This document shows positions 1 to 64,000 of a stretch of 64,000 bases of DNA, in pieces. The DNA lies in the NCBI RefSeq assembly GCF_002160065.1, contig NZ_NFJW01000009.1, positions 1-64,000 of the forward strand. The letters run 5' to 3'. The notes beneath the pieces were generated by a model, which did not search any database, was not told where the DNA came from, and saw nothing but the letters and a program-made list of their open reading frames with translations. The DNA comes from Collinsella sp. An2. Lineage in GTDB: Bacteria > Actinomycetota > Coriobacteriia > Coriobacteriales > Coriobacteriaceae. Both the position numbers and the translations under genes were made by a program. Each line of letters starts with the position of its first letter. The first letter of the stretch is position 1.

Positions 1-1095
1 TGTTAGACATTCTTGGAGGCGCAGATAGGCACCGGCGGGGGCGGGTACGGGGCCTCCACCATCGCCCGCCAGGTCGTCCTGTACCGCCCCACCGGGATGA
101 GGGCGATGAGCTCCCGGAGCCGGCCGGCCACCCCGCCGGTCGCGGTGTCCGCCCAGGAGAACCACCACATGTACGACTGCATCCTCCTGGAGCTGACCCC
201 GTCGAACCGCCGCATGAAGCGCTTGATGCGCGAGTGCACGGCGTTCACGGCGTTGACCCGCCCCTCGGCGCGCTCCTGCGCCAGCCCGGCGAGCCTGGCC
301 GCGTGCCCCATCTGGCCGCCCCTCTCGGTCCTGACGACGCACGAGGCCCCGAGGCTCGAGCGCATCATGGCGACGGCGGAGCCCAGCGGGCTGCCCCAGG
401 CCACCCCGACCTCGCTGCCGCCCCGGCCGTCGGCGAGGGTGATCAGGCGCTCCTGGCGCCTCCGGCCCCCGCCCGTCCCGCCCCGCCTGCGGGAGGGCCT
501 CCCGGGGCTGAACGAGGGGTCGCGCGAGTGGTTGCCCGAGAAGCTGGCGGGCAGGTAGGCCTCGTCGGCCTCCACGGGCGCGCCCGACGGGCGGAGGGTC
601 ACCGTCTCGATCCCGAGCATCTCGCACATCCTGTGCCGCATGAAGAAGGAGGTCTTGAGGCACACCCCGCAGCGCTCCGCGCAGTCCCTGAGGGTGGCCC
701 CCTCCGCGAAGGCCCGGGCGTACTCCGCCCAGGTGGACGCCGGCAGGTGGGAGCGGGAGAGCAGCCCGAACGACTCCTTGGTGAACGACCTGCCGCACCC
801 CCGGCAGAGCCAGCGCTGCCTGCCGCGCGCGTCGCGCCCGCGCCGCGCCGGGGCGCCCGCGCCGCACCTGGGGCAGCAGGACGGCTCCGCGAGCTCCGCG
901 CGGGCGCGGGCCGCGCCCTCCTCGGCGAGCGACACGACGATCGCCCCGGCGACCGCGGCCCGGTCCCCGGCGTCCAGCCCGAGTGCCGCCCTCACCACTT
1001 CCTCGACCGCGCAGCCCATGGCGCCCCTCCCGTCTCTCGTTGACGGGAAGATGGTCCCACCGCGTGCGGACACGAGCCTCCAAGAATGTCTAACA
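1..1095 (-). mobile_element. IS1595-like insertion sequence, apparently intact; left end coincides with the window edge
   Basis: Perfect 20-bp inverted repeats TGTTAGACATTCTTGGAGGC (1-20) and GCCTCCAAGAATGTCTAACA (1076-1095) flank a single transposase ORF. Confidence 0.85.
3..1019 (-). CDS. IS1595-family (ISXO2-like) transposase with N-terminal zinc ribbon
   Basis: CPRCG...CRGCGRSF zinc ribbon, FFMRHRM, VEADEAY motif; stop codon lies in the left TIR; start chosen at MGCAVEE. Confidence 0.8.
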   Translation of the reverse strand: MGCAVEEVVRAALGLDAGDRAAVAGAIVVSLAEEGAARARAELAEPSCCPRCGAGAPARRGRDARGRQRWLCRGCGRSFTKESFGLLSRSHLPASTWAEYARAFAEGATLRDCAERCGVCLKTSFFMRHRMCEMLGIETVTLRPSGAPVEADEAYLPASFSGNHSRDPSFSPGRPSRRRGGTGGGRRRQERLITLADGRGGSEVGVAWGSPLGSAVAMMRSSLGASCVVRTERGGQMGHAARLAGLAQERAEGRVNAVNAVHSRIKRFMRRFDGVSSRRMQSYMWWFSWADTATGGVAGRLRELIALIPVGRYRTTWRAMVEAPYPPPPVPICASKNV

Positions 1096-1149
1096 TAGCC
1101 CAAAAACGGCAAAATCGAGGACTTCGTTTGCGAGGGCGAGGGGCGGGCA

Positions 1150-1311
1150 CGCGGCGGGTCTGTGGTCGAGCGGCGGACACGCACGGAGGGGCCGTGGCCG
1201 AGCAGCGTGCACGAGCGGCCGGGGCTGTGGCTGAGCAGCGGGCGCGAGCGGCAGCGGCTGTTGCCGAGCTGTGGGCATGAGCAGCCGGGTCTGTGGCCGA
1301 GCAGCCGTGTG
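1150..1311. repeat. Degenerate ~33-bp GC-rich tandem repeat (about 4-5 units)
   Basis: Units such as GAGCGGCCGGGGCTGTGGCTGAGCAGCGGGCGC / GAGCGGCAGCGGCTGTTGCCGAGCTGTGGGCAT / GAGCAGCCGGGTCTGTGGCCGAGCAGCCGTGTG. Confidence 0.7.
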
Positions 1312-1460
1312 ACGCCGCTCCTGCGTGAAGGCGCCGATGTGCTGGCTGCCTTCGTTTGCTATCATCCCAGGTCAAAAGCCATGTAAACCACGTTATACAG
1401 CGTACTCAGCGCATTTGCCTTACGCTCGGGGTGTCGAGAAGATGACGAGAAGGGGCGGCT

Positions 1461-2303
1461 ATGGACATCGGCAACCAGATCAAGGAGCGGCGCCAGGCGC
1501 TCGGACTCTCGCAGGAAGACCTCGCGCAGAAGCTCTACGTGAGTCGCGTCACCATTAGCCATTGGGAAACAAACCGAACCTTGCCCGATGTCCAGAGCAT
1601 GCTTTTGCTCGCAAATCTCTTCGATACTACGATTGACGAGCTCGTAAAAGGAGACGTGGACGAGATGCGCGGCATGGTGGAGCAAAACGAGCAGCGGACG
1701 AAGACCTATGCGGCAGTGCTCGGCGCGGTGGAGATTACCGTGGTTGTGGTGCTCGCTATTACGGCGATGGTGGATCGCGATTATCTGGAGCCGGTGCTGA
1801 GACTTTTGCTTGCTGTGCTCGTGCTGGCGTCTGCAATCGTGGCCTTGGTCGCGCGACGGGACAATGCCGAGCAGGGGCAGACGGCCAAAAGCGTGGCCGA
1901 GCTTCTTGGTGCGGCGACGGGCGAGCCCGCCGAGGCGGTGCGGCAGAGTACGGCGGCGCACGTCATGGGCCTCGTGCTGCAGGTGTTCGCGGGGCTCGTC
2001 GTGGGCATCGGCGTGCTTGTGGCGGGCAGCCTGGTGCTCGACACACAAGCGTTCATCGGCCTTGCTGTTGTGGTTGGTGCCGTCGCTGCCTTTGCCGGCT
2101 CGTATGCTCTGGGCCGCTTCACCCATTCGGTATGGACGGCGGCGGTTCTGCCCGCGCTGTGGATAGCGGGTGCCGTTGCGCTTGCTGCGGCGGCCGACGC
2201 CCTCGCCTTGCCAAAGACCTGGTTTGCCATTGCAGGCGGAGCGGTCACCCTTGCCGTCTTCTGGGTCGATGGACGCCGTCGTGCCGGCGGGCCCACGAAG
2301 TAA
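1461..2303 (+). CDS. XRE-family HTH regulator with C-terminal membrane domain
   Basis: N-terminal IKERRQALGLSQEDLAQKLYVSRVTISHWE HTH; several hydrophobic helices after it. Confidence 0.85.
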   Translation: MDIGNQIKERRQALGLSQEDLAQKLYVSRVTISHWETNRTLPDVQSMLLLANLFDTTIDELVKGDVDEMRGMVEQNEQRTKTYAAVLGAVEITVVVVLAITAMVDRDYLEPVLRLLLAVLVLASAIVALVARRDNAEQGQTAKSVAELLGAATGEPAEAVRQSTAAHVMGLVLQVFAGLVVGIGVLVAGSLVLDTQAFIGLAVVVGAVAAFAGSYALGRFTHSVWTAAVLPALWIAGAVALAAAADALALPKTWFAIAGGAVTLAVFWVDGRRRAGGPTK

Positions 2304-2347
2304 GCAAGCGCATCTACTCAAGCATGCCCGCTTGCAGGTTCCTAGCG

Positions 2348-3721
2348 TCACGCTGCATCGTTGGGCATGGGTATGCCATAGGGGCTGCGAACTGCGGCGA
2401 CGGTGGGTGCCAACATGCTGCTCGCAAGCAGGAGCAGCCCTAGGGCAGCGATCGCCATGGCAGGGATAGGGGAAAATCCGCACAGCGCGGGCAGCCCTGC
2501 TGCCGTCGAGACCACAGCGTCCGATACGAGGGCAATAAGCAGACCGGCAATCAGAGCGTTTACCGTGTGCGCGACGACTTCGAGGACGCGCGCAGCGACG
2601 ATCGTCGTGCGTCGGGCTCCACATGCCGCCAGAAGACGCGCATCGTTTGTGAGGGCGCGGGAGGTCATGATGACGCTTGAGGCTGCACCTACGGCGCACA
2701 GGATTACGGGACCGCCAAACAGCAACAGCATCGACGTGAAATCCAGTGAGGCCGCCATGTCGACAATGCCGTTGCGGGCGATGTATTCCTGGAGCGTGTC
2801 GGATATCGAGCTCACACCGCACACCACGCCGATGCCGACCGCGACGGGGACCTCCATCGCGGTGCTTGACGTTAGGCTGTGGCGGGCGCTTGCCCGCGCG
2901 AGCATCCAAGGGGTACATCGTTGCGGAATCGGGCGGGTCCATGCCGCGAACAGCGAGGGTAAAAGAAGCGGGGCAGCGACGGCGAAGGCGGCGGAAGCCA
3001 GCAGGGGAAGAAACGGGGATACGCTCCATTGGCTCGACGATGTGGGATCCGCCCCGTAGAGAGAGGACGAGGCGAGGCCAAACAGCGCCATCGGGACGAG
3101 GGCCGCTGCAGCGCGCCTTATCCGGGCGCCATGCGGACGGGTACCAGGGTGGCCGCTGGGAAGAGGACCGTCGTCAGCTGTTTGTAAGGCAGCAATCGGC
3201 GGAGTGGTTCCGGCAAGACGCGCGCTGCGAGCGCCGCCAAGGACAAAGACCGCAGCGCTTCCAAGCCATATCCATGGCATGAGGGGGAGTCCCACATCTA
3301 CGGTGGTGTGGGAAATGGTCTGGTAGTAGGGCGAGCAGAACACGAGCGGAAAGAGCGGCCGAACCGATGCGGCCTCGAGAGCAGTCCCGAAGGCCGCTCC
3401 TACGAAGCCCACGGTGGCAAGTTGGGCGCGTACGATGCGCGCGATGAGGCGGGGGCTTACATTTGCTAGCTGCCACAGCGCGAAAGAACGTCGTTGTGCT
3501 ACGACGGCAAGGCGAGACGCCGAGGACACGACCGCTGCCGCGGAAGGGGCGGAAAACGCCAGCACCATGTCGCCCCAAAATCCAAGGGAGGTTTGTGCGT
3601 GCGTCGTGGCAAGCATCGACGCGCCCCATCCACCAACGAAGCCACATGCCACGGCGACCGCGAATGCGCCTGCCCACGTTGCGGCGTTGCGACGGAGCTC
3701 GGCGAATACCAGATGCGTCAT
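2348..3721 (-). CDS. FtsX-like ABC transporter permease
   Basis: Multiple TM segments; start overlaps (ATGA) the stop of the upstream ABC ATPase. Confidence 0.75.
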   Translation of the reverse strand: MTHLVFAELRRNAATWAGAFAVAVACGFVGGWGASMLATTHAQTSLGFWGDMVLAFSAPSAAAVVSSASRLAVVAQRRSFALWQLANVSPRLIARIVRAQLATVGFVGAAFGTALEAASVRPLFPLVFCSPYYQTISHTTVDVGLPLMPWIWLGSAAVFVLGGARSARLAGTTPPIAALQTADDGPLPSGHPGTRPHGARIRRAAAALVPMALFGLASSSLYGADPTSSSQWSVSPFLPLLASAAFAVAAPLLLPSLFAAWTRPIPQRCTPWMLARASARHSLTSSTAMEVPVAVGIGVVCGVSSISDTLQEYIARNGIVDMAASLDFTSMLLLFGGPVILCAVGAASSVIMTSRALTNDARLLAACGARRTTIVAARVLEVVAHTVNALIAGLLIALVSDAVVSTAAGLPALCGFSPIPAMAIAALGLLLLASSMLAPTVAAVRSPYGIPMPNDAA

Positions 3722-4455
3722 CTGCTGGCCTCCATCCATTCCAGAATCTCCTGGGCGGTTGGGCGCGCCAGTTCGCCGGCGACGCTGCCGTCGCGCAGCA
3801 GAACGACGCGGTCGGCCAGCGCCGCCGCTTCCAGGTTATGAGTGACCATAACGACCGATCTTGCAGGGTCGGTCGGCACAGCCCGCAGCAGATGCAAGAC
3901 GTTGCTGGCGTTGTGCGAGTCGAGGGAGGCAGTCGGCTCATCGGCGAACACGATCTGGGCATCGCTGGCAAGGGCGCGCGCAACGGCGACCCGTTGGCGC
4001 TCGCCGCCCGATAGCGTGTCGATGCGTGCTCGTGCTCGCTGGGCAAGGCCTACGCGTTCCAGCGCCTCGTTCACCTGTTTGCGTGAAAGGGGATGGCCGG
4101 CGAGCCGGGCGGGCAGGGCGACGTTCTCGCTTGCGGAAAGCGAGGGGATGAGATTGTGTGATTGGAAGACGAAGGTAATGTGGTCTCGACGGATCTCGAA
4201 GATGGTATCGGGGGCGGCGCCGTGCAGCTCACGCTCGGCGACGCGCACCGATCCCGAATCGAACGCTTCCGACCCTGAAAGGCAGTAGAGCAGCGTCGAT
4301 TTGCCCGAGCCGGAAGGGCCGACAATTGCGACCATCTCGCCTGCGCGAACCTCGATGTTGATGTCGTTGAGAACGCGGACGCTCCTTCGCCGCCATCGGC
4401 TCCGGCCGACAGGAAACGATTTGCACACGGCGCGCGCAGACACCAGGACGCTCAT
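3718..4455 (-). CDS. ABC transporter ATP-binding protein (MacB/LolD type)
   Basis: Walker A GPSGSGKST, LSGGERQRVAVARAL signature, Walker B IVFADEPTA; RBS before MSVLV. Confidence 0.9.
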   Translation of the reverse strand: MSVLVSARAVCKSFPVGRSRWRRRSVRVLNDINIEVRAGEMVAIVGPSGSGKSTLLYCLSGSEAFDSGSVRVAERELHGAAPDTIFEIRRDHITFVFQSHNLIPSLSASENVALPARLAGHPLSRKQVNEALERVGLAQRARARIDTLSGGERQRVAVARALASDAQIVFADEPTASLDSHNASNVLHLLRAVPTDPARSVVMVTHNLEAAALADRVVLLRDGSVAGELARPTAQEILEWMEASR

Positions 4456-4601
4456 GAGATCCTCCGTAATGGTTGTTGAGGGCTTATTCACGCTGAGATG
4501 CGGCGGGTCCATTCACGCTGAGATGCGGCGGGCCCCGTTCGCTCTTCGAATCCGCAGCTTCAACTTCTGATGCTTACGGCCCTAGCCTTTGTGCTCGCGC
4601 C

Positions 4602-5579
4602 TCAGTTTCCGTCCTTGGGGTAAAGGCGTGCGCGGGCAATGCAGCAGCCAATGCCGCCGACCGCCCACGGCACCCAGAAACTGCTCTGAGCGTGCAGGGG
4701 TGGCACAAACAGGAGGACGAGTGCCAGGGCGGTTGATGCCAGCATGATTACGGTGCAGACGCTTCGCACCCTTTTCGCACGCTCGGCGCGAGCCCTGATG
4801 TCGCCGTCATCCATGGCGTCGATGTCCTGCTCGCTCAGGCCTCCAAGCGCTTTGCGGTTATACGCATCGAGATCGCATCGTCCGCCAGATATAAGCCCCC
4901 ACGCCGCAGCCGAGACGCCTAATCCCGCCAGAAGCACGAACAGTCCTCCTGCGACCCAGGCATTGGAACCGGTCAAAAACGCCACAACAGCACCGGAAAC
5001 GACGAGGAGCGCCCCGATGGCAAGCCCGGTCGACCTTTCAATGTCCGCCTGTCGTTTTTGCTTCGAGGTGTAGAAGTCTTCGACGAACGGGTGGTCTTTG
5101 AAAAACCACTTCCGGCGAAATCGAGCGGGCAGGATGATGGCGGTCCCGATAGCGAGGCCGACGAGCGCCGCGGCAGAAGCTACAACAGGAGCTGCATGCG
5201 CGAAGCCTGCCGATGGAAACAGGCCTGCCAGGAGAAGGGCGGCCGATTCCACGGCGCAGAGAGCGGCGATTCCCATCGCCATGCGTGCCGCGTAGGAGCG
5301 AGCCGCTTCGTCGTATCCAGACACATCCTGAGGGGTTCCTCCAAGAGGCGTCCATGCGGTCGCTTCCTCGTCGCGGCAGGTCACGTCTCCTCTGACAAGC
5401 TCGTCCAGCGAACAGCCGAAGAGGTCGCAGAGTTTCACCAGCTTCTCCAGCTCGGGATAGGCCTTCCCCGCCTCCCATTTGTTAACCGACTGGCGGCTTA
5501 CCCCAAGCAGCATGGCGAGCTGCTCCTGCGTCATGTTGTGTGCCGTCCGCATGTGCTGGCAGTTTTCTCGAAAGCCCAT
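4602..5579 (-). CDS. XRE-family HTH regulator with membrane domain
   Basis: MTQEQLAMLLGVSRQSVNKWEAGKAYPELEKLVKL HTH; hydrophobic C-terminal segments. Confidence 0.85.
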   Translation of the reverse strand: MGFRENCQHMRTAHNMTQEQLAMLLGVSRQSVNKWEAGKAYPELEKLVKLCDLFGCSLDELVRGDVTCRDEEATAWTPLGGTPQDVSGYDEAARSYAARMAMGIAALCAVESAALLLAGLFPSAGFAHAAPVVASAAALVGLAIGTAIILPARFRRKWFFKDHPFVEDFYTSKQKRQADIERSTGLAIGALLVVSGAVVAFLTGSNAWVAGGLFVLLAGLGVSAAAWGLISGGRCDLDAYNRKALGGLSEQDIDAMDDGDIRARAERAKRVRSVCTVIMLASTALALVLLFVPPLHAQSSFWVPWAVGGIGCCIARARLYPKDGN

Positions 5580-5964
5580 CGCTTGCACCGTCCTTATATG
5601 CTGAGATGCGTCGTTGGCATTGCGTCCTGTGGCACATCTCATGCTAGCGTCGAGGCTATGGACGAAAACCAACTTCCGGTGGCTTTCTGATCACTGCCGA
5701 CGTCAACCAAAGGTGACATGCGCAGGTCAGCGGCGTGTCAACTGCTGAGAGGGGAGCGGTCGGTTCGTGGCGAAAGCGCCGCGAGAGGCTGTGTGACGAG
5801 TGACGGTTGGCGCCGGCCCCTGAGTTCGTCCAGCGGTTGACTGCTCGCTCAAAAGGTCAACCAGGGCTCCATTGAATCCATAGACAGTTGACCAAATAAT
5901 GGAAGCAACGAAGCGGCTGAACGCAGAAGCCTTGAAGGCAACGTATCTGATGGGGAGGCCTGAA

Positions 5965-6879
5965 ATGGATGCTTCGCTCAACATCGGGCGCGCGATCGCG
6001 CGCGAGCGGCGCCGCATGGGCGTCACGCAGGAGGAGCTCGCCAGCCACTTGGGGGTTTCGAAAGCCGCGGTCTCAAAATGGGAGCTCACGCAGAGCCTAC
6101 CAGATGTGAGTCTTTTGCCGCGGATCGCCGCGTACTTCTCGCTCACGATGGACGAGCTTTTTGACTGGCGCGACGAGCTCACAGAGGGGGAGTCGGCTGC
6201 GCTCTACGCCGAGGTCTACGCGTTGGGCGAGCGGGATCTCCCCGCGGCGTACGCGCGGCTGCGCGAGCTCGTGGCGGAGCATTACTCGGATGCGAACCTG
6301 CTGCTCATGATGGCATCTCTGCTGACGACGTGGGCTACCGGCACCGAGGCGCCGCAGGGATCTGCAGCTGAGCGGAACGGTGCAGATGCGGGGGACCCGA
6401 GTGGCGCACCCGATGCCGCCGCGCTCGCGGGCGAAGCACTCAAGCTGCTTGATTGCATGCTCGATGTCGCCGCGGAACCGGCAACGCTCTTCCTTGCGCA
6501 GCAGCAAAAGGCAACGACGCTCTTTCAGGTGGGGCGCTATGAGGACGCGGCAGCGCTCCTGGAGCCGCTGGCAAAGCGGCGGGACGCCGGAGCCGCGGTG
6601 ATGCTGCTCGCCTCTGTCTATCGCAAGCTCGGCCGCGTTGACGCACCGCTTTGGGATCGCATGGGCAGCAGGCTTGACCCGGCGCATGCCGGAGACGCGT
6701 GGGCTGAGCACAAGACACGCCAGGCTGCTGGGGCAGCAGCGGTGCTGAAGCAAGCCGTTGCGGAGCAGGTTGCATCAGACACGTGGCGGGAGTTTGCGGG
6801 AGGCGACCCACGCTATCAGGAGATCGTAGCGGCCGTCCAGCGCCTGGTAAACGGGGAGGCAACCGGTCATGAGGACTGA
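5965..6879 (+). CDS. XRE-family HTH transcriptional regulator
   Basis: RRRMGVTQEELASHLGVSKAAVSKWELTQSLPDVSLL HTH; start chosen at MDASLN. Confidence 0.85.
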   Translation: MDASLNIGRAIARERRRMGVTQEELASHLGVSKAAVSKWELTQSLPDVSLLPRIAAYFSLTMDELFDWRDELTEGESAALYAEVYALGERDLPAAYARLRELVAEHYSDANLLLMMASLLTTWATGTEAPQGSAAERNGADAGDPSGAPDAAALAGEALKLLDCMLDVAAEPATLFLAQQQKATTLFQVGRYEDAAALLEPLAKRRDAGAAVMLLASVYRKLGRVDAPLWDRMGSRLDPAHAGDAWAEHKTRQAAGAAAVLKQAVAEQVASDTWREFAGGDPRYQEIVAAVQRLVNGEATGHED

Positions 6880-8491
6880 TGCTCGGGCGCTCCGCCTCAT
6901 CGCTCCGTTTGTGCGCGCTCGCACCAGGCAGCTCGCCGGGGCCGTCGTTCTGCTCGCCATGTACTCTCTTGTGGCGATCCTGCCGGCCTTTATTACCCAG
7001 CATCTCATCGATCAGGGGCTTTCAACCGGCAATGTTCCCCTTGTCGCCGCGCTCGCGGGTGCGCTCGTTGCGGCCACGGCTGCTCAGTCAATCTCCTCGG
7101 TGCTTGCGGCTCGCGTTCTTTCAGAGGTGGGTGAAGACGTGGCGGCGGATCTTAGGAAGGAGCTTGTGCGCCGCACCTTCGACGCGAGCATGAACTGGAT
7201 GGCGGGGCGCGATAACGGCTATATCGCGGCGCGGATCACCGAGGCGTCACGCGTCTCGTCCCTGTTTTCAAAAACGAGCTTTACGTTTGTCAGCAGCTTG
7301 TTGCAGGCGGCAGGTGCTGCGGCGGCCGTGGCGACGATGAGTCCTGCGGTGCTTGCCCTTACGCTCGTACCCGTGCCCATCTATGTATGGTGCGCGGTGC
7401 GGTCGTTGAGGGGCTACCGGGCTTCTGTTGTTGCCGCCATCGAGGCGAGCGCGGGGCTTGCCGGTACGGTTGCCGAGGCGGTGTCCGGGCGTGAGGAGGC
7501 TGCTGCGTCGGAAGGTGTAAAGCTGGTTGCCGGACGGGTTGGCGGTGCGAGCGAGCGGGTCAGATCGACCTCGGTGCGTCAGAGTGTGCTGGCTGCGTTC
7601 ACAGGCGAGGGGATGTCGCTCCTCTCAACGGCGAGCGCCTCGCTCGTCTACGTTGCCTGTGCGGGGCTCGCGGGCTCGCTCTCGGTTGGGCGTACCATCG
7701 CTACCGTGCAGCTTGCGGCGCGGATTTACAGCCCCTTTCTCGTCGCTGTCTCAGCGGCAATCACGGTGCAACCGGCTTTTGCTGCCCTTGGACGCATCGC
7801 AGAAGCGTTTCCCGAGTCCAGCCGGCGCGGTGGTGTCGAGCTTGCTCGGCCGATACGCGCCATCGAGATCAAGAGCCTGTTCTTCCAGTATGGCGGTGGT
7901 ATGCGACTTATCCTTGGTGGTCTTTCGGCAACGCTGCGACGTCCTTCGCTCGTTGCGGTGGAAGGTTCAAACGGCTCGGGCAAATCCACGCTGTTGGGAA
8001 TCCTGCTCGGACGAGTCGAGGGATGGAAAGGGGAGATCCTTGTGGACGGCATACCGCTCCAAGATATTTCTTCGGATTCATGGTGTGCGCATTGTGCTGT
8101 CGTTCAGCAACGTCCATTTATGCTCAATGCAAGCCTGCGTGACAACGTGCTGTTTGGCGCCGAAGACATTGACGATGCGGCATACCAGTCGGCTCTTGTG
8201 GCCTCCGGGCTTGAAGAGGTGATAGCGCGGCTTCCGGAGGGAGACGCCACGGTTGTGGGGCCATCCGGCTCGCTTCTCTCGGGCGGCGAGCGCCAGCGGG
8301 TCGCCCTTGCTCGTGCTCTATTGCGTGGCGCGGATGTGATCTTACTTGACGAGCCGGCAACCGGGCTCGACCGAGAAGCGCGGACAGCGCTACGCGCCCT
8401 TCTGAGCCAACTTGCTTGCGAGCATCTTGTAATCGTGGTTGATCATGAGGGGCTTTTCAATGAGGTCGCGGAGCAGGTGATTGAGCTCTAG
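6869..8491 (+). CDS. ABC transporter, fused permease and ATP-binding domains
   Basis: TM domain then Walker A EGSNGSGKST, LLSGGERQRVALARALL, DVILLDEPATGLD; overlaps XRE gene by 11 bp. Confidence 0.9.
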   Translation: MRTDARALRLIAPFVRARTRQLAGAVVLLAMYSLVAILPAFITQHLIDQGLSTGNVPLVAALAGALVAATAAQSISSVLAARVLSEVGEDVAADLRKELVRRTFDASMNWMAGRDNGYIAARITEASRVSSLFSKTSFTFVSSLLQAAGAAAAVATMSPAVLALTLVPVPIYVWCAVRSLRGYRASVVAAIEASAGLAGTVAEAVSGREEAAASEGVKLVAGRVGGASERVRSTSVRQSVLAAFTGEGMSLLSTASASLVYVACAGLAGSLSVGRTIATVQLAARIYSPFLVAVSAAITVQPAFAALGRIAEAFPESSRRGGVELARPIRAIEIKSLFFQYGGGMRLILGGLSATLRRPSLVAVEGSNGSGKSTLLGILLGRVEGWKGEILVDGIPLQDISSDSWCAHCAVVQQRPFMLNASLRDNVLFGAEDIDDAAYQSALVASGLEEVIARLPEGDATVVGPSGSLLSGGERQRVALARALLRGADVILLDEPATGLDREARTALRALLSQLACEHLVIVVDHEGLFNEVAEQVIEL

Positions 8492-8527
8492 CTTATATCC
8501 GCCTATCTGAGTTATCCAGGAGCGGGC

Positions 8528-8923
8528 TCATTCCGGCTTGTAGCCGTCGAGTTTGATATTGCGGCGCTCGGCATATTTCAGGCAAAACGATTTGAGTGTG
8601 GGGAAATCGTCGGTTACGGCGCTCCAGATAACGGCGCGGTCGAGCTTGCCGTAGTCGTGGGCAAAGATGTTGCGCATGCCATGGATGGCCCGCCAGGGAA
8701 TGTCGGGGTAAGCACGCTGCGTCTCGTCGGACATGTTGCCTGCTTCTTCGGTGACGTGAAAGACGCACATGAAGATTGCATCGACGTTGATGCGCCCCTG
8801 TAGCGATTCGTCTGATACAAAACGCTCTTTGGTGAGCCCGAGGGCACTCACGCGCGCCTTCGTCTCGTTTAGAATGCGCCAGAGCTCAAGAACACGGCCG
8901 TCGTCCGAATTACGGGCGCTCAT
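8528..8923 (-). CDS. HEPN-domain (DUF86/HepT-like) ribonuclease toxin
   Basis: RX4HXY motif in MRNIFAHDYGK; adjacent to and overlapping an MNT-domain gene. Confidence 0.85.
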   Translation of the reverse strand: MSARNSDDGRVLELWRILNETKARVSALGLTKERFVSDESLQGRINVDAIFMCVFHVTEEAGNMSDETQRAYPDIPWRAIHGMRNIFAHDYGKLDRAVIWSAVTDDFPTLKSFCLKYAERRNIKLDGYKPE

Positions 8924-9410
8924 AGATCGTCACCCCATCACGCTCAATCTCTCGGGCAAACTCGTCGTTTCCCAGGTCGTGTCGAGAAACGATGTCGACC
9001 GATTTGCCCGTGGCTGCTTGAACATCTTGGAGGAACTCTGACAGACCAAAGAGCGTAAGCGTTCCTTCGTCATAGGAAACGCGCAGGTCAATGTCGCTGT
9101 CCGGTCGCGCCTCTCCGCGCGCGTATGAACCAAAGAGCATGACGCGCAAGATACCCGGCTTGCGCATAGCGGCTTGGGCGACAGCGGTGGCTATTTCGTC
9201 GCGTGAGAGGACTCGTTGTGCGGGTTGCGATGCCGTGCGAGTATGCGCAGGCTCGGTGCTGATCTCAAAGGGAATGCGTCGCTCCCGAAGCGTTTGCCGC
9301 GCGAACAGATTGATTGCGGTCGAAACGCTCATGCCCACTTCTTCGCAAAACGCGGCGAAGGCGGCCTTGGTGTCACTGTCCATGCGTACGCTGAGAACCG
9401 ATTGCGCCAT
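8910..9410 (-). CDS. RelB/DinJ-like domain fused to minimal nucleotidyltransferase (MntA-like antitoxin)
   Basis: N-terminal VRMDSDTKAAFAAFCEEVGMSVSTAINLFARQTLRERRIPFEI (RelB/DinJ-like) followed by GSYARGEARPDSDIDL (MNT GSX10DXD); RBS AGAGGTG. Confidence 0.85.
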   Translation of the reverse strand: MAQSVLSVRMDSDTKAAFAAFCEEVGMSVSTAINLFARQTLRERRIPFEISTEPAHTRTASQPAQRVLSRDEIATAVAQAAMRKPGILRVMLFGSYARGEARPDSDIDLRVSYDEGTLTLFGLSEFLQDVQAATGKSVDIVSRHDLGNDEFAREIERDGVTIYERP

Positions 9411-9638
9411 ATGATCACCTCTGTATGACATTGTATAGCATATTGCGTGCATTGTGGGCGTAACTCATTCTGAGGCAGGCTATTCTGGCTCAGGGCGAGC
9501 GGAATCCGGCGACTGCAGCTGCCACCACATCTGTTGCGAGCAAAAGATGCTCCACATTTCGCTAGCGGCAAAATAATTCGACATAAATTGTAAAATATTG
9601 CATGATAAAGTGCCGATAACGGAAGGAGCCTGGGAGCT

Positions 9639-10520
9639 ATGTGGACCGTTGCACAAGCAGCTAAGGCGTGGGGTGTCTCGGAGCGCTCGGTGCGTGGATA
9701 CTGCGCGCAAGGACGCGTGCCGGGTGCGGAGCTTATCGGCAAGACATGGGCCATTCCCGAGGGCGCGGAGAAGCCTTCGCGCAAGCCTCGCGTGTCAACG
9801 CGGCCGGTTGGGCTGCTCGAGGCGCTGCGACGTGAAAAGGCTTCCGGCATCTCGGGGGGCATCTATCACCATGTGCAGATTGAGCTGACATACAACTCGA
9901 ACCACATCGAGGGTAGCCGTCTGACGCACGAGCAGACACGCCATATTTTTGAAACGAACACGCTGGGCATCGCGGAGCGCGTGAACGTGGACGACATTGT
10001 GGAGACTGCACACCATTTTCGCTGCATCGACATGGTAATCGATGCGGCTGAGCGGCGGTTGAGTGAGCGCATGATCAAGCAGCTACATTTGCAGCTCAAA
10101 AGTGGGACGAGCGATAGTCGTAAATCATGGTTCCGGACGGGGGAGTACAAGCTGCTGCCCAACGAGGTCGGCGGGCGTGAGACTGTGGCGCCCGAGGAAG
10201 TGTCTGCGCGTATGCGCGAGCTCATCGACAGCTACGAGCGCTCGGACGCACCAAAGTCGCTCGAAGACATCGTTGCCTTTCATGTGGCGTTTGAACGCAT
10301 CCATCCGTTCCAGGATGGCAACGGCCGCGTGGGCCGGCTGGTGATGTTCAAGGAGTGCCTGCGCCATCGCGTGGTGCCATTTATCATCACGGATGAGATC
10401 AAGCTCTTCTACTATCGCGGACTCAGCGCATGGGACCGCGAGCCGGGGTATTTGCTGGATACATGCCTGGCGGCTCAGGATGCGTTCAACGAGCTTATGC
10501 GACGATTTCGGATTGAGTGA
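9639..10520 (+). CDS. Fic family protein (class II) with N-terminal HTH-like domain
   Basis: HPFQDGNGRVGR Fic motif; SNHIEG inhibitory motif N-terminal; N-term AAKAWGVSERSVRGYCAQGRVPGA. Confidence 0.9.
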   Translation: MWTVAQAAKAWGVSERSVRGYCAQGRVPGAELIGKTWAIPEGAEKPSRKPRVSTRPVGLLEALRREKASGISGGIYHHVQIELTYNSNHIEGSRLTHEQTRHIFETNTLGIAERVNVDDIVETAHHFRCIDMVIDAAERRLSERMIKQLHLQLKSGTSDSRKSWFRTGEYKLLPNEVGGRETVAPEEVSARMRELIDSYERSDAPKSLEDIVAFHVAFERIHPFQDGNGRVGRLVMFKECLRHRVVPFIITDEIKLFYYRGLSAWDREPGYLLDTCLAAQDAFNELMRRFRIE

Positions 10521-10566
10521 CCTATTTTGAGACGGGGCCGCCCTGGCCCGTTTGGCCCACGCTATG

Positions 10567-11004
10567 TCAATGTCCCTTGCGCTTGCGATGCCTTTTTGCC
10601 TGCTTCTGCTCGTATCGCTCCTGTTTGTCTGCTTGTCGTAACGCCGCTTGATGCGCATGCCGTGCGTCTTTGCGTGATTCCCGCATTACGGCAAGCGCTT
10701 CCTGTGCTTTGGTGCTTGGTCGAGCGCGTGCTGCTTCCCGCGCCGCCGCACGCTGGCGCCGCTTGGGATTGCCATTCTTGCGCCGCATCGTCGCATCTTC
10801 AACGGCAGATGAGAACGACAAAGTTGCCCATTTTTTGAGCACGAGCTGATAGATTTCCTCGTTAGTCGGTTCGGCGCCGAAGACTATTCGACACGCCTCG
10901 ACGCCACCTGCACTTCGGCGTTCTGCGACGCCCACCCAGAACTGCCCGTCAAAAAATACAGTCAATGTGGTGGAAACCGTAGCTCTTTCGTCCAACGTTC
11001 GCAT
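10567..11004 (-). CDS. yjdF: YjdF family protein (DUF2992)
   Basis: TTLTVFFDGQFWVGVAER...ACRIVFGAEPTNEEIYQLVLKKW, basic C-terminal tail; RBS AAGGAGG. Confidence 0.8.
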   Translation of the reverse strand: MRTLDERATVSTTLTVFFDGQFWVGVAERRSAGGVEACRIVFGAEPTNEEIYQLVLKKWATLSFSSAVEDATMRRKNGNPKRRQRAAAREAARARPSTKAQEALAVMRESRKDARHAHQAALRQADKQERYEQKQAKRHRKRKGH

Positions 11005-11411
11005 GACAAAACCTCCTTGACTCGACAAGGTCATGCGAAGAAGGGACAACCGCGCATGCGGCAGGCTACGGACGGCCAGGTGACCGCGCCCCGACTACCC
11101 AACGGGGCCGTGATTTGATCTTCTGGGGGTAGTGTAACTGAGCGGACCCGCTTCGGGCAATCGGTCGGGTTATGGTTTGGCACAAGGTACCGGACGAGGC
11201 AAGCCTGGAGGAGGGTTTCAAGCTGCAATGGACGGGTTGTCGCAAAAAATGCGACAACTCGGGCAGATGGCAAATCGCATCAAGTGGGGAATTTGCTCCT
11301 GATGACCCATTCTGGGACGGGGCCATTATGGTCCATGGCGCGTCATCGGCTCCCGTGTTTACGACAGTAAGTCGGGGCGAGACGAACGCGAAGAAGTATT
11401 AGTAAAAAAAT

Positions 11412-11425
11412 AGAACAAATGTTCT
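11412..11425. promoter_or_regulatory. LexA-like operator (GAAC-N4-GTTC)
   Basis: AGAACAAATGTTCT directly upstream of a TATGAT -10-like hexamer. Confidence 0.45.
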
Positions 11426-11658
11426 GAATTATGATATCATATACCTAAAGTACAGAGCTGGATGTGAGTTGGCACGGAGGCCCCCAATGGTACGTGTCAG
11501 CGGGTATGCCGGATACCGCCCATGAGCAAAGAGGCCGGCTGCACACATGCGGCTTTGGGCGGAGTAGCGCTCCCGCTTCCCGGCGCCCGTCAATGCTGGG
11601 ACTTCGCAGAGGCACCTAAGAGGTGCATGGATTGCCGTGAAGAAGCGGAGGCTCTGTT

Positions 11659-12591
11659 ATGGCTGTTCAACAGCACGAAATCGTATTGTTCACTTCGAAT
11701 GACGGCGAAATTACGCTGCCGGTGACGGTGGATGCCCAGGCGGATACCGTTTGGCTCACGCAGGCGCAAATGTCTGAGCTGTTTGACCGGAGCGTAGGGG
11801 TTATTTCTCGCCACGTTAAGAATGTTTTCGAAGAAAAAGAGCTGGTAAAAGAGAGTAATTTGCATTATTTGCAAATTGCAAATTCTGACAGGCCGGTTGC
11901 TTACTACAGTCTCGACGTCGTGATTTCCGTTGGCTATCGTGTGAAGTCGCAGCGCGGCGTGGAGTTCCGTCGCTGGGCTACGGGTGTCCTTCGCCGGTTC
12001 ATCATGGAAGGTCATGTTGAGAACGACGAGCGGATGCGCCAGCTCGGCATCGTGGCGCGCATCATCGAACGCCTTCCCGGTGAGCTGGCGTCGCGTCAAA
12101 TCCTCGACATCGTGGAAAGCTACACCGACGCACTCCGGCTTCTTGACGAATACGACCGCGCGGAGATCGAGCGCCCCAAGGGAACCGTTGGCACGTACGT
12201 GCTGGATTACGACGAGTGCATGGCCCTCATCGCCCAGATGCGGCCGCGTTTTCACAGCGATGTCTTCGGGCGCGAGAAGGACGATTCGTTCCGCAGCAGT
12301 ATCGCCGCCATCTACCAAGGATTCGGCGGAAGCGACCTGTACCCGTTGGTCGAAGAAAAGGCAGCGAACCTCCTCTACTTCATCATCAAGAACCACTCCT
12401 TTGTCGACGGCAACAAGCGCATCGGGTGCAGCCTCTTTCTCTACTTCCTCGACCGGAACGGTCTGCTGTTCAACGGGCTCGAGAAGCGCATTTCCGACAG
12501 CACGCTGGTAGCGGTGGCGCTCATGATCGCCGAATCGCGGCCCGAAGAGAAGGAGTCGATGGTGGCGCTCGTGATGAACTTCTTGGCATAG
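11659..12591 (+). CDS. rhuM: RhuM-family protein with C-terminal Fic/Doc domain
   Basis: N-terminal VWLTQAQMSELFDRSVGVISRHVKNVFEEKEL; C-terminal HSFVDGNKRIGCSLF Doc motif. Confidence 0.88.
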   Translation: MAVQQHEIVLFTSNDGEITLPVTVDAQADTVWLTQAQMSELFDRSVGVISRHVKNVFEEKELVKESNLHYLQIANSDRPVAYYSLDVVISVGYRVKSQRGVEFRRWATGVLRRFIMEGHVENDERMRQLGIVARIIERLPGELASRQILDIVESYTDALRLLDEYDRAEIERPKGTVGTYVLDYDECMALIAQMRPRFHSDVFGREKDDSFRSSIAAIYQGFGGSDLYPLVEEKAANLLYFIIKNHSFVDGNKRIGCSLFLYFLDRNGLLFNGLEKRISDSTLVAVALMIAESRPEEKESMVALVMNFLA

Positions 12592-12666
12592 GGGCGAGGA
12601 TCCGCGCTTTGGGGTGTTGGGAGCCACTGCCAGCTTTTAAAACGAAAGCCTTTTGTCCCTACCCGC

Positions 12667-12697
12667 TTGACCCTGCCGTAACGGAAGGGTTTATCGT
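12667..12697 (+). promoter_or_regulatory. MerR-type promoter: TTGACC - 19 bp - TATCGT with operator palindrome in spacer
   Basis: Dyad CCCTgCCGTaACGGaAGGG (12671-12689) lies between -35 and -10 hexamers separated by 19 bp. Confidence 0.6.
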
Positions 12698-12717
12698 GTG
12701 GCCGAGGAGGTGGCGCG

Positions 12718-13479
12718 ATGAACCGCTCTTATACCATTGGCGAGCTTGCGGAGCTTTCGGGCGTTTCGGTGCGAACGCTGCGCTTTTACGAGGAGGCGGA
12801 GCTACTGGCGCCTGAGCGCGACGCGCAGAACGGCTACCGTCGCTACGGGCGCGCGGATGTTGACCGGCTACAGGAGATCCTGCTGCTCCGCCGGTTGGGC
12901 GTGGCGGTGCGCGACATTGCGCCGCTGCTCAGCGCCTCGGACGGCGAGAGGCGCGCATTGCTCGCGAAGCATCTCGATGCGCTCCGGGATGAGCGACGTC
13001 GACTCGATGGATTGATCATAACGGTCGAGCGATCGCTCGCCGAGTTGGAGGGAGGGCCTACCATGGCAGACCGGGAGAAGTTCGAAGGGTTCAAACGCAG
13101 GCTGGTAGATGAAAACGAGCGCCGGTATGGCGCGGAGGCGCGGGACCGTTTCGGTGATGCGGCGGTCGAAGAGAGCAATCGGAGGATGTTGCACATGAGC
13201 GAGGCGGACTATACAGCTTGGCAGGAGCTCGATGCCGAAATCCGTGCCGCGCTCACCGCCGCCGTTCGCGTGGGGAAAGACCCGACAGGTCCGGAAGGTG
13301 CGCACATCTGCGACTTGCATCGTCGGTGGTTAGGCTATACCTGGCCGTCGTATTCGGCCGAGGCGCACCGAGCCCTCGCCGAGTCCTACGTGGCGGACGG
13401 GCGCTTCACCGCGTATTATGATCGCGAGGTTCCCGGTTGCGCTGCGTGGCTGCGCGATGCCGTGCTCGCTCATGCGTAG
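12718..13479 (+). CDS. MerR-family regulator with TipAS-like effector domain
   Basis: YTIGELAELSGVSVRTLRFYEEAELLAP; C-terminal HRRWLGYTWPSYSAEAHRALAESYVADGRFTAYYD typical of TipAS. Confidence 0.88.
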   Translation: MNRSYTIGELAELSGVSVRTLRFYEEAELLAPERDAQNGYRRYGRADVDRLQEILLLRRLGVAVRDIAPLLSASDGERRALLAKHLDALRDERRRLDGLIITVERSLAELEGGPTMADREKFEGFKRRLVDENERRYGAEARDRFGDAAVEESNRRMLHMSEADYTAWQELDAEIRAALTAAVRVGKDPTGPEGAHICDLHRRWLGYTWPSYSAEAHRALAESYVADGRFTAYYDREVPGCAAWLRDAVLAHA

Positions 13480-13572
13480 TCGCGTGCAGATTGAACGCAG
13501 GCGCATGTAGCTCCGCCTGTCATCGAAGCCGATGGCAGCCTCAGCGCAAATCTGTAGGAAGCGAGGCGGGTC

Positions 13573-13944
13573 ATGGATGTTGCGACGATCGATGAGCGCC
13601 TGCTCAGCCATCCTGGCGCCACTAAGGCGTTCCACGAGCGGTGGGGCTGGATGGTTTATTGGGTCGGTGGTAAGCAGTTTGCCTGCGAGTTCACGGCGAA
13701 GCGGGATGCCAAGCAGCCCTATGCGGGACGCCATCTGCTCTCGCTCAAGTGCGATCCCAATCGCATCTTGGCGTTGCGCGCGGAGTATCCCGACGCGATT
13801 CTTCCCGGCTATTATTCGGACGGACGCACCTGGATTTCCATCGATCTCGATTGCGATCTGCCCGGCGAGCTTGTGCTCGACTTGTGCGATATGAGCTACG
13901 AGCTCGTCGTCGCCAAGCTTCCTAAACGCGCACGGCCCGTCTAG
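13573..13944 (+). CDS. MmcQ/YjbR family DNA-binding protein
   Basis: ERWGWMVYWVGGKQFACEF...LLSLKCDPNRILALRAEYPDAILPGYY...W pattern. Confidence 0.8.
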   Translation: MDVATIDERLLSHPGATKAFHERWGWMVYWVGGKQFACEFTAKRDAKQPYAGRHLLSLKCDPNRILALRAEYPDAILPGYYSDGRTWISIDLDCDLPGELVLDLCDMSYELVVAKLPKRARPV

Positions 13945-14080
13945 CCGCTGGCGGGTGCGTGCGGCCAGCCTGAGAAGCTGCGCTGCGCCAACCCGGAGAG
14001 CCTTGAAACGGCGGCTCGCCATTCGGTGCGGCATCCATAGGGTTGCAGCGAAGGCGAACATCGTGCTCTGGAGGTAGCGA

Positions 14081-14707
14081 ATGATTGCGTTGGAAACGGA
14101 GCGGCTCAGATTGCGACGATGCACCGAGGCGGATGTCCAAGCCTTATTCGAGATGCTTTCAGATGAAGACGTGGTGCGATTCCTGCCATTTGAAAGGATA
14201 CGGACCCGTCGTTATGCCGAGCGAGTGCTTGACGAGAAGTTCCTCGACCGGTATCGGCGTGCGGATGCGGGGGAGGGGCCGCAGTATGGGGTGCCCCTTG
14301 ACGCGCGGTGGGCCGTTGAGGAGCGCGATAGCGGCTCCTTCATCGGCTTCGTTACCGTCGGCTGCAATGAGGCACATGACGTGGGCTATGCGTTGCGTCG
14401 CGAGAGCTGGGGCAGAGGGTGTGCGCGCGAGGCGTTACGTGCGGTATTCTCCTGGGCCCGTGCTTGCGGGCTCGGGTTTCTGACGGCAACGCATGACGTT
14501 GACAATCCGCGCAGCGGCGCCGTCATGGAAGCTTGCGGTATGACGGCGCGCTACATCTACCGTGAGCAGTGGCTTCCAAAAAAGCCAATCGTGACGTTTT
14601 GCATGCATCAGGTCGATTTTGTGCCAGAGGTAGCGGAATATCAGGGATATTGGAATCGATGGCCGGACCACTGGCGCGCGCAAGGATGTTCCCGGAGGCA
14701 ACCCTAA
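14081..14707 (+). CDS. GNAT family N-acetyltransferase (RimJ/RimL-like)
   Basis: ETERLRLRRCTEADVQALFEML...VGYALRRESWGRGCAREALRAV. Confidence 0.85.
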   Translation: MIALETERLRLRRCTEADVQALFEMLSDEDVVRFLPFERIRTRRYAERVLDEKFLDRYRRADAGEGPQYGVPLDARWAVEERDSGSFIGFVTVGCNEAHDVGYALRRESWGRGCAREALRAVFSWARACGLGFLTATHDVDNPRSGAVMEACGMTARYIYREQWLPKKPIVTFCMHQVDFVPEVAEYQGYWNRWPDHWRAQGCSRRQP

Positions 14708-14850
14708 CAACATGGTGAGAATGCTTGCGTCGCCGCTGTACCAGACCTTCGACGGTGTGTCGTGTGGCAGTTCGTGGAGCAGACGGTGTTCGCGGTCATC
14801 CTAGGGGTTGCTGCCTGCGGAAACGTATAGAGGTATCTTACATTTGATTT

Positions 14851-14864
14851 AGAACATATGTTCT
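14851..14864. promoter_or_regulatory. LexA-like operator, perfect palindrome
   Basis: AGAACATATGTTCT between TTGATT (-35-like) and GATACT (-10-like). Confidence 0.5.
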
Positions 14865-14902
14865 GATACTCTTTTGGAAAGCAGCCGAGCCGAGGAGGCG
14901 CC

Positions 14903-15655
14903 ATGGCGTACGACTTCAAGCGCGAGTACCGTGACCTCTATGTTCCCAAGACCACGCCAGCGCTCATTGACGTTCCGGCTATGACCTTTGTCGCGGTGGC
15001 CGGGACGGGCGATCCCAACGCGGCGGGCGGGGCCTACCAGGAGGCGCTCGGCCTGCTCTACGCCTTCTCGTACACGGCAAAGATGCTCAAGATGGGCCCG
15101 TGGCAGCCCGAGGGCTACTTCGACTACGTGGTGCCGCCGCTCGAGGGGCTGTGGTGGGCCGGCTCCGGGGCTTTCGACGGCTTGCATATTGCCAAGAAGG
15201 ACGCGCTCTCGTGGGTTTCGCTCATACGCCAGCCCGACTTTGTGACGCCCGAGGTGTTCGAGCGGGTCTGTGACATGGTCGCTCAGAAGAAGCCTGAGTT
15301 CGGCCCGGCGCTTGTCTCTGATGAGCTGAGGCTTGTTCGATTTGCCGAGGGGCCGTGCGCGCAGGTCATGCACAAGGGCCCCTATGACGAGGAGCCGGCG
15401 ACCATTGCCAAGCTCGCGGCATATATCGAAGCCGCGGGGTTGGCGCCGGACATCGCCTCGGGTGGCGAGTCGCCCGAGGGTCACGTTGCCACGGCGGCGT
15501 TTGACGGAGGGGCGCTTCTCGCGGCGCTCGATGCGGGCGGCGCCGTGCCCACGGTTCGCCTGCATCACGAGATCTACCTGGGCGACCCGCGCCGGACCAA
15601 GCCGGAGAACCTCAAGACGGTCATTCGCCACCCCGTGCGCCCCGCCGTCGATTGA
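14903..15655 (+). CDS. GyrI-like small-molecule-binding domain protein
   Basis: DFKREYRDLYVPKTTPALIDVPAMTFVAVAGTGDPN; GyrI-like fold family signature. Confidence 0.8.
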   Translation: MAYDFKREYRDLYVPKTTPALIDVPAMTFVAVAGTGDPNAAGGAYQEALGLLYAFSYTAKMLKMGPWQPEGYFDYVVPPLEGLWWAGSGAFDGLHIAKKDALSWVSLIRQPDFVTPEVFERVCDMVAQKKPEFGPALVSDELRLVRFAEGPCAQVMHKGPYDEEPATIAKLAAYIEAAGLAPDIASGGESPEGHVATAAFDGGALLAALDAGGAVPTVRLHHEIYLGDPRRTKPENLKTVIRHPVRPAVD

Positions 15656-15832
15656 TTGGCGGCCGAGCCGGGGTCGCGCGGGCAGGCCGCTGACGGCTGG
15701 CGGTCGCTTCCCGGCTGCCCAACGGCGCCGCGTTTCCGCCTCAGATGAGCCGATGATGGCAGAGGTGGGCTGTGGGGTATCGCCTGCGGGTATACTGACG
15801 TGCAAGACAAAACGGAAGTGAGGTGCGATTGC

Positions 15833-16135
15833 ATGATATACCCGTTCATGACGCTCAATGACGGCACGGAGATCGTTCACTCTGACATGGGCGACGACGG
15901 TCGCGTGAAGGTGTATATCGAGCGACCTGACGCCAGGGATTGCTTCCACCATGTCACCTGCTACCTGCCGGACGGGACGTGGACAGACAACCTGGGCTTC
16001 TCAGATTCGGAGCTTGCGTATCTGAGAGAAGTCGTTGAGTCGACCGCAAACCTCATCCTTGAGTTCGCCACCGGATGGGGGAACCATCGTGTCGAAAATC
16101 AGGGACCTGATGCCTTCAGAATACGACCAGCTTGA
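15833..16135 (+). CDS. Conserved hypothetical protein
   Basis: Compact ORF with plausible start MIYPFMTLNDG; no family recognised. Confidence 0.5.
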   Translation: MIYPFMTLNDGTEIVHSDMGDDGRVKVYIERPDARDCFHHVTCYLPDGTWTDNLGFSDSELAYLREVVESTANLILEFATGWGNHRVENQGPDAFRIRPA

Positions 16136-16214
16136 CGACTTTCTCTACGAGGCAGTCTTCACCGCACCCGGCGAGCTGCGCCCTCCGCGCGACAAAATCA
16201 CTCTCTTCGGCTGA
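16089..16214 (+). pseudogene. N-terminal remnant of a GNAT acetyltransferase
   Basis: GTG start: VSKIRDLMPSEYDQLDDFLYEAVFTAPGELRPPRDKITLFG*; resembles only the first ~35 residues of GNAT proteins, then stop. Confidence 0.55.
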
Positions 16215-16333
16215 AAATGGGGCAGGTTCCGGATTGTATCATTCGGGCTTTTGCAAGCGGCGGGCCTCGCTTGCTTGGCATACAATGGGCGAGCTTTCAA
16301 GCCCCCGTGTACGCCGCTGCCGAAAGGAACACC

Positions 16334-16663
16334 ATGCGCATCGATTTCAACGAGATCAATGAAGTGACCGTACCCGGCATGAATGGCGGTACGGGCGAGA
16401 TGTCGGCGCGTATGCATATGAGCGAGCGCGGCAAAATCATTCCGTGCCGCATCCATCCGGCTAGCTCGATCGGTGCGCATCGCCACGAGACAAGCGACGA
16501 CATCAACTACGTGCTCTCGGGCACGGGCGTGGCAACCTGCGACGGCGTAGAGGAGCCGCTCTCGGCGGGCGTGTGCCATGTGTGCCCCAAGGGCTCCGAG
16601 CATGCCATCGTCAACACGGGCGACGACGATCTCTGCCTGCTCACCGTCGTGGTGGAGCGGTAG
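16334..16663 (+). CDS. Cupin-domain protein
   Basis: HPASSIGAHRHETSDDINYVLSGTGVATCDG...GSEHAIVNTGDDDL. Confidence 0.88.
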   Translation: MRIDFNEINEVTVPGMNGGTGEMSARMHMSERGKIIPCRIHPASSIGAHRHETSDDINYVLSGTGVATCDGVEEPLSAGVCHVCPKGSEHAIVNTGDDDLCLLTVVVER

Positions 16664-16715
16664 CGCATCGCGCTTGCTCAGGTCTGCAACGCTATCGACT
16701 GATGAAGGACGCGCA

Positions 16716-17060
16716 ATGGACGCGAACCGTAAAAAGGAGCTTAAGCAGCAGTGGAAGCTGCGCCACCCCCAGATGGGCGTGATCGCCATCCAGTGTGAGG
16801 AAACGGGGGAGCTCTTCGTGGGAGTTTCTAAGGACATTCCTGCGGAGTTCAATCGGCATCGATTCCAGCTGGCGGCCGGCCTGCATCCTAACAAGCGTAT
16901 GCAAGAGCTGTGGCGCCAACGTGGCAAAGAGTGCTTAACATTTGGTATTGCACGCGAGCTGGACTACGAGGACCCGCTCAAAGACCATGCAGACGAGCTT
17001 CAGGAGCTGCTCGACGAGGTTATGGCCGAGCACCCAGAAGCGCAGCCTATCGTGCAATAG
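16716..17060 (+). CDS. GIY-YIG nuclease family protein
   Basis: RKKELKQQWKLRHPQMGVIAIQCEETGELFVGVSKDIPAEFNRHRFQL. Confidence 0.75.
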   Translation: MDANRKKELKQQWKLRHPQMGVIAIQCEETGELFVGVSKDIPAEFNRHRFQLAAGLHPNKRMQELWRQRGKECLTFGIARELDYEDPLKDHADELQELLDEVMAEHPEAQPIVQ

Positions 17061-17491
17061 GCGTATTCGCTGAAGAATAATGCATATCGGGCAGGCGGCC
17101 GCGACCCGAGCCGCGGACGCTTGTCCGTATTACGGCTGAGTGCTACTGCTGGGTCATACTGCGCTTGAGGAGTCCCCGGAAGAAGGGACGGGCCTGTCAC
17201 GGCGAGGTTAGTGCCGCTGCGACAACGTGGTTCTTTCGGCATGAATCTGCAGTGGCCCCATTCTCCAGGCACATTCACAGTCCCATCTCGCTCGTGCGCA
17301 TGCCATTCATGGAAGGGGTTTGCCCGAGGGCAAATTGTGCGGGGTCCGTGAAGATGGTCGCCGCGCGCAAGATGCCCGGACCCTTGCCCGCTTTTGAGGT
17401 TCACAATGTGGGCGCCCGGGCACATGCAGTGCTTTCGGGTTCTCGATTCATGTTCTGACGGCTGGGAAGCCGCGATGTCGAGGAGGTGCTC

Positions 17492-17575
17492 ATGGACGGT
17501 TTCAGTAATGGCCCGCGATCAGCCGGCGACCATGCAGTGGTGCGGCTGCCCATGGGCCTTCCGATGAGCGCCTAG
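17492..17575 (+). CDS. Possible 27-aa leader peptide upstream of mgtA
   Basis: MDGFSNGPRSAGDHAVVRLPMGLPMSA* preceded by GAGGAGG. Confidence 0.35.
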   Translation: MDGFSNGPRSAGDHAVVRLPMGLPMSA

Positions 17576-17673
17576 GGCGTTTCCGCGTTCAACAACCGCA
17601 TCATTGCCTGGTCATACATCGGGGCGCGCTGCGCCTCTGCAACCACACAACCTGATATTCCAGGAGGTGTCCT

Positions 17674-20466
17674 ATGACCATGGCACTCATGACGCGTGCG
17701 CGCCGCGTGCTCGCGCGCCGCGTTGACGCATTCAAGTTTGTTTCTCGTTCTACGGATACGGCGCATGCGCGTACCCGAGCCGTCGAGCGCCGACAGCTCG
17801 ACGAGCTTGCCACCTGCTCGGTGGAAGAGGCGTTCGCGCGCCTGCAGAGCGGTCCGCAGGGGCTGTCCGCCGATCAGGTCGAGCGCGCCCGTGCCCGTTA
17901 TGGCGATAACGCCGTGGACCGAGCGAGCTCGCGTTCGGTCGCGCAGCTGCTCGCGGCGGCTTTCGTCAACCCGTTTACCGCGATTCTCGCGGTGCTGGCC
18001 GCGGTATCGTTCTACACCGATGTCTGCCTCGCGAGCCCGGGCGATCGCAGCTTCGCCACGGTGGCGATCGTCGTGGCGATGATCGTCGTGTCGGGCGCGC
18101 TGCATCTGGTGCAGGACGTCCGCAGCGGCAGGACGATGGCTGCCCTCGAGCACCTGACGGAGGATGCCTGCACCGTGGTGCGCGATGGCGCCACGCGCGA
18201 GGTGCCGCTCGATGACGTGGTGGCGGGAGACGTCGTGTGCCTCGCGGCGGGCGACCTCGTCCCGGCGGACGTTCGGATCGTGGCGGCGCGCGACCTCTTC
18301 GTTGCGCAGGCGGCGCTGACCGGCGAGTCCGAGCCGCAGGAGAAGGTTGCCGACGTCGCGTCCGCTCCCTCTGAGGCCGCCAGCGGAGCCGGCGGCCTTG
18401 CCTATCCTACCCTCGCCTTCATGGGTACGAGCGTCGTGTCCGGCACCGGGCATGGGGTCGTGATCCGGACGGGCGCGCGGACGATGTTCGGCAGCATGGC
18501 GTCGGCGGTCGCGCACGCGGGCGGCCCCACGGCCTTCGATCGCGGCGTGGCCTCCGTTTCGCGCGTGCTCGTGGCGCTCATGCTGGCTATGGTGCCGGTG
18601 GTCGTCGCCGTCAACGGCTTCGCGCGCGGCAACTGGATCGAGGCGCTGCTGTTCGCCGTGTCGGTCGCCGTGGGCCTGACGCCCGAGATGCTGCCGATGA
18701 TCATGACGACGTGCCTCGCCAAGGGCGCGCAGACGATGGCGGAGCACAAGGTGGTGGTCAAGCGCCTTGATGCCATCCAGGACCTGGGCGCGATGGACGT
18801 GCTCTGCAGCGACAAGACGGGCACGCTCACCCGCGATGCCGTGGCGCTCGAGCGAGCGCTCGACGTGTCGGGCCGCGATAACACGCGCGTTCTGCGTCAT
18901 GCCTACCTGGTGAGCAGGTACCAGACGGGCTTGCGCAGCGTGCTCGACCGCGCGGTGGTGGAGCACGTTGCCGCGCTCGCGCAGCGCGACGACAGCTTCA
19001 TGGCGGATGCGGACCGCTTCCAGAAGGTGGACGAGCTGCCGTTCGACTTCGCGCGGCGGCGCATGAGCGTGGTCGTGCGCGATACCGCCGGCAAGACGCA
19101 ACTCATCACCAAGGGTGCGGTGGAGGAGATGCTCGGCGTCTGCTCGTTTGCCGAGATGGACGGCGCCGTGGTCCCGCTGGACGGTGCGGCGCTCGTCCGC
19201 GCGCGCCGCACCGCGGACGATCTGGGGGGCGCGGGCCTGCGCGTGATCGCCGTCGCCCAGAAGGCCGACCCGCGTCCGGCGGGCGAGCTCACCGTCGCAG
19301 ACGAGTGCGATATGGTGCTACTGGGTTACCTGGCCTTTCTGGATCAGCCCAAGGAGTCGGCGGCGCAGGCGGTGCGCGAGCTCGCCCGGCGCGGCGTGGC
19401 CGTGAAGGTGCTCACCGGCGACAACGAGCGCGTGGCCGCGGCGGTCTGCGGCAGGGTGGGCATCGATGCGTCCGCCGTGCTCACAGCCGACGATATCGAT
19501 CGACTTTCCGATGCGAAGCTCGCCGAGGCGGCGAATAGCTGTCAGGTCTTCGCCCGTCTCACACCCGAGCACAAGATGCGCGTCATCGGGGCGCTGCGCG
19601 CCTCCGACCACGTGGTGGGGTTCATGGGCGACGGGGTCAACGATGCGGGCGCTCTGCGCGCGGCCGATGTCGGCGTCTCGGTCGACACGGCGGCCGATGT
19701 GGCGCGCGAGGCAGCGGACGTCACCCTGCTCGAGAAGGATCTCCGCGTGCTCGCGGCGGGCATCGACGAGGGGCGTCGCACCTATATCAACATGATGAAA
19801 TACATCAAGATGACGCTCGCTTCCAATTTCGGCAACGTCATCTCGGTGCTCGTGGCGAGCTTGGTGCTACCGTTTTTACCCATGAGCGCGCTGCAGATCG
19901 TGCTGCTCGGTCTCATCTACGATCTTTCCTGCGCGGCGCTTCCGTGGGATGCGGTCGATTCCGAGCTGGTGTGTGAGCCGCGTCGTTGGGAGGCGGGATC
20001 GCTCGTGCGCTACATGGTTACGCTGGGTCCGTTGAGCTCGCTGTTCGACGTGCTTACCTTCGCGTTCCTGTTCTTTGTGGCGTGTCCGCTCGCGGCGGGC
20101 TGCCCGCTGTTCGCTCCAGGGGCGTATGCCGCCCTGGACGGGGCGGGCCAGGCGCTCTTTGTGGCGGTGTTCCAGGCTGGATGGTTCGTCGAGTCCATGT
20201 GGAGCCAGAGCCTTGTGGTGCATCTGCTCCGCACCGAGCGGGTTCCGTTCATCCAGAGTCGAGCGAGCGCACCGGTGTGTGTGCTCACGGCGGCGGGCAT
20301 CGCGGTGGCGACGCTGCTCCCGTTCTTGCCCGTCGCGGGCGCGCTCGACATGGCACCGCTCCCGCCGGCGTTCTTTGCGTTCCTCGCGGCGGCGGTCGCA
20401 GGGTATCTGGTCTTGGGAATCATCGCGACCCGTGTCTACCGCCGCAGGTTCGGATCGCTGTTGTGA
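17674..20466 (+). CDS. mgtA: Magnesium-translocating P-type ATPase (MgtA-like)
   Basis: LTGESEP, DKTGTLT, GDGVNDAGALRAADVGVSVDTAADVAREAAD; P-type IIIB-like architecture. Confidence 0.9.
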   Translation: MTMALMTRARRVLARRVDAFKFVSRSTDTAHARTRAVERRQLDELATCSVEEAFARLQSGPQGLSADQVERARARYGDNAVDRASSRSVAQLLAAAFVNPFTAILAVLAAVSFYTDVCLASPGDRSFATVAIVVAMIVVSGALHLVQDVRSGRTMAALEHLTEDACTVVRDGATREVPLDDVVAGDVVCLAAGDLVPADVRIVAARDLFVAQAALTGESEPQEKVADVASAPSEAASGAGGLAYPTLAFMGTSVVSGTGHGVVIRTGARTMFGSMASAVAHAGGPTAFDRGVASVSRVLVALMLAMVPVVVAVNGFARGNWIEALLFAVSVAVGLTPEMLPMIMTTCLAKGAQTMAEHKVVVKRLDAIQDLGAMDVLCSDKTGTLTRDAVALERALDVSGRDNTRVLRHAYLVSRYQTGLRSVLDRAVVEHVAALAQRDDSFMADADRFQKVDELPFDFARRRMSVVVRDTAGKTQLITKGAVEEMLGVCSFAEMDGAVVPLDGAALVRARRTADDLGGAGLRVIAVAQKADPRPAGELTVADECDMVLLGYLAFLDQPKESAAQAVRELARRGVAVKVLTGDNERVAAAVCGRVGIDASAVLTADDIDRLSDAKLAEAANSCQVFARLTPEHKMRVIGALRASDHVVGFMGDGVNDAGALRAADVGVSVDTAADVAREAADVTLLEKDLRVLAAGIDEGRRTYINMMKYIKMTLASNFGNVISVLVASLVLPFLPMSALQIVLLGLIYDLSCAALPWDAVDSELVCEPRRWEAGSLVRYMVTLGPLSSLFDVLTFAFLFFVACPLAAGCPLFAPGAYAALDGAGQALFVAVFQAGWFVESMWSQSLVVHLLRTERVPFIQSRASAPVCVLTAAGIAVATLLPFLPVAGALDMAPLPPAFFAFLAAAVAGYLVLGIIATRVYRRRFGSLL

Positions 20467-20648
20467 CGGTTTGTGCACCAGCCGTGCTGCAGGGGCAGAA
20501 GTCCGGGGAGGCGCCTTTGGGCAAACGGTTCGGGGAGATCCGGGACGAACGGTCTGGGGTTGTCCGTCGTTGCGGCTCCGTCGTACCGTTTCTCCCCGAT
20601 GCATTTTCTGGCGAGCACGCTGCTCTCCGTCTATCGCTTGACTTCAAA

Positions 20649-20697
20649 GTTTACAGTGTTAACATTTTTGCCAGCCGGCTAAGTTAACACTGTAAAC
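20649..20697. promoter_or_regulatory. Paired 15-bp inverted operator (probable TetR site)
   Basis: GTTTACAGTGTTAAC (20649-20663) and GTTAACACTGTAAAC (20683-20697), perfect inverted copies; first overlaps the promoter spacer/-10 after TTGACT (20638). Confidence 0.7.
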
Positions 20698-20720
20698 ATC
20701 TATAGGAAGCCAGGTGAACT

Positions 20721-21659
20721 ATGGCAGATGGACGAAGCGACGCCCCGGAGATTGTGCTGCGCGGCGTCGAGAAATCCTTTGGAGCGCACCGGGTGCTGTG
20801 TGGCGTGGACCTCACGGTGTGGCCGGGGCAGGTGTTGGGTCTTCTGGGGCGCAACGGCGCCGGCAAATCGACGCTCATCTCCATCATGTGCGGGCTCGAG
20901 CGCGCGGACGCGGGGACGGTCAGTATCTGTGGGTGCGACCCGGCACGCCGGCGCGTCGGCGACCTCGTGGGTCTGGCGCCGCAGGATATCGGCGTCTACC
21001 CGCAGCTTTCGATGGCGCAAAACCTCGTCTGCCTCGGTGCGGTCGAGGGGCTCTCTCGCCGGGAGGCCCGCAACCGCGCGAGTGAGGTGATGGGTCTTCT
21101 GGGTCTCACGTCTCAGGCGCGTCAACGCGCCCGCGACCTCTCCGGCGGTCAGCGACGCCGGCTTCATACGGGTATCGCGCTCATGCATCGGCCGCGGGTG
21201 ATCTTTCTCGATGAGCCCACGGTAGGGACGGATGTAGAGGCGCGCCGTGGCGTGCTCGATGCCGTGCGTGTGGTGGCAGCAACTGGGGCGGCGGTGGTCT
21301 ACACCACACACTACCTGGGCGAGCTTGAAGAGCTGGGCGCCGACATCGCCGTGCTCAACGGCGGGCGCGTCGTGGCGGCGGGTAAGCTCAACGAAGTAGT
21401 CGACGCCCATGCCCGCCCGACGGTGCGCGTACGCTTTGCCGGCGGGGCCGATCCCGGTGTCCCCGGCTGGACGTCTGCCGCCGATGGCTACTTCGAGCCC
21501 GCGGTGCCGCCCACAGATCCTGGGTCTGCCGTGGCGGCGTTGCTCTCCCAAACCGCTTCGCGCGGTCTTGTCCTCGATGACGTGCGCGTAGTCCACGCCA
21601 ACCTGGAAAGCGCATACCTCGCCATCGTGGGGGAGGAGGTGACGCCTCATGCAGCCTAG
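20721..21659 (+). CDS. ABC transporter ATP-binding protein
   Basis: GRNGAGKST, DLSGGQRRRLHTGIALMHRPRVIFLDEPT. Confidence 0.92.
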   Translation: MADGRSDAPEIVLRGVEKSFGAHRVLCGVDLTVWPGQVLGLLGRNGAGKSTLISIMCGLERADAGTVSICGCDPARRRVGDLVGLAPQDIGVYPQLSMAQNLVCLGAVEGLSRREARNRASEVMGLLGLTSQARQRARDLSGGQRRRLHTGIALMHRPRVIFLDEPTVGTDVEARRGVLDAVRVVAATGAAVVYTTHYLGELEELGADIAVLNGGRVVAAGKLNEVVDAHARPTVRVRFAGGADPGVPGWTSAADGYFEPAVPPTDPGSAVAALLSQTASRGLVLDDVRVVHANLESAYLAIVGEEVTPHAA

Positions 21660-22422
21660 GCGCTATCTCGCGGTTGTGCGGCTCGGGGCGCTCCTGCGGC
21701 TGCGCGACGCCGGCCTCGTCGTCCTCATGACGCTTGCCCCGCTCGTGCTCATGCCGTTCATGATTCCAGCGTGCAAAACCATGCTTGCCTCGGAGGGTTA
21801 TGCTGCGGCCGCGGGCGCCGAACAGGCAGTTCCCGGTATGGCGACGCTTTTCTCGTTTCTCTCGGTGCAGGTGATCGTGCAGTCGTTCTTCCGCGAGCAC
21901 GCGTGGGGTACGTGGCCGCGCCTACGCGCGTCGGCTGCGACGGCAGCCGACGTGGTGCTCGGCAAGGTGACGGTGGCCTACGTGGTCCAGGCGCTGCAGC
22001 TCCTCGCGGTGCTTGCACTGGGAAGCGCGCTCTTCAACTATCGGCCCGCGGGCGATCCGGCGGCGATTATCGTCGTCGCGCTGCTCTTCGCCGCGGTGTT
22101 GGCTGCCTTTGGCGTGGCGCTCTCGCTTTGGGCGCGCACGGAGGGCACCGCACTTTCACTGGCGAACCTTATCGGTATGCTCGCGGCGGGCCTTGGCGGC
22201 ACGCTCTGTACGGTGGCGAGCTTTCCGGAATGGGCGCAGCCGCTTGCAAAGCTGTCGCCTGCGTACTGGGCACTTGACGCTGTGCGCGCGGTGAGTCTTG
22301 ACGGCGCGGGCTTCGGCGATATCGCGCCGCAGCTCGCGGCGCTCGGCGTGTTCCTTGCCGTGCTGACAGCGCTCGCGATGGTACGATGCTTCTTGGGAAT
22401 CGACGGTGTGAAAACCGAGTAG
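21649..22422 (+). CDS. ABC-2 type transporter permease
   Basis: Multi-TM protein, 11-bp overlap with upstream ATPase. Confidence 0.85.
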   Translation: MQPRRYLAVVRLGALLRLRDAGLVVLMTLAPLVLMPFMIPACKTMLASEGYAAAAGAEQAVPGMATLFSFLSVQVIVQSFFREHAWGTWPRLRASAATAADVVLGKVTVAYVVQALQLLAVLALGSALFNYRPAGDPAAIIVVALLFAAVLAAFGVALSLWARTEGTALSLANLIGMLAAGLGGTLCTVASFPEWAQPLAKLSPAYWALDAVRAVSLDGAGFGDIAPQLAALGVFLAVLTALAMVRCFLGIDGVKTE

Positions 22423-22450
22423 CGGATAGCAGTCGGGCAGGCGCACATTC

Positions 22451-23206
22451 TTGGCAGGGCGGCAGGGGCCGTCGGGGGAGATGTCGGGGACGGCGACCTG
22501 CCTTATGGCTGCATTGGACGGAGGGACGGGCGTGGCGACTACAGCGACCACACAACGGCGCGGACTCACGCGTGAAGCGATTTTGGCCGAGGCGCTTACG
22601 CTTGTGGACGCCGAGGGTCTCGACGCGCTCTCCCTCCGTGTGCTGGGAAAGCGGCTCGGCGTCTCGCAGACCGCCATCTACCGACACGTTCCCGATAAGG
22701 CGGCGCTTCTCGATGGCCTTGCCGAGCAAATCTGGTCGGAAGCGCTTTCCTCGTTTGATGAGCGGGTTGCGCAGGAAGCTCCGGCCGATTGGCGTGCCGC
22801 CTCCTGTGCGTATGCCCGCGCCCTTCTGTCCGTGCTCCGCGCGCACCCCAATGTGGTGGTCCTCATGCTCACGCATCCCATTTCTACGCCAGGACAGTTT
22901 GCACTGGTCGCGCGCTCGCTTGCCCGTCTGGCGAATGCGGGCGTGGTGCTGCCGGGCAACGCGCTCGACCTGCTGTGTGCTCTGACGGTCTACACCACGG
23001 GCTTTGCGGCGGCAGAGGTGGCGCCTCCTGCGGGCGGCGCGGCCGACGAGCCGGGCGCGGGCCTCGCCGAAGCGCTAGCCGACGCAACGAACGACGAGCG
23101 CACACAGCTTGAGCGCCTGCTTGCCCCCATGCATGAAGACGGCTGGAACCTTGCGGGCCAGTTCGAGACCGGCCTCAGCGCGCTCATCGCTGGATGGAAC
23201 GCATGA
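22451..23206 (+). CDS. TetR/AcrR family regulator (start uncertain; MAALDGG at 22505 also possible)
   Basis: LTREAILAEALTLVDAEGLDALSLRVLGKRLGVSQTAIYRHVPDKAALLDGLAEQIW HTH and TetR_C-like C-term. Confidence 0.85.
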   Translation: MAGRQGPSGEMSGTATCLMAALDGGTGVATTATTQRRGLTREAILAEALTLVDAEGLDALSLRVLGKRLGVSQTAIYRHVPDKAALLDGLAEQIWSEALSSFDERVAQEAPADWRAASCAYARALLSVLRAHPNVVVLMLTHPISTPGQFALVARSLARLANAGVVLPGNALDLLCALTVYTTGFAAAEVAPPAGGAADEPGAGLAEALADATNDERTQLERLLAPMHEDGWNLAGQFETGLSALIAGWNA

Positions 23207-23302
23207 CATAGGGCGAGGCGTGTTGCATGCACCATGCCCGGCCCTCTCGAGAGCGCGGCCTCGCGGCTGTCGTTGCCAGCTATAGAGCCATGAGGTTTCG
23301 AT

Positions 23303-23333
23303 CCATTATACATACCAAAAGTATGTATAATGG
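23303..23333. promoter_or_regulatory. 31-bp perfect dyad, probable TetR operator
   Basis: CCATTATACATAC-caaaa-GTATGTATAATGG immediately upstream of a TetR gene. Confidence 0.75.
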
Positions 23334-23366
23334 GCTCGAACGACCGTGGATGTGCTGGAGGCAGCG

Positions 23367-24155
23367 ATGGCGCGGAACAAATACCCGGAAGAGACGGTTC
23401 GTCGCATTCTAGACGTTGCTGAAGAGCTCTTCATGACCAAGGGCTACGACCATACGACGATGTCAGACATCGTGGAGGGGCTCGGCGGGCTCACGAAGGG
23501 CGCCGTCTACCATCACTTTAAAAGCAAAGAGGACATTTTTGAGGCTGTATTCGAGCGGGCGAATAAGCCGGTGCTTGAACGATCGGACGCCATCTTGGCC
23601 GATTGCAGCCTTTCTGGGCTTGAAAAGTTGCGAGCCTTGGACCGCGCGTCATCCGAGGGTCCGGCGGCCGATATGTGGCATGCGATGCAGCCCTCATCGG
23701 ACCCCATCCAAAATGCGCGCATTCTCGCGCGCGAGTATGCCGACGTGTTGGAGACGGCACATTGTTATGTGGAGCCCATCATTCGCGAGGGGGTGGAGGA
23801 CGGAACCATTTCGGCCAAACACCCGCGTGAGGCCGCCGAGGCTCTACTGCTGCTGGCTAACTTGTGGATGGTGCCGCTCTTTAACCCGATACCAGCCGAT
23901 GACCCTGCTGCGTATCAGCGCCGCGCAGAGACCTTCTTGACCATTACCCATGCATTGGGAATAGATTTGGTGGATTGGGAGTCTCTTGATCCCGCACGCA
24001 TGGGGCACGTTGCGTCGGAGCAGGCGTGGACAGATTGGCAATGGCTTGCGAAGGAATCTGGAGCAGGCGCGCGTGCAACGCAGGACGAGTCGGTGCCTAT
24101 TGCTGGTTGCACGGAAGAAAAGCAACCACAAGATGGTGGAGGCAACCGGGCGTAG
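23367..24155 (+). CDS. TetR family transcriptional regulator
   Basis: RRILDVAEELFMTKGYDHTTMSDIVEGLGGLTKGAVYHHFKSKEDIFEAVF. Confidence 0.9.
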   Translation: MARNKYPEETVRRILDVAEELFMTKGYDHTTMSDIVEGLGGLTKGAVYHHFKSKEDIFEAVFERANKPVLERSDAILADCSLSGLEKLRALDRASSEGPAADMWHAMQPSSDPIQNARILAREYADVLETAHCYVEPIIREGVEDGTISAKHPREAAEALLLLANLWMVPLFNPIPADDPAAYQRRAETFLTITHALGIDLVDWESLDPARMGHVASEQAWTDWQWLAKESGAGARATQDESVPIAGCTEEKQPQDGGGNRA

Positions 24156-24166
24156 CCCGTATGGTC

Positions 24167-24202
24167 AAGAAAGAGGAGAGCCGCCTCGTGCGGCTTTCTT
24201 TC
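24167..24202 (+). terminator. Hairpin/terminator-like structure after TetR gene
   Basis: AGCCGC-ctcgt-GCGGCT followed by TTCTTTC. Confidence 0.5.
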
Positions 24203-24321
24203 AAAGGCATTTACATACCTACCGAATGTATGAAAGAAGGAAAGGAGGATCAGATACCAGGCAGACAAGAACCGCGCCCCGAGCGCCCTCATTCGTACCG
24301 CCCGTTCTGAAAGGAATTTCC

Positions 24322-25590
24322 ATGTCTACAGCTAGCACGCCACATAACGACGCGCCGCACGACCACGCGTCCGGCCTCCTGGTTACCCCGAGCTTCCGCG
24401 CCATCGTCGTAGCGCAAGTGTTCTCGCTTCTCGGTATCGAGATCTTACAGTTCGTCTTGCCCCTCTACCTGCTCAACCTCACCGGCTCGGGTGCGCTCTA
24501 CGGCGGGGTGGTGGCCGCTGGGTTCATTCCCTACATTGGCCTTTCGCCTGTTGGCGGCGTCATCGCGGACCGAACACGCAAGCGTGGCGTCATGGCGGCG
24601 CTCGATGCACTGCTTGCTTTCATGATGCTCGGCTACATGGCCGCATCGGGCACGCAGCATCTTGTTGCCCTTACCATCTTCGTGCTCATGGTCGCATTTG
24701 CCGCGCAGGCCATCTATCATCCGTGCGTGCAATCGGCGGTGCCGCTCGTAGTGCCGCAGGAGCGCATTCCGCAGGCTACGGCCATCGCTAACCAGGTGAG
24801 CATGATCACGGGCATCGGCGGGCCGGTGATTGGCGGCATGATCTTTGGTTTCTTTGGTCTGGCGCCCATCATGCTCGTCGCGGCGGCATCGTTTGGCGTG
24901 TCGTGCGCGCTCGTGCTCGGCTTTGTGCGCATCCCGTACGAGCCGCCGGCGCGCACCGCCGGCATGGTCGAGACCGCTGTATCCGACCTGCGTGATGCCT
25001 TGGGCTTCCTTCGTGGCCGCCCCGTGCTGTGGCAGATCATCATTGCGGCGATGTTCGTCAATCTGTTTGGATCGTCGTTCATCAACATCGGCACGCCGTA
25101 CATCATTACCGAGTCGCTCGGTCTTTCCAATCAGCTGATGGGCGTGGCGCAGGGCGTGCTTGCGGTCGGCGGGCTTTTGGGAGGCGCGGTCGTGATGCTT
25201 CGCCCTGAGCGCATGACCGTGCGCACATCCCCCTGGCTCATCGGGCTTGCCACGGTGGGCATTGGGGTTGTTGCGGCCGTGCTGCTGGTGGTGGGTGAGC
25301 CGCTTGTCGCTTTTGCCGGCATGCTGGTGAGCTATCTGTGGGTGATGGTGTGCTGCATGGCGGCATCGATTCTTATGACATCGTTTTTGCAGATGGAGGC
25401 GCCAGCCGAGCTGACGGGTAAGGTGATGAGCCTGGCGATGATGTTTGGCAACCTGGCCACGCCGCTGGGGCAAATCGCGTACGGTGCGGCGTTTGACCTT
25501 GCTGCCCCGTGGGTGGTCGCAGCGGTGGCCGCCGTGGCCGTCGGCTTGGTGGGTGTCTATCTGGGCCGAGGCTACGCGCGAGAGCAATAA
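24322..25590 (+). CDS. MFS transporter
   Basis: ~12 TM, GGVIADRTRKRGVMAALDALLAF motif. Confidence 0.88.
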   Translation: MSTASTPHNDAPHDHASGLLVTPSFRAIVVAQVFSLLGIEILQFVLPLYLLNLTGSGALYGGVVAAGFIPYIGLSPVGGVIADRTRKRGVMAALDALLAFMMLGYMAASGTQHLVALTIFVLMVAFAAQAIYHPCVQSAVPLVVPQERIPQATAIANQVSMITGIGGPVIGGMIFGFFGLAPIMLVAAASFGVSCALVLGFVRIPYEPPARTAGMVETAVSDLRDALGFLRGRPVLWQIIIAAMFVNLFGSSFINIGTPYIITESLGLSNQLMGVAQGVLAVGGLLGGAVVMLRPERMTVRTSPWLIGLATVGIGVVAAVLLVVGEPLVAFAGMLVSYLWVMVCCMAASILMTSFLQMEAPAELTGKVMSLAMMFGNLATPLGQIAYGAAFDLAAPWVVAAVAAVAVGLVGVYLGRGYAREQ

Positions 25591-25785
25591 CTCCGTTGTC
25601 TGGCAGGGTACAGCGTCATATGTGCGGCGATGTGGTGAAGATGCGGGAACAACATGGTATGATGCCATGGCCCGTAGCAGGAACGAGGCATCGCCGCCCC
25701 CTGCGACAGCGTCCGGCGTGGTAGCTGGAGAGGCGCGTTCTCAGGCGCGTGGATCTATCCGCGACTGCCTGGGGGAGGGCAACGT

Positions 25786-27291
25786 ATGCAACAAGATATC
25801 AAGACATCATCGGCCGCGCACGGGGAGGCATCCCAGCCAGCCCGGGCTGCGCAAGAGCTTGGCCAGGCGGTTGGCCGTACCGGCGCCTCTAGCGCTCCCA
25901 ACAAGTGGATCGTGCTTTTCACCGTGGTGCTCATGACGTTCATGTCCACGCTCGACAGCAGCATCGTGAACGTTGCGCTTCCCGCCATGCAGCGCGAGCT
26001 TGCTGTGGGGGCCAGCGACATCCAATGGGTGTCGAGCGTCTACTTGCTCGTGTGCTGCGTCACCGTGCTCGTGTTCGGCCGTCTGGGCGACCTCTTCGGC
26101 AAGGTCAAGCTGTTCCAGGGAGGCGTCGCCCTCTTTACGATCGGCTCTGCGCTCTGCGGGCTTTCGACCTCGCTTCCCATGCTCATCGCCGCCCGCGTGG
26201 TGCAGGGTCTGGGAGCGGCAAGTGCCACCGCGAACAACATGGGCATCGTGACCGAGGTATTTCCCACAAGCCAACGCGGGCGAGCGCTCGGCATCGTGTC
26301 GACGTTCGTGTCGCTGGGCATGATGTGCGGCCCCACCATCGGCGGCGTGCTCGTGTCCGTTTTTCCATGGGAGTCGATCTTCCTCATCAACGTTCCCGTG
26401 GGCATCGTCGCCCTGCTGGTGGGACTCAAAACGCTCCCGCGTGACCTGCCGCGCGGGGAGTCCTCCGGATTCGATGTGCCGGGCGCCCTGCTGCTGGCGC
26501 CTTCGATCTTCCTGATCTTCTTCTCGCTGACGAACCTCGCCGGGGGCGTGACGGCGCCGCTTATGGTCGCCCTGGTCGCAGGCATCGCGTTGTTCGTTGG
26601 GTTTGTTGTGGTCGAGCGCCGCGTGGCGTCGCCGCTTGTACGTCTGGACGTGTTTCGCAACGCCGAGTTCTCGCTCAACCTCGCCGCGATGTTTCTGTGC
26701 TTTGTCGCCGTGGGAGGCACCGAGCTCATTCTCCCGTTTTATCTGCAGGATGCCTGCGGTCTGCCCTCCAACATCGCGGGACTGGCACTGACGGCGATTC
26801 CGCTTGCCATGGCGGTTGCCGGCCCGTTTGGCGGTGCCCTGTCCGACCGAATCGGCAGCTTCTGGCCGTGCCTGGTGGGTCTTGCGATCTACGCCGCGGG
26901 CATCGCGCTCGTTGGCGGCTTGACCGAGCTGTCGCCGATCGTCCAGATCGTGGGCCTCATGGCGTTCATGGCGGTGGGCACCGGATTGTTCCAGTCGCCG
27001 AACAACTCGCTCATCATGGGCTCGGTTGACCTTGCGCATCTGGGATTTGCGGGGAGCTTGGTGTCGCTCGTGCGCTACATGGGCATGTCTGCAGGTGTGA
27101 CCGGCGGCACCGAGCTGCTCTACGGTCGCATGAGCGCACTCGCGGGAATGCCGGTGTCGGGATACATCGAGGGCAGACCTGACCTGTTCCTTGCTGGGTT
27201 CAGCTTTACCTTTATGGTGTTCGCCGCGCTCACCGTGCTTGGAGCCGTCTTTTTGATTGCCGGCGCCGCCGCGAAAAAGCGCTCGCGCTAG
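25786..27291 (+). CDS. MFS transporter, DHA2 (EmrB/QacA) type
   Basis: TLDSSIVNVALPAMQRELAVGASDIQWVSSVYLL; ~14 TM. Confidence 0.9.
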   Translation: MQQDIKTSSAAHGEASQPARAAQELGQAVGRTGASSAPNKWIVLFTVVLMTFMSTLDSSIVNVALPAMQRELAVGASDIQWVSSVYLLVCCVTVLVFGRLGDLFGKVKLFQGGVALFTIGSALCGLSTSLPMLIAARVVQGLGAASATANNMGIVTEVFPTSQRGRALGIVSTFVSLGMMCGPTIGGVLVSVFPWESIFLINVPVGIVALLVGLKTLPRDLPRGESSGFDVPGALLLAPSIFLIFFSLTNLAGGVTAPLMVALVAGIALFVGFVVVERRVASPLVRLDVFRNAEFSLNLAAMFLCFVAVGGTELILPFYLQDACGLPSNIAGLALTAIPLAMAVAGPFGGALSDRIGSFWPCLVGLAIYAAGIALVGGLTELSPIVQIVGLMAFMAVGTGLFQSPNNSLIMGSVDLAHLGFAGSLVSLVRYMGMSAGVTGGTELLYGRMSALAGMPVSGYIEGRPDLFLAGFSFTFMVFAALTVLGAVFLIAGAAAKKRSR

Positions 27292-27463
27292 CGCGGCCCC
27301 GGTGCCGGCTCGGCCCTTTTACGGTCGCGGTGGGGGATGCGGACGATTTCTTGGACAGGTCTAGGCGGCCCGCCCGAGCCGCTTCCTGCGGTCCCTTTTG
27401 CGGCCGCGTTGCCTGCTTTGTCCTCCACCGGCGATCCACGACACTCGCTTGCTATCTTCCGGC

Positions 27464-28489
27464 TCAGCCCTGCCGCATCCTCCAGGCGGTGGGGCTGAGT
27501 CCCATTTCCTGTTTGAACGCGACGTCGAAGCTCGAAGGCCGCGGGTAGCCCACCTCGCGGGCAATCTCTGCCACGGTTAGGTCGCCGATCTCGAGCAAGG
27601 CGCTGGCGTGTTGCATGCGGGTTTTGCGGATGTAGGCGCCAAGCCCCATGCCGGTCTCTTGATGAAAGGCCGCACAGAGGCGCGTCCTGCTGGTAAGCAG
27701 ATCGCGCGCAAGTGCGTCGACGGTGATCTCTCGCGAAAGGTTGCGGTCCACGAGGCGCTTGGCGCGGCGCACGAGCCGCGCCTGCTCAAACGTACCGGAG
27801 GCCCTTTCGGCGCGGTCTTGAGCCTCGTGCCAGGCGACGGCGAGCGTGACGGCATGCTGAACGCAGTGCGCGAGGTTGCGGCAGCCAACGAAGCGATTGC
27901 CAAACAGCGGCGTTATCAGACGAATCGCCTGATCGATGGGTGCGGCGCCGGCATCCTCGCAGACTACGCCCGGCTCTTCCATGATTCGGTAGGCGCACGC
28001 GCGCTCGCCCTGTTCCAAATGGTCGATCCAGCCGGGCAACAGCATGATGGACGTGGCGTTTTGGGCCGTGCCCGCCCGCATCCATCCGCAGGTCTCGACC
28101 GCCTCAAGTCCAAATGCGACCACATTGCCATACCGACGCGTCTCGCGCGGCTGTACGACGGGGCAGAGCGGAAGGCAGTCGGCGGCAAGGCTGCTCAGGC
28201 AGAGTCCGCGGAATCCCTGCTCGTAAAAACGAACATGTCGCTTGACATGGACGCGGTGGGACGTGATGGCAAAGCACCCATCTTGAAGGTAGACGAACAC
28301 CTCTGCATCGACGAGCTCGTTGGATGCGGCGCCTACCAGGACGTTGCCTCTGCGGCGCAGCTTGACGCCCAACTGTTCGACCTGCGGCTCGTAGGCGGCT
28401 GCAAGCGGTTCTGTCGATCGAAGGACGGCGGGCGCGCGGTGACATGCCGCGTCGCGGACACATCCAGCGCTCTGGACTTCTCGCATCAT
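27464..28489 (-). CDS. AraC family transcriptional regulator
   Basis: C-terminal ITVDALARDLLTSRTRLCAAFHQETGMGLGAYIRKTRMQHASALLEIGDLTVAEIAREVGYPRPSSFDVAFKQEMGLSPTAWR. Confidence 0.88.
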   Translation of the reverse strand: MMREVQSAGCVRDAACHRAPAVLRSTEPLAAAYEPQVEQLGVKLRRRGNVLVGAASNELVDAEVFVYLQDGCFAITSHRVHVKRHVRFYEQGFRGLCLSSLAADCLPLCPVVQPRETRRYGNVVAFGLEAVETCGWMRAGTAQNATSIMLLPGWIDHLEQGERACAYRIMEEPGVVCEDAGAAPIDQAIRLITPLFGNRFVGCRNLAHCVQHAVTLAVAWHEAQDRAERASGTFEQARLVRRAKRLVDRNLSREITVDALARDLLTSRTRLCAAFHQETGMGLGAYIRKTRMQHASALLEIGDLTVAEIAREVGYPRPSSFDVAFKQEMGLSPTAWRMRQG

Positions 28490-28531
28490 TGCGTTCCCGC
28501 CTTTCGAATTCGTCCCGACCTCTGTCGCAAG

Positions 28532-28545
28532 AGTTAGCTCTAACT
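28532..28545. promoter_or_regulatory. Palindrome in divergent AraC/ABC promoter region
   Basis: AGTTAG-ct-CTAACT. Confidence 0.4.
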
Positions 28546-28598
28546 TACTTGAATGATACGGTAAGGGACGCAGGAAACACAAGGAGGAAAGGACTGAT

Positions 28599-30506
28599 AT
28601 GGCTTCTGCATCACGTGCCGCTGCGGCCGAAGAGCCGCGGGCGGCCTCCATGTCGGCACCCGGGGGAGAAGGCCCCGGGGAGCGCGAACGACATGGCTCG
28701 ATCGGCCAGCTCTTGGCATTTGCGGGACCGCGGCGGGCGCTCACATACCTGGGTTGCGCTCTCTCGGCCGTCTCTATGATCATCTCGTTTGGACCGTATG
28801 TCTGCGTGTGGTTCGTGGCCCGCGACCTCATTGCTGTGGCGCCCCGCTGGACAGAGGCGACGGGCATCGCGGTCTACGGTTGGTGGGCGCTTGCATTTGC
28901 GGCGGCAAGCATCGCCGTGTACTTTTTGGCACTTATGTGCACGCATCTGGCGGCGTTTCGCTGCGCTTCCAACATGCGTAAGCAGGCGACAGAGCACCTG
29001 ATGCACACCTCGCTTGGATATTTCGACACGCATGCGTCGGGCGCGCTGCGGCGCGTCGTGGACGGCTGCGCTTCCGAGACCGAAGGGCTCCTGGCGCACA
29101 AGCTGCCCGACACAGCGGGTTCCATCGCCATGATCGTCGGCATGCTTGTGCTGTTCTTCGTGTTTGACTGGCGGCTCGGCCTTGCCTGCCTTGTCCCCGT
29201 GGCGCTTTCGCTGGTGTGCATGTTCTACATGATGGGCGGCCGCGGCATGGACTTCATGCGGCGTTATATGGGTTCGCTCGTGACCATGAACAAGACCGGC
29301 ACCGAGTATGTGCGCGGTATCCCCGTCGTAAAGGTCTTCCAGCAAACGGTCTACTCGTTCAAGGCCTTTCACGATGCCATCGATGAGTTCACCCGCCTCG
29401 CGCAGGATTATGCGGTTACATGGTGCCAGAATCCCCAGTCGTTCTCGCTGACGGTGATCAACGGCGTCGCGATGTTCTTGGTGCCCGTCGCGGTGCTGCT
29501 TGCCCCGGGCGAGACGGACCCGGTGCATTTCTTGGCAAACGTCGCGTTCTACGCCATATTCTCGGCTGTGATCCCCACCGCCATGACGCGGGTGATGTTT
29601 ATGTCCGACGCGGTCCAGACGGCGACCGATGCGCTCCAGCGTGTCAGCGAGGTGCTTGACGCCCCCGAGATCAAGGCGCCTGCCGCGCCGCAGGTACCGC
29701 AGGGCAACGATATCGTGTTCGACGATGTGTCGTTTTGCTACGAGGGGGCAGATAGCCCCGCGTTAAGCCATGTGTCCTTTACGGTTCCCGCGGGGTCGAC
29801 GGTGGCCTTGGTGGGGCCAAGCGGCGGCGGCAAGTCGACCGCGGCGTCGTTGGTGCCGCGCTTTTGGGATGCGGACGAGGGACAGGTTCGCGTGGGAGGC
29901 GTCGACGTGCGCTCTGTGGACCCGCAGGTCCTTATGGGTCGTGTGGCGTTTGTGTTCCAGGCGAACCGTCTGTTTTCCCAGAGCATCTTGGAGAATGTGC
30001 GCGCGGCTCGTCCCGACGCGCGGCGCGACGAGGTCATGGCGGCGCTTGCTGCCGCCCAGTGCGACGACATCCTGGCGAAGCTGCCGGATGGCATCGACGC
30101 GCAGGTGGGAACCGGTGGCGTCTACCTCTCGGGCGGTGAGGTCCAGCGCCTCATGCTCGCGCGCGCTATCTTGAGGGACGCGCCCATCGTGGTGCTCGAT
30201 GAGGCGACCGCCTTTGCCGACCCGGAAAACGAGGTCCTGATCCAGCGAGCGCTTGGCCGGCTTTCCCAGGGACGCACGACGCTTATGATCGCGCACCGGC
30301 TCTCCACCGTGCGCAATGCGGACAAGATCGTCGTGCTCGACCACGGACAGGTCGCAGAGCAGGGCGCCCATGAGGAGCTTGTGGCGGCGGGCGGCCTCTA
30401 TGCCCGCATGTGGGCGGACTATGAGCAGGCTGTTAGCTGGCGCATCAGGGCAAATTCTTCGGAGGAGACCTGCAGCCTGATGCCGGAGGAAGGGGGCGAT
30501 CGCTGA
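28599..30506 (+). CDS. ABC exporter-type half transporter 1 (IrtA/YbtP-like arrangement)
   Basis: TM domain + GPSGGGKST, LSGGEVQRLMLARAIL, IVVLDEAT. Confidence 0.85.
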   Translation: MASASRAAAAEEPRAASMSAPGGEGPGERERHGSIGQLLAFAGPRRALTYLGCALSAVSMIISFGPYVCVWFVARDLIAVAPRWTEATGIAVYGWWALAFAAASIAVYFLALMCTHLAAFRCASNMRKQATEHLMHTSLGYFDTHASGALRRVVDGCASETEGLLAHKLPDTAGSIAMIVGMLVLFFVFDWRLGLACLVPVALSLVCMFYMMGGRGMDFMRRYMGSLVTMNKTGTEYVRGIPVVKVFQQTVYSFKAFHDAIDEFTRLAQDYAVTWCQNPQSFSLTVINGVAMFLVPVAVLLAPGETDPVHFLANVAFYAIFSAVIPTAMTRVMFMSDAVQTATDALQRVSEVLDAPEIKAPAAPQVPQGNDIVFDDVSFCYEGADSPALSHVSFTVPAGSTVALVGPSGGGKSTAASLVPRFWDADEGQVRVGGVDVRSVDPQVLMGRVAFVFQANRLFSQSILENVRAARPDARRDEVMAALAAAQCDDILAKLPDGIDAQVGTGGVYLSGGEVQRLMLARAILRDAPIVVLDEATAFADPENEVLIQRALGRLSQGRTTLMIAHRLSTVRNADKIVVLDHGQVAEQGAHEELVAAGGLYARMWADYEQAVSWRIRANSSEETCSLMPEEGGDR

Positions 30507-32281
30507 TGTCTATCAAAGAGAGCTATGCCCTCACCGACGAGGGCGTGCGAAACGTCAAGCTTGGAGCGGTCTGGACAACCATCACGAACCTGGTGGTCTT
30601 TGCGGGTGTGGGTCTTATCTACCTGGTGATGAGCTCGCTTGCCACCGCGATGCTCGGCGAGGGCGTTGCGTCCGGCCCCGCTGCTGCCTGGGGCATCGAC
30701 CTTCTTGCCGTGCCCGCGCCCTGGCTGGTCATCCTCATGCTCGTCTACGGCGTGGTGCTCTTCGTGTGTGAGCGGTTCCAGTACTACTACCAGTACGGCG
30801 TCATCTACAAGGAAAGCGGCCGGCAGCGCATCGGTCTTGCCGAGCGCCTGCGGAAGCTCCCGCTTTCGTTCTTCGGCCGGCGCGACCTGGCCGATCTTAC
30901 CGAGACTTTGATGACCGACGTCAAGACGACCGAGCATGCCTACAGCCATGTGCTCCCCGAGCTGTACGGCGCCTATGCGACCATGATCATCGCGTTCGTG
31001 GGCTTGCTGTTCTTTGACGCGCGCCTGGCGGTGGCATCCATGTGGTCGGGGCCGGTGGCGCTGCTTCTGCTGTTTGGGGTGCGCGGCCGCCTGCAGCCGC
31101 TCATGCGCAAAACGCGCATGGCCGGCCTCCAGACCTCGGAGTTCATTCAAGAGGCGCTCGAATGCGTGCGCGAGGTGCGCGCGACCAACCAGGTCGACCG
31201 TTATCTGAAGCATATCGACGAGAGCGTCGACGCGGCCGAGCGCTGCGCGGTGCGCGCGGAGCTCATCACGGGCATATGCGTCAACGGAGCTCAGATCGTG
31301 CTGCGCCTGGGGTTCGCGACGACCTTGCTCGCCGGTGCGCTGTTTGTTGCCGACGGCAGCTGCGACTTCCTCACGCTGTTCTGTTTCCTAGTTGTGGTGT
31401 CGCGCATCTACGCACCCTTTGACCAGGCGCTTATGCTCATTGCCGAGCTGTTCTCCGCGCGCACGGCGGCGGCTCGCATGAAGAGCTTCTACGAGGAGCC
31501 CCTGGCGGAGGGAGGCCGGTCCTACGAGCCGGCAGGCCACGACGTGAGGTTCGAGCATGTGAGCTTCGCATACGACCGCGGCGCCGAGCAGGTGCTCACG
31601 GACGTCTCCTTTACCGCGCGCGAGGGCGAGGTGACGGCGCTGGTCGGTCCCAGCGGCTCAGGCAAATCCACGTGCTCCAAGCTTGCCTGCCGCTTCTGGG
31701 ATGCCGATGCGGGTACCGTCTGCGTGGGCGGCGTCGATGTGTCGACGGTCGACCCCGAGCTGCTGCTGCGCGATTTTGCGGTGGTGTTCCAGGACGTCCT
31801 GCTGTTCGATGACACCGTGGTGGGCAACATTCGCTTGGGTCGGCGCGACGCGACCGACGAGGAGGTGCTCGCGGCGGCGCGGGCGGCGAACTGCGACGAG
31901 TTCGTGCTGCGCATGCCGGAGGGCTACCAGACCATGATCGGCGAGAACGGGTCCAAGCTGTCAGGAGGGGAGCGGCAACGCATTTCCATCGCCCGCGCGC
32001 TCCTCAAGAACGCTCCGATCGTGTTGCTTGACGAGGCGACGGCGAGCCTTGACGTCGAGAACGAGACGCAGGTCCAGGAGGCGCTGTCGAGGCTGCTTGC
32101 GGGCAAGACCGTCATGGTGATCGCCCACCGTATGCGCACCGTGGAAGGGGCCGACAAGGTGGTCGTCCTCGACGGCGGGCGCGTGGTCGAGCAGGGATCG
32201 CCCTCCGAGCTCATGGCAGCAGACGGGCTCTTTGCCCGCATGGTGCGCCTGCAGCGCGAAAGCGAAGGCTGGACTCTGTAG
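30506..32281 (+). CDS. ABC exporter-type half transporter 2 (IrtB/YbtQ-like arrangement)
   Basis: TM domain + GPSGSGKST, LSGGERQRISIARALL, IVLLDEATASLD; 1-nt overlap with upstream gene. Confidence 0.85.
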   Translation: MSIKESYALTDEGVRNVKLGAVWTTITNLVVFAGVGLIYLVMSSLATAMLGEGVASGPAAAWGIDLLAVPAPWLVILMLVYGVVLFVCERFQYYYQYGVIYKESGRQRIGLAERLRKLPLSFFGRRDLADLTETLMTDVKTTEHAYSHVLPELYGAYATMIIAFVGLLFFDARLAVASMWSGPVALLLLFGVRGRLQPLMRKTRMAGLQTSEFIQEALECVREVRATNQVDRYLKHIDESVDAAERCAVRAELITGICVNGAQIVLRLGFATTLLAGALFVADGSCDFLTLFCFLVVVSRIYAPFDQALMLIAELFSARTAAARMKSFYEEPLAEGGRSYEPAGHDVRFEHVSFAYDRGAEQVLTDVSFTAREGEVTALVGPSGSGKSTCSKLACRFWDADAGTVCVGGVDVSTVDPELLLRDFAVVFQDVLLFDDTVVGNIRLGRRDATDEEVLAAARAANCDEFVLRMPEGYQTMIGENGSKLSGGERQRISIARALLKNAPIVLLDEATASLDVENETQVQEALSRLLAGKTVMVIAHRMRTVEGADKVVVLDGGRVVEQGSPSELMAADGLFARMVRLQRESEGWTL

Positions 32282-32295
32282 ACCCCGCATGTGAT

Positions 32296-32342
32296 ACATC
32301 CCCAGGGCAAACGGCCATGGTGACCGGGTGTCCTGGGGATGT
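32296..32342. terminator. Bidirectional terminator-like hairpin between convergent genes
   Basis: ACATCCCCAGG ... CCTGGGGATGT. Confidence 0.6.
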
Positions 32343-32385
32343 TGCCGTAGCTGTTTGATTGAGATGCCCGGGCGCCGCGGACGCA

Positions 32386-32985
32386 CTACATGCCGGGAAA
32401 GCCCGTCTGCCGCAGCGCCTCGTACAGCACGATTGCCGCCGCGTTTGACAGGTTGAGTGCGCTGATGCGGTAGTCCTCGGGGTCGATGAAGTTCCCGCAG
32501 ATGTCTTGGCGGTGCAGCGCCTCATGGCTGGGATGGGTGTCCGCTCCGCTCGCGGCGGCCCAGTCGTGGGCGTTTGCCAGCGAGGTCTCGTCGGGCAGCA
32601 TGGGGATGCGCTCGCAGCATGTGGGGTGTGCGGCCAGCAGCTCCTCGGGGATGCCGGAGCTCTCCTTGCCCAGGATCAGATAGTCTCCGTCGCGGTAGGT
32701 GGCCTCGGAATAGATGCGAGCGGCCTTTTTGGTCAGCAGGTGCAGGCGTGCCTCTGAACCCGGTGTCGTAAGGCCGCAGCGCTGCATGAAGTCGTCCCAG
32801 CTGTCGTAGACGGTCACGTCGAGGTTGTGCCAATAGCCGAGTCCCGCACGGTGCAGGGCTCGGTCGTCCAGCGAAAAGCCGAGCGGGCGGATGAGGTGCA
32901 GGCGCGTTCCCGTCACCACGCAGGTGCGGCCGATGTTTCCCGTGTTGGCGGGAATCTCGGGTTCGAAGAGTACGAGGTTGAACAT
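32386..32985 (-). CDS. trmL: tRNA (cytidine(34)-2'-O)-methyltransferase
   Basis: MFNLVLFEPEIPANTGNIGRTC...LGKESSGIPEELL...ALNLSNAAAIVLYEALRQTGF SPOUT motifs. Confidence 0.92.
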   Translation of the reverse strand: MFNLVLFEPEIPANTGNIGRTCVVTGTRLHLIRPLGFSLDDRALHRAGLGYWHNLDVTVYDSWDDFMQRCGLTTPGSEARLHLLTKKAARIYSEATYRDGDYLILGKESSGIPEELLAAHPTCCERIPMLPDETSLANAHDWAAASGADTHPSHEALHRQDICGNFIDPEDYRISALNLSNAAAIVLYEALRQTGFPGM

Positions 32986-33002
32986 ACATGCTCCTTGGCT
33001 CG

Positions 33003-33165
33003 CCATTGGGGACGGGTACATATGACAGATTTTGCCAATGGGGACGGGTACGGTTGGCAACAATTTGCCAGCTGTGGCCATTGAGCCATTGGGTGTGCCA
33101 TTGGGGACGGGTACAGATGGCAACACTGTTGGCAACATCTGGCCGCGGTCGGTCCCCGTTGGCTG
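33003..33165. repeat. Interspersed TGGGGACGGGTAC repeat (3 copies plus derivatives)
   Basis: cATTGGGGACGGGTACatatgac / cAATGGGGACGGGTACggttggcaacaattTGCC / cATTGGGGACGGGTACagaTGGCAACActgtTGGCAACA. Confidence 0.75.
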
Positions 33166-33412
33166 GGCAGCCGGCGCGTGAGGCGGCGTCCTTTCTGGCG
33201 TGCGGTTCATTCTACGCCGAGGGACACGCTCGTTCGCAGGAGAATGCGGCGCTCGCAAGCGAGGAGCCCGCACGCCCGGTTTCCTAACACAATCTTTACG
33301 CGCTATATACCGGCAAGCATCATTTTTCCAGTAGGTTGGACCTATATCGAGCGGCGCGCGACCCGTCATGCGCCGGAAAGGTGAGGACGGACGGGATTCG
33401 GGAGGACGAGCG

Positions 33413-34471
33413 ATGGCACGGCCGCGCTTCGAGGCACATGGGATATCGCCGGGCACCCTGTATCGGATGCAGGACCATACGCAGAGCGATCGCAAGACGC
33501 TCGCCGTAGTCTTCTGCATCGCCGCGGCGGTCATCCTGTGCGGCGTGATGCTCGCCCGCGTGCTGCCAGCGTCTGCGGGAGGGGTCGTTGCGGCCGGTAC
33601 CCTTGTGGCTGCGTTCACGGCGGCGGCAGCGGCGGCCCGCGCCCTCCTGCGTCCGCGCCGGCGCGCCTGTGCCAGCGTGCTGCCCCAGGTCATGAGCGAG
33701 CTGTATCCCGACTTCTCCTTCGACGCCTCGGCCGGCCCGGACCAGATTCGAGAGCGCCTGCCGCAGCGAGTGCTCAACCTGGTCGATGGCGTCGCGGCAT
33801 ATGAGGGAACGCTCTGTCGACGCACGCCCCAAGGAGACATTCGCATCTATGCGGTCGAGGCGCGCAGCGGCTCGGACGCCACCGGCGCTTTGCGGCAGCA
33901 TCTGGTCTACGAGCTGCGCGCCCCGCTTTCGCTGGCTTCGACGCGCGGCGGCTTCGTCGAGGTGTCCGACCGTCGTCCGTCCTGCGACGGGAGCCTGCGC
34001 GATCGGCTCGCTGCCGCGGCTCAAGGCCTGGCAAGCGATATCGCGACCCTGTTGCCTGGCGAGGCATCGGGCTTCGGCAAGGCTCCGGGCAGCTGGCTGC
34101 ATTTTCGCTCCGACACGCCCGATCGAGCGCACGCCGTGCTCACTGCTTCGGTCATACAGGCGCTTGAGCGCTATTTCGAGACATGCCGGCTTCATGCGCC
34201 CGCCTTGCGGCCCGGCATCGTGGTGTTTGCCGAGAACATGCTCTATGTGGTGGTGCCCGACGCCACGCTTGCCCTGGAAGGAGCGTCCTGGCGCCCGCCG
34301 ACCGAGGCTTCGATCAACGGAAACGCGGCCATGGTCTGCCGCAGGCTCGAGGCGATCGCTGCACTTGCGGCACATATAGACTGCGGGCCGGCCCGCGACG
34401 CGAAAGGCGTCGCCAGACCGACCCGTCTTGTTCCTATGTCGCCGCGCGACCCGTCGCCGGCTCGGCGCTAA
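33413..34471 (+). CDS. Hypothetical membrane-anchored protein (DUF3137-like features)
   Basis: Two N-terminal TM segments, long soluble region; RBS GGGAGGA. Confidence 0.55.
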   Translation: MARPRFEAHGISPGTLYRMQDHTQSDRKTLAVVFCIAAAVILCGVMLARVLPASAGGVVAAGTLVAAFTAAAAAARALLRPRRRACASVLPQVMSELYPDFSFDASAGPDQIRERLPQRVLNLVDGVAAYEGTLCRRTPQGDIRIYAVEARSGSDATGALRQHLVYELRAPLSLASTRGGFVEVSDRRPSCDGSLRDRLAAAAQGLASDIATLLPGEASGFGKAPGSWLHFRSDTPDRAHAVLTASVIQALERYFETCRLHAPALRPGIVVFAENMLYVVVPDATLALEGASWRPPTEASINGNAAMVCRRLEAIAALAAHIDCGPARDAKGVARPTRLVPMSPRDPSPARR

Positions 34472-34545
34472 GTTCACGGCTCGGCGCTAAGTTCAGCGTG
34501 GAGCCGTGGACACGCCGGCAGCAGTCCGCGGCGCGTCCCTCTGTG

Positions 34546-37137
34546 CTAGCAGGTGGCGCCGCCCTTGACCTCCTTCTTCAGGATGGCGTCCTTGTCGATA
34601 GGGGCCGTGAGCAGCTTCTCCTGGACATAGTCAAAGCCCAGGCGCGCAATGGTGTCGCTCAGGCGCTCGCCGCTCTTGCCCTCGTCGCGGAAGAACAGGA
34701 TGGCACGCTCAACCACGTCCATGACCTCTTCCTCGCTCGTGAAGATCTTGTCCAGTGCCTGGCCGTGTGCGGTCTTTTTGCCCCAGCGGCCACCGACGTA
34801 GACCTTGTAGCCCTGGCCGCCTTCGGTCACGGCGTCGAACGGGCAGGTGCTAATGCAGCGCCCGCAGTGGTTGCACAGTTCTTCGTCGATTGCGATCTTG
34901 CCGTTCTCGGCAATGTGCGCGTCGCCCATGGGGCAGGATTCGACGACCTGGCAGACCTTGCAGCCGCGGCATGCGCTCGCGTCGATCTGCGGGATGCGCT
35001 GGCCCACGATGCCCAGGTCGTTGAGGTCGGGCTTCACGCACATGTTGGGGCAGCCGCCCACGGCGATTTTGAACTTGTGCGGCAGCTCGACACCGTGGTA
35101 GCCCACATAGAAGCGCTCATGCAGCTTCTCGGAGAGGTCGAAGGTGTCGATGAGGCCGTACTGGCAGGTCGTGCCCTTGCAGCTTACGACGGGCCGCACC
35201 TTGGAGCCGGTGCCGCCGGCATCCAGGCCATGCTCCTGCAGGAAGTCGATGCAGGCGGGAATGTTGTCGTAGGACACGCCTTGAATCTCGAGCGTCAGGC
35301 GCGTGGTCATGGTGACCTCGCCGGAACCAAACTGCTCGCTCGCGTCGGCGACGACCTTCTGCTCGGCTGCGGTGAGCTTGCCGTTGCGCGTGATCACACG
35401 GACGTTGAACACGTCGTCGAAGCGCTTGTCCTGCAGGCAGCCCAGGCCCTTCAGGCGCTTGATCTCGGATGCGGGGAGCTTCTTGCCGCGGCGCGGCACG
35501 CGCACCTCGTTGAAGGTCGCGCCGCCCTCAAGCACCCGCGTGGCGGTGTAGCCCGCGGCCTTAAGACGATTCTGGGCGAAGTAGCCGCGCTTGCCCTTGG
35601 CGCACACAAGCAGCACCTTGGCGTCGCGGTCGATGCCCTCGATGCCGTCCGGCCCAATGCTCGCCAGGTTCACCCAGCGGGCGCCGGGAATCGTGGGCTC
35701 GGGCAGGACGTCGATGACCTCGTAGTCCTTCGCCTCGCCAGCCGCGTACTGCGCGGGGGTGAAGGTCTCAAAGCGGCCGGCAAGCTTGTTTTCCAGGATG
35801 TAGCAGCAGGTCACCAGCGGATGGATCGCCGTCGAGAACGGCGGGGCATAGCTGAAGTCCATGAGGTCGAGGTCTTCGATCGCAAGCTTCTGGTAGATGG
35901 CCACGACCGCGACGTCGCACACCTTGTCGACGGCTCCGGCGCCAAATACCTGCACGCCGAGCATACGGTGGGAGGAGGCGTCGGCGATGAGCTTGATATA
36001 GAAGCTCGAAGCTCCCGGATAGTAATGGGCCTTGTCATCCACGATGGCGACGACGCTTGCGGGCTCGAAGCCGGCTTCACGCGCCTGGCCCTCGGTGAGG
36101 CCGGTGCGTCCGCCGTTGAGTGTGGCCGAAAGCTTCACCACGCCGGTTCCCAAGACGCCGGGATAGGAGGTCGGGGTTCCGGTGAGGGTCTTCGCAAGGG
36201 CGCGCGCAGAGATGTTTGCCGTCGAGCCCATGGCGCTCCACTGGGGCTTGCCGGTGATGGCGTTGCGAACCTCGGCGCAGTCGCCGGCGGCATAGACGTC
36301 GGCGAGGTTGGTCTGCATGTACTCATCGACGAGAATCGTGCCCTTGAACATCTCGATGCCAGAGCCCTCGAGCCATGCGGTCGCGGGGCGGATGCCGATG
36401 GCAAGCACGACGACGTCGGCCGGAAGGGTTCCGTTGGCGCATTCGACGGCCACGGCGCGCGCGGCGGCCTCGCCCTGGCCGGCCTTGATGCCGGAGAGCG
36501 CGCACGAGGTCATGACGCGCATGCCGCCGGCCTTGAGCTGACGCGTCGCCCAGGCGGCCATCTCGGGGTCGAAGGCGTTCGGCATGATTTGCGAGGCGGC
36601 GTCGATGACCGTGACGGCAAGGCCGCGCGCCTGGAGGTTCTCGGCGACCTCGAGTCCGATGAAGCCGGCGCCCACCACGACGGCCTTGCGGCAGGAGCGC
36701 TCCTCAACATAGGAGCGGATGGCCTCGGCGTCGTCGGGGGTGCGGACGCAGAAGACGCCCGCAAGGTCGGTGCCCGGCACCGGGGGCACGAAGGGGGAGG
36801 CACCGGTCGCTATGACGAGCTTGTCGTAGGATTCGGTTCCCGTCGTGCCGTCCGCCCTGCGCACGGAGACGGTTTTCGCCGCCGCATCGAGCCCCGTGGC
36901 CTCGACGCCCGTCTCGACGGACACGCCGGTAAGGCCCTCGTACTTGGCGGGCGTGTTTACGATGAGCTCGTCGCGCGTCTCGATGCTCCCGCCGATGTAA
37001 TAGGGCAGGCCGCAGCCGGCATAGGAGATGTCGGCATCTCGGGTGATGACGCGCACGTCGGCCGTGCGGTCGCAGCGCTTGATCTTGGCTGCCGCCTTGG
37101 TGCCGGCGGCCACGCCGCCGACGATCAGGTACTTCAT
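34546..37137 (-). CDS. Fusion: CoA-disulfide-reductase-like FAD oxidoreductase + rhodanese + siroheme/4Fe-4S sulfite (nitrite) reductase-like domain
   Basis: N-term MKYLIVGGVAAGTKAAAKIKR...DISYAGCGLPYYIGG; middle VLLVCAKGKRGYFAQNRLKAAGY; C-term CKGTTCQYGLIDTF...GGCPNMCVKPDLNDLGIVGQ...CRGCKVCQVVESCPMGDA...CNHCGRCISTCPFDAV. Confidence 0.88.
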   Translation of the reverse strand: MKYLIVGGVAAGTKAAAKIKRCDRTADVRVITRDADISYAGCGLPYYIGGSIETRDELIVNTPAKYEGLTGVSVETGVEATGLDAAAKTVSVRRADGTTGTESYDKLVIATGASPFVPPVPGTDLAGVFCVRTPDDAEAIRSYVEERSCRKAVVVGAGFIGLEVAENLQARGLAVTVIDAASQIMPNAFDPEMAAWATRQLKAGGMRVMTSCALSGIKAGQGEAAARAVAVECANGTLPADVVVLAIGIRPATAWLEGSGIEMFKGTILVDEYMQTNLADVYAAGDCAEVRNAITGKPQWSAMGSTANISARALAKTLTGTPTSYPGVLGTGVVKLSATLNGGRTGLTEGQAREAGFEPASVVAIVDDKAHYYPGASSFYIKLIADASSHRMLGVQVFGAGAVDKVCDVAVVAIYQKLAIEDLDLMDFSYAPPFSTAIHPLVTCCYILENKLAGRFETFTPAQYAAGEAKDYEVIDVLPEPTIPGARWVNLASIGPDGIEGIDRDAKVLLVCAKGKRGYFAQNRLKAAGYTATRVLEGGATFNEVRVPRRGKKLPASEIKRLKGLGCLQDKRFDDVFNVRVITRNGKLTAAEQKVVADASEQFGSGEVTMTTRLTLEIQGVSYDNIPACIDFLQEHGLDAGGTGSKVRPVVSCKGTTCQYGLIDTFDLSEKLHERFYVGYHGVELPHKFKIAVGGCPNMCVKPDLNDLGIVGQRIPQIDASACRGCKVCQVVESCPMGDAHIAENGKIAIDEELCNHCGRCISTCPFDAVTEGGQGYKVYVGGRWGKKTAHGQALDKIFTSEEEVMDVVERAILFFRDEGKSGERLSDTIARLGFDYVQEKLLTAPIDKDAILKKEVKGGATC

Positions 37138-37378
37138 GCAGATCCCCTCTCATGTCTGTGCGCCGCGCGGGCGCAACGTCTACCTCCATGGTAGGGCTGT
37201 CTGGGCTGGGCCGCATCGTGTTTTACGGCGACGGGTGAAGAATACCCGCGGAGGGGTTCTTTGCCGGCGCCTCACTCCGTCGAATGCCCGTTGTGCGAGA
37301 ATGATGCCGAAGGGCGATCAGCGTATCTTCGACGGCCGGCGTGCGGCGAGGATGCGCATCAAGCGAAAAGAGGGGGCC

Positions 37379-37471
37379 ATGGCGTTCGTGTATTCTGCCG
37401 GCTGCGGCGCAGCCGAGCTCATCGCAGGCGAGCGCGCGGACAGCGCCCTCGAGAACGCGGGGAGACGCTGA
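37379..37471 (+). CDS. Possible 30-aa small ORF coupled to downstream siroheme gene
   Basis: MAFVYSAGCGAAELIAGERADSALENAGRR*; TGATG overlap with next start; AGAGGGGG upstream. Confidence 0.3.
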   Translation: MAFVYSAGCGAAELIAGERADSALENAGRR

Positions 37472-37944
37472 TGGACACGCCCTCGCGGTTTCCGCTGTTT
37501 GTCGACCTGACCTGCGCACGGTGCCTCGTGGTGGGCGCCGGCTCTGTGGGGCGTCGCCGTGCGAAGGCGCTGGCTTGCCATGGTGCCTGGGTGACGGTGG
37601 TCGACCCCAAGGCCGCCGCGGGGCAGGCGGACGAGGCCGCACCAGGTCGCATTGACGTCAAGGCGCGCACCTATCGTTTGGGGGACGAGGGCGGATGCCG
37701 GCTCGTCGTGGCGGCGACAAACGACCGGGCGGTGAACCTTCTGGTGGGGCAGCGTTGTCGCGCGGCGGGTATCCCGGTCTCGGTTGCCGACGCGCCGGGT
37801 GAGTGCACGTTTTTCTTCCCGGCGCTCTGTGAGGGGGCGGGGCTTACCGTGGGCGTGGTTTCGCGCACGGGCGACCACAGGCTTGTCGCCCGCGCCGCAC
37901 GGGCCATTCGCTCGCTGCTGGCAGACCTTGACCGTCGCGCGTGA
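37471..37944 (+). CDS. Precorrin-2 dehydrogenase / siroheme synthase N-terminal (SirC/CysG-N-like)
   Basis: FPLFVDLTCARCLVVGAGSVGRRRAKALACHGAWVTVVDP...GIPVSVADAPGECTFFFPAL. Confidence 0.85.
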   Translation: MDTPSRFPLFVDLTCARCLVVGAGSVGRRRAKALACHGAWVTVVDPKAAAGQADEAAPGRIDVKARTYRLGDEGGCRLVVAATNDRAVNLLVGQRCRAAGIPVSVADAPGECTFFFPALCEGAGLTVGVVSRTGDHRLVARAARAIRSLLADLDRRA

Positions 37945-38078
37945 CGGCGCTTTCGGCGGGTGTCGCTCAGGCAGGCGCGTTGTCGTGCAGATTTGATGCG
38001 AACGAGCTGGTCGGCTGGGTATAACAAATCCAATACGCCGCCGGTTGACGGTGAGTCAATCGTCGAGAGGAAGTTCGC

Positions 38079-38780
38079 ATGGCATATATAAATGTCATCG
38101 ATGAGTGCAAGCGCTACCAAAGCGGCCCCGACGTCATCGCTGCTAACGACCACGTCTCGTTTGAGGTCGAGCGGGGAGAGCTCGCCATCGTGCTTGGCCC
38201 GTCGGGGGCCGGCAAGTCGACCCTCCTCAACATCCTGGGCGGCATGGACACCTGCGACGAGGGTTCGGTCTGCGTCGACGGACGCGACGTCGCCCGCCTG
38301 TCTCCGCGTGAGCTCACGCGGTATCGCCGCACGGACGTAGGGTTTGTCTTTCAGTTCTACAACCTTGTCCAGAACCTTTCGGCTTTGGAGAACGTCGAGC
38401 TTGCGGCCGAGATTGCGCCCGACGGGCTCGACGCCGAGGATGTGCTGCGCACCGTGGGGCTCGAGGCTCGCATGGACAACCTTCCCTCGCAGCTTTCCGG
38501 CGGGGAGCAGCAGCGCGTGGCCATCGCCCGCGCCGTGGCGAAGAACCCTAAGGTGCTGCTTTGCGATGAGCCGACCGGCGCGCTTGACTACAGGACGGGC
38601 AAGCAGATTCTCAAGCTGTTGCAGGACATGAGCCGGCTTCACGGGGCGACGACGATCATCGTGACCCACAACGCCGCCATTGCCGCCATCGCCGACCGCG
38701 TGATCCACATGCGCGACGGAGCCGTCACCGGCGTGAAGCGCAACCCCAGCCCTCGTCCTATCGACGAGATCGAGTGGTAG
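38079..38780 (+). CDS. ABC transporter ATP-binding protein (MacB/LolD type)
   Basis: [36 protein letters not shown]. Confidence 0.92.
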
Positions 38781-38789
38781 GAGGTGGGA

Positions 38790-41700
38790 ATGGAAACGTC
38801 TGCTCCTGTGCGCCGTCGCGGCACAAAGCATATGCTCTGGCGCGATATTCGCCGAACGGTCGGAAGGTCGCGCGGCCGCTTCGTGTCCATCGTGCTCCTC
38901 ATGGCGCTGGGCTCCTTTGCGCTCGTGGGGCTCAAGGCGGCGGGCCCCGATATGCGCGCGACCGGCGAGCGCTACTTCGACACGTACAACGCCGCCGACC
39001 TCACGGTGATCGCCAGCATGGGCATCGACGATGACGACGAAGCGGCCATCGACCAGGCAAGCGGCGTTGAGCAGGTGGAGTATGGCTACCTGAAGGACAT
39101 GGTGATTTCGGGGACTATTGACGCCGTGCGCGTGTACTCGCAGCCGGAGGAGATCTCGCGCGTCGAGGTCGCCTCGGGGAGGCTTCCCCGGAGCGTTGAC
39201 GAGATCGCCGTATCCCCGACTGTGGCGGAGGAGCACTCCGTGGGGTCGGTCATAGCGTTTGACGAGGAGCCCGACATCTCGGGCGCCGACGCGCTGGTGC
39301 GCCATGAGTTCACCGTGGTGGGCGTCATCAATTCGCCCGAGGTGATCTCGAAGGTCAACATGGGCCAGACCCAGACGGGCACGGGGAACCTCTTTGGGCT
39401 TGCTGTGGTCGCTCCTGACGCGTTTTCCGTTGACTACCACATGATTGCACGGCTGAGATTTAGCGACACCATGGGGCTCGACCCGTATTCCCAGGAGTAT
39501 CTCGATCGCGTCGCGGCCCATAAGGAGGAGCTGGAGGAGCTGCTTGCCAACCAGCCGCAGCATCGCTACGAGACGGTGGCATCGTCGTTTGACGAGAGCA
39601 TCGCGAGCGGTCAGCAGCAGCTGGACGAGGCCCGCTCGACGCTCTCCGACACGGCAGATGAGCTGGCACGGGCCGCATCCGAGCTCGAGGAGGGCCGCGC
39701 GCAGATTGCGGCGGCGCAGCAGGAGGTCGATGCAGCCCCGGCGCAGCTCGCTGCGGGGCGGGATGCGCTCGACGCCTCGTGGGAGATTCTCACGGCGTCA
39801 GCCCCCGAGCTGGCCCAGGCGCGCGAGCAGCTTGCCCAGGGCAAAGACACGCTTGAGCGGTCGGCGCGCGAGCTGCAGGCGGCGCGCGACGAGCTGGCGC
39901 GCCAGCAGGCGGCCTATGACGAAGCTGTAGCGCCTGTGGACGAGGCTCAGGCCCAGATCGACGCGTCGCGCTCACAGCTGAACGAAGGACTGAGTCGCTT
40001 TGAGGGCGCGGTTGCCTCTGCGCAGCAGGCGGTGGACGGCCTTGCGGTCCAGGTGGCTGCGGCAAAGGAGCGGCTCGACGAGATCGACCGGCAGCTTGCT
40101 GCGCTCGACCCGGCGGACGCGAGCTACGACGAGGCCCGCCAGGAGCTCGAGGGTCAACGCGACGCATGCGCAGCGCAGCTTGATGAGCTTGAACAGTCGC
40201 AGGCTCAGGCGCAAGAGGCGCTCGATGCCGCCCTCGCCGCGCGCGAATCGTTCCTTTCGGTCGACGCCACTCCCGGAGACGGCGTCGACGACGGAGGCTA
40301 TACCGCGTGCTTGGCCGCGCTCGACGCGAAGCAGGAGCAGGTCGATGCCCTGCGCGCGCAGCTGCAGCCGGCCAAAGACGAGCTCGCTGCCGCCGCGGCG
40401 CTGATCGATGAGGCGCAGGGGCGCTATGACGCGGGTGCCGCCGCCTATGAACAAGCGCTTGGAGCCTATCAGGTAAACGCCGCTTCCTATGAGGAGGGGC
40501 TTGCTGCCTGGCAGGCGGGGGTCCAGGAGCTTGCCGCCAAGACGGGCGCCTACGAGCAGGCGCGCGCCCAGCTGGCGCAGGCCCGGGAGCTGCTGGCTCA
40601 AAACGAGCAGACGTACGAGGATGGTCGCGCGGCCTACGAGGAAGCCCTGCCTGCGGCGCAGCAGACCATCGACGATGCCGAGGCGGACCTTGCCGCGGCG
40701 CGCGACGCGCGCGACAGCCTGGAAGTCCCGACCTACGCCGTCTATAACCGGCGCGAGATTCCGGGCGCCGAGGGCTATACCATCTATGCCACGATTTCGG
40801 AAATCGTGGATTCTCTCGCCAACATCTTCCCGTTTTTCCTGTATTTCGTCGCGGCGCTGGTGACCTTTACCACCATGACACGCATGGTGGACGAGGAGCG
40901 CGTGGGCGCCGGGACCCTGAAGGCGCTTGGATACGACGACGCCGACGTCATGAAGAAGTTCGCGTTCTATGGCGGTGTCGCAGGACTTGTGGGTACGGTC
41001 ATCGGCATCGTGGCGGGGCACACGCTGCTGCCGCTCATCGTCTGGGCGGCCTATGCGCACGCCTATACGCTGCCGGTCATCGAGCTCCATATTCATCCAG
41101 GCGTGACCGTGCTCGCGCTTGCGTTCGCCTTCATTGCGGCGGTTCTGCCCGCCATGGTCGCCGCGAAGCACGAGGTGCGCGAGAAGCCTGCGAGCCTGCT
41201 GCTTCCCAAGGCGCCCGCCGCCGGCTCGACGATTCTGCTCGAGCGCATTCCCTTGATCTGGCGCCGGCTGTCCTTTACGCACAAGGTGACGGCGCGCAAC
41301 CTCTTTCGCTACAAGCGCCGCGCACTTATGACCATCGTGGGTGTGGCCGGGGCGGCATCGCTGCTCTTCTGTGGGTTTGCGGTCCAGCATTCCATCTCGG
41401 GCATCGGCGACCGGCAGTTCGGCGAGCTCATCGGCTACGACCTTATCGTGGCGGAGCGCGGGCATGTGACCGATGCCGAGGATGCCCAGGTCCAAGATGC
41501 CCTCGCCGACGATGCGGTGGCCGACAGCTCGGCGATTCGCTATGAATCGCTCACCAAGGTCGCCGGCAGCAAGGGCGACACACAGTCCATCACCCTGTTG
41601 GTGCCTCGGGACGTAGAGGCCTTCACGCAGTACCTCACCATTCAAAACCGTGTAACGGGGGAGCGCCTCGACCTGCCGGCGTCGGGAGCGGTCATCTCGG

Positions 41701-42416
41701 AGCGGCTGGCAACGCTGACCGGCACCGACGTGGGCGACCTGTTCACGTTCGTCGACGGGGACGGGGTCGAGCGCAGCGTCCGTATCGTCGGCATCTGCGA
41801 GATGTACGTGACGCACTTCATGTTTATGAGCGCCGATGCCTATCGGGAGGTGTTTGGCCAGGAACCCTCGCCGAATGCCTATGTGGCGACGCTGGCAGAC
41901 GGCAGCATCGAGAACACTGAGGTCCAGGCGGCGCGGTTCATGGAGCTTCCAGGCGTGGCGGGCGTGGTGCAAAACACCATGTATATCAACCAGGTGAACA
42001 TCATCGTCCGGTCGCTCAACATGATCATGACTGTGCTGATCGGCATTGCGTCGGGGCTTGCGGTGGTGATTCTCTACAACCTGGTGACCATCAACGTCTC
42101 GGAACGTATTCGCGAGCTTTCGACCATCAAGGTGCTTGGGTTCCGTCCGCGCGAAGTGACCATGTACATCTACCGCGAGACGATTCTGCTCTCGATCATC
42201 GGCGTGCCGCTGGGCTGGGCGCTGGGCCGGCTGTTGCAGCTCTATATCATCACCGCGGTGCCTCCCGAGGAGACCATGTTCAACCCTGCGTGCGGCGTGC
42301 TCGCCTTCGTGGTGCCCACGCTGGTGATCGCCGCCGTCGTGGCCCTGCTGTACCTGGCGGTCGACCGCCGCCTGCGCCGCGTCGACATGCTCGAAGCGTT
42401 GAAGTCGGTCGACTGA
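38790..42416 (+). CDS. Large FtsX-like ABC permease with long extracellular coiled coil
   Basis: Two FtsX-like TM modules separated by long Ala/Gln/Glu-rich heptad-like region. Confidence 0.88.
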   Translation: METSAPVRRRGTKHMLWRDIRRTVGRSRGRFVSIVLLMALGSFALVGLKAAGPDMRATGERYFDTYNAADLTVIASMGIDDDDEAAIDQASGVEQVEYGYLKDMVISGTIDAVRVYSQPEEISRVEVASGRLPRSVDEIAVSPTVAEEHSVGSVIAFDEEPDISGADALVRHEFTVVGVINSPEVISKVNMGQTQTGTGNLFGLAVVAPDAFSVDYHMIARLRFSDTMGLDPYSQEYLDRVAAHKEELEELLANQPQHRYETVASSFDESIASGQQQLDEARSTLSDTADELARAASELEEGRAQIAAAQQEVDAAPAQLAAGRDALDASWEILTASAPELAQAREQLAQGKDTLERSARELQAARDELARQQAAYDEAVAPVDEAQAQIDASRSQLNEGLSRFEGAVASAQQAVDGLAVQVAAAKERLDEIDRQLAALDPADASYDEARQELEGQRDACAAQLDELEQSQAQAQEALDAALAARESFLSVDATPGDGVDDGGYTACLAALDAKQEQVDALRAQLQPAKDELAAAAALIDEAQGRYDAGAAAYEQALGAYQVNAASYEEGLAAWQAGVQELAAKTGAYEQARAQLAQARELLAQNEQTYEDGRAAYEEALPAAQQTIDDAEADLAAARDARDSLEVPTYAVYNRREIPGAEGYTIYATISEIVDSLANIFPFFLYFVAALVTFTTMTRMVDEERVGAGTLKALGYDDADVMKKFAFYGGVAGLVGTVIGIVAGHTLLPLIVWAAYAHAYTLPVIELHIHPGVTVLALAFAFIAAVLPAMVAAKHEVREKPASLLLPKAPAAGSTILLERIPLIWRRLSFTHKVTARNLFRYKRRALMTIVGVAGAASLLFCGFAVQHSISGIGDRQFGELIGYDLIVAERGHVTDAEDAQVQDALADDAVADSSAIRYESLTKVAGSKGDTQSITLLVPRDVEAFTQYLTIQNRVTGERLDLPASGAVISERLATLTGTDVGDLFTFVDGDGVERSVRIVGICEMYVTHFMFMSADAYREVFGQEPSPNAYVATLADGSIENTEVQAARFMELPGVAGVVQNTMYINQVNIIVRSLNMIMTVLIGIASGLAVVILYNLVTINVSERIRELSTIKVLGFRPREVTMYIYRETILLSIIGVPLGWALGRLLQLYIITAVPPEETMFNPACGVLAFVVPTLVIAAVVALLYLAVDRRLRRVDMLEALKSVD

Positions 42417-42436
42417 TAGACGGCCTATATACGGAA

Positions 42437-42480
42437 CATCCCCCGAGGGATCGCCATGCTGGCAGCTCCCCCGGGGGATG
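42437..42480. terminator. Bidirectional terminator-like hairpin between convergent genes
   Basis: CATCCCCCG ... CGGGGGATG. Confidence 0.55.
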
Positions 42481-42530
42481 GCGCTTTGTAGGGCCGTAGG
42501 GCCGTTTGTCGCGCGTCCGTTCCCGTCTTG

Positions 42531-43508
42531 TTACTTTGCGAACATACCCTTGCGGTTGAACTCCGCCTGCATGGTGCGCAGCATGAGGTCGGTGTCGTCC
42601 AGGCCCAGGTGACGCTCGGCCTCGTCCTGAGCAAGCGTGCCGCGGCGACGCGCCCAGTTCTCAAGGCTTGCGGGCGAGCTCTCGCGCGGCAGGGTGCGCA
42701 CCTCTTCGTCGATGGAGCGGCAGATCTGGCGCGAGTCGATGACGATGATCTTGCCGGCGCGGCGTGCCTCGGCGTAGCCCGGCAGGTGCAGCATGAACCA
42801 GGAATCCTCAAACGCCGCGTTGTGAGCCACGTAGGGGCGCTTCTTCATCAGCGAGAGCAGGCGCTTCTGAAGCTCGGTGTCCTCGCGGAAGGGCTTTTTG
42901 CCCTCGACGTCCGCCCAGGTGATTTGGTGGATGTCGGCCAGCGGTACACCGGTCTCGCGATACATGTCGGGCAGGCCGCAGAACACGCTTTCCCCACCCT
43001 CGGGAACCGCGTCGCTCGTGAGGTCCATGAGCTCCCAGCCTACGTTGATGATGTAGCCGCGCTCGGGCGCACGCCCGGTGGTTTCGATGTCGATGCCAAG
43101 CACCTTGCCCTTGATGGGCTTGCGCACCCATTCCACCGCGTAGGCATCGCGGTCGCCGCGCACGGCGCGCGCCACGGCAGAGGCGGAGCGTCCCTGCAGC
43201 TTGGCGATGCCGGCACAGGTGTCGTTGTCGGATAGGCTGCGGGCAAGCAGCGGGCTCGAGAGGTTGCGCAGGCGGTTCTCGCCGATCTGATCGCAAAGCT
43301 CACGGTTCTGGTCGGCGAGCTGCAGGATCACGTTGAAGTCAAAGCCGGGCTCGTCGTTGGAGCGCCACTCGTCGATCAGGGTCTTCATGGCTTCTTCGCC
43401 GCGGCGGCGCTCAGACTCCATGGCGTCGTAGTCGCCGTAGATGAACATGGGGATGAAGGGCTGCATCGAGTATTCAAGTGCTTGGTTGACGTTCACGCTG
43501 TGGGTCAC
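42531..43508 (-). CDS. 3'-5' exonuclease (DnaQ-like)
   Basis: VLGIDIETTGRAPERGYIINVGWELMDL and VAHNAAFEDSWFM exonuclease motifs. Confidence 0.8.
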   Translation of the reverse strand: MTHSVNVNQALEYSMQPFIPMFIYGDYDAMESERRRGEEAMKTLIDEWRSNDEPGFDFNVILQLADQNRELCDQIGENRLRNLSSPLLARSLSDNDTCAGIAKLQGRSASAVARAVRGDRDAYAVEWVRKPIKGKVLGIDIETTGRAPERGYIINVGWELMDLTSDAVPEGGESVFCGLPDMYRETGVPLADIHQITWADVEGKKPFREDTELQKRLLSLMKKRPYVAHNAAFEDSWFMLHLPGYAEARRAGKIIVIDSRQICRSIDEEVRTLPRESSPASLENWARRRGTLAQDEAERHLGLDDTDLMLRTMQAEFNRKGMFAK

Positions 43509-43649
43509 CTTCCGAATTCTATGAATAGTTTGCCATATGAAACTAGCACGGATACAATACCGAAATCCGCTTGCCGTTTATGGCATATCGTAGGAAGGGT
43601 ACGAACCTTCCATATTGGGAATCGATTATACGAAAGAGAGCATCGCTCC

Positions 43650-44693
43650 ATGGATCTTATTCTTCACGTGCTTGAGCATGCATTTGAAGACACGCTGCCG
43701 CTCGTGCCGTTTTTGCTGGTGACATACCTTGTGCTCGAGGTGCTCGAGCATGCAGCCGGCGAGCATGTGAACGCCGCCGTACGCCGGGCGGGCGCGGCGG
43801 GGCCCGTCGTAGGTGCGCTTCTGGGCATCGTGCCGCAGTGTGGATTCTCTGCCATGGGGGCAACGCTGTACGCTGGCCGCGTGATCACGCTTGGAACGCT
43901 CGTGGCCGTGTTTTTGTCCACCTCCGACGAGATGCTGCCGTTGCTCGTGGCCGAGCGCATGGAGGCGGGCGCGCTCGTGCAGATTCTGCTCGTGAAGGCG
44001 GCGGTCGCGGCGGTGACCGGAGTCGCTATCGATTTGGGGCTGCGCGCGCTCAGCCATAACGCGCGGGCCCATGCGGCGCTGCGCCGCATCGCCCGCGGCG
44101 AACGCGAGGACCACGACCTCATCGACGAGATGGCGGACGCCGGCGCCGGAGCGGACCACATCCACCGTCTCTGCGAGCACGACCACTGCGGCTGCGACGA
44201 CGATGCCGAAGGGCACGGCCACGCGCATGGACGCCACGACAATGATTCGGAGTCCGCGGGCTGCTGTAGTCATGGCCATGCGCACGACCATCATGGCGGC
44301 ATGCTGGGCTCCATCGTGAAGAGTGCACTGTCCCATACGATTCAGGTGACGGTCTTTATCTATCTTGTGACCTTCGTGCTCGTGCTGTTGCTCGAGACCG
44401 TGGGGGAGGATGCGCTTGCGACCTTCCTGTCGGCCAACGAGGGGCTTGCTGTATTTGCCTCGGCGCTCGTGGGACTCGTGCCCAACTGTGCGGCGAGCGT
44501 GGTCATCACCCAGCTGTTCCTGGAGGGCGTGCTGGGCTTCGGCCCGCTCATGGCCGGCACGCTCGTGTCGGCTGGCGTGGGCTTTTTGGTGCTGTTCCGC
44601 TCCAACCACAACGCGCGCGAGAACGCCATCATCCTGGCGCTGCTATACGTGCTTGGCGTCGCCTGGGGCTTTGTGTTCATGGCGCTTGGTTAA
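43650..44693 (+). CDS. Putative manganese/metal transporter (DUF2899/PF11449-like) with His-rich loop
   Basis: Two symmetrical halves: VGALLGIVPQCGFSAMGATLYAG and VGLVPNCAASVVITQLFLEG; loop with HDHCGCDDDAEGHGHAHGRHD...CCSHGHAHDHHGG. Confidence 0.8.
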   Translation: MDLILHVLEHAFEDTLPLVPFLLVTYLVLEVLEHAAGEHVNAAVRRAGAAGPVVGALLGIVPQCGFSAMGATLYAGRVITLGTLVAVFLSTSDEMLPLLVAERMEAGALVQILLVKAAVAAVTGVAIDLGLRALSHNARAHAALRRIARGEREDHDLIDEMADAGAGADHIHRLCEHDHCGCDDDAEGHGHAHGRHDNDSESAGCCSHGHAHDHHGGMLGSIVKSALSHTIQVTVFIYLVTFVLVLLLETVGEDALATFLSANEGLAVFASALVGLVPNCAASVVITQLFLEGVLGFGPLMAGTLVSAGVGFLVLFRSNHNARENAIILALLYVLGVAWGFVFMALG

Positions 44694-44727
44694 GAGGTGT
44701 TTTTCGGGTGCGGGCGGCGCTCTGTGC

Positions 44728-44871
44728 AAGTTCGTTTCGGAAAAGGGCGTCCAAACGGCGATCTGCCAAGTAGCCCTAAATGCGCCACCTGTTCTACCTG
44801 CGGTTTTCTCTTTGAAACACCTGGTCTACTCGCCACATCGCGTTTTGGACGCCCTTTTCCGAAACGAACTT
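44728..44871. repeat. Dispersed nested-palindrome element, copy 1
   Basis: 28-bp perfect inverted arms AAGTTCGTTTCGGAAAAGGGCGTCCAAA (44728-44755) / TTTGGACGCCCTTTTCCGAAACGAACTT (44844-44871); interior shared with copy 2. Confidence 0.85.
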
Positions 44872-45005
44872 ACCATCGTGAGGCCTCGGAAGCCTTTATT
44901 CAGTGTTTCCCGAGAGTCCTCCGCTCTCCCGCGGCAACCCAGGCGTCGTGGCGACTCCCGCTACAATGGATACCGTCGCAGCAACGATTCGTCCGGGAGG
45001 CGCAC

Positions 45006-45923
45006 ATGGGGACGACCCCGCTCATCTTCAACATTCAGCGGTTTTCGACGCATGATGGGCCGGGCATTCGCACGACGGTCTTCTTTAAGGGCTGCCCGCT
45101 TCGTTGCGCGTGGTGCCACAATCCCGAGTCGCAGTCCTTTACGTCCGAGCTTATGGTCGACGCGGATTGCTGCAGCGGCTGCGGCCTGTGTGTCGACGTC
45201 TGTCCTGAGGGTGCCATCGCTCTGGCGCCGGACGGTCGCGCGCGACTGGATCGCGGCCGCTGCACCGCTTGCGGGTCGTGCGTCGATTACTGCGCCCAAG
45301 CCGCCCGCGAGGTGGCAGGCGAAGCGGCCCCTCCTGTCGAAGAGCTCGTCTCATTGCTTCTTAAAGACCGGTCCTTTTTTGAGCAGTCGGGGGGCGGCGT
45401 CACTCTGTCGGGAGGCGAGTGCCTGGTGCAAGATTCTGCCTACCTCGAGGACCTGTGCGCGCGCCTTCACGCGTCGGGCGTCCATGTGGCAGTCGATACC
45501 TGCGGCGATGTTTCCTGGGAGCGCATCGAACGCGTGGCTCCCTATGTGGGTCTGTGGCTTTACGACCTCAAAGCGCTTGACGACGAGCTCCATCGCAGCC
45601 TGACGGGTGCCTCCAACGCCCGCATTCTCGACAACCTTGTTCGATTGGTGCGCATGGGCGCAGACATCCGTGTGCGCATGCCGCTTGTGCATCCGGTAAA
45701 CGACAGCGAGGAGAGCATCGGGTCAACGGTGCATTTCCTGCTTGACAAGGTGGGCCGGCTGCCGGTGAGTCTGCTACCGTATCATGCAGCGGGCAATGGC
45801 AAGTACCGACGCCTGGGGCGCGCACCGCGCGAGGACTTTTCTGCGCCGGATGATCAGGCGCTCGAACGTATCAGACAGCGATTCGTTGACGCCGGGTTTT
45901 CCGACGTCGAGATAGGAGGCTAG
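45006..45923 (+). CDS. Glycyl-radical enzyme activating protein (radical SAM + ferredoxin)
   Basis: TTVFFKGCPLRCAWCHNPES CX3CX2C; two CX2CX2CX3C clusters; LSGGECLVQ. Confidence 0.9.
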   Translation: MGTTPLIFNIQRFSTHDGPGIRTTVFFKGCPLRCAWCHNPESQSFTSELMVDADCCSGCGLCVDVCPEGAIALAPDGRARLDRGRCTACGSCVDYCAQAAREVAGEAAPPVEELVSLLLKDRSFFEQSGGGVTLSGGECLVQDSAYLEDLCARLHASGVHVAVDTCGDVSWERIERVAPYVGLWLYDLKALDDELHRSLTGASNARILDNLVRLVRMGADIRVRMPLVHPVNDSEESIGSTVHFLLDKVGRLPVSLLPYHAAGNGKYRRLGRAPREDFSAPDDQALERIRQRFVDAGFSDVEIGG

Positions 45924-45925
45924 CT

Positions 45926-48481
45926 ATGGAGGACCGTGCAGAGGTGGCTGCGAAAGCCGCAGGACAAGACGGCGCCGCGTCGGCGGCCCCGGCGAGCTTC
46001 TTCGATCTTGAACGTGCGCAGCTCGCTCGCATCGACGCGGCGCTCGAGGCGATTCGCTCCCACACCGCGCCGTGCCGCACCACGTCGCACGCGACCTGGG
46101 AGGACGACCGCGGCATGAACGACCGCGTAAAGCGTCTGCGTCATCAGTCCGAGACCACCCAGCCCTACCTCGACATGGAGCGCGCCCTTATCGAGACCAA
46201 GACCTACCTGGCTCATGAGGGCGAACTTTCCCAGCCCGAGCTGCGCGGCATGGTTCTGCGCGATTACTTTGCCCAGAAGACTATCCGCATCGAGCCGGGC
46301 GAGCTCATCGTGGGCGAGAAGGGGCGCGGCCCCCAGGCGGCGCCTACGTTTCCCGAGCTCTGCTGCCACACGCTCGAGGACATGCATAACATGAACGACC
46401 GCGAGCAGGTGAACTTCCGCGTGACGGAGGACGACCTTGTCGCGCAACGTGACATCATCATTCCGTTCTGGTGCCGCCGCGCCTCGCGCGAGCGCATCAT
46501 GGAGGCACAGACTCCCGCGTGGCACGATGCCTTCGAGGCCGGCATCTTCACCGAGTTCTACGAGCAGCGCGCAGGCGGACACACCTGTCTGGGCTCCGAG
46601 CGCGGCGCCCACGCCGGATTCGACGAGATTCGCGCGCAGATCCAGGACGCCATCGATGCGCTCGACTACTTTGAAGACGACCGGGCGGTGGACAAACACC
46701 AGGAGCTCTCGGGGATGCTGCTTGCCCTCGAGGGCGTGCAGGTGCTGGCGACCCGCTATGCCGAGCTGGCCGAACGTATGGCGGCAGACGAGCCCGATCG
46801 GCATCGCGCCGAAGAGCTGGCGCAGATCGCCGAGAACTGTCGCGTGGTCGCACACGACCGTCCGCAGACCTATTGGCAGTGGATCCAGCGCTACTGGTTC
46901 ATCCACCTGGCAATAACGAGCGAGACGAATCCGTGGGACGCCTATACGCCGGGGCGGCTGGACCAGCATCTCATCGGCTACTATACGGCCGATGTCGTAG
47001 CGGGGCGCCTTACCCGCGAACAGGCGCTCGAGCTGCTGGAATGCCTCTGGGTGAAGTTCAACAACCAGCCCGCGCCGCCCAAGGTGGGCGTGACCCTGAA
47101 GGAGTCCGGCACCTACAGCGACTTCGCCAACATCAACACCGGCGGTATCACGCCCGACGGCAAAGACGGCGTGAACGACGTGTCGTATCTCATTTTGGAT
47201 TGCATGGACGAGATGATGTTCATCCAGCCCAACTCCAACGTGCAAATATCACGCAAGACGCCGCGCGCCTTCCTGCGCCGTGCCTGCGAGGTGGCGCGCG
47301 CCGGCTGGGGCCAGCCGGCGTTCTACAACACCGAGGAGATCATCGACGAGCTTCTAAACGCCGGTAAGAGCCTGGCCGACGCCCGCCGCGGCGGGTCGTC
47401 GGGCTGCGTGGAGACGGGTTGCTGGGGCTACGAGGCCTATCCGCTCACCGGGTACTTCAACCTGCCCAAGATTTTGGATATCACGCTGCATGATGGCGTG
47501 GATCCGCGCACAGGCAAGATGATCGGCATCAAGACGGGCGATCCGCGCTCGTTTGCGACGTTCGACGAGCTTATGGACGCCTATTTGCGTCAGATGGATT
47601 ACTTCATCGACATCAAGGTGCGCGGCTCAAACATCAACACGCGGCTGTGCGCGCAGCTGAACCCCGTGCCGTTCATGTCGCTCATGACCGAGGATTGCAT
47701 TGCACGCGGCGAGGACTATAACGCCGGCGGCGCGCGCTACAACACGACCTATCTGCAGGGCGTGGGCATCGGGTCCATCACCGACGCGCTGGCGTCGCTC
47801 AAGTACAACGTGTTTGACGAGCGCCGGTTTGGCATGGACGAGCTGTTGCGGGCACTCGACGCGAACTTCCAGGGCGCCGAGTTCGTGCGCATGAAGAACC
47901 TCGTTTCGCGCAAGACCCCCAAGTATGGCAACGACGACGACTACGCCGATGGCGTCATGCGCGCCGTCTTCGACCATTTCCACGATGCGGTGACGGGCCG
48001 GCCCAACATGCGTCGCGGCGAGTGGCGTATCGACATGCTGCCCACCACCTGCCACATCTACTTTGGAGAGGTCACCGGCGCCTCGCCGTCGGGCAGGCTG
48101 GCGGGAGAGCCGGTCTCGGACGGCATCTCGCCCGAGCGCGGCGCCGATACGCAGGGGCCGACCGCTGTGATCAAGTCGTGCTCTAAGATGGACCATGCGG
48201 CGACGGGCGGCACGCTGCTCAACCAGAAGTTCGCCCCGGCCGCCATCGAGGGCGACAAGGGGCTGGACAACCTGGCCGACCTCGTGCGCACGTACTTTGA
48301 TCTGGATGGCCATCACATCCAGTTCAACATCGTGGACAAGGCGACGCTTATCGACGCGCAGAAGCATCCGGAGCAGTACCCGGATCTCATCGTTCGCGTT
48401 GCGGGCTTCTCCGAGAAGTGGTGCAACCTGGGGCGCGAGCTGCAGGACGAAATCATCAACCGGACGGAGCAGGCGTTCTGA
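45926..48481 (+). CDS. hypD: Glycyl radical enzyme, probable trans-4-hydroxy-L-proline dehydratase
   Basis: GSSGCVETGCWGYEAY active-site loop; IVRVAGFSEKWCNLGRELQDEIINRTEQAF glycyl radical loop; followed by proC. Confidence 0.85.
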   Translation: MEDRAEVAAKAAGQDGAASAAPASFFDLERAQLARIDAALEAIRSHTAPCRTTSHATWEDDRGMNDRVKRLRHQSETTQPYLDMERALIETKTYLAHEGELSQPELRGMVLRDYFAQKTIRIEPGELIVGEKGRGPQAAPTFPELCCHTLEDMHNMNDREQVNFRVTEDDLVAQRDIIIPFWCRRASRERIMEAQTPAWHDAFEAGIFTEFYEQRAGGHTCLGSERGAHAGFDEIRAQIQDAIDALDYFEDDRAVDKHQELSGMLLALEGVQVLATRYAELAERMAADEPDRHRAEELAQIAENCRVVAHDRPQTYWQWIQRYWFIHLAITSETNPWDAYTPGRLDQHLIGYYTADVVAGRLTREQALELLECLWVKFNNQPAPPKVGVTLKESGTYSDFANINTGGITPDGKDGVNDVSYLILDCMDEMMFIQPNSNVQISRKTPRAFLRRACEVARAGWGQPAFYNTEEIIDELLNAGKSLADARRGGSSGCVETGCWGYEAYPLTGYFNLPKILDITLHDGVDPRTGKMIGIKTGDPRSFATFDELMDAYLRQMDYFIDIKVRGSNINTRLCAQLNPVPFMSLMTEDCIARGEDYNAGGARYNTTYLQGVGIGSITDALASLKYNVFDERRFGMDELLRALDANFQGAEFVRMKNLVSRKTPKYGNDDDYADGVMRAVFDHFHDAVTGRPNMRRGEWRIDMLPTTCHIYFGEVTGASPSGRLAGEPVSDGISPERGADTQGPTAVIKSCSKMDHAATGGTLLNQKFAPAAIEGDKGLDNLADLVRTYFDLDGHHIQFNIVDKATLIDAQKHPEQYPDLIVRVAGFSEKWCNLGRELQDEIINRTEQAF

Positions 48482-48513
48482 TGTCCCAAACGGAGTGGAT
48501 GCCCGTTGGGACA
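48482..48513 (+). other. Intercistronic hairpin between hypD-like gene and proC
   Basis: TGTCCCAAaCGG...CCGTTGGGACA. Confidence 0.55.
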
Positions 48514-48543
48514 CGTTAGGATTTGGAACTGAAAGGGTTTGAT

Positions 48544-49344
48544 ATGGCAAAGGAATTCGCTCTGATTGGATGCGGCAATATGGGCGGCGCGATTGCGCGC
48601 GGCATCGTGGGCGCGGGGCTTATCGCGCCGGAGGACATCGTGGTGTCGGACGTCTCGCAGGCTGCCCAGGAGCGTCTGGCGGGTGAGCTGGGTTGCGCGG
48701 GAACATGCGATAACGTCGAGGCGGTACGGGGCGCCAAGATGGTGCTCATTGCAGTCAAGCCTCAGTATCTCGATGGCGTGGTGAGTGCGTTTGCGGATGC
48801 GGTCGACGATGAAGCGATCGTTGTCTCCATTGCCGCGGGTGTGTCCATCGAGCGCCTGGAGGGGCTGCTTGGATCCAGCCGCAAGATCGTTCGCGTCATG
48901 CCGAATCTTGCCGCGACCGTCCGTGCGGCTATGAGCTCGCTGTCGCCCAACGCGAATGTTTCTGAGGACGAGGTCGCGCAGGTCAAGAGCATTTTTGACG
49001 CGCTCGGGCGCGCCGAGGTGGTTCCCGAGCACCTGATCGATGCGGTCATCGCCGTTTCGGGAAGCTCGCCTGCCTATGTGTGCGTGTTCATTGAGGCCCT
49101 GGCCGACGCCGCGGTGGCAGAGGGCATGCCGCGTGCCCAGGCCTATACGTTTGCCGAGCAGGCCGTGATGGGCACGGCAAAGTATCTGCTCGAGACGGGC
49201 ACGCACCCCGCCGTGCTCAAGGATATGGTGTCGAGCCCCGCAGGTACGACGATCGAGGCCGTGGCGGCCCTTGAGGCCGGCGGCCTGCGCGCTACCGTGA
49301 TCGATGCGGCACGCGCCGCTGCCGCCCGCAACCGCGCGATGTAG
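48544..49344 (+). CDS. proC: Pyrroline-5-carboxylate reductase
   Basis: FALIGCGNMGGAIARGIVGAGL; GSSPAYVCVFIEALADAAVAEGMPRAQA; SPAGTTIEAVAALEAGGLRATV. Confidence 0.93.
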   Translation: MAKEFALIGCGNMGGAIARGIVGAGLIAPEDIVVSDVSQAAQERLAGELGCAGTCDNVEAVRGAKMVLIAVKPQYLDGVVSAFADAVDDEAIVVSIAAGVSIERLEGLLGSSRKIVRVMPNLAATVRAAMSSLSPNANVSEDEVAQVKSIFDALGRAEVVPEHLIDAVIAVSGSSPAYVCVFIEALADAAVAEGMPRAQAYTFAEQAVMGTAKYLLETGTHPAVLKDMVSSPAGTTIEAVAALEAGGLRATVIDAARAAAARNRAM

Positions 49345-49363
49345 GCGCGCCGCGCGCATGCAC

Positions 49364-49407
49364 AAGGCCCCCTGCTGCGACCTGGAAAGGGTCGGGCAGG
49401 GGGCCTT
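49364..49407 (+). terminator. Intrinsic terminator after proC
   Basis: AAGGCCCCCTGC ... GCAGGGGGCCTT then gtcatgtctt. Confidence 0.7.
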
Positions 49408-49605
49408 GTCATGTCTTGGGAGTGGCTGCAGGAGGGCTGATGGGGGACTCCCACAGGGCGTCCTTAGGCCGTGCTCGCGGGACGAGGCCGCCACCAACAA
49501 TTGATCCGCAGCCCGTTGTCGATATGGTGTGCCGCCCGCGTGGGTATGGCTCTTGCCAATTAGTGGTATTCGCAAGTGCTCAAAACTGCCATTTGGCATA
49601 CTGAC

Positions 49606-49643
49606 GAGCGGGGTCGACCAAAAGGTTGAAATCAACCCCGCTC
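49606..49643. terminator. Terminator-like hairpin at 3' end of the DUF1015 gene
   Basis: GAGCGGGGT ... ACCCCGCTC with inner TCGACC-aaaa-GGTTGA. Confidence 0.55.
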
Positions 49644-49659
49644 CGTGATAAGCCGCGTG

Positions 49660-50922
49660 CTAACGGGCGATGCGATGCAGGAACAGACCGCTTCTAAGCT
49701 TAGGTTCAAACCACGTAGACTTCGGCGGCATGAGGAGGCCGGCGTCGGCAACTGCCATGAGCTCGTCGATGTCCGTTGCATGCAGGGAGAACGCAACGCC
49801 GTCTGCGCCCGCGCGCCGCTCCAGCTCAGCGGTGCCACGGATGCCTCCCACGAAATCGATGCGGGGGTCGCAGCGCGGGTCGCCGATTCCCATAATGGGT
49901 TCGAGCAGGTAGTTCTGCAGTACGGTAACGTCGAGCCCGGCGACCGGGTCGTCCTTGGAGCCCTCGGCTATCGCTGCGGCTAGATCATCGGCGAGAGAAA
50001 GGCGCCACCAGCGACCGTCGGTGAACATGCCAAATTCCCCATGGGTGGCAGGTGTTACCGCGCCGGCGCTCTCCTCGACATGGAATCCCGCTTCGCGGAC
50101 GCGCCCAATGAGTTCGTCCGGCGTAAGGCCGGAACGGTCCGCGACGATTCGGTTGTACGGCAGCACCGTGAGCTGGCTTGCCGGGAACAACACCGACAGG
50201 AAGTAATTGAACGGCTCCTTTCCTGTGAAGGTGCCGGCAGCCTGAGCCTCGCGGCGCAGCTCGAGTCCTACTTTGACGGCGGATGCGGCGCGGTGGTGTC
50301 CATCCGCGATGTAGGCGCAGGGAATCTGCTGGAACATGGCGTGGATGGCCTCGACGGCGTCGGGACGTTTAATCTCCCAGACCGTCTGCTCGACGTCGGC
50401 GTCGGCAAAGTGATACAGCGGCGTTGCCGATTTGGCCGCACCGATGATGATGTCCAGCACGGGCTGGTCGCGGTAGGTCAAAAAGATTGGACCGGTCTGA
50501 TATCCCAGGGCCCGAATGTGCTCGATGCGGTCGCGCTCCTTCTCTTCGCGCGTGAGCTCGTGGCGCTTGATGGTGCCGTTTTCGTATTCATCGATGGAGC
50601 AGATGCCCACCAGACCCGTTTGAACATGGCCGTTCCAGGCGAGCTCGTACAGGTAGTAGCTGCGCGCGCCGTCCTGCAGGAAGGTGTGGTCTGCGATGCG
50701 TTCTTGCAGCAGCTCGGAAGCCTTGGCGTACACCTCGGGTGCGTACATATCTTGGTCGGGTGCAAACTGCGTTTCCGGCCGGTCGATGTTTAAAAACGAG
50801 AGCGGATGCCCCTCTACGTAGGCAGCGGCTTCGGCACGGTCAAACACGTCATAGGGAAGGGCTGCTACGTCGGCTGCCACCTCGGGAGCGGGACGCGTGC
50901 AGGGAAACGGTAAAACCTTCAT
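49660..50922 (-). CDS. DUF1015 family protein
   Basis: PAPEVAADVAALPYDVFDRAEAAAYVEGHPLSFLNIDRPE; IADGHHRAASA. Confidence 0.88.
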   Translation of the reverse strand: MKVLPFPCTRPAPEVAADVAALPYDVFDRAEAAAYVEGHPLSFLNIDRPETQFAPDQDMYAPEVYAKASELLQERIADHTFLQDGARSYYLYELAWNGHVQTGLVGICSIDEYENGTIKRHELTREEKERDRIEHIRALGYQTGPIFLTYRDQPVLDIIIGAAKSATPLYHFADADVEQTVWEIKRPDAVEAIHAMFQQIPCAYIADGHHRAASAVKVGLELRREAQAAGTFTGKEPFNYFLSVLFPASQLTVLPYNRIVADRSGLTPDELIGRVREAGFHVEESAGAVTPATHGEFGMFTDGRWWRLSLADDLAAAIAEGSKDDPVAGLDVTVLQNYLLEPIMGIGDPRCDPRIDFVGGIRGTAELERRAGADGVAFSLHATDIDELMAVADAGLLMPPKSTWFEPKLRSGLFLHRIAR

Positions 50923-51320
50923 GGAGAAATCCTCCCAGTTGGGGGCAATATTGGTCGCATTTATCTTCGCACAAGTTGCCCACCTGCCCCGCTGCCGTGG
51001 CAGTGTTTTCTCGTGGCGGTCAACTTGACTAGCGGGCCTTGCCGGGTTGGTGGTCGGCTATGTGCCTGAAGGGGGTCACTGTGGTCTCAGGGCTGTGGCG
51101 TGGTCCGGTATGTATAAGTCCTGGCGGGCAAACGAAGGGAAATCTGCGCTCTAGGCGAGCCCAGCCTGGCGGGTACGACCCGGTGCGCATAGGTTCTTTT
51201 GGACGCATCGTTGTTCTTGCGGCTCGGCGGGTGTCAGTTGGATACGCTGGTCTGTCAGCGGCTATGAGAAATGGCCGTCGCGTTCTCTTAAACCGCTACT
51301 TTCGTCGGTCTTTTGTTAGG

Positions 51321-51455
51321 TCGTTTCGAAAAAGGGCGTCCATTTGCAGAATTGCCGAGTAGCCCAAAAAGCACAACGCTCCGACCTGCTGTTTCTTTGA
51401 AGGAAAATCTCGGCTACTCGAGGGTTTCCGATTCGGACGCCCTTTTTCGAAGCGA
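51321..51455. repeat. Dispersed nested-palindrome element, copy 2
   Basis: TCGTTTCGAAAAAGGGCGTCC (51321-51341) / GGACGCCCTTTTTCGAAGCGA (51435-51455); inner stem CGAGTAGCC (51356-51364) / GGCTACTCG (51412-51420). Confidence 0.85.
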
Positions 51456-51554
51456 GTGCGTACGGCGCGGGCCAGGATAGGTAGAAGCGGGGCGGATGGC
51501 GTGGCGCCAAGCCCGCATCCGTCCCGCGCCGGCTTCGTCGGTGCCGGGAGGGGC

Positions 51555-52718
51555 TTACTTGATCACGCGGACGCGATAGACGGCGGGGATCTGCTTCAGC
51601 GCCTCGATGGTCGAGTCCTCCAGGTGTTCGTCGGTGTCGAACATGGTGTAGGCGTTCTCGCCAGCGCTTTCGTTGACCATGCGCTGCACGTTGGCGTTGT
51701 CTTTGGCAAGGATCGCCGTGATCTGGCCGATCATGTTGGGCACGTTGGCATGCAGGCAGGCGATGCGGCTCGCTGCGCGCGCCTTACCCATGGAACAGCT
51801 TGGGTAGTTGACCGAGTGTGCGATGTTGCCGTTTTCCAGATAGTCCTTGAGCTCGGAGATGGCCATGTCGGCGCAGTTCGCCTCGGCCTCGCTTGTGCCG
51901 GCGCCCGAGTGCGTGGTCACGTAGGTGTTGGGCATGAGTACCGTCTTGGGCGTGGCGAAGTCGGTGGCAAACCAGGAGAGCTGACCGGAATGCAGGGCGT
52001 CGTTCACCGCGTCTTCGTCAACGATGGTCTCGCGTGCGAAGTTGATGAGGATGGCGCCCGGGGCCAGCAGCGCCAGCTGGTCGGTGCTGATCATGCCGAT
52101 CGTGTCGGCTTTGCTGGGCACATGGAGCGTAAGGTAGTTGCAGTTGCGGCAGAGGTCCTCAAGGGTGCCGACGCGCTGCACGTCGCGGCTAAGCTCCCAG
52201 GCGTGTTCGACCGAGATGAAAGGATCGTAGCCATAGACATCCATGCCAAGCTGCACGCATGCGTTTGCGACCTTCGATCCCACGTTGCCCAGGCCGATGA
52301 CGCCGATGCGCTTGTCTTTGAGCTCCTGGCCCACGAATGCCTTCTTGACCTTTTCGGCGTCGACCATGATGTTGGGGTCATCGGCGTTGTTGCGCACCCA
52401 CTCCATGGACTGCACCACGCCGCGGCTGGAGAGGATCATCATGCACAGGACCATCTCCTTGACGGCGTTGGCATTTGCTCCGGGGGAGTTGAACACCACG
52501 ACGCCGCGCTTGGCGTAGTCGTCGACGGGGATGTTGTTCACGCCTGCGCCGCAGCGGGCGATGGCGCGGATGCTCTGCGGCAGGTCGTAGCCGTGCAGGT
52601 CGGTCGAACGCATGAGGATGGCGTCGGCTTCGGCGGTGTCTTCGACGAACTCGTAGCCCGAGCCAAACTCGACGCTTCCGTCTTTGGTGATGTCATCGAT
52701 GATTTTGATCTTGCGCAT
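51555..52718 (-). CDS. serA: D-3-phosphoglycerate dehydrogenase family (SerA-like, with ACT-like C-term)
   Basis: RIGVIGLGNVGSKVANACVQLGMDVYGYDPF; adjacent serC. Confidence 0.85.
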   Translation of the reverse strand: MRKIKIIDDITKDGSVEFGSGYEFVEDTAEADAILMRSTDLHGYDLPQSIRAIARCGAGVNNIPVDDYAKRGVVVFNSPGANANAVKEMVLCMMILSSRGVVQSMEWVRNNADDPNIMVDAEKVKKAFVGQELKDKRIGVIGLGNVGSKVANACVQLGMDVYGYDPFISVEHAWELSRDVQRVGTLEDLCRNCNYLTLHVPSKADTIGMISTDQLALLAPGAILINFARETIVDEDAVNDALHSGQLSWFATDFATPKTVLMPNTYVTTHSGAGTSEAEANCADMAISELKDYLENGNIAHSVNYPSCSMGKARAASRIACLHANVPNMIGQITAILAKDNANVQRMVNESAGENAYTMFDTDEHLEDSTIEALKQIPAVYRVRVIK

Positions 52719-52730
52719 GATGCTCCCATC

Positions 52731-52839
52731 GGTGGTCGCGTGCGTTTCTCCTCCGCTCGGGCAGTCCTGTTCGTTCGGAGTCGCCACTGGCGTCTCCGGC
52801 TCGTGCGGAACTCGCTGAGGAGAAACGCACGCGACCACC
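52731..52839. repeat. 109-bp palindrome between serC and serA
   Basis: 23-bp perfect arms GGTGGTCGCGTGCGTTTCTCCTC (52731-52753) / GAGGAGAAACGCACGCGACCACC (52817-52839), inner GGAGtCGCCactGGCGtCTCC. Confidence 0.85.
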
Positions 52840-52997
52840 TGCGCGGCAGGGGAAACGGGTCAGTACAGAAAAAGGGGTGCACGGGGGTCTGCTTGGAGGG
52901 GCCGTGCGGGGCGCGACCTATGTGGCCTGTACGGCGCGGGACCACGGGGTCGCAGAGCGGCGTGGGCTAGCGGCGGGGACAAGGCCCTGCGGCTAGC

Positions 52998-54092
52998 CTA
53001 GAGCGATCGATGGGCAGCCTCGAATTCCTCCATGTAGGCGGCAAGCGCCTGAACGCTTTCAAGAGAGACGGCGTTGTAGATGCTCGCGCGCATGCCGCCG
53101 GTGAGCCTGTGTGCCTTGACGCCCTCGAGGCCGCGACTGCGTGCTCCCTCGATAAACGTGGTGTCCAGCTCGGGGGAGGTGCAGCGGAAGGTCACGTTGG
53201 CGATGGAGCGTGACGCGGGCTCGGCAAAGGGCTTGAAGACCTGGCTGCGGTCGAGCAAATCGTAGAGGGTCTGCGCCTTTTCGTGGTTCATGCGGCCCAT
53301 GGCCTCAAGGCCACCTTGCTGCTCGACCCAGCGGAACACCTTGCCGCATACATAGATACCGAAGGTGTTAGGGGTGTTCATCATAGAGCCGGCATCTGCC
53401 TGGCGGCGATAGCTCATGTAGGTGGGGCAACACGCCTGCGCGGGGCCGTCCCCAACAAGGTCGTCACGAACGATAACCACGGTGACGCCTGCGATGCCCG
53501 CGTTCTTCTGCGCGCCGGCGTAGATGAGCCCATAGCGTGAGACGTCGATCGGCATGGAAAGGAAGCAGCTTGAAACATCTGCTACCAGGGGGGTCTCGCC
53601 TGTGTCGGGCAGGTCGTGGAACATGGTGCCGAAGATGGTGTTGTTCTGGCAGATGTACACGTAGTCCAGCCCGTCGGCCTGCGCGCGCACGCCGCTGAGG
53701 TCGGGGATGCGGTCGAACCCCGTGTCCTCGCTGGTTGCCAGGACGGGCGCCTCTCCATAGTGGCAGGCCTCCTGCCATGCGAGCTTCGCGAAATGGCCGG
53801 TGACGATATAGCCGGCCTTGCCGCGGCGCATGAGGTTCAGCGGGATGCCCGCGAACTGCAGCGTGGCGCCGCCCTGCAGGAACAGCACCCGATAGGAGTC
53901 CGGAATGTTCATGAGGCGGCGCAGCGTGGCCTCGGCGTCCTCGATGATAGCGGCGTACGCCTGCGACCTATGGCTCATTTCCATCACCGACATGCCGGTG
54001 CCATGGTAGTCGAGCAGCTCCTGTTGAATCTCTTTCAGCACGGGCAGCGGCAGCGCTGCCGGGCCGGCCGAGAAATTGTGGACGCGGGCCAT
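52998..54092 (-). CDS. serC: Phosphoserine aminotransferase
   Basis: VHNFSAGPAALPLPVLKEIQQELLDYHGTGMSVMEMSHRS; GAQKNAGIAGVTVVIVRDDL. Confidence 0.95.
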   Translation of the reverse strand: MARVHNFSAGPAALPLPVLKEIQQELLDYHGTGMSVMEMSHRSQAYAAIIEDAEATLRRLMNIPDSYRVLFLQGGATLQFAGIPLNLMRRGKAGYIVTGHFAKLAWQEACHYGEAPVLATSEDTGFDRIPDLSGVRAQADGLDYVYICQNNTIFGTMFHDLPDTGETPLVADVSSCFLSMPIDVSRYGLIYAGAQKNAGIAGVTVVIVRDDLVGDGPAQACCPTYMSYRRQADAGSMMNTPNTFGIYVCGKVFRWVEQQGGLEAMGRMNHEKAQTLYDLLDRSQVFKPFAEPASRSIANVTFRCTSPELDTTFIEGARSRGLEGVKAHRLTGGMRASIYNAVSLESVQALAAYMEEFEAAHRSL

Positions 54093-54261
54093 AGGACGAT
54101 CCTTTCGGATGGGGGTTATTCGACGTTGTGCGGTCTTTGCCGCGACGTCGGCGTTTGTTCGGGTTACTCTACCATAGTAAAGCTTCTGCGGATACCCGCT
54201 GCATATAATCCGAGTGAAAAACTATGATTAACATTGTGGCGCCCCATTGACTGGGGCTTGG

Positions 54262-54468
54262 GAGGGCGGGCGAGCGGCGGCAGGCGAGCTGAGGCGGATG
54301 AGCGGGAGCAGGTGAGTGGGGGCAAGCGAGCGGAAGCAGACGACCGGAGCAGGCAAGCGAGCGGAAGCAGGCAACCGGATCAGGCGAGCGAGCGAAAGCA
54401 GGCGGCCTGGCGAGCGGCCGGGCGACCGGGCAAGCGAGCTGAAGCAAGCGACCAGGGGCAAGGAGGGC
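54262..54468. repeat. Degenerate 31-bp tandem repeat
   Basis: GCAAGCGAGCGGAAGCAGACGACCGGAGCAG / GCAAGCGAGCGGAAGCAGGCAACCGGATCAG / GCGAGCGAGCGAAAGCAGGCGGCCTGGCGAG and related units. Confidence 0.75.
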
Positions 54469-54541
54469 GGATTGTCTATGGTGCGGGTACCGGCGCGATA
54501 CAATAAGGAAAACCGTCCGGCGACGGATTGAGAGGCGTGGT

Positions 54542-55381
54542 ATGGCGATCTATGTGACATCCGATGCTCACGGGCACCTGCGCGCGTTGGATCGCGCCCT
54601 GGAACTTGCCGCGCCTGGTCCCGACGACACGCTTTACGTGTTGGGGGATATGGTCGACCGCGGACCCGAGCCCGTGGGCGTCCTGCAGCTTGTGCGCGGC
54701 ATCCCGGGCGTCCGCGTCCTCATGGGCAACCACGAGCGCATGATGCTCGACGCACTGCTTCACGACAGCGATATCGACTTGGGAACCTGGGCCCTCAACG
54801 GAGGCTATGCGACTGCTCCGGGTCTCGACAGCCTTCCGCGCGAGGAGTTCTCGGACCTGATTGACTGGATTGCTAACCTGCCGCTCTACGACGTGGTGGA
54901 GACTCCCGAGCGCGCGTTCATCCTGGCGCATGCGGGAATCGATGCGCTGGCCGCGCGCGGGTACCTGGCGACGGCTGGCGTCGATTGCAGCGAGGGCCGA
55001 GGCGCCGGAGATGCGACGCGCGAGCAGCTGATGGACATGATGTCGCAGCAAGACCCCCAGGACCTGCTCTGGATTCGCGAGCGTTTCTGGGCGGAGTCGA
55101 CGGGTTTGGTCGGTGCAGACGGTACGGGGCCCGTGGTAGTTGCGGGGCATACGCCGTCGACCGCCCTTGGCTTCTATGCGCAGGCGGGAGAGGGCGTCGG
55201 CGTCACCGAGGACGGGCGCGGCGTGGTCACGCCGCTTGGAGCCTGCGAGGCAACCGGAGGGGTCGCCGACCGCATCGATATTGACTGTGCGGCTGCGGGC
55301 GGCGCCGACATGGGACGCGTGGGCGTTTTGCGTCTGGACGATGGCGCCACCTGGTATGCGGAGGTTAAGCCGGGGGAGTAG
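54542..55381 (+). CDS. Metallophosphoesterase (Ser/Thr protein phosphatase-like)
   Basis: SDAHGHLRALDRAL, LGDMVDRGPEP, GNHERMM. Confidence 0.9.
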   Translation: MAIYVTSDAHGHLRALDRALELAAPGPDDTLYVLGDMVDRGPEPVGVLQLVRGIPGVRVLMGNHERMMLDALLHDSDIDLGTWALNGGYATAPGLDSLPREEFSDLIDWIANLPLYDVVETPERAFILAHAGIDALAARGYLATAGVDCSEGRGAGDATREQLMDMMSQQDPQDLLWIRERFWAESTGLVGADGTGPVVVAGHTPSTALGFYAQAGEGVGVTEDGRGVVTPLGACEATGGVADRIDIDCAAAGGADMGRVGVLRLDDGATWYAEVKPGE

Positions 55382-55588
55382 CACGGGTATCGGACGGAGC
55401 GTTGGCAGACACGCGCCGCTGTGTGCCGCCGCGAGACGAGCCGCGTCGCCGGACGAGCGCCGCTTTCGGGCGGGTCGCTTGCCCGGTCGCCCGCTCCGGT
55501 CGCTCGCCGAAGCGCCTGGCGCAGCCGGCTTGGTGCAACCGGTTACCTTGCGTCGCCAAGCGCGCGCTGCCGCAAAGCAAGCGCGCCG

Positions 55589-57094
55589 CTAGGCGAACGG
55601 GTTGCGCTCCCGCGTGATCTCGCGCCGCACGCGCGCGTATTCGACCACGAGCAGCACGAGCAGCAGCGACATGGTGCCCAGATAGCTCGCCACCGCGCCG
55701 GCAAGCCCCAGCAGGTTCACGAGCACGAGCGACAGCACCACGGACGCTCCAAACGAGAGCGCGTAGAGCTTCATGACCGCACCCTGCCGGCGCAGCACCG
55801 TGATGATGGCATAGAGAAAGTCGATGGCCGCCGTCACGCCGCCGGCGAGCACCATTAGGTGGGCAAGGGCCTTGAACTGCGAGAAGTCGACGCCGTACAT
55901 AAAGCTCATGAGCGGGATGCCCAGCCACTTCATGAAGAGCGTCATGACGATGGTGAGGCCCAAGATCACGGCCATGACGGCGACGATGATGAGGTCGAAG
56001 CGCCGGCGCTTGCGCGGATTGGACCAGATGCTCGCCAGGCGCAGCAGCTGTGGCTTGTACACGAAGCCGATGGTGAGCAGGATGCCCTGCGCCGGGAAGT
56101 AGAGCGCGTTGAAGTAGAGCTGGTTGTCGTAGGGAAGGGCGCCTTCCATCACGAACTTCGGGACGCTCTCGATAAGGTTGAACAGGAAGAGCGCCGCAAA
56201 GAGTGGGAAGCAATGGCGAAAGAGGTCGATGACCTCGTCGATCTTCCAGCTGCGGGACTTCTCGGTCTCAAAGAGGGCGAGCGGCAGCGTAAGCAGGACG
56301 AGTGACGCGACGGAGGCCACCGCCATGGCGACCGACGCCACGGCGAGGTCGCGGGTGACAAACAGGAGGAGCGAGAACGCGGCAACTGCGGCGACCGAGC
56401 GCAGCGCCTGCGAGATCCCTGCAAGATAGAGCTTGTCGGCCTGCTGCAGCCGTCCCTCGTAGACATCGGCGATGCCGTCGACAAGTTTGTAGACATAGAC
56501 GCCCGCGCAGATGGTGAACATATGGGCGTCGTAGTCGCGCACGGTGCAATAGAGCAGGCCAACCACAAACGCCGTGATGCCCGTGAGCCACCGGTTGATC
56601 TGGTACGACGAGAACGAATGCGTCTCGTCGATGTCGGATACCTGGTAGTTTCTCACACCGTAGTTGGCGGCGATCATGAGCAGCGTGCCGGTGACGAACG
56701 CCATGGAGAACATGCCCGCTTCCTCGGTGCCGGCAAGCTGGGTCGACACCACGGTGAGGATGGGGAAGACCACACCCCATATCGAGGTGCCGATGGTGTT
56801 CCACACATAGTCCCGACCGGTGCTATGGGATTCGTACTGTGCCTCCTGCTCGCTGAGCGAGCCCTTGTAGACGGCTTGCAGCAAACGTGTCCACCATTGG
56901 TTGATGACGCGGGCGAGCCAGGGCTGGTGGGTCGGGCGTCGCGCGGTGCGGGCGGATGCGGACCCGTGTCCGGGCCTCACGTCTACACGTGCCCCCGAAG
57001 TGGCTTCCGCGTCTTCCGCTCGACGAAAAGACGGCTGGTCAGCGTGCCTGTCGCTCTGAGGTAGGCGTTCTCGAATCTTGTCCCAAGGCGTCAT
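55589..57094 (-). CDS. Polysaccharide flippase / lipopolysaccharide biosynthesis membrane protein
   Basis: Multi-TM, VWNTIGTSIWGVVFPILTVVSTQLAGTEEAGMFSMAFVTGTLLMIAANYGVRNYQVSD. Confidence 0.75.
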   Translation of the reverse strand: MTPWDKIRERLPQSDRHADQPSFRRAEDAEATSGARVDVRPGHGSASARTARRPTHQPWLARVINQWWTRLLQAVYKGSLSEQEAQYESHSTGRDYVWNTIGTSIWGVVFPILTVVSTQLAGTEEAGMFSMAFVTGTLLMIAANYGVRNYQVSDIDETHSFSSYQINRWLTGITAFVVGLLYCTVRDYDAHMFTICAGVYVYKLVDGIADVYEGRLQQADKLYLAGISQALRSVAAVAAFSLLLFVTRDLAVASVAMAVASVASLVLLTLPLALFETEKSRSWKIDEVIDLFRHCFPLFAALFLFNLIESVPKFVMEGALPYDNQLYFNALYFPAQGILLTIGFVYKPQLLRLASIWSNPRKRRRFDLIIVAVMAVILGLTIVMTLFMKWLGIPLMSFMYGVDFSQFKALAHLMVLAGGVTAAIDFLYAIITVLRRQGAVMKLYALSFGASVVLSLVLVNLLGLAGAVASYLGTMSLLLVLLVVEYARVRREITRERNPFA

Positions 57095-57235
57095 GGTTTT
57101 CGATGCTCCCATCCGTGGCGCCGTCGCGTCGTCGGTGCACATCGAGTCATTATACCGTCGAATCCGCTGGTATAGACAACCGGCACCGTTCCCCGATAAA
57201 GCGGTGCGCCTCCATGGCGAATGCGGTATATCAGA

Positions 57236-57251
57236 TGTGATTTGTGTCACT
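57236..57251. promoter_or_regulatory. CRP-like binding site upstream of pckA
   Basis: TGTGATTTGTGTCACT matches TGTGA-N6-TCAC(A). Confidence 0.4.
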
Positions 57252-57365
57252 GCCGGTGACGCACCCCCGCCCGCCTGCACGTTGGCGTCGGCGGATGCGG
57301 GGGATTGCCGAGCCGGGCCGGCGTGGACACCCGTGGCCTGCGCCTTTGGGATGAAAGGTGAACCT

Positions 57366-58958
57366 ATGATCGAAACGATATTGCTGGAGTCGGGCATCGA
57401 CTGTGACATCGACCGCGTGCACGTTGACTGGAGCCCCGCCAAGCTCATCGAGCACGCCATCTCCCACCACGAGGCCTACCTCACCTCCACCGGCTCCCTG
57501 TCGGTATCCACGGGAGCCTTCACCGGCCGTTCTCCCGAGAACCGCTACATCGTCGACGCGGGTGCTGCCGACGAGAACGTCAACTGGGAAAGCCCTACCA
57601 ACAAACCAATCGATGAGAAGACCTACAAGCGCGTGCGCAAGAACGTGACGCGCTACATGTCGCAGCGCCGCCACCTGTTCGTGGTGCGTGGCTTCGCGGG
57701 CGCCGACCGCCAGTTTGCCCGCAAGGTCATGGTCGTGTGCGAGCGCGCGCATCAGGCGCTGTTCATCTCGCAGATGCTCGTGCGCCCCTCGGCCGATGAG
57801 CTCGAGGTCTTCGGCCGCCCGGACATCATGGTCTTCGCCGCGCCCACCTATGTGTGCTCGCGCGACCGCGACGGCGTGGAGCCTGCGGCCGTCATCCTGG
57901 ACATGGAGGGCAAGAAGATCGTCGTCGCCGGCACCGGCTATTGCGGCGAGATCAAGAAGGCCATCTTCACCATGATGAACTACCTGCTGCCCATCGAGGA
58001 CGGCGTGCTGCCCATGCACTGCTCGGCCAACATGGATCCGCGCACCGGCAAGACGGCCATCCTCTTCGGCCTGTCGGGCACCGGCAAGACCACGCTCTCG
58101 GCCGATCCCGAGCGTCTGCTCATCGGTGACGACGAGCACGGCTGGAGCCCGCGCGGCGTCTTCAACATCGAGGGCGGCTGCTACGCCAAGACCATCGACC
58201 TCACGCGCGAGCGCGAGCCCGACATCTATGATGCCATCCGCTTTGGCAGCGTGTCCGAGAACGTGAAGCTCAACCGCAAGACGCGCGAGCCCATCTACTC
58301 CGATAGCTCTATCACCGAGAACGGCCGTGCCGCCTATCCGCTGAGCCACATCCAGCGCGTGGTCGAGTCGGGCACCGGCGAGACGCCGTCGGTGGTGCTC
58401 TTCCTTACTGCCGACGCCTACGGAGTGCTGCCGCCCATCTCCAAGCTCGATCGCGAGCAGGCCATGTTCCATTTCCTGACCGGCTACACCGCCAAGGTCG
58501 CCGGCACGGAGCTGGGCATCAAGGAGCCGCAGCCCACGTTCTCGGCGCTGTTTGGCGAGCCGTTCATGCCGCTTGACCATATGGTCTATGCCTACCTGCT
58601 GGGCGAGAAGATCACGCAGAACAAGACGCGCGTGTATCTGGTCAACACCGGCTGGACCGGCGGTCCCTATGGCGTCGGTCACCGCATCGCGCTCTATCAT
58701 ACCCGTGCGCTTGTGAAGGCTGCCATGAACGGCGAGCTCGATGTGGCCGGGTATCGCCATGACGACGTGTTCGACGTCGATGTGCCGCTCGATTGCCCCA
58801 ACGTTCCGGCGAAGATTCTGAACCCGCGCGACACTTGGGAGGATGGCGAGGCCTACGACAAGGCCGCGGCCGACCTCGCGCGCAAGTTCAAGGAGAACTT
58901 CGACAAGCGGTATCCGGGCGTCGACCTGAACAGCATGACCCGTCCGCGCCATCGCTGA
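57366..58958 (+). CDS. pckA: Phosphoenolpyruvate carboxykinase (ATP)
   Basis: FGLSGTGKTTLSADPERLLIGDDEHGW; SVSTGAFTGRSPENRYIV. Confidence 0.96.
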   Translation: MIETILLESGIDCDIDRVHVDWSPAKLIEHAISHHEAYLTSTGSLSVSTGAFTGRSPENRYIVDAGAADENVNWESPTNKPIDEKTYKRVRKNVTRYMSQRRHLFVVRGFAGADRQFARKVMVVCERAHQALFISQMLVRPSADELEVFGRPDIMVFAAPTYVCSRDRDGVEPAAVILDMEGKKIVVAGTGYCGEIKKAIFTMMNYLLPIEDGVLPMHCSANMDPRTGKTAILFGLSGTGKTTLSADPERLLIGDDEHGWSPRGVFNIEGGCYAKTIDLTREREPDIYDAIRFGSVSENVKLNRKTREPIYSDSSITENGRAAYPLSHIQRVVESGTGETPSVVLFLTADAYGVLPPISKLDREQAMFHFLTGYTAKVAGTELGIKEPQPTFSALFGEPFMPLDHMVYAYLLGEKITQNKTRVYLVNTGWTGGPYGVGHRIALYHTRALVKAAMNGELDVAGYRHDDVFDVDVPLDCPNVPAKILNPRDTWEDGEAYDKAAADLARKFKENFDKRYPGVDLNSMTRPRHR

Positions 58959-59057
58959 TCGGCGGTTTAGGCGACGTTTGTAGGGCGTTCGGTCGCCGCC
59001 GACAGGACGGTTCTGCCGCTTCAGACTGGGCGGCGACGTTGTGTTGTGTTCTGTGAA

Positions 59058-59084
59058 GGGCGGCCCTTCGGGGTCGCCCGTTTC
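59058..59084 (+). terminator. Terminator-like hairpin after pckA
   Basis: GGGCGgCCC-TTCG-GGGtCGCCC then gtttctt. Confidence 0.65.
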
Positions 59085-59112
59085 TTGACACCGGAATCAC
59101 GCCGGGTATGAT
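59085..59112 (+). promoter_or_regulatory. Sigma70-type promoter
   Basis: TTGACA - 16 bp - TATGAT. Confidence 0.6.
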
Positions 59113-59155
59113 GAACCTAACATTTTTGCCCCCTTCCCCGGATGGGGGCGGCGCA

Positions 59156-59214
59156 CGCGCGCACGTGCCGACACCGTAGGGCATTGAAGGTGGTCGGCAT
59201 GTGGGCGCGTTTTT
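59156..59214 (+). terminator. Strong intrinsic terminator located between promoter and next gene (attenuator or sRNA terminator)
   Basis: CGCGCGCACGTGCCGACACC (59156-59175) / GGTGGTCGGCATGTGGGCGCG (59189-59209) then TTTTT. Confidence 0.65.
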
Positions 59215-59285
59215 CGTAAGGGTCTAAACGGCGGTGCGGGGGTCTGCGTCGTCGCAGCCTCCGGATACGAAGGGACGGTTGGCAC

Positions 59286-60011
59286 ATGAAGAAGTTCGTG
59301 GCAGAGGATTCGTTTTGGCAGCTCTTTCCGCAGGCGGCAATTGGCATCGTGGTCGCCGAGGGCATGAAGCCGGCAAGCGAGGTGCCTGCCGAGGACTCCG
59401 CCCAGATTGAGAAGCTGCTCGATCGCGCGAACGTGCTTGCTGAGCGCCATCTCACAAGCGATACGATTTCCGAGAACGCGCCCGTGAAGGCGTGGCGCGA
59501 GGCCTATCGCGCCTTCAAGACCAAGAAGGGCGCCCGTTGCTCTATCGAGAATCTGCTGAAGCGTGTCCTCAAGGGCAAGCCGGTGGGAACCATCACCCCG
59601 TCGGTCGACATCTACAACGCCATCTCGCTCAAATACGCGCTGCCCGTGGGCGGCGAGGACATCGATGCGTTCCAGGGCGACCTGCGCCTGGGGATCACCG
59701 AGGGCGGCGACGCGTTCTTGCCGCTTGGCGAGCAGGAGACCGACGACCCCACGCTTCCAGGCGAGCTGTGCTATCGCGACGACGCCGGCGCCGTGTGCCG
59801 CTGCTGGAACTGGCGAGATGGTGTGCGCACCGCCCTTACCGACGACTCGCGCAACGCGTTTTTGGCCATCGAATGCGTCGAGCCCGAGCGGGTGGGGGAT
59901 TGCCAGGCTGCCATCGATGAGCTTGCCGAGCTCGTGGAGCGCTACCTGGGCGCGTCCATTGCGGTGAAGCAGCTGGTGACCTCCGACAATCGCGAGATCG
60001 AGATCGCCTAG
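59286..60011 (+). CDS. B3/B4 tRNA-binding-domain protein
   Basis: KAWREAYRAFKTKKGARCSIENLLKRVLKGKPVGTITPSVDIYNAISLKYALPVGGED. Confidence 0.88.
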   Translation: MKKFVAEDSFWQLFPQAAIGIVVAEGMKPASEVPAEDSAQIEKLLDRANVLAERHLTSDTISENAPVKAWREAYRAFKTKKGARCSIENLLKRVLKGKPVGTITPSVDIYNAISLKYALPVGGEDIDAFQGDLRLGITEGGDAFLPLGEQETDDPTLPGELCYRDDAGAVCRCWNWRDGVRTALTDDSRNAFLAIECVEPERVGDCQAAIDELAELVERYLGASIAVKQLVTSDNREIEIA

Positions 60012-60091
60012 GCGTTGGAAGTCGGGCGGCCCTGTGCAACACGTGCGCGGGCCGCCCGACTTTGATACTTCGTGTTTGTTGTTGGCGCGTT

Positions 60092-60310
60092 CTAGCGCTC
60101 CTTGAGCACGTGTGCGGCAAAGCCTTGGTACGTCCAGTCCTGCTCGTCTCCGGGCAGGAGGTCCGCCTCCGAGACGTCGCGGAAGAAGCAGGTGGGAATC
60201 TCGTGCTCCTTCAGGCATTTCGCTACGCAGAGCGTGCAGCCCTTGTCGTGGTTGACCGGATTGAACGGGCAGTCGTGGTCGGTGCAGGTGCAAAACGGTG
60301 CAGTTGCCAT
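60092..60310 (-). CDS. Small Cys-rich protein (DUF6485-like)
   Basis: CTCTDHDCPFNPVNHDKGCTLCVAKCLKEHEIPTCFF. Confidence 0.75.
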   Translation of the reverse strand: MATAPFCTCTDHDCPFNPVNHDKGCTLCVAKCLKEHEIPTCFFRDVSEADLLPGDEQDWTYQGFAAHVLKER

Positions 60311-60376
60311 ACGTTCCTCTTTTCGGCTCGTAGGGGATAGGGGTGTGCGGGGCGTGCTTCGCCGGGTGTGTTCGCG

Positions 60377-60697
60377 CTAGAGCCCGGCGGGCCAGCGGCA
60401 GGCTGCTAGGTCCACGTGGGTATCGTCCACAAAGGGGACACCCTCGTTTTCCAGAAGGGTGCGCTGGGCTTCGGATCCGCCGAAGGCAAACCCGTCCGTG
60501 ATGCGACCATCGGCAAATACGACGCGGTGACAGGGCACGATGCCGGGTCGGGGGTTGCTATGCAGGGCGAATCCGACGAAACGCGCCTTGCGTGGCTCAC
60601 CTACAAGGCGCGCCACCTGGCCGTAGGTCGCAACCATTCCTTCGGGAATCTGTTCGACCACGTCGTAGACGCGTTCAAAGAATCCGGTATTCTTCAT
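60377..60697 (-). CDS. MGMT/Atl-family methylated-DNA-cysteine methyltransferase
   Basis: PEGMVATYGQVARLVG...GIVPCHRVVFADG (PCHR active site). Confidence 0.9.
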   Translation of the reverse strand: MKNTGFFERVYDVVEQIPEGMVATYGQVARLVGEPRKARFVGFALHSNPRPGIVPCHRVVFADGRITDGFAFGGSEAQRTLLENEGVPFVDDTHVDLAACRWPAGL

Positions 60698-61049
60698 GGG
60701 CCCCTCCTCGTAGCTCTCATTGTAGCAAGGCGTATTGAACGGGCAGGCGGTCTTGTATGTGCGGCGTCGTGTTTTATGGTGGCTCTGGTTCTCTAGCTGC
60801 CGTATTGCTATCGGATGGCCGCTGCCCACGATGGGCGCCTTGTGTCCCGTACGATCTTCAACGGGCCTCAAAGTGGTAAGCCAAGGCTAACTTATGGAGG
60901 AGCTATGGAGGGGTCAATTCTCGTCGCCGATAGCGTGGTTGTTTACTATAGTTAACTCAGCGACGGAGAAGACTCCAGGCGATGAAATAAGTCGACTCCG
61001 CCGAGTTTGATTCGCATCCCTCCCCTCTGTGCGATCAACGGTGCTATCA

Positions 61050-61087
61050 AGGAAGCGGCCCGTCACCTGTGTGGCGGGTCGCTTCCT
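61050..61087. terminator. Terminator-like hairpin
   Basis: AGGAAGCGgCCCG ... CGGGtCGCTTCCT. Confidence 0.5.
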
Positions 61088-61096
61088 GTTGCGACG

Positions 61097-61139
61097 AAAC
61101 TGAGCGTTGGCGATTGCGTATTTCGCCGAAGCTCAGTTT
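61097..61139. repeat. Hairpin AAACTGAGC...GCTCAGTTT with inner GGCGA/TCGCC
   Basis: Direct reading; first arm is followed by a second ACTGAGCGTTGACGATGCG near 61170. Confidence 0.6.
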
Positions 61140-61216
61140 TGCTTCAAAATCGAGGCCTATTCTGGGGCATTACTGAGCGTTGACGATGCGTCGGTGAGTA
61201 TTCGCGAGGAAGATGG

Positions 61217-61290
61217 CCGGACGGAGGCAGGTCTGGGGGAGAAGGACCGGACGGAGACGGGTCTGGGGGAGGCAGCCCGGACGAAGGCCC
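61217..61290. repeat. 30-bp tandem repeat (~2.5 units)
   Basis: CCGGACGGAGGCAGGTCTGGGGGAGAAGGA / CCGGACGGAGACGGGTCTGGGGGAGGCAGC / CCGGACGAAGGCCCGTC. Confidence 0.7.
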
Positions 61291-61314
61291 GTCGAGACAC
61301 GCGTTCTGTCCTGC

Positions 61315-61346
61315 AGGGGATGCGTATGGCAGGGGATGCGTATGGC
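61315..61346. repeat. 16-bp perfect tandem duplication
   Basis: AGGGGATGCGTATGGC x2. Confidence 0.85.
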
Positions 61347-61352
61347 CGAAAC

Positions 61353-62192
61353 CTATGCCGTGTGCTGGGGCTCTATGACGCGGCGGACCAGCTCGGGGAA
61401 GGCGCCGTCGCGGCCCGAGGTTTCAAGCACCAGGTCGCAGAGGGGGCGCACGTCGTCGGTGACGTTGGCCACGCCTACGCCGAGTCCGGCCATCTCGATC
61501 ATGGCCTGGTCGTTGGCGGAATCTCCCACGCCGATCGTATCGGCGACGTCGATGCCAAGCAGCTGTGCCAGGTGCACAAGACCGGTGCCCTTGTTGACGC
61601 CGGCAGGGACGAATTCGACGTAGCGCTGTGAGGAATAGGTGATATCCACCAAGGCGGGGTCAAGCTGCGGGCGCAGATCGGCGCCCAGTCGCTTCACGGC
61701 TTCGAAGTCGCTGTTCATATAGAGGATTTTCACCAGCTCCTCGTCGCCCACGAAATCGAGGCTGCTGGTCGAGTCGTCGAGCTGAATCACGCCGGTGATG
61801 TTGCGCACATAGGTGGCCTCTTCGGGCGGCAGGAACTGTGTGAAGATCTTTCCGCTTGGGGTGTAGATGTGCATGGCCAGGCGATGCTCCACGCCATAGC
61901 GGTACAGGAACTCGACCGAGTCGCGGTCCATCGTGGTGCTGAGCACGGGATTAGGGTCGCCATAGCGGTTGATGAAGCCTCCGTTGTACGAGATGACATA
62001 GGAACCTTCCAGAAGCGACTGGTCGATGTCCGCAAAGTTGGACATGATGGACTGGTACGGACGCCCCGAGCTGGGCACGAAGAGTACGCCGAGCTCGCGC
62101 ATGCGGCGCAGCGCCTCCACGTTGGCCGCGGGGATGAGATGGTCGTCGTCGAGGAACGTCTCGTCCATGTCGCTAGCAACAAGCTTATACAC
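61353..62192 (-). CDS. Cof-type HAD hydrolase
   Basis: YKLVASDMDETFLDDDHLIPAANVEALRRM; GVNKGTGLVHLAQLLGI; IGVGDSANDQAMIEMAG. Confidence 0.93.
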   Translation of the reverse strand: MYKLVASDMDETFLDDDHLIPAANVEALRRMRELGVLFVPSSGRPYQSIMSNFADIDQSLLEGSYVISYNGGFINRYGDPNPVLSTTMDRDSVEFLYRYGVEHRLAMHIYTPSGKIFTQFLPPEEATYVRNITGVIQLDDSTSSLDFVGDEELVKILYMNSDFEAVKRLGADLRPQLDPALVDITYSSQRYVEFVPAGVNKGTGLVHLAQLLGIDVADTIGVGDSANDQAMIEMAGLGVGVANVTDDVRPLCDLVLETSGRDGAFPELVRRVIEPQHTA

Positions 62193-62327
62193 GGCAATCC
62201 TTTCAACGTGGCGGGCGGCAACGGAGTTCTGCGCACTGCCTGTTGCCGCCCGGTGGTTTCACCTTGGGAGCGATACTGCCTGCAACCTATGGGAGCAGGC
62301 TGCTGTTCCGGTAGGGCTATCGAAGCG

Positions 62328-63377
62328 CTAGTACACCATGCCCATGGCCTCGCGCACTTCGGAGAGCGTCTTCTCGGCGATCTCGTTGGCGCGGCGATTG
62401 CCCTCGTGGAGCACGTCCTTCACGTAGTCGAGGTCCTGCTCAAACTGGTGACGACGCTCGCGGATGGGCTCGAAGTAGCTGTTTACGGCCTCGGTTACGT
62501 ACTTCTTGAGCTGTCCGGAGCCGCCCATGCCGATCTCCTCGGCGATCTCCTCGGGCGCGCGGCCGGTGCAGATGGCGGCCGTAGACAGCAGGCCCGACAC
62601 GCCGGGGCGGTTCTCGGGGTCGAACGTGATCATGCGCTCGGAGTCGGTCTGGCTCTTCTTGATGCGCTTGGCGGTCTCCTCGGCGGTCATGGAAATCGAG
62701 ATGGCGTTGCCGTAGCTCTTGCTCATCTTGCGGCCGTCAAGGCCCGGCAGCAGCGGGGTCTCGGACAAAAGGGCGTCGACCTCGGGGAACACCTTGCCGT
62801 AGCGGTTGTTGAAGCGACGGGCGATGAGGCGCGTGAGTTCGATATGCGGCAGCTGGTCGCGGCCCACAGGCACCACGTTGCCCTTGCAGAAGAGGATGTC
62901 GCAGGCCTGGTGCACCGGATAGGTGAGCAGAAGCCCGGTGAGCTCGTGGCCGGATGCCTCCATCTCGGCCTTCACCGTGGGGTTGCGCTGCAGCTCGGCC
63001 TCGCTCACGAGTGAGAGGAACGGCAGCATGAGCTGGTTGCACGCGGGCACCGCGGAGTGCGCGTAGATCATGGTCTTGTCCGGGTCGATGCCGCAGGCCA
63101 GGTAGTCCATGACCATGTTGTAGACGTTGTCCTGGATGTGCTCGGTGGTGTCGCGGTCGGTGATGACCTGGTAGTCGGCGATGAGGATATTGGTGTTGAC
63201 GCCCATGTCTTGAAGCTCGACGCGTCCCTTGATCGTGCCGAAGTAGTGACCCAGGTGCAAGCGCCCCGTGGGGCGGTCGCCGGTGAGCATGGTGTAGTTC
63301 TCGGGGTGCTGCGCAAGGTCGGCGCGAATCTGGTCGCTGCGCTTCTGGGCGGTCTCATAGCTGCGTTCGTTCGGCAT
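62328..63377 (-). CDS. trpS: Tryptophan--tRNA ligase
   Basis: TGDRPTGRLHLGHYFGTIKGRVELQ; GLDGRKMSKSYGNAI (KMSKS). Confidence 0.96.
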   Translation of the reverse strand: MPNERSYETAQKRSDQIRADLAQHPENYTMLTGDRPTGRLHLGHYFGTIKGRVELQDMGVNTNILIADYQVITDRDTTEHIQDNVYNMVMDYLACGIDPDKTMIYAHSAVPACNQLMLPFLSLVSEAELQRNPTVKAEMEASGHELTGLLLTYPVHQACDILFCKGNVVPVGRDQLPHIELTRLIARRFNNRYGKVFPEVDALLSETPLLPGLDGRKMSKSYGNAISISMTAEETAKRIKKSQTDSERMITFDPENRPGVSGLLSTAAICTGRAPEEIAEEIGMGGSGQLKKYVTEAVNSYFEPIRERRHQFEQDLDYVKDVLHEGNRRANEIAEKTLSEVREAMGMVY

Positions 63378-63489
63378 GGAACTCTCCTTGGTCGTCGCTG
63401 TCGGGAAATGGATGAAGATGGTGTCGCGCACGTGCGCGGCGAAAAGCTCAAGAGGACGGGGGGTCACGAAGCTCCCCTCCGGCATCGCG

Positions 63490-64000
63490 TCACTTCTTCA
63501 GATGGCGCGGCGTGTGGCCGTCTTTGGCATGGGGGTGGGGGAGATGCTCGCGACGCCATCGCTCATGCTCCTGGCGGTCCTCCTCGACTGCCTCGATGAA
63601 GCCCGTGTCGTCGGGCGTGACGATCTCGTCCTCGTGCGTCTTGGGATTGTAGTGATGACGCAGCACCGGCTCGAAGAGGTGCAAGCGAATGGCGAAGGCC
63701 GCCGAGCAGGCAAGCAGCACCAGGAAGATCACCACGCGCAGCTCGATGCCCACCTGGTTGATGGCGGCGGCGCCGAGCGATAGCAGGATGCACCATGCAT
63801 AGATGAGCAACACCGCCTGGCGCTGGTCGTAGCCCTCCTGGATAAGGCGGTGATGGATATGCCCCTTGTCCGCCTGGCCGATGCTCACGTGGGCGCGCAT
63901 GCGGCGGATGATGGCCGAGAACGTGTCGATGATGGGCACGCCGGCCACGATGAGCGGGATGATGAGCGAGGTGAGGGCCGCCGTACGCGAGACGTTGAGC
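63490..64000 (-). CDS. WecA/TagO-like glycosyltransferase family 4, partial (continues past window end)
   Basis: PIIDTFSAIIRRMRAHVSIGQADKGHIHHRLIQEGYDQRQAVL; frame stays open to 64000. Confidence 0.85.
   Translation of the reverse strand, partial: LNVSRTAALTSLIIPLIVAGVPIIDTFSAIIRRMRAHVSIGQADKGHIHHRLIQEGYDQRQAVLLIYAWCILLSLGAAAINQVGIELRVVIFLVLLACSAAFAIRLHLFEPVLRHHYNPKTHEDEIVTPDDTGFIEAVEEDRQEHERWRREHLPHPHAKDGHTPRHLKK

Follow-up and report, generated by a model that had tools for sequence, protein, structure and literature searches.

A dispersed hairpin repeat with a conserved core and changing stems in Collinsella sp. An2 and related genomes

In REPINs the spacers vary freely except in length and pairing, and the elements adjoin a RAYT gene (Bertels and Rainey 2011, PMC3116915). 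The SMR-A elements of the archaeon Haloquadratum walsbyi, three families in one species, are about 110 bp long and bear conspicuous terminal inverted repeats which resemble those of no known transposon. They cause no target duplication and occur in up to 54 copies, often within other palindromic elements, with insertion into the near-terminal palindromes of IS605-type elements or PATEs (PMC3119063). PATEs possess no terminal inverted repeats and have their ends in common with IS605-type elements (PMC3119063).

The hairpin repeat reported here resembles each of these systems in part. With REPINs it shares two inverted conserved ends and a spacer in a long hairpin, compensatory changes, a high number of copies, an intergenic location, the lack of an own enzyme and the presence of several families per genus. 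Unlike in REPINs, the core is conserved across genera and the ends change; further, the hairpins are not beside RAYT at the loci checked, and some carriers are without a Y1 protein. Compared by description, SMR-A and our element have terminal inverted repeats, absence of duplication and high copy number in common, yet ours is longer (140-155 bp), palindrome targeting is exceptional and no cross-family conserved core is reported for SMR-A. Like PATEs and the IS200/IS605 group, which are thought to move as single strands, it is short, gene-free, palindromic and free of target duplications; in contrast to PATEs a single hairpin makes up the entire element, and an IS605-type element with the same ends was not found. 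MITEs are likewise non-autonomous, intergenic and equipped with inverted repeats, yet here target duplication is absent, a related transposase was not found and the core is conserved. In the open-licence papers searched this hairpin repeat is not described. We consider it to be a non-autonomous mobile hairpin which is mobilised, in the form of a folded single strand, by an enzyme acting in trans; it would be similar to REPINs and SMR-A yet a separate family. We give this reading a probability of about 0.6 and its single-strand step a lower one.

Copies in the window and in the An2 genome

The window, i.e., the whole stretch of 64,000 nucleotides analysed, has its longest perfect inverted repeat at 44728-44871, with 28-bp arms and an 88-nt loop. 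This is the position at which the original prediction had placed a 28-bp perfect inverted repeat. The homologous second copy which it had claimed is real: both copies align over the full length at 71%, and their scores with R2, a covariance model of the interior only, are far above background. The features are as follows.

44728..44871, minus strand: copy 1, the entire hairpin (144 bp, 138.5 bits); the conserved-core (R) strand is the minus strand
44728..44755, no strand: left arm of the copy 1 outer stem, 28 bp perfect, of the family 1 type AAGTTCGTTTCGGAAAAGGGCGTCC
44844..44871, no strand: copy 1 outer stem, right arm, 28 bp perfect
44761..44838, minus strand: copy 1 conserved core; R2 66.7 bits, E 4.8e-17
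44823..44834, minus strand: 5' strand of the copy 1 inner helix as read on R, GGCGAGTAGACC
44765..44776, minus strand: 3' strand of the copy 1 inner helix as read on R, GGGCTACTTGGC, including a G.T pair
44792..44807, minus strand: copy 1 conserved loop motif AAAACCGCAGGTAGAA
44872..44911, no strand: copy 1 degenerate outer arm beyond the stem, 72-78% match to the arms of other family-1 copies
51318..51457, minus strand: copy 2, the entire hairpin; its family 1 stem has perfect arms of 17 bp, and the core has the same relative orientation
51350..51426, minus strand: copy 2 conserved core; R2 65.1 bits, E 1.4e-16

The perfect arms of copy 2, at 51325-51451, become longer when mismatches are counted. 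The interior motifs said to be shared are indeed present in both copies, read on the minus strand as GAGTAGNCC, CAGGT and GGNCTACTYGG. Compared with shuffles, the two strands of copy 1 fold with z-scores of -10.0 and -11.5, and those of copy 2 with -5.1 and -5.5. Both copies are intergenic. Copy 1 is located after an ArsP_2-type exporter and ahead of a radical-SAM activase and its glycyl-radical enzyme; its right-hand degenerate arm, which reaches to about 44911, terminates in the minus-strand sequence GGGAAACACTGAATA, the terminal repeat of a separate MITE family. The neighbours of copy 2 are a DUF1015 gene and a gene for a 2-hydroxyacid dehydrogenase, likely serA (51555-52838). Another strong inverted repeat of the window (52731-52839, 23-bp perfect arms, 63-nt loop) is found a short way upstream of the presumed start of serA on the minus strand; it could be a leader hairpin or a further repeat. 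At 11026-11129 on the minus strand there is an azaaromatic (yjdF) riboswitch (Rfam RF01764, 55 bits, threshold 45). The hairpin itself has no match above the curated threshold in Rfam 15, in agreement with the earlier statement that no named family fits it.

With copy 1 as the query, BLASTN located about 22 full-length places in the 2.54 Mb genome. The family-1 stem pattern, with at most one mismatch, has 45 matches, 44 of which form 22 pairs about 113 bp apart; thus the family-1 stem is not found without the core. No stem half in this genome is parted from its partner by a gene. The structural model R1 led to a second stem, ACTCGTTTCGGTTTTATGCAGTTAG, of which ten copies were read. The genome therefore holds at least 32 copies, 22 with the family-1 stem and at least 10 with the second. 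The element was correctly foreseen to be dispersed, with homologous stem and loop, but it is a family-wide repeat and not an element of two copies.

A conserved core in changing stems

When relatives are searched, the BLASTN matches are confined to the interior, which is enclosed each time by a different long stem. The core comprises about 79 nt on the minus strand of the window, CGAGTAGACC..AAAACCGCAGGTAGA..GGTCTACTCG, and in the general reading of the R strand cCGAGTAGACCG .. aACAAAACCGCAGGTAGAnGCGTTG .. GGTCTACTCGGC. R1, built from ten copies with the stem included, has matches in 65 of the 67 genomes of the family. R2, built from the inner helix and loop of 54 sequences, finds the core in 64 of them. 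G004 and G029 have a match with neither model. Outside the family R2 has clear matches in family f5 (G117, G150, G168) and in f2 (G195, G213), and 194 of the 301 genomes of the order are without a match; an f5 copy (L432) again has its own long stem. Since a model free of the stem recovers the core and thins out beyond the family, the hairpin family is not an artefact of searching for any long hairpin. The matches per genome were capped in number and are not copy numbers, and those of R1 include both strands of one copy. The family which carries the hairpin is, we infer, Coriobacteriaceae, common gut bacteria, and genus g2 is presumably Collinsella.

Read in one orientation, 103 distinct copies fall into 23 stem-sequence clusters, or about 20 stem types after allowing for register splits. 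The core is thus found in at least 20 different long perfect stems, and further stems were met beyond these copies. Within and between stem clusters the identities are 91% and 43% for the stem (a split which is by construction, as the clusters are defined on the stem), 92% and 82% for the inner helix and 62% and 48% for the loop. The stem is the fast-changing part between genera and the core the conserved one, which the original prediction had overlooked; this reversed conservation is the new point. Near-perfect long palindromes without the core also exist in intergenic DNA of g2 genomes, e.g., GGGGACAGGCACTTATTTCCCACCGGTGGGAAATAAGTGCCTGTCCCC (loci L290 and L292, genomes G003 and G082).

Pairing in the outer stem amounts to 96.7%, and 14 of its 21 pairs show double changes. 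In slid controls, in which the partners were moved by 1-3 columns, pairing of the whole structure fell from 89.5% to 35-50%. Mismatches in the outer stem have no wobble preference (31 G.T versus 28 A.C). In the inner helix, read on the R strand, 49 G.T face 5 A.C, a count which excludes three loosely paired positions, and they arose by changes on either arm. Counting one event per stem cluster and pair type, with one loose pair included, the ratio is 41 to 14 (p 4e-4; naive p 4e-10). Covariation in the inner helix is modest overall; in g2 it includes the compensatory change from GAGTAGAC/GTCTACTC to GAGCACAC/GTGTGCTC. The alignments, made by covariance model or MAFFT, are biased towards structure, and a one-strand bias is harder to generate in this way than pairing. 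We read this as selection of the outer stem as a DNA palindrome and of the inner hairpin for the fold of one strand, R, be it RNA or single-stranded DNA; the one-strand G.T tolerance fits both equally.

Such a fold might also belong to a multi-copy structured RNA with a host function, e.g., a trans-acting RNA or an RNA-processing or protein-binding site, dispersed by chance. The R strand would be transcribed, and the inner hairpin and loop motif would bind a protein. A functional RNA had been named from the start as the alternative to a mobile element, and we regard it as unlikely, albeit the strongest competitor. The inner helix which stays paired and tolerates G.U on one strand only, its compensatory change in g2 and the conserved loop motif speak for it. 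On the other hand, the outer stem, the longest helix, has no G.U preference, and syntenic places in relatives are without copies. The orientation with respect to co-directional flanking genes is mixed, 9 sense and 12 antisense, with ORFs called mechanically. A linked gene family or pathway is absent: the 128 ORFs flanking copies represent 108 Pfam families, each with three matches at most, and include no recurrent transposase. Near copy 1 no promoter-like site was found. The idea that the loop motif AACCGCAGG pairs over 9 nt with the 16S rRNA 3' end was considered and dropped; against the sequence which we take to be this end, all nine bases are kept in just 23 of 103 copies.

Bidirectional intrinsic terminators are the least credible of the explanations considered. 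Some stem families are A-rich on the left and T-rich on the right, e.g., with TTTTTTCT after the hairpin in G001, and a GC-rich stem directly followed by a T-run does occur in some of them. However, the T-run is absent in family 1 and in family 5 of G005, divergent and convergent gene pairs enclose copies equally often (9 versus 9), and the conserved 48-nt loop is not required for termination. The view that the element is more than a terminator was well taken.

Vacant places, element ends and the search for an enzyme

A check for empty sites had been recommended with the original prediction. At the place of copy 2 in G001, G002, G005 and G006 the neighbouring genes are kept, about 130-235 bp separate them as compared with 645 bp, and the hairpin is absent. 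At the place of copy 1 in the same four genomes there is no core nearby, and the gene content differs. A base-exact clean empty site was not found in a close relative because the syntenic intergenic DNA is too diverged. G011 and G015, considered for this purpose, were rejected, as the region is a mosaic of other palindromic repeats. Intergenic mosaics of different palindromic repeats, the hairpin element included, are seen in these g6 genomes at 2400-3570 of locus L488 (G015 C25) and at many places in G011. Many g2 copies reside at flanks common to several species; thus, not all copies are recent. A replication-strand bias, as some kinds of single-strand transposition would lead one to expect, is not consistent, being suggestive in G072 and not in other genomes, with the origin not located. 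These points, like the absence of a recurrent transposase beside the copies, weigh against the mobile-hairpin reading.

The ends are sharp in G005, at TGTCA..TGACA in six unrelated places. Direct repeats at the stem ends are not longer than expected by chance, i.e., there is no target duplication. Insertion into palindromes as a general rule was rejected: 14 of 102 copies are above the 95% threshold, mostly of one composite lineage. In 14 of the 22 family-1 copies the homology runs about 47 bp further on each side and ends at CTA|GGGAAACGCTGA, and the CTA..TAG flanks are restricted to this subset. Elsewhere in the genome this terminal repeat delimits small gene-free elements, 90-160 bp long, with ends TAGGGAAACACTGATTAAAGGC (G000 C8:3194-3353, C1:349693-349852, C44:57099-57190); they form a separate MITE family, which also bounds the family-1 composites. 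We take the composites of about 227 bp, with their 47-bp arms and CTA..TAG flanks, as one sub-lineage which was later carried within a second small transposon. To the right of 349852 on C1 of G000 (locus L082) the motif TGGTCAAAAG..TCCKCYKGGGTA is repeated about four times in some 250 bp of intergenic DNA.

These data bear on a further explanation, a classical MITE in which a DDE transposase binds the stem ends as terminal inverted repeats. The long terminal inverted repeats, the intergenic position and the absence of a gene agree with it, as do the composites with a second terminal-repeat pair common to other small elements. Yet target duplication at the stem ends does not exceed chance, and it is the supposed terminal repeat that varies from lineage to lineage and the core that is conserved, whereas a MITE should show the opposite. 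An autonomous partner was not found: a search through the outer terminal repeat of the composites returned only other gene-free elements of 90-160 bp, and no terminal repeats common to an autonomous element were found in the An2 genome. We consider a classical MITE improbable.

Could the hairpin be a REPIN, two inverted REPs mobilised by the Y1 transposase RAYT? The comparable size of the hairpin, the conservation of its ends in any one genome, the lack of duplications and the intergenic location match, and a PF01797 (Y1_Tnp) protein is present in 55 of the 67 genomes of the family. But carriers such as G011, G015, G014, G072, G076, G090 and others have no PF01797 match. Moreover, the RAYT loci of the An2 genome and of seven relatives, inspected with 1.5 kb flanks, contain none of the hairpins and no GAGTAGAC core, and linkage to RAYT within 1.5 kb is thereby refuted. 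Some of these loci, that of An2 included, carry other palindromes, e.g., GGGGACGTGTTCC or ATTGGGGACGGGTAC, and others carry none. A REPIN is thus very improbable. The earlier label "mobile/REP-like" stands as the best functional class; because the RAYT link fails, it does not stand for REP or REPIN in the strict sense. A more distant Y1 enzyme from another family is a possible mobiliser. In locus L408 (G000 C3:35800-39200, at 2103-2229) a RAYT-like Y1 gene adjoins a 127-bp hairpin of its own, TTTCGCCATTGGGGACGGGTACAAATGGC; the genome of the hairpin element thus also contains an ordinary REPIN/RAYT pair.

A phage or plasmid origin was also looked for. The stem GGAAGTATGCGGCAAATTC has no viral match, and there was no plasmid match. 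The 16-mer loop motif matched 65 scattered viral contigs, which we take as chance. The same applies to the exact stem 17-mer, which in the named genome collection, where records close to this genome may be lacking, has 43 single matches, one per stretch, in unrelated organisms.

A proposed mode of movement and its meaning

We propose that the element, about 140-155 bp without a gene of its own, is moved by an enzyme predicted to be supplied in trans. Its ends would be the ends of the long stem, and it would insert into intergenic DNA without target duplication. The likeliest substrate would be a single strand in its folded form, namely R (minus in the window), with the conserved inner hairpin and loop motif as the putative recognition part for a common enzyme or factor. 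Any one genome would maintain the outer stem as a nearly perfect palindrome of DNA, and between lineages this stem would drift or be replaced. That the hairpin moves at present, that a single strand is the substrate and that the enzyme acts in trans are three steps which we infer from these comparisons.

A bolder proposal, which we put forward tentatively and hold to be rather doubtful as yet, is a new class of bacterial mobile element. Its identity would reside in a core hairpin, RNA or single-stranded DNA of one strand, and its palindromic ends would be replaceable. One core lineage would have used at least 20 ends, and the enzyme which mobilises it would belong to a type that has so far not been connected with hairpin repeats.

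A repeat which is present in nearly every genome of the family, with at least 32 copies in this one, seems to be unnamed so far. As its conservation is the reverse of what is predicted for terminal-repeat elements and REPINs, it offers a handle on hairpin recognition and on the turnover of ends. It also provides a concrete search target, namely a protein which recognises the CGAGTAG..CAGGTAGA..CTACTCG core.
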